Below, piece by piece: positions 1 through 35,334 of a stretch of 35,334 bases of DNA. Position 1 is the first letter of the stretch; each line of letters starts with the position of its first letter. The position numbers were made by a program, and so were the translations under genes. Source of the DNA: Fidelibacterota bacterium. Lineage in GTDB: Bacteria > Fidelibacterota > UBA8477 > JABMPR01. The stretch is from positions 1 through 35,334 of the forward strand of contig JABMOS010000061.1 of assembly GCA_013203185.1 (NCBI GenBank). The letters are read 5' to 3'. The notes below the pieces were generated by a model. The model was not told where the DNA came from. It worked only from the letters and a program-made list of their open reading frames with translations, and did not search any database.

Positions 1-46
1 CAAGGAAGCCTGGCGTGAAGAATCACCCTATAACCATGCAAAATAA
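1..46 (+). CDS. C-terminal fragment of fumarate reductase/succinate dehydrogenase flavoprotein subunit
   Basis: Reading from base 2, the frame encodes KEAWREESPYNHAK followed by TAA at 44-46. Only the last 14 codons lie in the window. The identity is inferred from position: the stop overlaps the ATG at 36 that begins the iron-sulfur subunit, an arrangement usual for the frdA-frdB or sdhA-sdhB pair. No catalytic residue is visible in so short a piece, so the flavoprotein call rests on context. Confidence 0.55.
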   Translation, partial: KEAWREESPYNHAK

Positions 47-198
47 TCGCACGTACCCTGACATAAAAAATAATCAGATAAAACCCCACCAAAGAGAATG
101 AAGAGCCGCATTTTGACACTTTTGAGCTGGAGGAGACCCCTCGTTTAAACCTGTTTACTGCCCTCCATCGAATCAGAGAGAAACAAGCTCCTGATCTT
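36..198 (+). other. Disrupted 5' portion of the fumarate reductase iron-sulfur gene
   Basis: An ATG at 36 overlaps the upstream gene's end and gives MQNNRT, then runs to TGA at 99-101. The frame that continues into the iron-sulfur protein (first base congruent with 199) reads RTLT-stop-KIIR-stop at 52-81. It then stays open as NPTKENEEPHFDTFELEETP and onward into the ORF at 199. RTLTxKIIRxNP looks like the normal first beta-strand of FrdB/SdhB proteins, with TAA at 64-66 and 79-81 where the family usually has a hydrophobic residue and a tyrosine. One extra base between 36 and 52 plus two nonsense changes would explain this. A real lesion and assembly error are both possible. Confidence 0.55.
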
Positions 199-792
199 AT
201 GTACGATTTTGTCTGCCGAGCAGGTATTTGTGGCTCTTGTGCCATGATGATCAATGGTAGACCCACCTTGGCCTGCAGGACGCTAACTGCTGACCTCACA
301 GACACTATTGAATTGTTACCCCTACCCTTCTTTAAACTCCTGGGTGATCTTTCTGTGGATACTGGAGTCTGGTTCCATGATATGGCCAAACGTTTGGAAT
401 CATGGATCCATACCACCAAGGAATTTGATCCAACAGCTGAAGAAGAACGCATGGACAATGATACCGCCAATAAAATTTATGAATCAGAGCGCTGTATCGA
501 GTGTGGTTGCTGCGTTGCAGCCTGTGCCACCGCCCAGGTTTATCCTGACTTTTTGGGTGCAGCTGGATTGAATCGTATTGGTCGATTTATGTTTGATCCA
601 CGGGATACCAGAGGAGAGCAAGAATGGTTCGAATTGGTTTCAACTGATATTGGTGTGTTCGGCTGTATCGGTATGATGGCCTGTGACGATGTTTGTCCCA
701 AGGATTTACCACTGCTGGAAGTCTTCTCCTATATTCGTCGCAAGATGAATTCTGGAGTTAAGGTTGCGGTAAACGAAATGGATCTTGCCTGA
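199..792 (+). CDS. frdB: Fumarate reductase/succinate dehydrogenase iron-sulfur subunit (apparently 5'-disrupted)
   Basis: This is the electron-transfer subunit of succinate:quinone oxidoreductase/quinol:fumarate reductase, carrying electrons between the flavoprotein and the membrane quinone site. All cluster ligands survive in the 197-aa ORF. They are CRAGICGSC plus a later Cys (residues 6, 11, 14, 26) for [2Fe-2S], CIECGCCVAAC for [4Fe-4S], and CIGMMACDDVCP for [3Fe-4S]. The CRAGICGSC and CxxCGCC forms resemble the epsilonproteobacterial-type FrdB. Family members are about 240-250 aa; the frame is open back to base 82, but ATG 199 is the only ATG, GTG or TTG in it. The visible ORF therefore lacks about 55 N-terminal residues of the ferredoxin fold. 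The gene may be a pseudogene or carry sequencing errors. A terminator follows at 814. Confidence 0.85.
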   Translation: MYDFVCRAGICGSCAMMINGRPTLACRTLTADLTDTIELLPLPFFKLLGDLSVDTGVWFHDMAKRLESWIHTTKEFDPTAEEERMDNDTANKIYESERCIECGCCVAACATAQVYPDFLGAAGLNRIGRFMFDPRDTRGEQEWFELVSTDIGVFGCIGMMACDDVCPKDLPLLEVFSYIRRKMNSGVKVAVNEMDLA

Positions 793-813
793 TACTAACC
801 GACATGGTTTACA

Positions 814-851
814 AAAAAAGAGCCCCGACATGTATGTCTGGGCTCTTTTTT
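814..851. terminator. Bidirectional intrinsic terminator
   Basis: A stem of AAAAAAGAGCCC (814-825) pairs with GGGCTCTTTTTT (840-851). An inner GACA/TGTC helix (827-830 with 835-838) closes a TGTA loop, with one C/T mismatch. A-rich and T-rich flanks allow termination on both strands. It lies between the plus-strand frdB and the minus-strand VCBS gene, whose TAA stop (850-852) sits inside the right arm. Confidence 0.9.
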
Positions 852-2814
852 ACTTCAAATAGGTAACCTTCTGAGTTAGAAGCGCTCCGCCAACATCCAG
901 AGCCACCAGATAAACGCCTGATTCAACCTGCATTCCCAGCTCATTGAATCCATACCACTTCGTTTCATGAATGCCATACTTCTGGATTCCAGACATCAAT
1001 GTCTTTACCCTTGAACCACCTATATCATAAATGGTGATTGAGATGTTCATGGGCTCATTCAGCTCGTAGCCAATAGTGATAGCAGGATTAAAAGGATTTG
1101 GGTATGCGGGCCGTAAGGTAGCAATTTGAGGGCGGTATACTTCTTCCCCAATACTTACAACAGTCAGATTTTCAAAATAGCTAAAGGTCCCATCATAATT
1201 CCCGACCGTGAGATCGAGATCCCCATCCCCATTCAAATCGGCCAATGCAGGTGCAGCATTTTGGCCAAATGTAAACCCTGACAATGAATCTGGAAATTCT
1301 ATCCAGGTTCCATTAACATAGCTAAAATAATAAACATCCCGAAAACTCTTCCCCACCAACATATCCAAATCACCATCAAGATTGATATCTCCCAGTGTCA
1401 ATACAGCATTACTACCAACATCAATACCACTAAAGTATGTTGCATCCTCAGTCCAAACAGCATCTTGAATGGTTCCCGTATTTTCATAATATGAAATTTG
1501 CCCATCTTCCCGACCCACGCAGAGGTCAAGATCACCATCAGCATCAATATCATACAGCCTGGGGCTGGACCATCCTCCCACATTGATTCCAGAAAACTCA
1601 GAAGATTCGAGAGGGAACGACGTCCCTGTGTTTCGATGATAGTAAAGATTCCCACTAAGATCCCCAACCACAAGATCATAGTCACCATCGGCATCAAGGT
1701 CACCAGCTGCTACAGCCGAGTAGATGGAATGATCAATACCAGTAAACCTACTACTATTGGCTGTCCAGGCAGGTCCAGCTTCACTACCAGTATTTTCATA
1801 GTATTTGATGTCACCACTTTGACTTCCACTGAGAAGATCCAGATCGCCGTCCAAATCAAAATCGATGAAAACCGGATTACTGGCTCCACCCACATCCAGG
1901 ACCCCGCCAAAAAGTGATGTCACTTCGGACCAAGAAGCCTGGGCCAGTGTTCCTGTATTACGATAATATTTGAGAGGACCAGAGGCCGTCCCATGCACCA
2001 GATCCTGCTTACCATCACCTGTCAAATCTACCAGACAGGGTGAATTCCAATAAGTTGCCCCTCCAAGTCCTGAGAACTGTGAGCCCACATTATTCCATAT
2101 CCACGAACTTGGACTACCCATATTTTGGTAGTAGTAGAAACCGTAGCCATCTCGACCCACCAGAAGATCAGTATCCCCATCAGCATCCATGTCTGAAAAC
2201 CAGGGATAGGCATAGAGGCCCACATCAAACCAAGTTTCCTGGGTTCCACCAAGAAAGATGGCTGCGTCGGGAGTACCATAGTTTTGATAGTATTCCACAG
2301 ATCCAGATTCACTGAGACCCAGGACCATGTCCAGATCGTCATCATCATCCATATCTGCAAAATGTGGAACGGGATTAGAGGGCAAACTTAACCCTTCGAA
2401 AAATCCATCAACCTTTTCAAATAATGCAGCTTCAGATGTGCCAGCATTCTCGTATAGCTGTAAACCAGTATATCCCCCACATACGAAATCTAGATCATTG
2501 TCAGCGTCCAGATCTATGCAAACCCCAATCTCACAATCCAACTCCTCAACTGATTCAAAAAGATCAGCACCTGGTTGGAACTGAGGAGATGTGAGAGTTC
2601 CGATGTTTTCAAAATACAAAGGAGGACCGCTAATATTCCCCAGGATCATGTCCATGTCGTTGTCATCGTCAAGATCGGCAAAGCGAGGTTGGGAAAATGG
2701 TAAGGAGGGTACACCGCTGGGGTTGAAAATTAGATCATTTTGTTGCCACATTTGTGCTATGCAAACCATGGATATACTCAAGATGAGTATAAGTGTTTTT
2801 ATCGATCTGTGCAT
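850..2814 (-). CDS. Secreted VCBS/FG-GAP repeat protein with C-terminal sorting domain
   Basis: This 654-aa exported protein starts with a signal peptide (residues 1-21, ending VCIAQ). About ten repeats of some 50 residues follow. Each carries a calcium-binding loop such as DLDDDNDMD (about 47-55), DMDADGDTD, DFDLDGDLD or DLNGDGDLD, and many have a YYENTGT or YFENIGT strand. This is the VCBS/FG-GAP pattern expected to form a beta-propeller. The last ~90 residues (YPNPFNPAITIGYEL onward, ending in KVTYLK) match the type-A sorting domain used for type IX-like secretion to the cell surface in FCB bacteria. The start is supported by GAGGGG just upstream of the ATG. The ligand or surface role is unknown. 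The gene stands alone, with terminators or unrelated genes on both sides. Confidence 0.88.
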   Translation of the reverse strand: MHRSIKTLILILSISMVCIAQMWQQNDLIFNPSGVPSLPFSQPRFADLDDDNDMDMILGNISGPPLYFENIGTLTSPQFQPGADLFESVEELDCEIGVCIDLDADNDLDFVCGGYTGLQLYENAGTSEAALFEKVDGFFEGLSLPSNPVPHFADMDDDDDLDMVLGLSESGSVEYYQNYGTPDAAIFLGGTQETWFDVGLYAYPWFSDMDADGDTDLLVGRDGYGFYYYQNMGSPSSWIWNNVGSQFSGLGGATYWNSPCLVDLTGDGKQDLVHGTASGPLKYYRNTGTLAQASWSEVTSLFGGVLDVGGASNPVFIDFDLDGDLDLLSGSQSGDIKYYENTGSEAGPAWTANSSRFTGIDHSIYSAVAAGDLDADGDYDLVVGDLSGNLYYHRNTGTSFPLESSEFSGINVGGWSSPRLYDIDADGDLDLCVGREDGQISYYENTGTIQDAVWTEDATYFSGIDVGSNAVLTLGDINLDGDLDMLVGKSFRDVYYFSYVNGTWIEFPDSLSGFTFGQNAAPALADLNGDGDLDLTVGNYDGTFSYFENLTVVSIGEEVYRPQIATLRPAYPNPFNPAITIGYELNEPMNISITIYDIGGSRVKTLMSGIQKYGIHETKWYGFNELGMQVESGVYLVALDVGGALLTQKVTYLK

Positions 2815-2895
2815 GATATCCCCTCAAAATTATGATGGATGAAATCTATGGGTGTATCTGCTGAAAACAAGTTACAAGGAAAGTAAAAAAAGTGA

Positions 2896-4074
2896 TTACA
2901 GAAAGGTTGAAGCTTTTACCATGAGTTCATTCCACTCCTCGGCCCACATAGAGTCAATGGTTATCCCGCCACCTGAACCAAGAGAAATTTCTCCATCCTG
3001 CTGAACCAGAGTCCGAATGGCAATATTAAAGCTGAAATCTCCATGGGGATGAAAATAGCCCATGGATCCAGTATAGATCCCCCGGGCAGAATCTTCTATT
3101 TCATCAATTATTTCCATCGCATGCTTTTTGGGACATCCTGTAATAGATCCTCCAGGCAACATGGAAATTAGGGCATCAAGGGGTTTGAGACCTTTTTTAA
3201 GCCTGCCTGATATCCTGGAATAAGTATGCCAGACTTTGGGAAGTTTTCTCATATCCTTGACCGCCTCAAGGGATATGCTGCCAATTTCGCTTACCTTGCC
3301 CAAGTCATTCCTGAGGAGGTCCGTAATCATGAACAATTCAGCCTGTTCTTTTTCACTACTCATCAATTCCTGCCGTTGGGCATCATCTTCCTGCTGAGTA
3401 GTCCCACGGGGGCGAGTCCCCTTGATCGGCTCCGTTGTTAAAGTCCCAGTCTTGTAATGCAGAAATAATTCTGGCGATAGAGAGTGAATCTTCATTCCGC
3501 TATATTCCATGGCCATGGCGTAGGCAGCAGGATGCTTTTTTAACATGGCAGCATAGGATACCTGATTATGGGTCTTCCCTAGCAGTTGTTGCGTATAATT
3601 GAGCTGATAGAAATCACCGGCACGGATATACTCCTGGATTCGACCAATGGTCTCTTCATACTTTGCTTTTGAAATACCAGGAGTGAATTCAAATGATGGA
3701 ATCGGGTCTGATTTTGAATCAGTATTGCCGAATTCTGAAGGGTCAATTCCTACGTAATGGGGTTGTCCCTGCTCATATTCAACCCACTTATCATAAGCAT
3801 GGATCACGACCAGGGGAATTCGTCTACCATGCCGACTGGAAACCCCTTGAAGCGCCATTCCCAGGTCATAGCTGAAATACCCACTACAGAGTTTAGCCCC
3901 ATTCATTTCAAGAAAGTCCTCAAGAGCAGGCAGGTTCCCAATATCGTCCAGTATGAAGCTTGAGGCGGGATCAAATGCCAGGAGATCCCGCCACATGGAA
4001 GTCCCCTCCCCATCTGTTCTAAAACGGATGTCCTCCCCAGCGGAAACTTGTCCCCAGAGCTGTTCTTTGTTCAT
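2896..4074 (-). CDS. pabB: Aminodeoxychorismate synthase component I
   Basis: The product converts chorismate plus ammonia to 4-amino-4-deoxychorismate for p-aminobenzoate and folate synthesis, using ammonia from its glutaminase partner. The 392-aa protein has the chorismate-binding fold. The diagnostic PIKGT (216-220) supplies the lysine nucleophile (K218) of PabB, where anthranilate synthases have PIAGT. Other family blocks are RNDLGKV (255-261), PGGSITGCPK (307-316), RGIYTGSMGY (331-340) and GSGGGIT (366-372). The N-terminal subdomain is shorter than in E. coli PabB (about 450 aa). The ATG follows the pabA stop by one base, so the two are almost certainly co-translated. PabC lyase is not in the window. 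A specialised chorismate enzyme is less likely. Confidence 0.9.
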   Translation of the reverse strand: MNKEQLWGQVSAGEDIRFRTDGEGTSMWRDLLAFDPASSFILDDIGNLPALEDFLEMNGAKLCSGYFSYDLGMALQGVSSRHGRRIPLVVIHAYDKWVEYEQGQPHYVGIDPSEFGNTDSKSDPIPSFEFTPGISKAKYEETIGRIQEYIRAGDFYQLNYTQQLLGKTHNQVSYAAMLKKHPAAYAMAMEYSGMKIHSLSPELFLHYKTGTLTTEPIKGTRPRGTTQQEDDAQRQELMSSEKEQAELFMITDLLRNDLGKVSEIGSISLEAVKDMRKLPKVWHTYSRISGRLKKGLKPLDALISMLPGGSITGCPKKHAMEIIDEIEDSARGIYTGSMGYFHPHGDFSFNIAIRTLVQQDGEISLGSGGGITIDSMWAEEWNELMVKASTFL

Positions 4075-4075
4075 A

Positions 4076-4636
4076 TCACAGTTCCAGAAATTTTTGGATG
4101 ATACGGTTCCCTGTATTCATCATTAAAAAGGATTCGGGATGAAATTGCAGGCCAAAGAGAGGGAGTTGTTCATGCTCAATGGACATGATATCGCCCGTAG
4201 CATCATGGGAAGTGGCTAGAAAACCTCGTGGAACATCATCAATAACCAGGGAGTGGTACCGCGCAACCTCAAAAGTTTTTTCTAGATCAGCCATGATCCT
4301 TGAGCCTTCTGTTGTAATGGTGGTTGTTTTTCCATACACAAGTCTTTGTGCAGGAATAACGGATTGCCCGAAAGCAACTCCAATGCTCTGGTGTCCCAGG
4401 CAGATTCCAAGAATTGGTACAATATCCGCGAACCTTTTAATTAAGGGAATGCAAATCCCCGAGTCCGCAGGCGTCCGGGGACCTGGACTGAGTATGATCC
4501 GCTCAGGCTTTAGAGTAGCAATATCATCCAAAGAAAGCCTATCATTCTTTGCAACCCTAACCTCTTGTCCAAAACTGGATACCTGTTGATAGAGGTTATA
4601 GGTAAAAGAGTCGTAATTATCTATGAGAAGAATCAA
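4076..4636 (-). CDS. pabA: Aminodeoxychorismate/anthranilate synthase glutaminase component
   Basis: This class I glutamine amidotransferase (186 aa) hydrolyses glutamine and passes ammonia to the adjacent PabB-type subunit. The opening MILLIDNYDSFTYNL is typical. The nucleophile is C79 in GICLGHQ (77-83), the oxyanion motif is LSPGPRTP (49-56), and the His-Glu pair is in FHPES (H166, E168). It has the usual length. In many bacteria one such protein serves both PabB and TrpE. Immediate coupling to pabB points to the folate branch here, but dual use cannot be excluded. It lies 19 bases downstream of the TPR lipoprotein gene on the same strand. Confidence 0.9.
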   Translation of the reverse strand: MILLIDNYDSFTYNLYQQVSSFGQEVRVAKNDRLSLDDIATLKPERIILSPGPRTPADSGICIPLIKRFADIVPILGICLGHQSIGVAFGQSVIPAQRLVYGKTTTITTEGSRIMADLEKTFEVARYHSLVIDDVPRGFLATSHDATGDIMSIEHEQLPLFGLQFHPESFLMMNTGNRIIQKFLEL

Positions 4637-4655
4637 GGGGTTGATACCTGAGACG

Positions 4656-5621
4656 CTAGAATGTCTGCTCCCCCAGTGCCTTTAATCTGTCCAAACGCGC
4701 TGTCTCATTCTGTTTCAGCCAGATGTCCTGGGAGAGTATCATCCAGGCCTTCATAAAATATGGCGCGGCCTGCTCTGGTTCCCCTAGCAGGATGAGGCAT
4801 TCAGCTATTTCCTCAGAGACATACCCATCTTCATCTTGTCCTGCTGCCTGCATCTCTTTTTCAAGCTCATATTGCATTGCCAACGCCTTATCAATTGCTC
4901 CCAGTGAACGATGTGTCCTGGCTACACACCACTTGGCAATCTGGGTTTCAGCAACCTGTTCATGGGCTTTTCGCCATTCAAGCGCTTTCAGGAATACTTC
5001 CATGGCCTTTTCATATTCATTCATATCGTGATAAGTCCAGCCAATGTTATTGTAAAGAGAGCCCAACCACCCCTGCGCTCTTTTATCCAGGCTTTTCTCT
5101 GCTAAAGCCATGGCCTTTTCATTCCACAATAGTTGTTGATCCTGGGGAGCTGCAATTCCCAGCATATGTGCTGCATCTACTGCGTAAAAGTCAGCTTTAG
5201 CCGCAAGACCGGATTCCCAGGCTTCCAAAAATAAAGGCAATGATTCTTCCTTTTTTCCAGAGGAATTAAGAGTTCTTCCTCGTTCCAACAAATAGCGAAT
5301 CTTGGCAATGGGATAGTCAGGACTTAGTTCAGTTTCAATTTGGTCTAATAGTGTATGGGCCTCTTCATATTTTTGCTGAAGACCCAGGGTACGGGCAATT
5401 TGTGTCCGCAATTCTAGTACATATCCTGAATCCTGTGCCTCAGTTGTATTGGCCAGTATATCTCTGAATTTCTGCTCTGATTGAGCAGGTTCATTGTATT
5501 TCCATAATTTATCGAAATCATTCATTTGATTATCCTCATCTCCCACGACCCCACTATTATCAGGTGAACAACTAATAATTGCTATTAGAATGCTCAATAA
5601 TGCCGCATTTTTTCTATTCAT
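4656..5621 (-). CDS. TPR-repeat lipoprotein
   Basis: I take the ATG at 5621, giving 321 aa that begin MNRKNAALLSILIAIISC. That is a lipoprotein signal peptide with the lipidated Cys at residue 18. A longer in-frame start at 5771 would place a non-signal N-terminus before it and overlap the divergent gene, so I reject it. The mature part is helical with tetratricopeptide repeats, for example LGSLYNNIGWTYHDMNEYEK, followed by AMEVFLKALEWRKAHEQ, and EECLILLGEPEQAAPYFMKAW-like segments. TPRs usually mediate protein-protein contacts. No enzymatic domain is visible. It is first in an apparent operon with pabA and pabB, although no functional link is obvious. Confidence 0.8.
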   Translation of the reverse strand: MNRKNAALLSILIAIISCSPDNSGVVGDEDNQMNDFDKLWKYNEPAQSEQKFRDILANTTEAQDSGYVLELRTQIARTLGLQQKYEEAHTLLDQIETELSPDYPIAKIRYLLERGRTLNSSGKKEESLPLFLEAWESGLAAKADFYAVDAAHMLGIAAPQDQQLLWNEKAMALAEKSLDKRAQGWLGSLYNNIGWTYHDMNEYEKAMEVFLKALEWRKAHEQVAETQIAKWCVARTHRSLGAIDKALAMQYELEKEMQAAGQDEDGYVSEEIAECLILLGEPEQAAPYFMKAWMILSQDIWLKQNETARLDRLKALGEQTF

Positions 5622-5761
5622 TATAGAACGATCCCAGAATATTTTATACTCATTATCCTTTGCTAATTTCAAATTAAGCCGTATGGTAAAGGTGTAAAGC
5701 ATAAAAATGGGTCCCGTGGGGAACCGAATCCTATCTTTTGGGAGTGAAAGGGGAATAGACC

Positions 5762-6475
5762 ATGAGTACATCAGGTATCAATCGCTACTCAAGAGGAGCC
5801 ACTTGGCTGCTCGTTATCTATTTATCCGTGATAGTTTCTGGATGCGCTAATAGACCTGCTGAGATTACGCCAGAGCAGGCCAGGATACTCCAGACCAGAG
5901 AATTCAACGGATCCCCAGAAGAAGTGGCCAAGGCAGCGAGTCTTGTTCTCCAGGAAATGCATTACACACTGGGCACTGTGGACATGGACCTGGGAATCAT
6001 GACAGCCAGTAGAAATTCTGAATATCTCTTAGCCCCAATAAGCCGAGAAGCACTCGCCGAAGAGAACTTGGAAAGTGATGTAGGGACTTTCTGTTTGATA
6101 GCAGGGACCATGGCCGTCGTAGGTCTTTTTATTGCATGGATATTTGATGCTTTCGATGATGATGAAGGTGACAAAGATGATGATGATAATGACAATCGTC
6201 GCCCCCCTAGCCGTTCTCATAGATCTCGTACCCACCAACATGATTCTGGATGGTCTATATTTGGGTCCAGTGATTCGAGTCCTTCTAGTGCAGATTCTTA
6301 TACCTATATCATGACCATTAATCTTAATGCACTTTCTCTTCAGCAAACACAGGTGCGCCTGACTGTTCAGGGAGAACACTACCAAGGTCCCAGTCTTGTT
6401 GCAACCGGTCCAGTACAAGACCAACAGTTTTTCATAGATTTTTTCAATCGTTTGCACACTGAACTGCAACCCTAA
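5762..6475 (+). CDS. Lipoprotein with internal membrane segment and acidic/histidine-rich insert
   Basis: The 237-aa product has a lipobox VSGC with Cys28, so it is probably an envelope lipoprotein. Residues 45-85 (REFNGSPEEVAKAASLVLQE and on to LGIMTASRN) and 182-237 (ending FIDFFNRLHTELQP) resemble the two halves of small conserved lipoprotein domains that are normally contiguous. Between them lie a hydrophobic stretch (about 109-127), an acidic run (129-145, mostly Asp) and a Ser/Arg/His-rich stretch (146-165). AAGGGG 11 bases before the ATG is a good ribosome site. I do not recognise a named family with certainty. The downstream YidD-like gene follows after 41 bases on the same strand, suggesting one transcript. 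Confidence 0.75.
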   Translation: MSTSGINRYSRGATWLLVIYLSVIVSGCANRPAEITPEQARILQTREFNGSPEEVAKAASLVLQEMHYTLGTVDMDLGIMTASRNSEYLLAPISREALAEENLESDVGTFCLIAGTMAVVGLFIAWIFDAFDDDEGDKDDDDNDNRRPPSRSHRSRTHQHDSGWSIFGSSDSSPSSADSYTYIMTINLNALSLQQTQVRLTVQGEHYQGPSLVATGPVQDQQFFIDFFNRLHTELQP

Positions 6476-6516
6476 CTGAGATTCGTTAGTCTACCATTAC
6501 TAGCTAAACAATAAGA

Positions 6517-7149
6517 TTGAGATCAGCACTACTTTCACTTATCCTGTTCGCGCAAATTGTATGCGCCCAGGAGATGACACCCCTTGACTCGCTTTACGTC
6601 CAGGATTCGCTTTCGTTTGGACAAAAAATAATACTGAAACCTATAAGTTCATGGCAGCATTTCAGCTATGAATCGTCATCACTAAACTGTCAATTCGAGA
6701 AGTCATGCTCAAATTTCATGGTTGATGCCATCCTGGAAAAAGGAATTTTGCAGGGCTCAGTCATTGGAACTGATCGGATCATTCGCTGCAATCCCTCAGC
6801 TCGACATTACCACTTCCAGCGCTCGGATCCAAAGCTTCACTACGATGGCCGGTTGGTGGATCCCTTGGAATATGTGCGAGAGCCCAATCCTGGGAAGAGC
6901 CCAGTTTTAGCTACCTCACTATCAATCATTCCAGGTTTAGGTAGGGCATATGCTGGACATCCAGTTGACGGCCTATTCAGCTTTTTTATCGTCTCTGGAT
7001 TTGCTTTTAATACCTACAATCACTCCCAGTCAGACAACCCCATTCGAGCTGGGATTAATGCCAGCTTTATGACCCTTTTTTGGTTGGCTGATTTTTATGG
7101 TGCTTACCGCACTGCCAAAATGGTTCCTCCAAGAAATTCCCAACCCTAA
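6517..7149 (+). CDS. Exported YidD-like cysteine domain fused to a C-terminal membrane domain
   Basis: The 210-aa frame opens with TTG at 6517; a stop at 6505 rules out a longer form. Residues 1-18 look like a signal peptide (ending IVCAQ). Residues 58-118 follow the YidD pattern: C58xFxxSC64SxF, then AILEKGILQG, RIIRC91NP and a DGRLVDPL end. YidD proteins are short membrane-associated factors that help insertase YidC. The C-terminal part (130-200) has an IIPGLGRAYAGHPVDGLFSF block and two hydrophobic helices (about 150-167 and 178-196), like TM2/DUF5683-type domains. Homology to YidD is inferred from the motif only. A true YidD is cytoplasmic-side and about 70-90 aa, so the function here may differ. 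Confidence 0.6.
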   Translation: MRSALLSLILFAQIVCAQEMTPLDSLYVQDSLSFGQKIILKPISSWQHFSYESSSLNCQFEKSCSNFMVDAILEKGILQGSVIGTDRIIRCNPSARHYHFQRSDPKLHYDGRLVDPLEYVREPNPGKSPVLATSLSIIPGLGRAYAGHPVDGLFSFFIVSGFAFNTYNHSQSDNPIRAGINASFMTLFWLADFYGAYRTAKMVPPRNSQP

Positions 7150-7187
7150 CATCCAACACACCCTCCCCTGATCACAGATATGCAGTA

Positions 7188-7216
7188 TTGAATTAACTGC
7201 CTGTTTCAGATAGATT
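7188..7216 (+). promoter_or_regulatory. Possible sigma-70-type promoter upstream of the phosphodiesterase gene
   Basis: TTGAAT (7188-7193) and TAGATT (7211-7216) are separated by 17 bases, about 70 bases before the ATG at 7285. Each box matches consensus in four of six positions, so this is only suggestive. Confidence 0.3.
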
Positions 7217-7284
7217 ATTGCTCTCAAATTGATAGCAGAAATCCAGTCCAGCATTACCACCAAAACTGGTGTTAAGGGGAAAAC

Positions 7285-8547
7285 ATGAAAAGTAAAAAAA
7301 TGATACTCCGAATCACTCTTGCACTCCTCTCAGTCATTGTCATCTTTGGTTGTTCCAGTAACCCATATGTAAAAGATATTCCTAAGGAACAATACATTGT
7401 CATGTTGTCCCTGGATGGCTGTCGTTGGGATTACCCTCAAATGGCTGACATGCCCAATCTGGAAGCCATCGCACGTGAAGGTGTTAAACTCGAATCTTTA
7501 CAGCCCGCTTTCCCCAGTAAAACCTTTCCCAATCACTATAGCATTGCGACTGGTTTATACCCAGATCATCATGGAATTGTACAGAATACCTTTTACGACC
7601 CGGATATGGACGCCTACTATAAGATTCGAGACCGAGATGCTGTGGCAAATAAGGATTTTTATGGCGGAGAACCTATTTGGGTTACCGCAGAGAAACAGGG
7701 ATTAAAGAGTGCTTCATTCTATTGGGTGGGAAGCGAAGCTCCCGTCAATGGCACCTATCCTTCTAGATGGAAAAAGTATGATCATCACTTTTCATATGAA
7801 GCGAGAGTAGACACTGTTATAGCCTGGCTATCCCTTCCTAAAAAGGATCGTCCACGCCTTATCACCTGGTATTATCCTGAACCAGATGAAGTTGGCCACA
7901 ATACCAGTCCTGAAAGTGAAAAAACCAGACTTAAACTTGAATATCTGGACAGCTTGATTGGAGATTTCCGGCATAAGCTGGCCAAACTTCCCATTGCGGA
8001 TCAAATTAATATCATTGTGACGGCTGACCATGGCATGACACGAATTACCGGTGACAAATGGATCTATTTTGAAGATTACATCCAGCCAGCATGGCTGGAC
8101 ACCTCCTTGGGTAGCACGCCGGTCTGGATGTTTGATGTCAAGGAAGGTTATGAAGATTCCGTTTATCTCAACCTCAAGCGGGCAGAGCATCTTAACGTAT
8201 GGAAAAAGGATAGCATCCCTGACACGCTACATTATGGCAAGAACTCACGTGTTATGGATATTGTGGTAACACCCGATCTCCATTGGAGTATCGGATGGGG
8301 AGATAGAAAATATCCCCTTGATATGGTTGGTGGAGCTCACGGATATGATCCTCGATACAAGGATATGCATGCAATTTTTTACGCCTCAGGTCCCGCGTTT
8401 AAACATGGATATGTTCATCCAACCGTTGAAAATATTAATATCTACCCCCTTCTGGCCAAAATCCTGAATCTCCAACCCGCAGAGACCGATGGCAAGCTCG
8501 AAAATGTCAGTCGCATGCTGAAACCCAAGATGCTGATAAACAACTAG
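7285..8547 (+). CDS. Nucleotide pyrophosphatase/phosphodiesterase (NPP family) lipoprotein
   Basis: The 420-aa product belongs to the alkaline-phosphatase superfamily of type I phosphodiesterases/nucleotide pyrophosphatases, which cleave nucleotide or lipid phosphodiesters using two zinc ions. Lipobox FGC23 places it at the envelope. Metal ligands and nucleophile are all present: D44 (LSLDGCRWDY), Thr80 in PSKTFPNHY, D201 and H205 in EPDEVGH, D248 and H249 in TADHGM, and H352 in GGAHGYDP. The length is normal for a bacterial NPP. AAGGGGAAAAC precedes the ATG. A tiny membrane ORF and a repeat lipoprotein follow at once, so it probably heads an operon. The substrate (nucleotide or phospholipid headgroup) cannot be told from sequence. 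Confidence 0.9.
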   Translation: MKSKKMILRITLALLSVIVIFGCSSNPYVKDIPKEQYIVMLSLDGCRWDYPQMADMPNLEAIAREGVKLESLQPAFPSKTFPNHYSIATGLYPDHHGIVQNTFYDPDMDAYYKIRDRDAVANKDFYGGEPIWVTAEKQGLKSASFYWVGSEAPVNGTYPSRWKKYDHHFSYEARVDTVIAWLSLPKKDRPRLITWYYPEPDEVGHNTSPESEKTRLKLEYLDSLIGDFRHKLAKLPIADQINIIVTADHGMTRITGDKWIYFEDYIQPAWLDTSLGSTPVWMFDVKEGYEDSVYLNLKRAEHLNVWKKDSIPDTLHYGKNSRVMDIVVTPDLHWSIGWGDRKYPLDMVGGAHGYDPRYKDMHAIFYASGPAFKHGYVHPTVENINIYPLLAKILNLQPAETDGKLENVSRMLKPKMLINN

Positions 8548-8549
8548 CT

Positions 8550-8648
8550 ATGCTGGATATTGTTTTTCCCGGAGGATTGTATGTCTTCGCAGGAATTATC
8601 GTCCTGCTCCTAACCTTCTACAGATGGATAAACAGGTCCGATCGCTGA
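8550..8648 (+). CDS. Small single-pass membrane protein (32 aa), putative
   Basis: The ATG at 8550 lies two bases after the upstream stop. The ORF encodes MLDIVFPGGLYVFAGIIVLL followed by LTFYRWINRSDR. That is one hydrophobic helix with a basic C-terminal tail, oriented like an inner-membrane microprotein. Its TGA overlaps the ATG of the next gene (TGATG at 8646-8650), a typical coupling arrangement. There is no Shine-Dalgarno before the ATG. The GGAGG at 8571-8575 lies inside the ORF and precedes a nested 10-codon ATG ORF at 8581. No known family recognised. Confidence 0.5.
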   Translation: MLDIVFPGGLYVFAGIIVLLLTFYRWINRSDR

Positions 8649-10846
8649 TGGGCAAAATCAAAAAAGTGGCCAAATATTTCATCCTCTCTGCAATCACAAT
8701 AGTGGGTTTGAATTCTTGTTTCCTTTCTGATTTGCACCTCAAGGAATATTTACGCCCCGTCCGTAAACTCTTAAATAAAGAACGGAGCTATTGGACCGAT
8801 AAAATTGAGTATAAAGGCGAGACTGGATCTGAGATTGTCTACTATAAAAATGGACGACCTGCCCTGGAGCGTTTTTTCGATGAAAAGGGGCTACTAACAA
8901 CCATCACGTATCTAGGCAGAGATGGTCGTGCCTTGCGGACTGATTCTCTGGTCTATGCAGGCGGGGAAATAATTGGTGGGTACTACTACTCGGAGCCCAA
9001 TCACAAGCTCCAGCTACGGTTCCTGAGTTACAAACAACAGGGACAACTGAGTCAACGCTCATGGTATGGTGCTTTAAATGAATTATTGAGCCGTGAATTT
9101 TTCTTGTTTGACCGCAGTGGGAACCGACGAATGAGAATGATTTTCGATGGAAATGATTCCCTGCTCTACACCGAATCTTACACACGCGGGTCAGATGAAT
9201 TGGAGCTACAGAACACCTACTCCATTTTTGGTGAACTGATTTCTCAAACCATCTATGAACCTGGTAAATCCCCCTATAGATATGACTTTAAATCGGGTGG
9301 TAAAGTCACACGTATTTCTGAACTTTATCCAGGCGGTAATCCCAAATGGTCAAGTGATCTGTTCTACAATTCCAAGGGGTTGATTGAACGCAGCAATTTT
9401 AGTGTCGACGGACGCTTCTTGTTCACCCACCTGGGAGACATTGAACTTTTTCAAGAATCCCTTCGATCATGGAAGCACCCCGCCTCACCCAGTCAAGTCC
9501 AGCATATCCGCAAATTCAGTCATACCGACCCATTTGTAGAGGAAATTGTTGGTGAGCAGCCTGACTCAAAAATCATTGAATATAGATTACCCCGCAGTAA
9601 AGCTGTATTCTTGCGATCTCTTTTTGATGAAAACAATTTGCCCGTACGAGATAGCATTTTTTCCAGCGGTCATGGGTCTCATCCTGTTTCTGTCCGGCAA
9701 TTTAGCGACAAAGGATTTGTTGCTCATGAGGTAACATATGATTTGTCAGGCAAACCAAAGTGGCTACATAAATGGTTCAGAGATGATCGTGAACGGGTCA
9801 TTCGAGAGGAAGTTATAGCCCTTCCTGACACCTTTTCTGCCGCTGTGAGTCGGTTTTATGATAGCTTTAGTTTGCCAGCTTTCTCCGAACGCTTTGCATC
9901 CCCAGATTCATTTGATGGAACCTGGGTGTTTTATCATGGAGGCGGCATTAATAAAACCCTCTTTTATAATAATCAATTCGATTTAAGTGAGTCGTGGCTC
10001 CTAAGACCAGCGGGTGATACCACGCAACATTCAACCTTTGAAAATGTTGACTATATCAGGGTAGAATCCAAATATGGACTAAATGACACCCTCAAATCAC
10101 AACTCCGATTCACAGATGATGGTCTTTTAAGTTGGGAGCTGTTTTTTGATGGGCAAAAGCGTATCATTAAGGAAGTTCATCGAAAGAAGGATGGATCCAT
10201 CTACAGGGAGGTCAGCTACAATCACGCCGAACGAAGCATCACCAGCACAACTTATGCACCACTCAATGTGGGGTCTACAGGACAATTCAAGGGGGATCTC
10301 ACTTCACGAGTAGTCTCTAAATTGAACAACCAAGGCCAGAGCATTCAGGTTATTTCCTACAATTCCAGTGGTGAGGCTGACTGGGAAAAGCGCAATGCCT
10401 ATCGCTCTGGGAAGCTGCTAAAATCAGCCCAACTGGATCCCCAGGGTAAACCGGTATTCATCTCTGATTACACCCACAACGACATGGGACAGGTGCTCAC
10501 CGAAACCGCCCTTGATAAAGATGGTGGACTTGTCCATACCATTGAAAACCAATACAATGATGAGAACCAGCTTATCTGGAAAACATTTTCATCCACGCTA
10601 TCTGGAACTGTTAGCGCAAATCGACTTTATTATGATGACTTGGGTAGAGTGCAGCGAGATGAGATCATTCAGGATAAACGATTTTTAGAGGCCATAGAAT
10701 ATGAATACTTCCCAGAGTTCTATCTGAGGATGGCCACACACTATACACCTGAACGTGAGATTATTCGCAAAGAGGCTGAGAATTATTTTGGCAATAATGT
10801 TTTTACTTCCAGCCCAAGCGAAGACGATAAAGGGAACTCTAAATGA
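8648..10846 (+). CDS. Large lipoprotein with YD/RHS-like tandem repeats
   Basis: From the ATG at 8648 the product is 732 aa. It starts MGKIKKVAKYFILSAITIVG and has a lipidated Cys24 (LNSC). An in-frame ATG at 8624 adds eight residues; I prefer 8648 because it overlaps the preceding stop and leaves a cleaner signal peptide. The rest is dozens of short strand-turn units such as YYKNGRPALERFFDEKGLL, LYYDDLGRVQRDEI and YNSSGEADWEKR. These resemble YD repeats of RHS/teneurin proteins or YwqK-type repeats, and suggest an elongated beta structure on the outer membrane. No toxin tip or RHS core motif is visible. ATGA overlap with the next gene implies one operon with the NPP and beta-lactamase-like genes. 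Confidence 0.75.
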   Translation: MGKIKKVAKYFILSAITIVGLNSCFLSDLHLKEYLRPVRKLLNKERSYWTDKIEYKGETGSEIVYYKNGRPALERFFDEKGLLTTITYLGRDGRALRTDSLVYAGGEIIGGYYYSEPNHKLQLRFLSYKQQGQLSQRSWYGALNELLSREFFLFDRSGNRRMRMIFDGNDSLLYTESYTRGSDELELQNTYSIFGELISQTIYEPGKSPYRYDFKSGGKVTRISELYPGGNPKWSSDLFYNSKGLIERSNFSVDGRFLFTHLGDIELFQESLRSWKHPASPSQVQHIRKFSHTDPFVEEIVGEQPDSKIIEYRLPRSKAVFLRSLFDENNLPVRDSIFSSGHGSHPVSVRQFSDKGFVAHEVTYDLSGKPKWLHKWFRDDRERVIREEVIALPDTFSAAVSRFYDSFSLPAFSERFASPDSFDGTWVFYHGGGINKTLFYNNQFDLSESWLLRPAGDTTQHSTFENVDYIRVESKYGLNDTLKSQLRFTDDGLLSWELFFDGQKRIIKEVHRKKDGSIYREVSYNHAERSITSTTYAPLNVGSTGQFKGDLTSRVVSKLNNQGQSIQVISYNSSGEADWEKRNAYRSGKLLKSAQLDPQGKPVFISDYTHNDMGQVLTETALDKDGGLVHTIENQYNDENQLIWKTFSSTLSGTVSANRLYYDDLGRVQRDEIIQDKRFLEAIEYEYFPEFYLRMATHYTPEREIIRKEAENYFGNNVFTSSPSEDDKGNSK

Positions 10847-11754
10847 AAAATATCTGGTTCGTTTCAATTCAACTCATCCTTATTTTGGGTCTCACAGCTT
10901 GCGCAGGCTTTAAAAATAAAGAGGTCACCGCTCCACATGAAGTTGGTATAGCTTACATGAATCTGGAGACAGGAGAAATTCTGGCGTTTAACGCGCATGA
11001 GCTCTTCCATGCCGCCAGCACCATGAAAACCCCTATCATGTTTCAGCTATTCAAAATGAGGGACAAGGGCATCATCGATTTAAAACGTGAAGTCCCTGTA
11101 AAGAATCAATTTACCAGTATTGTTGACGGCACCCTGTTCAGCCTGCCAATTGAATCTGAAAAAGACGAAATTCTATACCCTTACATTGATCAAAATCTCA
11201 GCTACTATGACCTCATTGAACAGATGATTACCCATAGCAGCAACCTGGCCACAAACATATTAATAGAATACACGGGAGCTGATTCAATCAGCGCCACTAT
11301 GCGTGAAGTTGGCGCAGATGGTGTGTTGGTCATGCGGGGCGTTGAAGATCTTAAAGCATACAACCTGGGGTTAAATAACGTAACTTCTGCATACGGGATG
11401 ATGAAGGTCATGGAAGCCGTTTACAAGTCAGACCTCCTCGCCGATTCTTCACACCAGGAAATGCTGGAAATCCTCAAACGTCAGCACTATAACACCATGA
11501 TACCTGCTGGCTTGCCAAAGGATGTCATTGTGGCACACAAAACTGGCTCAATCACTGGCATTGCCCATGATGCCGCACTGGTTTTTCCACCTGACGCTCC
11601 TCCGTTTGTATTGGTTATTTTAACACGGGGCTGGGATGACCATGCCGCTGCACAGAGAGTGGGTGCGCTCATAAGCTCCAAGGTTTACGATTATCATCGT
11701 GGTTTATTAAAGCGAACTGATATTGCTATCCCTGATTTATTAAAGGCTGAATAG
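10843..11754 (+). CDS. Class A beta-lactamase-fold serine hydrolase, lipoprotein
   Basis: The 303-aa product has lipobox LTAC with Cys20 and a serine beta-lactamase/penicillin-binding fold. The active-site motifs are S59TMK62, SSN (132-134) in the place of SDN, and K233TG. An Omega-loop glutamate is not obvious; E168 in GVEDLKAYN is a candidate. The SSN variant and uncertain glutamate make true antibiotic hydrolysis doubtful; a peptidoglycan-directed or esterase role is equally possible. The ATG overlaps the preceding stop by four bases (ATGA), so translation is coupled to the repeat lipoprotein. It closes the operon. The 95-base gap that follows holds the start region of cysQ. Confidence 0.85.
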   Translation: MKNIWFVSIQLILILGLTACAGFKNKEVTAPHEVGIAYMNLETGEILAFNAHELFHAASTMKTPIMFQLFKMRDKGIIDLKREVPVKNQFTSIVDGTLFSLPIESEKDEILYPYIDQNLSYYDLIEQMITHSSNLATNILIEYTGADSISATMREVGADGVLVMRGVEDLKAYNLGLNNVTSAYGMMKVMEAVYKSDLLADSSHQEMLEILKRQHYNTMIPAGLPKDVIVAHKTGSITGIAHDAALVFPPDAPPFVLVILTRGWDDHAAAQRVGALISSKVYDYHRGLLKRTDIAIPDLLKAE

Positions 11755-11837
11755 CCTCGAAAATTTGCCGCGCCCTTTATCCAAAAACCCGTTGAGGTAC
11801 CTCGAAATAGAAACTGGCGTCAAGGGGTGCAAAATGT

Positions 11838-11843
11838 TATGAT
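11838..11843 (+). promoter_or_regulatory. Possible -10 box for leaderless cysQ transcript
   Basis: TATGAT lies six bases before the ATG at 11850, and no Shine-Dalgarno is present between. A start point at or near the ATG would give a leaderless mRNA. The -35 region (TGGCGT at 11815-11820) is poor, so the call is weak. Confidence 0.3.
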
Positions 11844-11849
11844 ACGCCC

Positions 11850-12638
11850 ATGATAAATCTACATATTCTGGCCGCAGATGCTGCCGTCAAAGCTGGCCAA
11901 ATTCTCATCAAATATTACAAAAATGCTTATGAGATCCAGGACAAGGGATATCATAACCCTGTAACGACTGCTGATCATGAAGCAGACGCCTTTTTGAAGC
12001 AATTTCTCATGGAGGCAACGCCAGATTTTGGGTGGCTGTCAGAAGAAACAGTAGACTCACCTGAACGACTTGATAAGGAGTTTGTCTGGATCGTTGATCC
12101 TCTTGATGGGACCAAGGAATTTATTGAAGGGGTTCCCCATTTTGTCACATCAATCGGCTTGGTTCAAAATGGAGCTCCCATACTAGGTGTTCTCTATAAC
12201 CCCATTACTGAGGAGCTCATTAGAACTGATGAAGCTGGGGTTGTTTGGTACCAGGATAAAAAGGCTGTGCTCTGTCAGGAGACAAAACTAAAAAACGTGG
12301 GTTGTTTAAATAGTCGCTCTGAAACACGACGGGGGCTCTGGGAGCCCTGGGCCAATGAATTTAAAAAATTAATCCCCATTGGGAGCGTGGCATACAAATT
12401 GGGACTGGTCGCTGCTGGCCAGCAGGACTTCTTTGTCACCTTGCGCCCAAAAAATGAATGGGATGTGTGTGCTGGACATGCGCTCTTACTAGGGCTTGGT
12501 GGCACTATGAAGACAACAACTGGTGCAGAAATTTCATACAATCAGCCCGATACCATTATCAAACCAGGAATGACGGGTGGTAACACAGATTTGGTAGAGG
12601 CTTTCATTAGTAGATTCAATGCGCGGGAAGGGAAATAA
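11850..12638 (+). CDS. cysQ: 3'(2'),5'-bisphosphate nucleotidase, CysQ/inositol-monophosphatase family
   Basis: The 262-aa enzyme belongs to the Mg-dependent, Li-sensitive phosphatase family. CysQ removes the 3'-phosphate from adenosine 3',5'-bisphosphate left by sulfate assimilation or sulfotransferases. The metal-binding motifs are the Glu pair in WLSEE (residues 64-68), then WIVDPLDGTKEFIEG (86-100), and EWDVCAGHALLLG near the C-terminus. DGTKEF is characteristic of CysQ rather than plain inositol monophosphatase (usually DGTxNF). An inositol-phosphatase activity is a tempting alternative because an inositol-lipid cluster lies 8 kb away, but the motif favours CysQ. It is followed after one base by thyX. 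Confidence 0.85.
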   Translation: MINLHILAADAAVKAGQILIKYYKNAYEIQDKGYHNPVTTADHEADAFLKQFLMEATPDFGWLSEETVDSPERLDKEFVWIVDPLDGTKEFIEGVPHFVTSIGLVQNGAPILGVLYNPITEELIRTDEAGVVWYQDKKAVLCQETKLKNVGCLNSRSETRRGLWEPWANEFKKLIPIGSVAYKLGLVAAGQQDFFVTLRPKNEWDVCAGHALLLGLGGTMKTTTGAEISYNQPDTIIKPGMTGGNTDLVEAFISRFNAREGK

Positions 12639-12639
12639 A

Positions 12640-13341
12640 ATGAGTAATGATTCAAAACAATTCGAAGCATTTGATGTCCTGGGAGATGGGATCAGTTTTG
12701 TTCGACTTATCAACACCATGGGCTCTGATGTCGAAATTGTCAATGGAGCCAGAGTTTCATTTGGAAAACGTAGGGAAGAATTGGATGACAAAGATAAAGT
12801 TCTTATTCAATACCTCGCTGATGAAAGACACACGTCCCCTTTTGAGCACGTCGCTTTTACTTTTCATGTAAAATGCCCGCTTTTTGTGACACGCCAATGG
12901 CATCGTCATCGCACCTGGTCCTACAATGAGATTAGCCGTAGATATACATCCATGAATCTCGAATTTTATGTACCCATGGCATATCGCCAACAGGCTGAAA
13001 CAAATCGTCAGGCTAGCACTGATGACCTGGTGGAAGAAACAAAAGACGGTAAAAATATTCACGATCTCGTGGAAGCCCATACTGCAGGCGCATTTGAGTT
13101 TTATGAAGAGTTGATCAAACAGGGTGTGGCCAGAGAGCAAGCCCGTATGGTGCTTCCTCAAAATATGTATACGGAGATGTACGCCACTGTGAATCTCCAC
13201 AATTTGATTCACTTTGTCGAATTACGGATTCATACAGGCGCCCAATGGGAAATTCAACAGTATGCACTCAAGCTCCTGGATCTTGCCGAAGAAGCGGCAC
13301 CCTTTGCCATCAAGGCAATCCGCAAAGCAAGAAACTGGTAG
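12640..13341 (+). CDS. thyX: Flavin-dependent thymidylate synthase ThyX
   Basis: ThyX makes dTMP from dUMP using methylene-tetrahydrofolate, NADPH and FAD. The 233-aa protein has the exact signature RHRTWSYNEISRRY (residues 89-102) and other family blocks such as HTSPFEH (64-70) and QARMVLPQNMYTE. I use ATG 12640 (MSNDSKQ), which has GGAAGGGA upstream. An ATG at 12619 would overlap cysQ by 20 bases and add seven residues. No thyA is visible in the window. The small membrane gene downstream starts nine bases after the stop. Confidence 0.95.
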   Translation: MSNDSKQFEAFDVLGDGISFVRLINTMGSDVEIVNGARVSFGKRREELDDKDKVLIQYLADERHTSPFEHVAFTFHVKCPLFVTRQWHRHRTWSYNEISRRYTSMNLEFYVPMAYRQQAETNRQASTDDLVEETKDGKNIHDLVEAHTAGAFEFYEELIKQGVAREQARMVLPQNMYTEMYATVNLHNLIHFVELRIHTGAQWEIQQYALKLLDLAEEAAPFAIKAIRKARNW

Positions 13342-13350
13342 GGAGATTAT

Positions 13351-13494
13351 ATGGAAACTATTGGATTTGTATTTGGCCTTGCTGGGCTGGCCTTTGCATT
13401 CATCGCAATCGGCCGCCTCAATAAATTGGAAGATAAATTAAAAGAACTCGAGGTCCTGGATAAAGACTTCAAGTCTGGTGAGAGAATTTTATAG
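13351..13494 (+). CDS. Small membrane protein with charged coiled-coil tail (47 aa)
   Basis: An ATG at 13351 with GGGAG seven bases upstream opens a 47-codon ORF: METIGFVFGLAGLAFAFIAI, then GRLNKLEDKLKELEVLDKDF, then KSGERIL. It has one N-terminal transmembrane helix followed by a heptad-like Leu/Lys/Glu helix. Small proteins of this build occur widely, but I cannot name a family. The gene fits exactly between thyX and the phosphofructokinase gene on the same strand, which supports it as real. Confidence 0.7.
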   Translation: METIGFVFGLAGLAFAFIAIGRLNKLEDKLKELEVLDKDFKSGERIL

Positions 13495-13530
13495 ATAATT
13501 GTTCAGCTTTAAGAATGGAGAGAAACAATC

Positions 13531-14775
13531 ATGGCTAAAGCTAATGCTGTATACGCCCAATCAGGGGGTGTCACCAGTGTCATTAACGGATCTGCCTATG
13601 GCGTAATTAAGGCAGCCCAGGAATCTGGTATCATTGATAACATCTATGGTGGACTCTATGGTATCAATGGTGTTTTGGAAGAAAATCTGGTTGATATAAG
13701 TCAGGAAAGCACTGCTGATATTGATAGACTGCCCTACACACCTTCGGCAGCTTTTGGATCCTGTCGCAAGAAATTGCCCTCACTGGAAAAAAATCGAGCT
13801 GACTTTGAGCGAATTATTGAAGTATTTAAAGCCCATGATGTCCGCTACTTCTTTTACAATGGTGGCAATGACTCCATGGATACAGCACACAAAATTTCCC
13901 AACTTTCCCATGACATGGGTTATGATGTTACCTGTATTGGTGTTCCAAAGACCGTTGATAATGATTTGCCAGTCACCGACAATAGCCCTGGGTTTGGTTC
14001 CGTTGCCAAATACAATGCGGTTTCACTCCGCGAGGCCTCATTTGATGTGGCTTCCATGCATCATGATAGCACCAAAGCATTTGTGGCTGAGACCATGGGT
14101 CGTCATGCCGGCTGGATTGCTGCTTCTACAGCTATGGCAGGCAATAATGAGAATGAAGGTCCACACATTATTTTACTCCCGGAAATCGCCTTTAGAGAAG
14201 AAGCTTTCCTAGCAGAGGTAGAACGCATTCGGGCCAAAGTTGGATATTGTGTGATAGCCGTCTCAGAGGGACTACAAAATGAAGCCGGCAAATTCGTAGC
14301 AGATGCTGGAACAGTGGATATGTTCGGTCACACTCAGCTCGGTGGAGCTGGTGATTTCATTTCCAATCTGATCAAAAACAAATTGAAGATCAAAGTACAC
14401 AATGCCTTGCCAGATTATTTTCAACGCTCTGGCCGTCACATCGCATCCAAGACAGATGTTGAACAGGCAATCGCCGTTGGAACAGAGGCCGTGCGTCTGG
14501 CAGCGGAAGGTCTTAACGGTCAGATGGTAACCATAGTCAGGGATTCGGATACACCTTACTCTTGGTCAGTTGGTCATACTGATATTGTTAATATCGCCAA
14601 CAAAGAGAAAGTGCTTCCTGCCGAGTATATTCGCGAGGACGGCTTTCACGTTACTGAGGCATTTCGAACCTATTGCCAACCACTTATTGAGGGAGAGTTG
14701 TGGCCAGATTATTCTGGTGGAATCCCTGTCTACAGCCAACTTACAAGGAATCTTGTCCCTAAAAAATTAGGATAA
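13531..14775 (+). CDS. pfp: Phosphofructokinase, probably pyrophosphate-dependent
   Basis: The 414-aa protein belongs to the PfkA superfamily, which interconverts fructose 6-phosphate and fructose 1,6-bisphosphate. Two sites suggest the PPi-dependent, reversible form. The phosphate-donor loop is GGNDSMDT rather than the ATP-type GGDGS. The catalytic motif is PKTVDNDL, with Lys where ATP enzymes have Gly (PGTIDND). MGRHAGW, the fructose-6-phosphate motif, is intact. Length also fits the longer PPi class (about 400 aa against 320). GGAGAG precedes the ATG at 13531. Donor specificity is an inference from motif and should be tested. Confidence 0.88.
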   Translation: MAKANAVYAQSGGVTSVINGSAYGVIKAAQESGIIDNIYGGLYGINGVLEENLVDISQESTADIDRLPYTPSAAFGSCRKKLPSLEKNRADFERIIEVFKAHDVRYFFYNGGNDSMDTAHKISQLSHDMGYDVTCIGVPKTVDNDLPVTDNSPGFGSVAKYNAVSLREASFDVASMHHDSTKAFVAETMGRHAGWIAASTAMAGNNENEGPHIILLPEIAFREEAFLAEVERIRAKVGYCVIAVSEGLQNEAGKFVADAGTVDMFGHTQLGGAGDFISNLIKNKLKIKVHNALPDYFQRSGRHIASKTDVEQAIAVGTEAVRLAAEGLNGQMVTIVRDSDTPYSWSVGHTDIVNIANKEKVLPAEYIREDGFHVTEAFRTYCQPLIEGELWPDYSGGIPVYSQLTRNLVPKKLG

Positions 14776-14794
14776 TTTACTGCATTAAAAGCGT

Positions 14795-14823
14795 TTGGAG
14801 GAACATTTCCAATCGTATATATT
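14795..14823 (+). promoter_or_regulatory. Probable tRNA promoter
   Basis: TTGGAG (14795-14800) and TATATT (14818-14823) are separated by 17 bases. The -10 matches consensus in five of six positions and lies 24 bases before tRNA-His. The gap between phosphofructokinase and the tRNA has no other good pair. Confidence 0.4.
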
Positions 14824-14847
14824 GACCCGCTTTTTAAAGTATGCATG

Positions 14848-14923
14848 GTGGGCGTAGCTCAGTTGGTAGAGCGCGCGGTTGTGGTCCGCGTGGTCGTCGG
14901 TTCAAGCCCGACCGTTCACCCCA
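14848..14923 (+). tRNA. tRNA-His (GTG anticodon)
   Basis: The cloverleaf is complete. The acceptor GTGGGCG (14848-14854) pairs with CGTTCAC (14913-14919), including two G-T pairs. The D arm is GCTC/GAGC. The anticodon stem CGCGG/CCGCG holds loop TTGTGGT with anticodon GTG. The T stem GTCGG/CCGAC has loop TTCAAGC. A G at 14847 faces discriminator C14920, the G-1:C73 identity element of tRNA-His. CCA is genomically encoded (14921-14923). Confidence 0.95.
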
Positions 14924-14928
14924 TGAAG

Positions 14929-14951
14929 GCTCGAAAAAACATTTTTCGAGC
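14929..14951 (+). terminator. Hairpin between two tRNA genes
   Basis: A perfect 10-bp stem, GCTCGAAAAA (14929-14938) with TTTTTCGAGC (14942-14951), has a three-base loop. Only three T follow, so termination would be weak. It may instead act as a tRNA-processing or attenuation structure. Confidence 0.5.
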
Positions 14952-14961
14952 TTTGACATTT

Positions 14962-15033
14962 GGTCCCTTCGTCTAGTGGTTAGGACTCGAGATTTTCATT
15001 CTCGCAACAGGAGTTCAATTCTCCTAGGGATCA
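14962..15033 (+). tRNA. tRNA-Glu (TTC anticodon)
   Basis: The acceptor GGTCCCT (14962-14968) pairs with AGGGATC (15026-15032), with discriminator A15033. The anticodon stem CGAGA/TCTCG encloses loop TTTTCAT with anticodon TTC. The T stem is AGGAG/CTCCT with loop TTCAATT. The next bases are CAA, so the 3' CCA is not encoded, unlike the neighbouring tRNA-His. Confidence 0.95.
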
Positions 15034-15034
15034 C

Positions 15035-15065
15035 AAAAAACCCGATCGAAAGATCGGGTTTTTTT
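15035..15065. terminator. Strong intrinsic terminator after tRNA-Glu
   Basis: AAAAAACCCGATC pairs with GATCGGGTTTTTT around a GAAA tetraloop (15048-15051), followed by further T. The flanking A tract makes it usable from both strands, which also suits the minus-strand lipoprotein gene ending at 15098. Confidence 0.92.
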
Positions 15066-15097
15066 GTTTCACTTTTTACACTTCAAAGAATCCTGCA

Positions 15098-16723
15098 TCA
15101 AATCTCCATCGCTTTATTTGCTGCAACCCACTTGTCCAATGCTGTTGCATAGGCAATCATAAGCGATTCCACCTTAAAGGCCTTTAATAGGTCTTCGTAG
15201 GTTGTCGCAGGAGTAATAGTAATTTTTTCAGATACATATTTTGCATTCGCAGGAGGGATGCTCATTGGCATTACCACTGATCCCTGGTACGCCCTATAGC
15301 TGATTCCAATTGTCACATCGAAGACGAAGTCATCATAGGCACCATCCTCAGGTTCCTGACGAATAGCCGCAATGTTACACTCTGCCAAAACATCTGCACC
15401 TGATGATTGCATCATATCGAAATACCATGAGTCTGTTCCACCGACTCGGACCTTGATATTTTTCCAGGAGCTGAAATCTGCAAGATCCCGTGCAATTACA
15501 ACAAATGTCTTTGTATCGGATTTTGGTTTAAGGCTAGCCATTCTTTGATATGGAGCTGTATTTACAAAATCGTCTCGAGGAGTCTCCTCTGCACCAAACC
15601 CCACTGTCATCGCTGCCATAATTCCATCGGCCATGTGGTCAGCTAGTTGGGTAAGTACGGGAACCCCAAAATCCATTCCCCATCGTTTTGTAGTCGTTGT
15701 AACTGTGTTTCCACTTGTTTCTTTTTTCTCCCATGAGCCACCTGTAACGCCCTTAAAGACAAATGTGCTTAAACCCACCTGATTAATTTTATCAATATCA
15801 GCCACTGCACCAACCATGGGATTGTATTTATAAGGTGTTTCAGCAATAGTAAGAGCTACATCACCTTCTACGACTTCGATGGCAGGAATCGCTGGTCCAT
15901 CACGCTTTGTGGGCTTGCCGCTGACATTCACTTCAATGGCATCTATATCAGTATAGCTGACAATAGCGTCTCCATTAAAAACATACCGAATCTCATCTTT
16001 CTGACGCTCCAGCTGGATGATATTGGCTCCTAATTTAAATTTTGTTGCAGGTTGCAGGCTTTCAGCAAGCATCTCTGAAGTAATAGTCGCATGACCGACA
16101 TCATTGAAAAGGCCGATTGGGAGAACATTCTCCAGACCAATTTGGGTCACCATCATGGACAATTTAACAACCTTGCTGGTATCAGTTCCAGGGGTCCATT
16201 CGATTTCAAAACCTTTGCTCAAGTCGATCTCGGTATCTGGTGCCGGGGAAGTCAGGGTGATTTTATCACCCATATATGTCTCGGTAAAAGTCACTGCTTC
16301 CTCAGCAGAGCCCTTTACTGAAAAGGCAAGCTCGCTGCCATTGGTGAGATCCATAGGCAGCATATACACACCACTACCATAATAGGTTAACTCACTGCCA
16401 TTCACTTGAACACTACCCTCAACTTGCAAAAGTTTCATCCCTCTCGAGAACAGGATGGTGACATTACTTGGGTTTTCAGGGGCTGAGATACCAGCCTTAG
16501 CCATATATTCTGCTTCTAATGCTGTATATGGTCTTGCTCGGTTCACATTATTGAGTTTAATAAATGGGGTTACATCTGATACCGTGGTAGTCGAGCCCTC
16601 CATGGCCTTTGCAACCACCCCTCCAACTGCCAGTAGTGCCTTTCCGGAATATTGTTCAACTGTGGCACAACCAACAAGAAGGGTTAAAATCATCATTCCA
16701 CAAACAACCATTTTTGAGCGCAT
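15098..16723 (-). CDS. Large lipoprotein of unknown function
   Basis: The ATG at 16723 has a perfect AAGGAGG eight bases upstream and gives a 541-aa protein starting MRSKMVVCGMMILTLLVGC. This is a lipoprotein signal with Cys19. A longer open frame to 16855 lacks a signal and is rejected. The mature protein is mixed alpha/beta. A region near residues 120-190 (LTSPAPDTEIDLSKGFEIEW) resembles an Ig-like or fibronectin-like segment. I recognise no catalytic motif and no named family. Two copies of a 13-base repeat lie in its upstream region (16815-16851). It follows the LIM/DA1-like gene by 206 bases on the same strand but has its own leader. Confidence 0.8.
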   Translation of the reverse strand: MRSKMVVCGMMILTLLVGCATVEQYSGKALLAVGGVVAKAMEGSTTTVSDVTPFIKLNNVNRARPYTALEAEYMAKAGISAPENPSNVTILFSRGMKLLQVEGSVQVNGSELTYYGSGVYMLPMDLTNGSELAFSVKGSAEEAVTFTETYMGDKITLTSPAPDTEIDLSKGFEIEWTPGTDTSKVVKLSMMVTQIGLENVLPIGLFNDVGHATITSEMLAESLQPATKFKLGANIIQLERQKDEIRYVFNGDAIVSYTDIDAIEVNVSGKPTKRDGPAIPAIEVVEGDVALTIAETPYKYNPMVGAVADIDKINQVGLSTFVFKGVTGGSWEKKETSGNTVTTTTKRWGMDFGVPVLTQLADHMADGIMAAMTVGFGAEETPRDDFVNTAPYQRMASLKPKSDTKTFVVIARDLADFSSWKNIKVRVGGTDSWYFDMMQSSGADVLAECNIAAIRQEPEDGAYDDFVFDVTIGISYRAYQGSVVMPMSIPPANAKYVSEKITITPATTYEDLLKAFKVESLMIAYATALDKWVAANKAMEI

Positions 16724-16814
16724 TTCGCCTCCTTGGTAAAATTTTCGTATAGAATTGTGGTGGATCGAATACTCAAAACCACCTTCACTCCTCACATCTG
16801 TTGTGATCGAATAA

Positions 16815-16851
16815 AATATTAAACAATTTGGCGAGAGCAATATTAAACAAT
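16815..16851 (-). repeat. Two 13-base direct repeats upstream of lipoprotein gene
   Basis: AATATTAAACAAT occurs at 16815-16827 and again at 16839-16851, a 24-base period, in the non-coding region about 90-130 bases upstream of the lipoprotein ATG (minus strand). The spacing would put both copies on nearly the same face of the helix, as for tandem operators. No regulator can be named. Confidence 0.5.
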
Positions 16852-16929
16852 ACATAATCTATCATCTATTGTCTGAGCATAGCTGTGTTGTGGTTTAAGG
16901 GGAAAAGCTATCTTCAAGTTAGATGAGAA

Positions 16930-17904
16930 CTATCTAATACTACTCAGGGACTCCAGAAGATATCGCCACCCTTTACGATCAAGCTCAGCGGACATTTTAC
17001 GATACCCATAGCCATAGTCTGGATCCTGACTCTTTTGCATGTTAAGTAGGCGAAATTTGGCATATTCTGAACGAATATCTTTGTAAACAAGTTCACTCCC
17101 AAGATTGCAAAAGCCCTCGCAGATATCAGATCTCAACTCAAGATCCCTACCAAATAAATAGACGTGTAATAATTCATGTGCCAAAACAGCTCTAAACATA
17201 GTCAGGGGCAGATGAGAAAGGATATAGATGTGGCTACTTTTTGAAATAACCCTGCCATTCTGGATCTGAATATTGTGCTGCGTAAATCCGTTCATGGCAT
17301 CTGAATAAGATGAAGCAAGTTGTTCCAGTTTTTGGCGGTCCACCAGAGTAATAGGAATTTCATCAGGCAGGTTATCTATCCCGTTCGACTCCAACAACCT
17401 GCGGACATATGACACGGAAGCCCCCAAGAGAAAGTCCCCTGAAACTTCAGTTTCATTACAGATTCCGCATAGAAAACGCCCATCACCCAGCTCGAACCCA
17501 CCGCCGGTTAATGCTTCACAGATAAGTCGGCCACAGGTACTGCATTCTGGTAATTCTGATGAGTGACGCCCATGAAATGAATATTCCCAATAGTCTGTAT
17601 AGTACTTGCCTTGAAGTGGTAGATTGCAAATGGCACATTTTGGGAGGATGTGATCGGTGTAGCACACGGGATGATACATTTTATCATCTAGGATAGCATA
17701 CTTTCCATCGATGACTTTCCCGCAAAGTTCACACCTCGGTTGCACATGATCACGATAACAATTCTCATGATAGGATTTACCGTCTGTAGTGAGATAGTTT
17801 CCCTTAATGGTCTTATTGCAGTAATTGCATTTAAGATCCTGCGGCAGAATACTCCCGGTAAAGAGGAGAAGTACAATCAGGACTATGAGGGGCGTGAATC
17901 GCAT
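16930..17904 (-). CDS. Secreted LIM-type zinc-finger protein with DA1-like metallopeptidase domain
   Basis: The 324-aa product has a signal peptide (1-22). Repeated LIM-like zinc modules follow: CNYC (26-29) with HENC (46-49), CELC (58-61) with HPVC (78-81), CAIC (90-93) with H111/H114, and CSTC (121-124) with CGIC (146-149). The C-terminal half holds HELLH (243-247) and, 16 residues on, EGFCN (263-267). This HExxH...EGxC arrangement matches the plant DA1/DAR family, LIM-containing ubiquitin-activated peptidases. DA1-like annotations exist in bacteria, but a signal peptide implies extracytoplasmic action and therefore no ubiquitin link. Its substrate is unknown. The gene lies between the inositol-lipid operon and a lipoprotein gene, all on the minus strand. 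Confidence 0.78.
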   Translation of the reverse strand: MRFTPLIVLIVLLLFTGSILPQDLKCNYCNKTIKGNYLTTDGKSYHENCYRDHVQPRCELCGKVIDGKYAILDDKMYHPVCYTDHILPKCAICNLPLQGKYYTDYWEYSFHGRHSSELPECSTCGRLICEALTGGGFELGDGRFLCGICNETEVSGDFLLGASVSYVRRLLESNGIDNLPDEIPITLVDRQKLEQLASSYSDAMNGFTQHNIQIQNGRVISKSSHIYILSHLPLTMFRAVLAHELLHVYLFGRDLELRSDICEGFCNLGSELVYKDIRSEYAKFRLLNMQKSQDPDYGYGYRKMSAELDRKGWRYLLESLSSIR

Positions 17905-17965
17905 GAGCTAATATATCACGGGATAGAATATTAACCCAAATAGATAAGTACTAAATCGACTGGGA

Positions 17966-18940
17966 CTATATCTTTTCGTGCACTGCCAAAACAGGTGGTG
18001 AGTGCGTAACGATGCCTTTCTTGTCCTGATATGAACGCCACTTGCTATCTATGTAGGGTGTGATATACCAGACAACAGCGCATAGAAAGAGGCCGGCATA
18101 GATATCGACGACATAGTGGTGTCTGAGATAGACAGTAGCAATTATTAAGGACACACCGATGGGGAGGAAGATCCAGAAGAGACCCTTGTGGAAACGCCAG
18201 GCCATTCCCAGAGTAAGAAAGGTGATGGTGCAATGCAGAGAGGGGAAGGCCCCTCTGGCTGAAGCAGAACTAATATTCACCACAGCTCTGGCGCTATCTG
18301 AGATGAGTGATGTCCCCTTAAAAATATTTATGGTATACATATCTGCCAGGGCAAGTCGGGGTGGCGCAGCGGGGAATAAAATATAGAGCAGATAACCCCC
18401 ATAATAACACAGCATCATGGTGAGCATAAGGGTTCTAAATTCACGTTTCTCCCCCTTGTAATACATATAAAGCGCCAGGGTCACTGTGATCCAGAAATAA
18501 TTCATATAGGCAAATGACAGCCAGTCAGTTAGCCAGGGAGTATAAAACTTTTCAGCCCACACCGTTGGGGATACGCCAAACATCCATTCATCAATAGCAT
18601 TTAATTGGAAATGTACATCATGGGGATTTACAAAATGAATGGTATCATGGAGATTGGTATAGACAGCAATAGCAAAAATAAAGGGCGCAACTTCCCGAAT
18701 AAATTTGAAGGCTTTCTTATCTGGCCTGTACCACAGAAACCAATAGAAGATCACCATGAGAATAACCGTTACAATTATTCTGGCAATGCCACCTTCAATC
18801 TTTTTTGAATCTTCACCAACCGTTGTGTAAAAATACCAATTGGCCCTGATAGTAATCAGTGTGGACGGTATGAGAAAGATCAGGAAAATGATCTCCTCAA
18901 TTCGTAGACTCTGTATACGCCGTATCCAGGTTTTTAACAT
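17966..18940 (-). CDS. PAP2-superfamily membrane protein, AUR1/inositol phosphorylceramide synthase-like
   Basis: This 324-aa polytopic protein has about six to eight hydrophobic helices and PAP2 phosphatase/phosphotransferase motifs. They are FPAAPPR (motif 1 region), GAFPSLHCT (motif 2, with the PSxH histidine) and YLRHHYVVDIYAG (motif 3, HxxxD). The GAFPSLH...YLxHHYxVD form is the one seen in AUR1-type inositol phosphorylceramide synthases (PAP2_3) rather than in simple lipid phosphatases. It is the last gene of a run with inositol-phosphate synthase and CDP-alcohol phosphotransferase, so it may dephosphorylate phosphatidylinositol phosphate or transfer an inositol-phosphate headgroup. It has a paralogue at 21616. 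Confidence 0.8.
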   Translation of the reverse strand: MLKTWIRRIQSLRIEEIIFLIFLIPSTLITIRANWYFYTTVGEDSKKIEGGIARIIVTVILMVIFYWFLWYRPDKKAFKFIREVAPFIFAIAVYTNLHDTIHFVNPHDVHFQLNAIDEWMFGVSPTVWAEKFYTPWLTDWLSFAYMNYFWITVTLALYMYYKGEKREFRTLMLTMMLCYYGGYLLYILFPAAPPRLALADMYTINIFKGTSLISDSARAVVNISSASARGAFPSLHCTITFLTLGMAWRFHKGLFWIFLPIGVSLIIATVYLRHHYVVDIYAGLFLCAVVWYITPYIDSKWRSYQDKKGIVTHSPPVLAVHEKI

Positions 18941-18976
18941 TCTGTATCTCCCATCATCTTACACAACTACATCTAT

Positions 18977-19474
18977 CTACAACTGTACTTCTTGAAATTC
19001 TACAATACTCAGGATTCCCAGAGCTGCCAGGACAAAAATGAGACAACCCAAGATGACCCCTACCCCCACGGCCAAGCTGGTTTGTTTGCTGGAAAGATTC
19101 ATCACCCTGGCCAGGGCTAATCCAGTCCACACACCTCCGCCAAAGGGTATAGCTGTCATAGCAAGAGGACCCAGCCATCCGATTTTCATAAGCCCAGCCG
19201 TCCATTTTCTTTTGCTCAATCGTTCCTGAATTCGCTGGGAACGTTCCTGCAAATAGATGGCCCATTTAAATTTTTCAAAGGATAGATCAAACATACGGGT
19301 CAGAAATACCATCAACACAAAGTCTGAAAGGATAACGATGATTCCTACCTCCCAGGCATTGAGACCCATTAATAAACCAAGAGGGAAGGCTGCCTTCTTT
19401 CCCAACGTATACTGCGCTACAAGTAGCGGGATAATAGCCAGTATTTTAGGAGGGATCAGCTGAATCGTCCTCAA
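18977..19474 (-). CDS. Small multi-pass membrane protein, small-multidrug-export (COG2426-like) family
   Basis: The 165-aa protein has about four transmembrane segments. A central block, KIGWLGPLAMTAIPFGGGVW, followed by TGLALARVMNL and VGVGVILGCLIFVLAALG, resembles the PF06695/COG2426 'small multidrug export' family, whose function is not settled. The start overlaps the CDP-alcohol phosphotransferase gene by 29 bases, indicating tight coupling. Sitting between that enzyme and the AUR1-like PAP2 gene, it is a candidate lipid or intermediate transporter for the inositol-lipid pathway. That role is inference from context only. Confidence 0.65.
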   Translation of the reverse strand: MRTIQLIPPKILAIIPLLVAQYTLGKKAAFPLGLLMGLNAWEVGIIVILSDFVLMVFLTRMFDLSFEKFKWAIYLQERSQRIQERLSKRKWTAGLMKIGWLGPLAMTAIPFGGGVWTGLALARVMNLSSKQTSLAVGVGVILGCLIFVLAALGILSIVEFQEVQL

Positions 19475-20078
19475 CTTTTTTTACGATCATCAGGCGTTGG
19501 TAAGCTGTGTAATTGGTGCCAATAGCAAGGATGATAATAGATACTTCCAGCACAAGCTCACTACCGAAGAAACCAACACCCCAGGGATTCAAAAGAGCTC
19601 CTAGGGACAAAATAACAAAGCGTTCGAAACGCTGCATAAAGCCCACCAGTTCCTGTATGCCCAGGGATTGAGCGCGAGCGCGAATATAACTCACCATCAT
19701 GGATCCCATGACGGCCAGGAATGACCAGAAAAACATGGGGCTATCTTTAAAGTGGTAGGTGATGCCCATAAATACAAACATCTCCACATAGCGATCCAGG
19801 CTGGAGTCCAGGGTGGCACCAAATTTACTTGAGCGCTCCCCCAATCGAGCCACAGTTCCATCAAGGGTATCCAGGATGCCACTTAACAAGAGGAGCAATC
19901 CTGCCGTGGCACTGTGCCCAAACATGAAAAATCCAGCAGCAATCACACCAATAATTGAAGCCGTGAAGGAAATTGAGTTGGGATTCATCTTTGCCAGCGG
20001 CGAAGATGAGACGATGAATTTTACAACCTTATAATAGCCCTCTATAAGATGATGACGATTAAACATCCCTGTTCGCAA
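19446..20078 (-). CDS. CDP-alcohol phosphatidyltransferase, probably phosphatidylinositol (phosphate) synthase
   Basis: The 210-aa integral membrane enzyme carries the full family signature D70-x2-D73-G74-x2-A77-R78-x8-G87-x3-D91-x3-D95. Such enzymes displace CMP from CDP-diacylglycerol with an alcohol at the inner membrane. The gene starts two bases after myo-inositol-1-phosphate synthase, so inositol 1-phosphate is the likely acceptor. That would make phosphatidylinositol phosphate, as in mycobacterial PgsA1 and Bacteroides PIP synthase. Phosphatidylglycerophosphate synthase is the main alternative, but the context argues against it. Hydrophobic helices alternate through residues 35-200. 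Confidence 0.82.
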   Translation of the reverse strand: MRTGMFNRHHLIEGYYKVVKFIVSSSPLAKMNPNSISFTASIIGVIAAGFFMFGHSATAGLLLLLSGILDTLDGTVARLGERSSKFGATLDSSLDRYVEMFVFMGITYHFKDSPMFFWSFLAVMGSMMVSYIRARAQSLGIQELVGFMQRFERFVILSLGALLNPWGVGFFGSELVLEVSIIILAIGTNYTAYQRLMIVKKVEDDSADPS

Positions 20079-20080
20079 TT

Positions 20081-21391
20081 CTATTCGTAGGAATCATAAT
20101 ATTCGTGTCCAATATGAGTAATAAGTTCCTCGCCCATCATCCAGCGAAGTGTATTCTTCAATTTGGTGAGTTGAATGAAGATATCATGCTCTGGATAAAG
20201 ACCAGGTGCTACCATGGGTGCCTTAAAGTAGAATGAAAGCCATTCCTGGATGCCTCGCATGTTATGGCGATGTGCCAGATCTGCGAATAACACCAAATCC
20301 AACACAATGGGTGCAGCAAGAATGGAGTCGCGACATAAAAAGTCAACTTTTATCTGCATTTTGTAGCCCATCCATCCAAAGATGTCAATATTATCCCAAC
20401 CTTCCTTGGCATCACCACGGGGTGGGTAATAATTGATCCGAACCTTGTGGTAGAGATCTTTGTAAAGATCTGGATAAACGTCAGGTTGCAGGATGTAGTC
20501 CAAGGCGCCCTTTTTTGAAACTTCCTTAGATTTAAATGACATGGGATCGTCCAATACTTCACCATCACGGTTGCCCAGAATATTGGTAGAGAACCAGCCC
20601 TCAACCCCAAGCATTCTGGATTTGAGTCCAGGAGCAAGAATGGTCTTCATTAGTGTTTGACCTGTCTTGAAATCTTTGCCGCCAATAGGCAGTCCTTCTG
20701 CCATGGCCAATTCCTGTATTGCTGGAATATCTACTGTGAGGTTTGGTGCGCCCATGAGAAAGGGAAGACCAGATTTCAGAGCCGCATAAGCATAGATCAT
20801 ACTTGGGGCTATGAGAGGATCATTATCTCGTAATGCTGCTTCAAACTTTTCCAGAGTACTATGGATGTCTGAAGGCTCAAGGTAGGCTTCCGTGCTGGCA
20901 CACCAGATCATGACTTCTCGAGTCGTCTTGTTGGTTTTTCTGAAAGCCTTGATATCGTCCATGAGCATTTCAGCCAACATCATTTTGTTGGGAGCCGATT
21001 TCTTATGTACACCATCTATGTTTTTGATATAGGCTGGATCGAAAACCGCTTTCATTGGTTTGACAGCTTCCAGTGCTGGACGTGCTCTTTCGAGATCTTG
21101 AGGTGTTAAAACGTTTGCCCGTGTTGCAGCCTGGTATCCATCATCTTCAAAAATATCCCAGGCGCCAAAGACCAAATCCTTAAGTTCCGCAAGTGGTACA
21201 AAATCTTTTATTTTAGGACTGCGGTTCTCAGTTCTTTTCCCCAGGCGAATGGTTCCCATCTGGGTGACACTGCCAATAGGCGCAGAATGCCCATTAATGA
21301 TGGCATCTACACCAGCGATAAATGTGGTTGATACTGCTCCTAATCCAGGAATTAAGACTCCCAGTTTCCCCTGTGGTGCTTTTGTATCCAA
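20081..21391 (-). CDS. ino1: myo-Inositol-1-phosphate synthase
   Basis: This NAD-dependent lyase turns glucose 6-phosphate into inositol 1-phosphate, the first step to inositol lipids. The 436-aa protein has an N-terminal dinucleotide loop (GVLIPGLGAVSTTFIAGV, about 11-28) and the conserved catalytic-domain segments FKTGQTLMKTILAP, DDPMSFKSKEVSK and QIKVDFLCRDSILAAPIVLD. The length fits bacterial and archaeal MIPS. The start codon is TTG at 21391 (TTGGATACA), supported by GAGAGGAG eight bases upstream; no ATG is suitably placed. It heads the minus-strand inositol-lipid operon, and a paralogous PAP2 gene is divergent from it. Confidence 0.92.
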   Translation of the reverse strand: MDTKAPQGKLGVLIPGLGAVSTTFIAGVDAIINGHSAPIGSVTQMGTIRLGKRTENRSPKIKDFVPLAELKDLVFGAWDIFEDDGYQAATRANVLTPQDLERARPALEAVKPMKAVFDPAYIKNIDGVHKKSAPNKMMLAEMLMDDIKAFRKTNKTTREVMIWCASTEAYLEPSDIHSTLEKFEAALRDNDPLIAPSMIYAYAALKSGLPFLMGAPNLTVDIPAIQELAMAEGLPIGGKDFKTGQTLMKTILAPGLKSRMLGVEGWFSTNILGNRDGEVLDDPMSFKSKEVSKKGALDYILQPDVYPDLYKDLYHKVRINYYPPRGDAKEGWDNIDIFGWMGYKMQIKVDFLCRDSILAAPIVLDLVLFADLAHRHNMRGIQEWLSFYFKAPMVAPGLYPEHDIFIQLTKLKNTLRWMMGEELITHIGHEYYDSYE

Positions 21392-21615
21392 AAAAATACT
21401 CCTCTCACGCTATCAACAGATATCAGCGAATAATTAAAGGCAAAATTTAATCTCGCCACCAGGCAATTCAAGGCATGGATTGGTGCATCTGGCCAGGCTC
21501 TGGTGGGGCTCAACAACTTATGAAAAAACCCGGTTTCCCTATGGACTTTATAATAACTGGGTGGAACTCATATTTTGGTCTATAATTCAGTGATCCACAC
21601 CTTATTTTGCCAGCA

Positions 21616-22584
21616 ATGAAGCGGGATGCCATATTTAATAATACTCTCCTCCAGGCGCTACGCATTGAGGAAGTCATCGGTTTACTACTCATAACATTCG
21701 CCATTTTATTCGCCAGTATTTCAAACCTATATATGTTCATGAGCAACCTGCCAGAAGCGCAAAACGCTGTCGCCAATATTTCTCGCATCCTGGCCTCCAC
21801 TTTTTTTACCTTTATATTTTATCGATCCATCCTCTTGCATGCAGAAAACAGACAGTTTCAAATCTTTCGTGATTTTGCACCCTTTTTATCTATCCTGATT
21901 ATTTATTTCAATCTTCAGGATGCCATATTTCTCATTAATCCAAAGGACATTCACCACACACTCATTCAACTGGATGAGAAACTATTGGGGTTTCAGCCTA
22001 CTGTCTGGGCCGAAAAATTTTACCATCCCAGACTCACAGATTGGTTCTCATTTTCCTATTTGAACTACTATTTCATGACTCCAATCTTGTTGGCTCTTCT
22101 CTATCTGAACAAGAGCTATGAGAGCTTTAGAAGGGTAATCGTGACCATAATGATTAGTTATTTCATGGGCTTTATCAGCTATATCATATTCCCTGCATCC
22201 TCACCCTATCTGGTCATTCCAGAGATGTATGACGTAGATATCTGGCAGGACACATCCTTTATCTCCTGGCTCACCTACAGCATTGTTGATTTATCACCCC
22301 ATCGGGTCCGTGATGCCTTCCCATCCATGCACAATGCAATCGTACTATTGACGATGATTATGGCCTGGCGCTATCATCGAACTTTTTTTTGGGTGCAGTT
22401 TCCAGTGGCCATCTCCTTGCCCTTTGCTACGATATATTTAAGATATCACTATGCCGTTGATATCATTGGCGCACTTCCAATTGTAGCTGCAGGGCTGTAC
22501 ATCAGTCCGCGCCTTGAACAAAAATGGAGACAGGTCCAAACAAGAGATACCTCTTTTGAGGACCCCTCAGCGAAAGTAGTGTGA
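21616..22584 (+). CDS. Second PAP2/AUR1-like membrane protein
   Basis: This 322-aa polytopic paralogue of the protein at 17966 shares PTVWAEKFY, LTDWFSFSYLNYYF, FPASSPYL, DAFPSMHNA (PSxH type) and YLRYHYAVDIIGA (HxxxD). I use the ATG at 21616; a TTG nine bases upstream is also possible. A TATAAT at 21581-21586 precedes it without a convincing -35. It is divergent from the inositol-phosphate synthase gene, so the two PAP2 genes flank the cluster. One may be a headgroup transferase and the other a phosphatase, but sequence alone does not say which. The GNAT gene follows after four bases. Confidence 0.8.
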   Translation: MKRDAIFNNTLLQALRIEEVIGLLLITFAILFASISNLYMFMSNLPEAQNAVANISRILASTFFTFIFYRSILLHAENRQFQIFRDFAPFLSILIIYFNLQDAIFLINPKDIHHTLIQLDEKLLGFQPTVWAEKFYHPRLTDWFSFSYLNYYFMTPILLALLYLNKSYESFRRVIVTIMISYFMGFISYIIFPASSPYLVIPEMYDVDIWQDTSFISWLTYSIVDLSPHRVRDAFPSMHNAIVLLTMIMAWRYHRTFFWVQFPVAISLPFATIYLRYHYAVDIIGALPIVAAGLYISPRLEQKWRQVQTRDTSFEDPSAKVV

Positions 22585-22588
22585 ATTT

Positions 22589-23035
22589 TTGAGCGCTGAA
22601 AAACGGATCAAAGTCTCTCTCATCCAATCAGGCGAGGATACATTGGCATCCAGACAAATACGTGAAGAAGTATTTGTAGTAGAACAACAGGTTCCTGTGG
22701 AAATTGAATATGATGATTACGAACAGATTTCTACACACATACTTGCAAAACTCAATGGCGTTCCAGTTGGCACCGCCCGTTGGCGAAAGACTGAGCATGG
22801 TCAAAAACTTGAGCGGTTTGCAGTGCTGAAATCAGCGAGAGGCAAGGGAGTCGGAGAAGCTCTTGTGAATTACATTCTCCATGAAATTGAAGATTCCGAA
22901 CCTGCCTATTTAAATTCACAAGTATCAGCCATACCCTTTTATGCTCGACTAGGGTTTGAAGAAACTGGTGGAATCTTTTACGAGGCCGGAATTCCCCATA
23001 AAAAAATGGTTCGAAAGTCCTGCCAAAAAAAATGA
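22589..23035 (+). CDS. GNAT-family N-acetyltransferase
   Basis: The 148-aa product has the GNAT acetyl-CoA fold. Motif A is FAVLKSARGKGVGEALV, with the RGKGVG pyrophosphate loop, and the C-terminal strand PFYARLGFEETGGIFYEAGI with HKKM resembles ElaA/YjcF-type acetyltransferases. The start is TTG at 22589, four bases past the PAP2 stop, and no ATG is available. The stop lies inside the terminator at 23027. The acceptor substrate cannot be predicted. It is co-transcribed with the PAP2 paralogue but need not share its pathway. Confidence 0.82.
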   Translation: MSAEKRIKVSLIQSGEDTLASRQIREEVFVVEQQVPVEIEYDDYEQISTHILAKLNGVPVGTARWRKTEHGQKLERFAVLKSARGKGVGEALVNYILHEIEDSEPAYLNSQVSAIPFYARLGFEETGGIFYEAGIPHKKMVRKSCQKK

Positions 23036-23054
23036 CCTAAAAAGGCCATTTTTT
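23027..23054. terminator. Bidirectional intrinsic terminator
   Basis: AAAAAATGACCT pairs with AGGCCATTTTTT with one A/C mismatch, closing a four-A loop (23039-23042). It separates the plus-strand GNAT gene from the minus-strand fumarase genes and contains the GNAT stop codon. Confidence 0.8.
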
Positions 23055-23070
23055 AAACTTGTTGAAAACG

Positions 23071-23652
23071 CTATTCGGAGATGAGCTTTTTGGCGACCTC
23101 ATCTGATTTTGCCTTGATGGCTTTATGAAGTGAACCACCATGACTATCCATGGTAACTACTGCAGGAAAATCCTTTACTTCAATATGCCAGAAGGCTTCT
23201 GGCACACCAAGTTCATCCAGCATATAAACATCATGCACCTTCACCACTGATTTTGCCAGGGAAGCAGCCAGTCCGCCAATTGCATGGAGGTATACGCCTC
23301 CCGATTTTGCCAGACCCTCAAGTGTTTTTGCACCCATGCCACCCTTCCCAATTACTGCACGCACCTTGTAATATTCCATCACAGCTGCTTCATAGGGCTC
23401 TTCACGAATACTAGTGGTTGGACCAGCTGCCACAAATGACCAGGAGCCATCTTCATGCTGCTTCACCACAGGACCACAGTGGTATATCATGCTGTCTTCC
23501 ATGACTGGTTTGAGCCAATCAGGCCAATTTTCATGGATGTATTTGTGAGCGGCATCTCTGGCGGTGACCATCAATCCTGAGATGAGAACTTCATCACCCA
23601 TCTTTAATTCACGAATGGCTGCCTCTGAGATTGGTAATTGTAAGTTAATCAT
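23071..23652 (-). CDS. Class I fumarate hydratase, beta subunit (C-terminal domain type)
   Basis: The 193-aa protein is the smaller half of a two-subunit iron-sulfur fumarase, which interconverts fumarate and malate. It has the FumA C-terminal domain pattern: GDEVLISGLMVTARDAAHK near the start, IYHCGPVV, AAGPTTSIREEPYE, and VIGKGGMGAKTLEGL. The start overlaps the alpha-subunit stop by eight bases, which implies translational coupling. L-tartrate dehydratase is the usual alternative for such pairs. The TCA context (KorAB upstream, fumarate reductase at the window's left end) favours fumarase. Confidence 0.88.
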   Translation of the reverse strand: MINLQLPISEAAIRELKMGDEVLISGLMVTARDAAHKYIHENWPDWLKPVMEDSMIYHCGPVVKQHEDGSWSFVAAGPTTSIREEPYEAAVMEYYKVRAVIGKGGMGAKTLEGLAKSGGVYLHAIGGLAASLAKSVVKVHDVYMLDELGVPEAFWHIEVKDFPAVVTMDSHGGSLHKAIKAKSDEVAKKLISE

Positions 23653-24538
23653 AAGTCACCTCCCCCTTGACATTCAAAATCATACTGTGTCTACGATACG
23701 CCCAACACATGTAGGATATTGAAACAAAGAAAGATGCCGGTAATCGATGCATGGTCCCCATTTTTACACCCAGGATGGTAGTCTTGCCACCAAATCCCAT
23801 GGGACCCACACCAAGTTCATTCAAATCAGCTAATAATTTTGATTCCATTTTGGCCAGATCTGAGTTGGGGTTTGTGTCGGTCATTTTTCTAAACAATTGA
23901 GATTTTGCCGTGAGATGAGAAGTGCTTCTATCACCTCCAACTCCTATGCCTAGGATACCAGGCGCACACCCAAGACCCTGGGCCTGATTAACAGCATCTA
24001 CAATGACCTTATAAACACCATCCAGGTCGCGACCAGCACCCAAACCTACATCAGGAAGCTTATATTGAGTGGACACATTTTCACATCCGCCACCCTTAAG
24101 CATTAGTTTGAATTCGATATAGTCATTATCCCATTCTTCAAAATGAATGAATGGCTGTCCCTCACCAATATTATTACCTGAATTTTTACCGGTAAGACTA
24201 TCCACGGCATTGGGACGAAGATAACTCTTATCAACTGCTTCAGCAGTAGCTTCATGGATCAATGCAGTCAGCTTGCGCATACCCACACCCTCAGGGATGT
24301 GTACGAGGTAGATGTTTGTCCCTGTGTCCTGACAGATGGGAGTCGATTCGACACGAGCCAGTTCGATGTTTTTCAGAATCATCCCAAAAACGCTTCTAGC
24401 TGCTGAGTCTTCATCCTCGTTCTGCTGCGCTGCTTGAATGCTTTCAACCACATCTTTTGGCAAATCTGTGGCCGCCAGACGAATTAATTCCAGCAGTTGA
24501 TCCTTCAGGACTTTTTCATCGTATTGAAACATATTCAA
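23645..24538 (-). CDS. Class I fumarate hydratase, alpha subunit
   Basis: The 297-aa subunit carries the [4Fe-4S] cluster. Three conserved cysteines occur in PICQDTGTN, KGGGCENVS and GLGCAPGILGIGVGGDR. The C-terminal block LGVGPMGFGGKTTILGVKM is also typical. Class I fumarases are oxygen-sensitive, which suits the ferredoxin-dependent enzyme encoded upstream. The gene begins nine bases after korB, so korA-korB-fumarase alpha-beta look like one operon that covers 2-oxoglutarate/succinyl-CoA and fumarate/malate steps. Confidence 0.9.
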   Translation of the reverse strand: MNMFQYDEKVLKDQLLELIRLAATDLPKDVVESIQAAQQNEDEDSAARSVFGMILKNIELARVESTPICQDTGTNIYLVHIPEGVGMRKLTALIHEATAEAVDKSYLRPNAVDSLTGKNSGNNIGEGQPFIHFEEWDNDYIEFKLMLKGGGCENVSTQYKLPDVGLGAGRDLDGVYKVIVDAVNQAQGLGCAPGILGIGVGGDRSTSHLTAKSQLFRKMTDTNPNSDLAKMESKLLADLNELGVGPMGFGGKTTILGVKMGTMHRLPASFFVSISYMCWAYRRHSMILNVKGEVTYD

Positions 24539-24547
24539 CCCCCTAAA

Positions 24548-25576
24548 CTACTTAACCTCCCAAACATCACCGCTATAGAAGAGATCCTCGAGGGTCCCTT
24601 CGCCCTTGATCTTGGTGACGGCTTTGATTTGCTCTATCATCATTTCGTCATAGGTAGGAGCTTCCACAGCCCTTAGAACACCAAAGGGCGTGGGGTTTGA
24701 TGTATCAAAAGTCATCTCAAGAAGTAGATTCGTGATTATTTGATTGGTTTCATCATGTACCAGGAGATCTTTTTCTGAATATTTATCACCGAGCTGAACC
24801 ACCTTGGGATGATGATTTTCCATGATGATACCTTTATCCTGTTCCTTGCCAAAAATCATGGGTTCACCATGAACCACAAACAGAGCATTGTCAGGTCGGG
24901 TTGCCTTGTTTTCTACATCGCTAAATTCACCATCATTAAAAATAATACAATTCTGATAAACCTCGATGAAAGATGCACCTTTGTGACGCTGTGCTCGCTT
25001 GATGCTCTCCTGTAAACCTTTGGCATCCACATCCAATGCACGGGAAATGAAGGTAGCGTTGGCTCCCAGAGCAACAGCGCTGGGATTAAAGGGACGATCG
25101 ATTGATCCAAATGGTGAAGATTTGGTTTTAGCACCCAATAATGATGTGGGAGAGTACTGACCTTTTGTCAGCCCATAGATCCGATTATTAAACAACATGA
25201 TGTTCATGTCGATATTGCGTCTTAAGGCGTGAATCATATGGTTACCACCGATGGAAAATCCATCTCCATCCCCAGTGATAATCCAAACAGCCAGTTCCGG
25301 ATTTGCCAGTTTAACACCTGAGGCAATAGCCGGTGCTCTACCGTGAATTGAGTGGAATCCGTACGTGTTCATATAGTATGGAAAACGACTTGAGCAGCCA
25401 ATACCAGATATGAATGCATAATTTTCTTTTTTTACACCCATGACTGGCAAAGTCTTTTGCATATTTGCCAGAACTGAATAATCCCCGCACCCTGGACACC
25501 ATCGTACCTCATTGCCGGGGACGAAATCTTTCCTGGTTAGATTCAAGTCTTGAATTTCGATGTTCGTTTCACTCAT
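24548..25576 (-). CDS. korB: 2-Oxoacid:ferredoxin oxidoreductase, beta (TPP-binding) subunit
   Basis: The 342-aa beta subunit binds thiamine pyrophosphate. WCPGCGDYSV (26-35) has the CxxCG motif. GIGCSSRFPYY (58-68) has the cluster/TPP-proximal Cys. GDGDGFSIG begins the Mg-TPP motif (102-110), which ends at the NN at 130-131. GLTKGQYSPTS follows. This subset matches two-subunit KorAB enzymes that oxidise 2-oxoglutarate to succinyl-CoA with ferredoxin, and can work in reverse for CO2 fixation. Pyruvate or branched-chain oxoacid use is possible. It begins 34 bases after korA on the same strand. Confidence 0.9.
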   Translation of the reverse strand: MSETNIEIQDLNLTRKDFVPGNEVRWCPGCGDYSVLANMQKTLPVMGVKKENYAFISGIGCSSRFPYYMNTYGFHSIHGRAPAIASGVKLANPELAVWIITGDGDGFSIGGNHMIHALRRNIDMNIMLFNNRIYGLTKGQYSPTSLLGAKTKSSPFGSIDRPFNPSAVALGANATFISRALDVDAKGLQESIKRAQRHKGASFIEVYQNCIIFNDGEFSDVENKATRPDNALFVVHGEPMIFGKEQDKGIIMENHHPKVVQLGDKYSEKDLLVHDETNQIITNLLLEMTFDTSNPTPFGVLRAVEAPTYDEMMIEQIKAVTKIKGEGTLEDLFYSGDVWEVK

Positions 25577-25610
25577 CTCTCTATACCTTATCTATTCAAT
25601 TTCTCGGGGA

Positions 25611-27449
25611 TTAACCGAGGATCTCGTTAATTTTATCCTCAATCTCAGAAGCACGGAAAGGTTCACCCCTGACAATATTCAGTTGGTGAATTTTCCTGGC
25701 CAGCTCACCTTTAAGGAGCAGAGCCAACTGACCAGAGTTAACCTCTGGAATGAGAATTTCATCAAAACCGTTACAAATTTCCTCTAGATCTGAGGGGAAG
25801 GGACTCACCCAACGTAGATGCATCTGACTTACGGACTGTCCCTTGGCAAGGGCACGATCCACTGCAACATGGATGGCCCCATGTGTACTACCCCATCCCA
25901 AAACCAAAAGCTTACCCTTGGGTTCACCATGGATTTCTGATGGAGGAATATCCTGTTTGATATTATCAACCTTGCGAGCACGAATATCAGTCATCAACTG
26001 ATGATTTGCAGCATCCTGGCTGACCATACCGGTAATGTTTTCTTTTTCAAGTCCACCAATGCGATGTTCCAACCCAGGTGTACCAGGAATTGCCCAGGGG
26101 CGAGTCTCATTTTCATCACGTGCGTAAGGCATAAAGCCATCTTCGCCAGCATCTGCTGAACTTGGATGATTTACTACAATTTCTGGTAGTGTTTTGGGAT
26201 CAGGAATTTGCCATGGACCAGAGCCCTGTCCTAAATAACCGTCCGATAATAAAATGACTGGTGTCATGTACTTCATTGCTATTCTGGCTGCTTCGAAAGC
26301 ACACTCAAAACAGTCTGCCGGATCCTTGGCAGCAAGGACTGGAATTCGTGCATCACTATTTCGCCCAACGACAGCTTGCAGTAGATCTGATTGCTCCATC
26401 TTGGTAGGCATACCAGTACTTGGGCCACCGCGCTGAACATTCACAATTACAAGGGGTAGTTCTGTGATTATTGCAAGTCCAATTGCTTCCGTCTTCAAAG
26501 CCATTCCAGGTCCTGAAGTTGTGGTCACTGCTAAATCTCCTGCATAGGAGGCGCCAATAGCTGAGGCAATACCAGCGATTTCATCTTCTGCCTGAAAAGT
26601 TTTAACTCCATGGTTTCTCAGCGTCGACAAGGTGTGTAGAATTTCACTGGCTGGTGTAATTGGATAAGAGCCCAGGAACAACTCCTTGCCAGCTTTTTTG
26701 GCGGCAGCTACTAAACCATAAGCAACAGCAACATTGCCAGTAATATTTCTATATTTACCCTTTGGGAGATCCGCCTTCTCCACGGCATAGGAGGTTGTAA
26801 ATATTTCCGTGGTCTCACCATAATTGAAACCTGTTTTCATTGCTGTGATATTTGCTTCGGCAACAGAGGGATTTTTGCCAAATTTTTTCCGCAGCCATTC
26901 CTCGGTTGGCTCAATTGGACGATTGTACATCCAGAAGAGCACACCCAGCGCGAACATGTTCTTTGTTCGCTCAATGCCCTTGGAGGTCAGGTCTGAATTT
27001 TCCAGAGCTTTACCCACCAATTTAGACATTTCAATGCTGAATACTGTATACCCTTCTAGGGAGCCATCCTCAAGTGGATTGGCTTCCCAGCCAGCCATTT
27101 TGAGATTTTTATCTGTAAAAGCATTTGAATTGGCCAGAATGGTTCCACCCTTTTTCAAATCCCTCAAATGTACCTTGAGTGCAGCTGGATTCATTGCCAC
27201 CAAGGTGTCTGGCAAATCACCTGGGGTAAAAACCTTTTGCGATCCAAACATAAGCTGGAAAGCACTCACACCAGCAAGTGTTCCAAGAGGAGCCCTGATT
27301 TCTGAAGGGTAGTTGGGAATGGTTTTAAGGTCATTTCCCACAATTGCTGTCGCTTCAGTAAAACGCGTCCCCGTTAATTGCATACCATCGCCTGAGTCTC
27401 CTGCAAAACGAATGGTTGCCTCATTAATTCTAATTACTTTTTTCGCCAT
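25611..27449 (-). CDS. korA: 2-Oxoacid:ferredoxin oxidoreductase, alpha subunit with fused gamma domain
   Basis: The 612-aa protein fuses two domains. The first ~200 residues are the gamma domain (RFAGDSGDGMQLTG, 14-27; YPSEIRAPLGTLAGVSAFQL, 47-66). The alpha domain begins near residue 230 (GSYPITPASEILHTL, then FQAEDEIAGIASAIGASYAG). This gamma-alpha fusion is the standard form for KorA of two-subunit enzymes. The partner beta gene follows directly. With fumarase and fumarate reductase in the same window, the enzymes fit a TCA cycle that can run oxidatively or reductively. A 281-base non-coding region lies upstream and probably holds its promoter. Confidence 0.92.
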   Translation of the reverse strand: MAKKVIRINEATIRFAGDSGDGMQLTGTRFTEATAIVGNDLKTIPNYPSEIRAPLGTLAGVSAFQLMFGSQKVFTPGDLPDTLVAMNPAALKVHLRDLKKGGTILANSNAFTDKNLKMAGWEANPLEDGSLEGYTVFSIEMSKLVGKALENSDLTSKGIERTKNMFALGVLFWMYNRPIEPTEEWLRKKFGKNPSVAEANITAMKTGFNYGETTEIFTTSYAVEKADLPKGKYRNITGNVAVAYGLVAAAKKAGKELFLGSYPITPASEILHTLSTLRNHGVKTFQAEDEIAGIASAIGASYAGDLAVTTTSGPGMALKTEAIGLAIITELPLVIVNVQRGGPSTGMPTKMEQSDLLQAVVGRNSDARIPVLAAKDPADCFECAFEAARIAMKYMTPVILLSDGYLGQGSGPWQIPDPKTLPEIVVNHPSSADAGEDGFMPYARDENETRPWAIPGTPGLEHRIGGLEKENITGMVSQDAANHQLMTDIRARKVDNIKQDIPPSEIHGEPKGKLLVLGWGSTHGAIHVAVDRALAKGQSVSQMHLRWVSPFPSDLEEICNGFDEILIPEVNSGQLALLLKGELARKIHQLNIVRGEPFRASEIEDKINEILG

Positions 27450-27730
27450 GAATACGAACTCCCGCTACACGAAATTTCTTTTTATTTGATTATTATTGAC
27501 TTGATTTTGAGTGTCTGAACCTATCCGTCTCTTCATCGGTGCCGAAAAGTATACACATGGTTTTAAGGCTGAGAATTGATGAAGATCGAGACTAGAATAT
27601 CGTGGCTCATTCATGTTCAAAAACTAACGTCCACCTTTACCTAATACAATGCTGAATGATATGTGACACCATTTATTTTTCACAAGTATTGGACAAAGCA
27701 ACTATTGAGCCGTAATAGCTATTTTCCTCA
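27450..27730 (-). other. Intergenic region between the Lon-like gene and korA
   Basis: I see no credible gene here. On the minus strand TTGTGA (27680-27685) and TATCAT (27656-27661) are 18 bases apart, a weak promoter candidate about 200 bases before korA. I find no clear terminator for the upstream Lon-like gene. A long untranslated leader for korA is possible. Confidence 0.3.
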
Positions 27731-30163
27731 TTATTCATGTGACTTATTAGTCAAATGTTGACCTTTGGAAAAATATCTTTTTAGTTGATTTTGGGCTTCT
27801 CCAAAAACGGTGCGAGCTGGAAAATTTCCATGTCTGTTTAATGCCCCCCCTTTTACACCTGTAAGAATCTCAATTCCCTCGGAGATATTTTCAACTGACC
27901 AAATGTTGAATTTTCCAGCCTTAACAGCAGCTTGAATATCAGGCATAAGCATAAGATGATCAACATTTGCAGATGGAATCATAACTCCTTGCTCCCCAGT
28001 CAACCCTCGTAGCTTGCAGAGATGGAAAAATCCTTCTATCTTCTCATTCACGCCACCAATAGCCTGAATCTCCCCCCATTGGTTGACAGAACCTGTCACG
28101 GCAATCCCCTGTTTAATGGGGATACCAGAGAGCGCAGAAAGAATCACATAAATTTCTGTGGAGCTGGCACTGTCTCCATCAATCCCACCGTAGGATTGTT
28201 CAAAAGTAAGTGTAATGGTCACAGACAGTGGGAAGTTCTGGGCAAATGTCTGACCGAGATACCCATTTATAATCAGATTGCCCTTGTCGTATGTTTTCCC
28301 AGATAGTTTTGCTTCCCGCTCAACTGAAATGATGCCTGGTTTGCCCATATAGGTGGTTGCGGTAATTCTGGATGGCTTTCCAAATGAATTTTCACCCATG
28401 GAGTAAACTGCCAGGCCATTGATCTGACCCACCCGTTCACCGGTGACATCAATCATCAACGTTTCACTTTCAATATTCTCCCAGACCTTTTCCTCGTAGA
28501 GGCTACCACGAAATCTTTTTTCAGAGATGGCCTTGCGAACATCTTCCATCTGAACCTGTCGGTGTTTCTCTTTTTTTGCCCAATAAACTGATTCAGTGAT
28601 AAGACCGACCAAGGTTCCAAATTGGAGGGAAAGCTTCCCTTTGTCACCTGCCAATCTTGAACTGAAAACAATAACTTGAGTCGCTGCCTGGGAGGTGAAA
28701 TGAGGTGATTTCCGCTCACGACAGACCTTGGCAATAAACTCACAGAGGAGATGTTCATTTTGGGGAGTGCGAGTTACTTCATAATCGAAGTCTGCACGGA
28801 CTTTGAAGGTTTTATTAAAGGCATCATCCACTTCCTGGAGATAGTGAAAGTGATCTGAGCGGCCCAATAAAATGACATTCAAATCCAGGGGAATGGGTTC
28901 TGGCTGCAGGGAAGTAGTAGCGTTTAGGCCATACTGCTCATTAATATCTTCAATTTGTAATGATTTGTTCTTGAGGGTCCGTTTCAGATATTCCCAAACA
29001 TTGGCACCCTGTAGGACATTTTGAATATCCAGTATGAGGAAACCACCATTGGCCCGCAACATAGCTCCTGAAGTTATCATGGTAAAGTCACTATACCATC
29101 CCCCCATGACTGCTTCCTTTCCAATTCTACCAAAAAGATTGTAGTAGGAAGGATTGGAATCGACAATAACAGGCGCTCCTTTTTGACGGCAATTATCCAC
29201 CAACAGGTTGACCTTATATCTTTGCAGCAGCGCTTTTTGACTCTGTTGGGGACTTGGTGCCTCATCCCCCACAGTCACAGATTCCATGCCAACAAATTCT
29301 TGGACATGCTCGGCAATATCATCCCTGACTTCCTCGAGATACTTCACAAGTCCCGCATGGTCTGAATAGTTCTCAAGAAGTCTGCCTATGCGATGTTCCA
29401 CTGAATCCAGAGCAATCTTTCCTTGAAGGGATTCAACAACATCCTCACGCTCTTCTTCCAACTCTGCCATATCTCTCAACGCTTCACGTAAACGCTCCTG
29501 GATGAGATTAATTTTTTCGTTAATCACGGCTAATTCCTGCTCAGTGAGGGCAGAAATATCAGCCTCATCCATGGGTGCTCCCTTTTTAAGGGGAATAGTC
29601 TGAAACCCTGCTTGAGTAAGATTCAGCTGGATGCCCTGCTCAGCGGCCTCTGCGTTAACTGTAGCAATTATTTCCTCGCGACCCATATCGAATTTTGCTG
29701 TCATTTCCTTTTTGCGCTTGGCATAAATTTCACCAGTAAAAACTTTCGGAAGGTCAATACTCAAACTGCTGATTAAGCGCTTCATTTGCTTGGCAAATTT
29801 ATTGCCCTCTCCAGTTGGCAACTGGAAGACTCTAGGATGATATTCATCATGAAAATTGAAGACCACCAGCCAATCTGGGGGGACTGGTTTGTGGGCAGCG
29901 AAGTTTTCAACCAGGTTTTTAACAATGGTACTCTTGCCAGTTCCAGGGAGCCCTCCCACAAACACGTTGTAACCTGGTACAAGCAGCTCAAGTCCAAATT
30001 GAAGGGCTCGAACTGCGCGTTCCTGTCCAATAACTTTGTTTAGGCTAGGTAGCTCCGATGTGGATTTGAATTTCAGTGCCTCATCATCGGTGGTTCTGCA
30101 AAGATCTTTTGTGGTCAGTTTCTTCATCATCTCATCCTGATCATATTTTTTTAATCCAATCAT
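27731..30163 (-). CDS. Lon-family AAA+ ATP-dependent protease (LonB/AAA_32 type)
   Basis: The 810-aa protein has an ATPase with Walker A GGLPGTGKST (70-79), a long coiled-coil insertion (about 150-260, rich in Glu/Lys), and a C-terminal Lon protease domain. The catalytic dyad is Ser665 in GDSAS and Lys708 in GVNEKIEG. Their 43-residue spacing equals that of E. coli Lon (679/722). This is the bacterial LonC/LonB-like group with a PF13654-type domain rather than classical Lon, because the large N-terminal substrate domain is missing. The start may be 30163 or the Met-Met pair at residues 12-13, which has GGATGAG just upstream. Likely cytosolic protein quality control. Confidence 0.9.
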   Translation of the reverse strand: MIGLKKYDQDEMMKKLTTKDLCRTTDDEALKFKSTSELPSLNKVIGQERAVRALQFGLELLVPGYNVFVGGLPGTGKSTIVKNLVENFAAHKPVPPDWLVVFNFHDEYHPRVFQLPTGEGNKFAKQMKRLISSLSIDLPKVFTGEIYAKRKKEMTAKFDMGREEIIATVNAEAAEQGIQLNLTQAGFQTIPLKKGAPMDEADISALTEQELAVINEKINLIQERLREALRDMAELEEEREDVVESLQGKIALDSVEHRIGRLLENYSDHAGLVKYLEEVRDDIAEHVQEFVGMESVTVGDEAPSPQQSQKALLQRYKVNLLVDNCRQKGAPVIVDSNPSYYNLFGRIGKEAVMGGWYSDFTMITSGAMLRANGGFLILDIQNVLQGANVWEYLKRTLKNKSLQIEDINEQYGLNATTSLQPEPIPLDLNVILLGRSDHFHYLQEVDDAFNKTFKVRADFDYEVTRTPQNEHLLCEFIAKVCRERKSPHFTSQAATQVIVFSSRLAGDKGKLSLQFGTLVGLITESVYWAKKEKHRQVQMEDVRKAISEKRFRGSLYEEKVWENIESETLMIDVTGERVGQINGLAVYSMGENSFGKPSRITATTYMGKPGIISVEREAKLSGKTYDKGNLIINGYLGQTFAQNFPLSVTITLTFEQSYGGIDGDSASSTEIYVILSALSGIPIKQGIAVTGSVNQWGEIQAIGGVNEKIEGFFHLCKLRGLTGEQGVMIPSANVDHLMLMPDIQAAVKAGKFNIWSVENISEGIEILTGVKGGALNRHGNFPARTVFGEAQNQLKRYFSKGQHLTNKSHE

Positions 30164-30368
30164 TTCAATGGATCAATTATTTCACGACTTCTACATGTTT
30201 CTTGAATCTAAGGTACCTAAGATAAGCAAATTCACCATTGTTACTGCCTTAATTTCCAGGCTGAATCAAGGAATTATGAGCTGCCGGAGGACAAAGGTTT
30301 CCATGAATAAAATAAATTGCCCCTCGCATCATTCCGTATACATTTTCTGAGCCATTAAAGGGGAATTT

Positions 30369-31916
30369 ATGTCAACACTTTCACATACAGAAGCATTCAA
30401 TCCAGCCACTGGCGAGTCCTTGGGACAGGTTCCAAAAAACACACTGGAAGATATCCAACACGCTGTAATCAGGATCAGAAAAGCACAGGCTAAGTGGGCT
30501 GCATATTCATTTTCAGAGCGCGGGCTGCACCTGAGAAAAATGCAACGACACCTCATCGAACATGGTGAGGAATATGCCAGGATTATCTCCGCTGATAACG
30601 GTAAAACTCTGGCGGATGCATATATGACTGAAATTTCGTCAGCCGTTTTCGCCTTCGACTACTATATCAAACATTCCTCCAGGGTGTTGAGGGAGCGCCG
30701 CATAAAAGGCTCCCATATTTTCAGCCTTTTCACCAGGAACCGTCTCCAACATGTTCCCATGGGGGTTATAGGTATCATTTCACCCTGGAATTATCCGTTG
30801 GCCATCCCCATGCATGAAATCCTTATGGCCCTTATGTCAGGGAATGGTCTTCTCTACAAAGCTGCATCTGAAACCCAGATGGTGGGGCAGGTCATTCAAA
30901 AAATTGTGGATGCAGGAGAATTGCCTCAGGATCTCTTTATTCAAGTTAATGTGGCTGGACGACTTGCAGGAGACGCTTTTCTCGAGGCTGGCATTGATAA
31001 ATTATTCTTTACTGGAAGTGTTCCTGTCGGTAAAATTCTTATGAAGAAAGCAGCCGAAACCCTGACACCTGTTTCCCTTGAGTTAGGGGGAAATGATCCC
31101 ATGATAGTTTGTGCTGAGGCCAACCTTAAAAAAGCTGCCAATGGGGCAATCTGGGCCGGTTTATCCAATTCAGGGCAGAGTTGTGCCGGGGTTGAACGTA
31201 TTTACGTACACCGCGATGTTTACAAACCCTTCATGAGACTTCTGAAAAGGAGGGTGGAAAGACTGCGGGTTGGACATCCCGATCAGAAGGGCATTCATAT
31301 TGGTGCCATGACGACTTCCCGACAACAGGAAGCAGTACGGAAAATATTGGAAGAAGCTATTGCCCAGGGCGCCACAGTTGAGGCTATGTCTCAAATAGAT
31401 GAAACCACTGAACAAGCCCTCCCTGCTACTATTCTTGCTGATGTAAATCACCAAATGCGGGTTATGAAGGAAGAAACCTTTGGACCTGTTATTGGTGTCA
31501 TGCCCTTCAAATCAATTGAAGAAGCCATCTCGTTAGCCAATGATTCTGATCTTGGGCTGACGGCCTCAATCTGGACAAAAAACCATCGTCTTGGTCGCAA
31601 GATTGCCTCACACTTGGAAGCCGGAGTCATTACTATCAATAACCATCTGATTTCTCATGGAATTCCCAATCTGCCCTGGGGCGGCTTCAAACAGAGCGGA
31701 ATTGGCCGTACCCATGGTGAGCTGGGCTTACTGGGAATGACACAACCAAGGGCCATTGTGAATGACTATTTACCCCTCAACAAACAGTTCTACTGGACAC
31801 CGGTTCCTGGCTTTGTTTATCGACGATGGGTGGGATTTATGATGATAGTTGGTGGCACCTGGTCATGGAAACTGAAGGGCTTGCTAAAACTCATGTTTGG
31901 ATTTAAACGACTCTAG
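30369..31916 (+). CDS. Aldehyde dehydrogenase with C-terminal hydrophobic extension (ALDH22-like)
   Basis: The 515-aa enzyme oxidises an aldehyde to an acid with NAD(P). Catalytic residues are clear: N141 in SPWNYP, E238 in SLELGGND and C272 in SGQSCAGVE. FTGSVPVGK (214-222) is the cofactor-loop motif. The SGQxCAGVERIYVHRDVY segment and a C-terminal extension after residue 465 (VPGFVYRRWVGFMMIVGGTW and on) recall plant ALDH22-type and membrane-associated long-chain enzymes. That tail could bring the protein to the membrane. AAAGGGGAATTT precedes the ATG. Across the downstream DUF1761 gene lie acyl-CoA synthetase and sphingosine-1-phosphate lyase genes, hinting at a fatty-aldehyde substrate. 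Confidence 0.88.
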   Translation: MSTLSHTEAFNPATGESLGQVPKNTLEDIQHAVIRIRKAQAKWAAYSFSERGLHLRKMQRHLIEHGEEYARIISADNGKTLADAYMTEISSAVFAFDYYIKHSSRVLRERRIKGSHIFSLFTRNRLQHVPMGVIGIISPWNYPLAIPMHEILMALMSGNGLLYKAASETQMVGQVIQKIVDAGELPQDLFIQVNVAGRLAGDAFLEAGIDKLFFTGSVPVGKILMKKAAETLTPVSLELGGNDPMIVCAEANLKKAANGAIWAGLSNSGQSCAGVERIYVHRDVYKPFMRLLKRRVERLRVGHPDQKGIHIGAMTTSRQQEAVRKILEEAIAQGATVEAMSQIDETTEQALPATILADVNHQMRVMKEETFGPVIGVMPFKSIEEAISLANDSDLGLTASIWTKNHRLGRKIASHLEAGVITINNHLISHGIPNLPWGGFKQSGIGRTHGELGLLGMTQPRAIVNDYLPLNKQFYWTPVPGFVYRRWVGFMMIVGGTWSWKLKGLLKLMFGFKRL

Positions 31917-31917
31917 T

Positions 31918-31942
31918 GACACCAGGCCATTAGCCCGGTGTC
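31918..31942. terminator. Terminator-like hairpin at converging genes
   Basis: GACACC-A-GGC pairs with GCC-C-GGTGTC around a CATTA loop. It is GC-rich and sits between two converging genes, but it lacks a T tract, so it may need a factor or mainly protect 3' ends. Confidence 0.45.
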
Positions 31943-31961
31943 GTTAAGGTGTGTGAGGCTG

Positions 31962-32366
31962 TTACCAGATGGCCAGAACGGCTCCCATTATTAGGAGACC
32001 AACCAGATACATCCCCGAGTTGATAATCCACAAGTGGAGTGAGCGCATCTCAAAGGCGTGGTTCACGCCAAAGGAAAACCCAGTAAACCCCAACCACATA
32101 AAGAGACCCAAAAGGAGCCCCCCTCCCAGACTTGCGGTACCAGTCCAGGCAATAACATTGGCCATGAAAAAGGCCATGGAAAATGAATTCACAAGGGCCA
32201 CAACATAGGGCGGCATCATGTTCTTGCCCTCTATATCCTCCAGCTTAATGCCAGTGGCTGCCATCCAGGGCTTGCCAAACAACGGGCCATACCAAATGGC
32301 ACCTAAACCCATGTTGATAATCATTAACACAACAATTGCGATCCAATTCACATCAAAAGTAAGCAT
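31962..32366 (-). CDS. DUF1761 family membrane protein
   Basis: The 134-aa protein has about four transmembrane helices. The N-terminus VNWIAIVVLMIINMGLGAIW followed by YGPLFGKPWM fits DUF1761, a small membrane family of unknown role. AAAGGAGAT lies upstream of the ATG with ideal spacing. The promoter region contains a dyad overlapping its -10 (32401-32419), so expression may be regulated. It lies between the aldehyde dehydrogenase gene (converging) and the acyl-CoA synthetase gene (same strand, 97 bases upstream). Confidence 0.8.
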   Translation of the reverse strand: MLTFDVNWIAIVVLMIINMGLGAIWYGPLFGKPWMAATGIKLEDIEGKNMMPPYVVALVNSFSMAFFMANVIAWTGTASLGGGLLLGLFMWLGFTGFSFGVNHAFEMRSLHLWIINSGMYLVGLLIMGAVLAIW

Positions 32367-32398
32367 TTGATATCTCCTTTTACATCCCTCAATATACT

Positions 32399-32427
32399 AC
32401 TATGACTTTAAATGTCATAATTTGCAA
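32399..32427 (-). promoter_or_regulatory. Promoter with overlapping operator-like dyad upstream of the DUF1761 gene
   Basis: On the minus strand TTGCAA (32422-32427) and CATAGT (32399-32404) are separated by 17 bases. The inverted repeat TATGAC-ATTTAAA-GTCATA (32401-32419) fills the spacer and enters the -10. A repressor or spacer-twisting activator could bind there. The boxes are only moderate matches. Confidence 0.4.
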
Positions 32428-32463
32428 TATTTGGCCTAAAAAACCAGTATTTTATGCGACTTA

Positions 32464-34254
32464 TTAGGGTTCTTGCTTATGATACATGGCGTCGATGAGG
32501 GTCTTGAATTTCTCATTGATCTGCTTGCGTTTGAGCTTAAGCGTGGGCGTGATCTCGCCTCCCTCCTGGGTAAAGGGCTTGGCCATGAGCTTGAATTTTT
32601 TGATGGTCTCATACTGGGCCAGTTTCTGGGACTGCGCCTCTATACGCTCCTTGAAAAATTCAATGACATGGGGATGAGCTATCAACTCTTCATTATCCTG
32701 AAATTGTATTTTCTTTTTGTGTGCCCAGGCTTCCAGGCTTTCAAATGCGGGCACAATCAAAGCACTTACAAAATTGCGCTTATCTCCAATGGCGATAATC
32801 TGCTCAATGAAAAAATCCTTACCGATCAATTTTTCAATATTCTGCGGCGCAATGTTTTTACCACCAGATGTGATGATCAAATCTTTGATACGGTCTGTAA
32901 TTTTCAAAAAGCCGTCCTCATCAAATTCGCCTACATCACCAGTTTTAAACCAACCATCAACAATACTTTCAGCTGTGGCTTCTGGATTATTGAAATAGCC
33001 CTTCATAATCTGGGGACCCCTGGCCTGGATTTCGCCATTCTCAGCAATTCTGACTTCACAATTAGGCACCAACTTTCCCACAGTACCAAATTTGAAATTT
33101 TCAGGGGTATTGTATGAGATCATGGGTGATGTTTCTGTCAACCCATAACCCTGACAGATCAACAGACCACAGGCCAGGAAGAATTCTTCAATACTTTTAT
33201 CCAGAGGTGCGCCACCTGCAGAAAAGAAATTTTTGTCTCCCCCCACAACAGCTCGGACCTTAGAAAGCACCAACTTATCCAGAATCTTGTATTTCAATGC
33301 AAGGCCAGAGGGAATTTCCTGCTTCCTAAAAAACAGGTTGTTGTATGTTGTCCCTGTCTCAATAGCCTTCTTAAACAGAAAGCGTTTTATCGGTGAAGCG
33401 CTTTCTTGGGAGTTCATCACAGCGGCATAAATTTTTTCATAAAGTCTTGGCACGGAGACCATGGCAGTAGGCTTAACCTCCTGCATGGTTTCGATGACCT
33501 GTTTTGGATCTTCCAGATAGGTTTGGATGGCCCCTTTGAGATATACATAATAGGACCACATGCGTTCATAGACATGGCTCAGGGGTAAAAAGCACAGGGA
33601 AACGTCTTCGTGACTAACACTGAAATTTGCGTCCACACACTCAAATTGGTGGAACAAATTTCCATGGGATAACATGACCCCTTTGGGGTGTCCTGTGGTT
33701 CCAGAAGTATAAATAATGGTGGTGACATCGTCTGTTTTTATTTTTCCTGAGCGGAGATTCATTTCTTTGATCAGATCTTCCTGATCCTGGACATTTAGAT
33801 AATCTCTAAAATAAGTGGCGAATGTGGTGTCAATCTCCATGGCTGGATCATAGCAAACCACCTCGAGTGGGTCACCATCCTTATGAATGGTGGCAAGATT
33901 TGTATACTGTTCCAGATTTCCCACATAGATCAGCTTGATGCCAGCATCCTGGATGATGTATTTGGCCTGGTCAAGGGTATTGGTGGCATAAATGGGAACT
34001 GATATGGCACCTACTAGAATACAGGCAAAATCACTTACTGCCCATTCATAGCGGTTGGCAGAATAGATGCCCACCGAGTCACCTTTTTTTACACCGGACT
34101 GGATCATGGCGCAGGCAAGATTGGTAATCTTTTCACCAAATTCTCTATATGTCAAAGACGCCCAGCCATCTCCAATCTTGTATCGCAGTGCAGTATTATC
34201 ACCGTACTCAGCAATTTTAATGGTAATCATCTGTCCGATGTGATCGTAATTCAT
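32464..34254 (-). CDS. Long-chain acyl-CoA synthetase (FadD15/ACSL-like)
   Basis: This 596-aa AMP-forming ligase activates long-chain fatty acids with ATP and CoA. The AMP-binding P-loop is YTSGTTGHPKG (182-192), then GYGLTETSP (369-377), GWFKTGDVGEFDEDGFLKI and ITSGGKNIAPQNIE. The GGKNIAPQ-type hinge and overall form match the FadD15/eukaryotic ACSL subgroup. Specificity is inferred. It begins 111 bases after the end of the sphingosine-1-phosphate lyase gene on the same strand, and could convert the acid from fatty-aldehyde oxidation to its CoA ester. Confidence 0.9.
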   Translation of the reverse strand: MNYDHIGQMITIKIAEYGDNTALRYKIGDGWASLTYREFGEKITNLACAMIQSGVKKGDSVGIYSANRYEWAVSDFACILVGAISVPIYATNTLDQAKYIIQDAGIKLIYVGNLEQYTNLATIHKDGDPLEVVCYDPAMEIDTTFATYFRDYLNVQDQEDLIKEMNLRSGKIKTDDVTTIIYTSGTTGHPKGVMLSHGNLFHQFECVDANFSVSHEDVSLCFLPLSHVYERMWSYYVYLKGAIQTYLEDPKQVIETMQEVKPTAMVSVPRLYEKIYAAVMNSQESASPIKRFLFKKAIETGTTYNNLFFRKQEIPSGLALKYKILDKLVLSKVRAVVGGDKNFFSAGGAPLDKSIEEFFLACGLLICQGYGLTETSPMISYNTPENFKFGTVGKLVPNCEVRIAENGEIQARGPQIMKGYFNNPEATAESIVDGWFKTGDVGEFDEDGFLKITDRIKDLIITSGGKNIAPQNIEKLIGKDFFIEQIIAIGDKRNFVSALIVPAFESLEAWAHKKKIQFQDNEELIAHPHVIEFFKERIEAQSQKLAQYETIKKFKLMAKPFTQEGGEITPTLKLKRKQINEKFKTLIDAMYHKQEP

Positions 34255-34365
34255 CTTATATCCTCAATTTCATTGAAATAAATTTAGCCTTGTGACCTGG
34301 CAAACAACTTATTACGCCGTAGCTAGAGGGGAAGTAAAACTGGGTGGACTTTATCCCCGCCAGCC

Positions 34366-35334
34366 CTATTTCTTTGATTTGACTTTGTTCATTATCCCAG
34401 CCACCTTTTCAACCAGCCAGGGACTGTTTTCTCCATCCATGGGCATCTGACCCTTGGAACTATACATTCCCTCCATCATTTTCATGACTTCTTTCTTGAT
34501 CATGCCCCGAAAAGGAAGATTGGCAATCATTCCATACATAGCCGCATTCCCCTTGGCTGCCAGCTTTGGGTTGGAACGAACTGTTTCAACTGAAGCCTGC
34601 AGATCAGCCAAATACTCCTCACTAATTTTTGCGTGCCCCGGTACAACCATGACGTGCAGGCCCTCGGGACGCTGCAATCGATCAATTTGCCAGCCCTTGG
34701 CTTCCATTTGATCACCAACAGCAAAAATATTGACCTTTTCATCAGTGGAATGGTAGGCAAAGACACTCATATCAGGACGACCCAGGACCTTAAGTCCCTC
34801 GATAGCATTAATCCCTTTTCTGAGCTCTGCAGTGATATTCATGATTGTTCGGGCATTTTCTTTATACCCGTCCTCCCCCAGGCTATGCATTGCCGCCCAG
34901 GCAGCTGCAAAAGAGCCACCAGGTCTCGTTCCCAATAAAGCTGGTGAGGCAAAGACACCACCGGGCCAATCTTCATGGATGAAAAATTGATGCTTCATAT
35001 ATTTCATGCTTCGATAAAGGACTGTGGAAGCCCCCTTGGCGGCAAAGCCATATTTATGGACATCAGCAGAAATAGAGGTAACACCCTTTACTCGAAAATC
35101 GAAAGGTGGGACCTGTCCACCATTCATCTCAATAAAGGGCAGTAGAAATCCTCCCAGGCAAGAATCCACATGGAGAGGAATGTCATACTGAAGTGCTAGC
35201 TTCCCTAACTCCTCAATGGGGTCTATCATGCCATGGGGATAAGAGGGTGCCGAACCAACCAGCATGATGGTGCGACGATTTATCAGTTTTCTCACTGCTT
35301 CAACATCCACTCGGAAATCTGACTTGAGGGGAGC
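34366..35334 (-). CDS. Sphingosine-1-phosphate lyase-like PLP enzyme (N-terminus beyond the window)
   Basis: The frame is open to the right edge, so the gene is partial (322 codons visible). The residues LKSDFRVDVEAVRKLI and SAPSYPHGMIDPIEELGKLA closely follow the animal and bacterial S1P lyases. HVDSCLGGFLLPF holds the cofactor Asp, and SISADVHKYGFAAKGAS holds the PLP-lysine. DWPGGVFASPALLGTRPGG, and AMYGM near the C-terminus, are also family blocks. Sphingosine-1-phosphate lyase splits phosphorylated sphingoid bases into a fatty aldehyde and phosphoethanolamine. Bacterial homologues are known from Symbiobacterium and Legionella. A different group II PLP decarboxylase (glutamate, tyrosine) is unlikely given the match of these blocks. 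Confidence 0.87.
   Translation of the reverse strand, partial: APLKSDFRVDVEAVRKLINRRTIMLVGSAPSYPHGMIDPIEELGKLALQYDIPLHVDSCLGGFLLPFIEMNGGQVPPFDFRVKGVTSISADVHKYGFAAKGASTVLYRSMKYMKHQFFIHEDWPGGVFASPALLGTRPGGSFAAAWAAMHSLGEDGYKENARTIMNITAELRKGINAIEGLKVLGRPDMSVFAYHSTDEKVNIFAVGDQMEAKGWQIDRLQRPEGLHVMVVPGHAKISEEYLADLQASVETVRSNPKLAAKGNAAMYGMIANLPFRGMIKKEVMKMMEGMYSSKGQMPMDGENSPWLVEKVAGIMNKVKSKK

Follow-up and report, generated by a model that had tools for sequence, protein, structure and literature searches.

An uncultured marine bacterium of the phylum Candidatus Neomarinimicrobiota carries a four-gene operon that, judged from its sequence, very probably makes phosphatidylinositol (PI). The operon lies in a 35,334-nucleotide stretch of DNA (hereafter the window) from a genome of 82% completeness. 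Its genes and their two divergent neighbors are as follows.

20081..21391, minus strand: MIPS, myo-inositol-1-phosphate synthase, which makes inositol phosphate (PF07994 322 bits, PF01658 112 bits)
19446..20066 (listed ORF from 20078), minus strand: PIPS, phosphatidylinositol-phosphate synthase, 206 aa (PF01066 55 bits)
18977..19474, minus strand: membrane protein of family PF06695 ('Sm_multidrug_ex'), PIPS-linked paralogue and candidate phosphatidylinositol-phosphate (PIP) flippase (52.7 bits)
17966..18940, minus strand: PAP2A, membrane enzyme of the PAP2_3 family, candidate PIP phosphatase or phosphoinositol transferase (PF14378 88 bits)
21616..22584 (listed ORF from 21607), plus strand: PAP2B, divergent PAP2_3 paralogue (PF14378 76 bits)
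22589..23035, plus strand: GNAT acetyltransferase adjoining PAP2B (PF13673 62 bits)

The inositol-lipid operon proposed in an earlier sequence-only reading is supported. Pfam matches place all five of its genes, MIPS to PAP2B, where it had put them, the PAP2 motifs it quoted are present, and the spacings it gave (2, -29 and 36 bases) agree with the listed ORF starts. A stop codon separates the upstream start of PIPS from the ATG at 20066 in 4 of 20 related loci, which suggests this ATG as the true start and widens the MIPS-PIPS gap to 14 bases. For PAP2B the ATG at 21616 is the probable start, as M4 is invariant in 11/11 rows. PIPS matches were obtained in 25 other genomes, and we mapped gene order in 20 of these. 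Fifteen have MIPS-PIPS-PF06695-PAP2A in that order on one strand (MIPS is cut by a contig end in one), in two the contig ends after MIPS, PIPS and PF06695, in one an additional ORF precedes PAP2A, and in two, from a more distant family, MIPS and PIPS are the sole members of the quartet. Among related loci with a full match MIPS is 66–94% identical. The four genes are an operon retained across genus and order, and their arrangement is no accident. Promoter-like sites at the locus are not above chance (9 versus 10.5 expected), so the transcription unit is read from gene spacing; terminator-like sites number 6 versus 3.7 expected. Within open-licence PMC papers, including those on inositol in Marinimicrobia and recent inositol-lipid work, we found no published description of this cluster.

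The gene described earlier as a CDP-alcohol phosphatidyltransferase is, by its residues and profile scores, a phosphatidylinositol-phosphate synthase and not PgsA. Its matches among solved structures include PIP synthase chains, the strongest at E 1.8e-27, and it has in common with the actinobacterial enzymes (PDB 5d91, 6wm5 and 6h53, the last of which we take to be M. tuberculosis PgsA1) the CDP-AP motif, the inositol-phosphate-binding residues and MIPS as substrate supplier. In an alignment of 17 rows, which excludes the four loci with a stop after the upstream start, D70, D73, G74, A77, G87, D91 and D95 of the motif DxxDGxxAR...GxxxDxxxD are invariant and R78 is nearly so. R96, S130, R135, R150, R153 and R195 are invariant in 17/17 rows and align with R94, S132, R137, R152, R155 and R195 of M. 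tuberculosis PgsA1, while the counterpart of PgsA1 K135 is an arginine (R133); inositol-phosphate-binding roles have been described for all seven PgsA1 residues (PMC6506517). NCBIfam models of AIP and PIP synthases score 112–139 bits, compared with 25 bits for pgsA. These scores lie below the cut-offs (139 of 180 bits for AIP synthase, 138 of 350 for the BT1523 type and, unlike the actinobacterial enzymes, 112 of 170 for PIPS), so that the protein is related to, yet outside, each curated family and is best described as working like a PIPS. PgsA lies elsewhere in the genome, and separate genes also encode a PssA-like protein and a second protein resembling PgsA.

In the pathway that we propose, MIPS would provide inositol phosphate, which PIPS would combine with CDP-diacylglycerol on the cytoplasmic face to give PIP. 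The PF06695 protein, whose family is related to DedA flippases, would carry PIP (or else PI) through the inner membrane, and PAP2A, by the histidine-based catalysis typical of PAP2 proteins, would take the phosphate off the inositol of PIP to leave phosphatidylinositol. The MIPS and PIPS steps have strong sequence evidence, while transport and dephosphorylation are suggested by gene linkage, co-occurrence and family membership; taken whole, the scheme is an even call. Among bacteria, inositol lipids have been described as relatively rare (PMC9246714). We surveyed 245 genomes of the phylum for PAP2A, PIPS, SPT and the cluster form of PF06695. PAP2A was found in 22 genomes, 20 of them with PIPS, and the cluster form of PF06695 in 19, each with both PIPS and PAP2A; these co-occurrences speak for the scheme. 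In one genome (G060) PAP2A and PIPS are on different contigs.

PIPS enzymes yield PIP (PMC6506517, PMC9246714), hence a phosphatase is required to reach phosphatidylinositol. That of mycobacteria was called yet-unidentified in 2019 (PMC6506517), a 2022 review called the PIP-to-PI enzyme unidentified in bacteria (PMC9385802), and among the papers covered the step has been assigned for Bacteroides only, to a PgpA-like protein (BT_1525; PMC9246714). A Pfam scan of the inositol cluster detected no PgpA-family gene. The genome's single PgpA match shares 4 bases with PgsA in an overlap and, as it is paired with that gene, no dedicated PIP phosphatase of the BT_1525 type was found. Still, this PgpA, or one of two further PAP2_3-matching genes that resemble undecaprenyl-diphosphatases, could act on PIP instead of PAP2A. 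Five genomes (group f3) have PIPS without PAP2A and must use another phosphatase. Open-licence PMC papers returned nothing on PF14378 or on PIP phosphatase in combination with PAP2.

The small membrane protein, present but left without identity in the sequence-only reading, belongs to PF06695 (52.7 bits against a Pfam gathering score of 30.7). This family has been reported to be homologous to DedA (PF09335; PMC7818093), and DedA proteins flip undecaprenyl phosphate (PMC12893004). The cluster protein resembles the DedA superfamily (PF09335 and PF06695), with C55-P flippases such as UptA and PA4029, in its PF06695 membership and in two conserved loop motifs, taken as the family's re-entrant loops, and differs in carrying GKK for ELR, in a second loop one residue shorter and in its linkage to PIPS. 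GKK occupies the first loop of 19/19 cluster copies versus ELR in 33/33 other PF06695 proteins, a set that leans towards ELR as its profile came from 9 ORFs hand-picked by ELR or the loop-2 pattern; all 33 loci tried (30 of 56 matches plus 3 f14 loci) gave a member. Profile comparison with the genome's other PF06695 copy aligned 48 columns at 73% probability (E 3e-5). The AlphaFold model, built from 19 rows, has a mean pLDDT of 60, and its 31 fold matches are all at E 2.4 or worse. By gene linkage, co-occurrence and family membership, the cluster protein is a candidate PIP flippase.

For PAP2A, the AUR1-like motif seen in the sequence-only reading is borne out. PAP2A shares GAFPSLH and T-x-YLxHHYxxD with AUR1 of yeast, an inositol phosphorylceramide synthase (PDB 9ivc, 9vj3) that is also the best match of PAP2A among solved structures, both by sequence and by fold. 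The PAP2A profile scores 24.7 bits against AUR1, although over 74 profile positions only. A fold search with a PAP2A model gave AUR1 as the top match and sole standout among 45 fold matches (probability 1.00, TM 0.49), weakly so at E 0.072 and with a low-confidence model (mean pLDDT 64). In a joint alignment of 10 of the 17 PAP2A rows and 6 of the 11 PAP2B rows, the C2 histidine, C3 histidine and aspartate (H236, H275 and D279 of PAP2A) are invariant in 16/16 rows; the PAP2A rows carry G ahead of AFPS where those of PAP2B carry D, and APPR where those of PAP2B have SPY. The third-motif arginine of PgpB-type phosphatases is a threonine in PAP2A, as it is in AUR1. Both the motif and the closest solved structure belong to a transferase and not to a phosphatase, which speaks against the pathway scheme. 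The same features, including the residues that set PAP2A apart from PAP2B, would fit a phosphoinositol transferase with a non-ceramide acceptor, for example diacylglycerol, a glycolipid or a polyprenol lipid, PIP first being dephosphorylated by PgpA or another enzyme. We consider this rather unlikely, as the operon contains no recognised acceptor or accessory gene and the phosphatase step would fall to an unlinked gene.

The inositol phosphorylceramide synthase function that the sequence-only reading drew from Bacteroides is not supported. The B. thetaiotaomicron cluster BT_1522-BT_1526 (PMC9246714) is a precedent in that it likewise groups MIPS and PIPS with an AUR1-like PAP2 protein and one more small membrane protein. 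The window cluster differs in having the PF06695 protein and no recognised PgpA-like BT_1525 or GtrA-type BT_1524, and PAP2A scores 27.3 bits (PAP2B 19.7) against a cut-off of 480 bits for the PI-dihydroceramide synthase family of BT_1522 (NF052609). None of the 19 genomes of our genus sample, 18 of which have PAP2A, contains an SPT-like match. Among 18 genus genomes, 17 have one alpha-oxoamine synthase match each, 86–100% identical to the glycine C-acetyltransferase of the window genome, and the eighteenth (63% complete) has no such match; NCBIfam typing of these synthases covers 11 proteins rather than all 46 genomes with an SPT-like gene. Across the phylum an SPT-like gene accompanies PAP2A in 3 of 22 genomes (group f2), compared with SPT in 43 of 223 without PAP2A. 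The three f2 genomes and the AUR1-like motif and fold are in keeping with a ceramide enzyme, and ceramide may be obtained by uptake. However, with the genus synthases resembling glycine C-acetyltransferase and the scores and co-occurrence given above, such a role for PAP2A, argued by analogy, is highly improbable; as no gene for the first step of ceramide synthesis turned up in the genus, the function of PAP2A is probably not that of AUR1 in yeast. On SPT in Marinimicrobia, the portions of the open-licence PMC literature that we covered name the phylum only within a reference list.

PAP2A is strongly constrained in this genus without found SPT, with a dN/dS of 0.043 that is close to those of MIPS (0.028) and PIPS (0.051), calculated from 7 of the 19 genus genomes. 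This cautions against naming AUR1-like PAP2 proteins ceramide enzymes. The operon offers compact candidates for the PIP-to-PI step and for transmembrane lipid movement in an uncultured marine phylum. Tentatively, we suggest that PF06695 and PAP2A form a dedicated pair, in which a DedA-related paralogue specialised for PIP flipping works with an AUR1-like PAP2 protein that finishes phosphatidylinositol on the outer face. If true, the pair would solve the phosphatase step, left unassigned for mycobacteria in 2019 (PMC6506517) and for bacteria in 2022 (PMC9385802), in a second way that does not involve PgpA, and would include an inositol-lipid flippase of a kind for which we met no description in the literature covered.

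The sequence-only reading suggested that the two PAP2 copies are one transferase and one phosphatase, or serve two lipid acceptors, which would make PAP2B a second enzyme of the pathway. The two proteins share 38% identity over 310 columns and form sister clades; the PAP2B alignment excludes 6 loci whose best match is PAP2A. The retained catalytic residues of PAP2B and its position as divergent neighbor of MIPS in 9 of the 14 loci that have it are compatible with a pathway role. In the other five it lies away from MIPS, whereas GNAT adjoins it in 14/14; GNAT also occurs without PAP2B in five loci (L034–L038). Searches of four of the 18 genus genomes with PAP2A (G002, G004, G010 and G016) and of all three f2 genomes detected no PAP2B, while one genome (G001, 95% complete) has a B-clade gene and no detected PIPS, PAP2A or cluster PF06695. 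Its dN/dS of 0.168 is about four times that of PAP2A in the same seven genomes. A role as second pathway enzyme therefore seems quite improbable; being GNAT-linked, faster-evolving and missing from four of 18 genomes, PAP2B is probably a paralogue outside the pathway.

A search of genome contigs with PAP2A and PAP2B returned 26 loci. At the four outside the phylum, in Zixiibacterium, Calditrichota, Longispora and Planctomycetota genomes, PAP2 was the only one of 16 window proteins tried that matched by tblastn. Twenty-one of the loci are labelled Neomarinimicrobiota or Marinimicrobia and one 'bacterium'.

All four genes of the inositol-lipid operon lie on the reverse strand. Their positions in the sequence-only reading hold with the listed open reading frame starts, and the true starts of PIPS (20066) and PAP2B (21616) probably lie further in.

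20081-21391, (-), myo-inositol-1-phosphate synthase (MIPS)
19446-20066, (-), CDP-alcohol enzyme, phosphatidylinositol-phosphate synthase (PIPS)
18977-19474, (-), PF06695 membrane protein
17966-18940, (-), PAP2_3 protein PAP2A
21616-22584, (+), PAP2_3 protein PAP2B
22589-23035, (+), GNAT acetyltransferase
16930-17904, (-), LIM-domain and DA1-like-domain protein with a HELLH motif and an N-terminal hydrophobic stretch
15098-16855, (-), 585-aa protein

The order MIPS-PIPS-PF06695-PAP2A recurs on one strand in 15 of 20 mapped related loci, in one of which a contig end truncates MIPS. Two further loci (L034, L041) retain the first three genes as far as the contig end, and in L042 a single additional ORF precedes PAP2A. 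Identity to the window is 66-97% for MIPS (the 97% value being a fragment) and 38-92% for PIPS across all 20 loci, 47-88% for the PF06695 protein, 75-93% for PAP2A and 48-82% for PAP2B where present. Median Nei-Gojobori dN/dS was 0.028 for MIPS, 0.043 for PAP2A, 0.051 for PIPS, 0.075 for PF06695 and 0.168 for PAP2B (21 pairs, seven genus genomes), values that are rough because dS is near 1 (0.57 for PF06695). In a scan for PAP2A and PAP2B, 21 of 26 loci in named records carried a Candidatus Neomarinimicrobiota/Marinimicrobia label. The operon very probably makes phosphatidylinositol.

A firm placement of the CDP-alcohol enzyme with PgsA was to count against the sequence-only reading. The enzyme does not fall there, as pgsA scored just 25 bits, next to 139 for archaetidylinositol-phosphate synthase, 138 for the BT_1523 type and 112 for phosphatidylinositol-phosphate (PIP) synthase, all four under their curated cut-offs. 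Among solved structures the PIPS profile matched seven distinct chains (E 1.8e-27 to 4.5e-17). Each is a CDP-alcohol phosphotransferase acting on an inositol substrate, the AF2299 enzyme or one of its fusions; the best is presumably M. tuberculosis PgsA1. Residue numbers of this top chain agree with those in PMC6506517, and the inositol-phosphate residues named there are conserved in 17/17 PIPS rows, with Arg replacing Lys135. Three other CDP-alcohol enzymes occur in the window genome (82% complete): a PgsA adjoining PgpA, another PgsA-like protein scoring 101 bits against a cut-off of 109, and a PssA-like protein scoring 106 against 107. Judged by sequence, the PIPS product should be PIP, and a phosphatase is therefore required.

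The best single reading of PAP2A, at even odds, is that it is this phosphatase. In Bacteroides the role belongs to the PgpA-like BT_1525, according to PMC9246714. The single PgpA found in the window genome shares a 4-base overlap with PgsA; across 23 genomes, a PgpA search gave one match in 20, two partial matches in one and no match in two. Two more PAP2_3-matching genes on other contigs, closest to undecaprenyl-diphosphatase NCBIfam families though below cut-off, could be alternative PIP-acting enzymes. PAP2A was not found in any of five genomes of family f3 that carry PIPS, so another gene must supply their PIP phosphatase. At two f3 loci the pair is reversed, PIPS then MIPS (L043 7747-9837, L044 8020-10060), with PAP2A and PF06695 absent nearby.

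PAP2A belongs to PAP2_3 (88 bits), with His236, His275 and Asp279 invariant. The sequence-only reading had called both PAP2 proteins AUR1-like, which stands for PAP2A. Against solved structures its 17-row profile matched yeast AUR1 best (24.7 bits, E 1.1e-4), followed by a PgpB-type phosphatase (17.7 bits, E 0.015), and AUR1 was the sole clear fold match of a low-confidence model (pLDDT 64). The PAP2B profile matched the PgpB-type phosphatase alone (16 bits). Arg in the third motif is a feature of classical PAP2 phosphatases; at the aligned position the PgpB-type chain has Arg, and AUR1 and PAP2A both have Thr. A phosphoinositol transferase acting on a non-ceramide acceptor ranks second and is rather doubtful. 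A split match to a Calditrichota PAP2_3 relative (L117 7001-7908) falls in two different frames, so that gene is broken or mis-sequenced.

The proposed inositol phosphorylceramide synthase, as in Bacteroides, is the least likely of the three readings and decidedly improbable: PAP2A scores 27 bits to the PI-ceramide synthase family of Bacteroides, far under its 480 cut-off, and none of the 19 genus genomes has a match like serine palmitoyltransferase (SPT). For this search of 245 phylum genomes we used an SPT-like protein of family f2, and E <= 1e-90 gave 47 genomes. G029 (307 bits) was dropped, its relative in G023 being typed as glycine C-acetyltransferase, leaving 46 with best matches of at least 344 bits. 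Seven SPT-like proteins from six genomes were typed, SerpalmtaseCFB being best for all (518-569 bits, under the 640 cut-off). Single alpha-oxoamine synthases in 17 of 18 genus genomes are 86-100% identical to that of the window genome; the two that were typed scored 675 and 665 bits as glycine C-acetyltransferase, above its cut-off of 493. SPT-like genes are dispersed across Neomarinimicrobiota (including G020, G021 and G022), which suggests that parts of the phylum may make sphingolipids.

PAP2A proper (67-100% identity) occurs in 22 of the 245 genomes (18 genus, three f2, G060); a 23rd match in G001 (55%) was excluded as it groups in the PAP2B clade. PIPS (at least 234 bits) occurs in 25 (17 genus, two f2, G060, five f3), leaving out weak matches (42-110 bits) in 31 further genomes. 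PIPS accompanies PAP2A in 20/22 genomes, the remaining two being 63% and 82% complete, and SPT does so in 3/22 versus 43/223 genomes without PAP2A; as the genomes are related, these counts are non-independent events. G060, the most separate case, has PIPS on one contig and PAP2A on another. Some weak PIPS matches fall in 438-467 aa open frames (G065, G080, G228-G231, G055, G025), a length close to that of the bifunctional inositol-phosphate cytidylyltransferase/phosphotransferases, whose family NF041135 spans 419 positions.

The second PAP2 had been proposed as a pathway member, and we do not count it among the pathway genes. PAP2B is 38% identical to PAP2A over 310 aligned columns and forms a long-branched clade (support 96/98; A clade 92/85) with the G001 gene basal. 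PAP2B adjoins GNAT in 14/14 loci and MIPS in nine of them; five mapped loci have GNAT and no PAP2B. The genome search gave no PAP2B match in 4 of 18 genus genomes having PAP2A, and G001 (95% complete) keeps its B-clade gene with PIPS, PAP2A and the cluster PF06695 protein not found.

The cluster form of PF06695 (at least 230 bits) occurs in 19/245 genomes, all with both PIPS and PAP2A; three more score 26-27 bits. A second, standard copy (114-121 bits) was detected in 18 of 19 genus genomes and not found in G015. The first loop reads GKK in 19/19 cluster proteins versus ELR in 33/33 others, a comparison set biased to ELR by recruitment with a profile from nine ORFs chosen on ELR or the loop-2 pattern. 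The cluster proteins also have a second loop shorter by one residue. PF06695 is reported to be homologous to DedA/PF09335, with two re-entrant loops, and acidic and basic residues to be essential in YqjA (PMC7818093); an undecaprenyl phosphate flippase role is described for DedA proteins (PMC12893004). The positively charged loop, the lipid-flippase-related family and the tie to the PIP-making enzyme suggest a candidate PIP carrier, which would take PIP across the membrane; a flipping role is plausible.

Beside the operon, the 585-aa protein recurs in 4/20 mapped loci and, at the thresholds applied, matched neither a Pfam nor an NCBIfam family. LIM domains are uncommon in bacteria; the LIM/DA1-like protein adjoins PAP2A, and a relative is present in 12/20 mapped loci.
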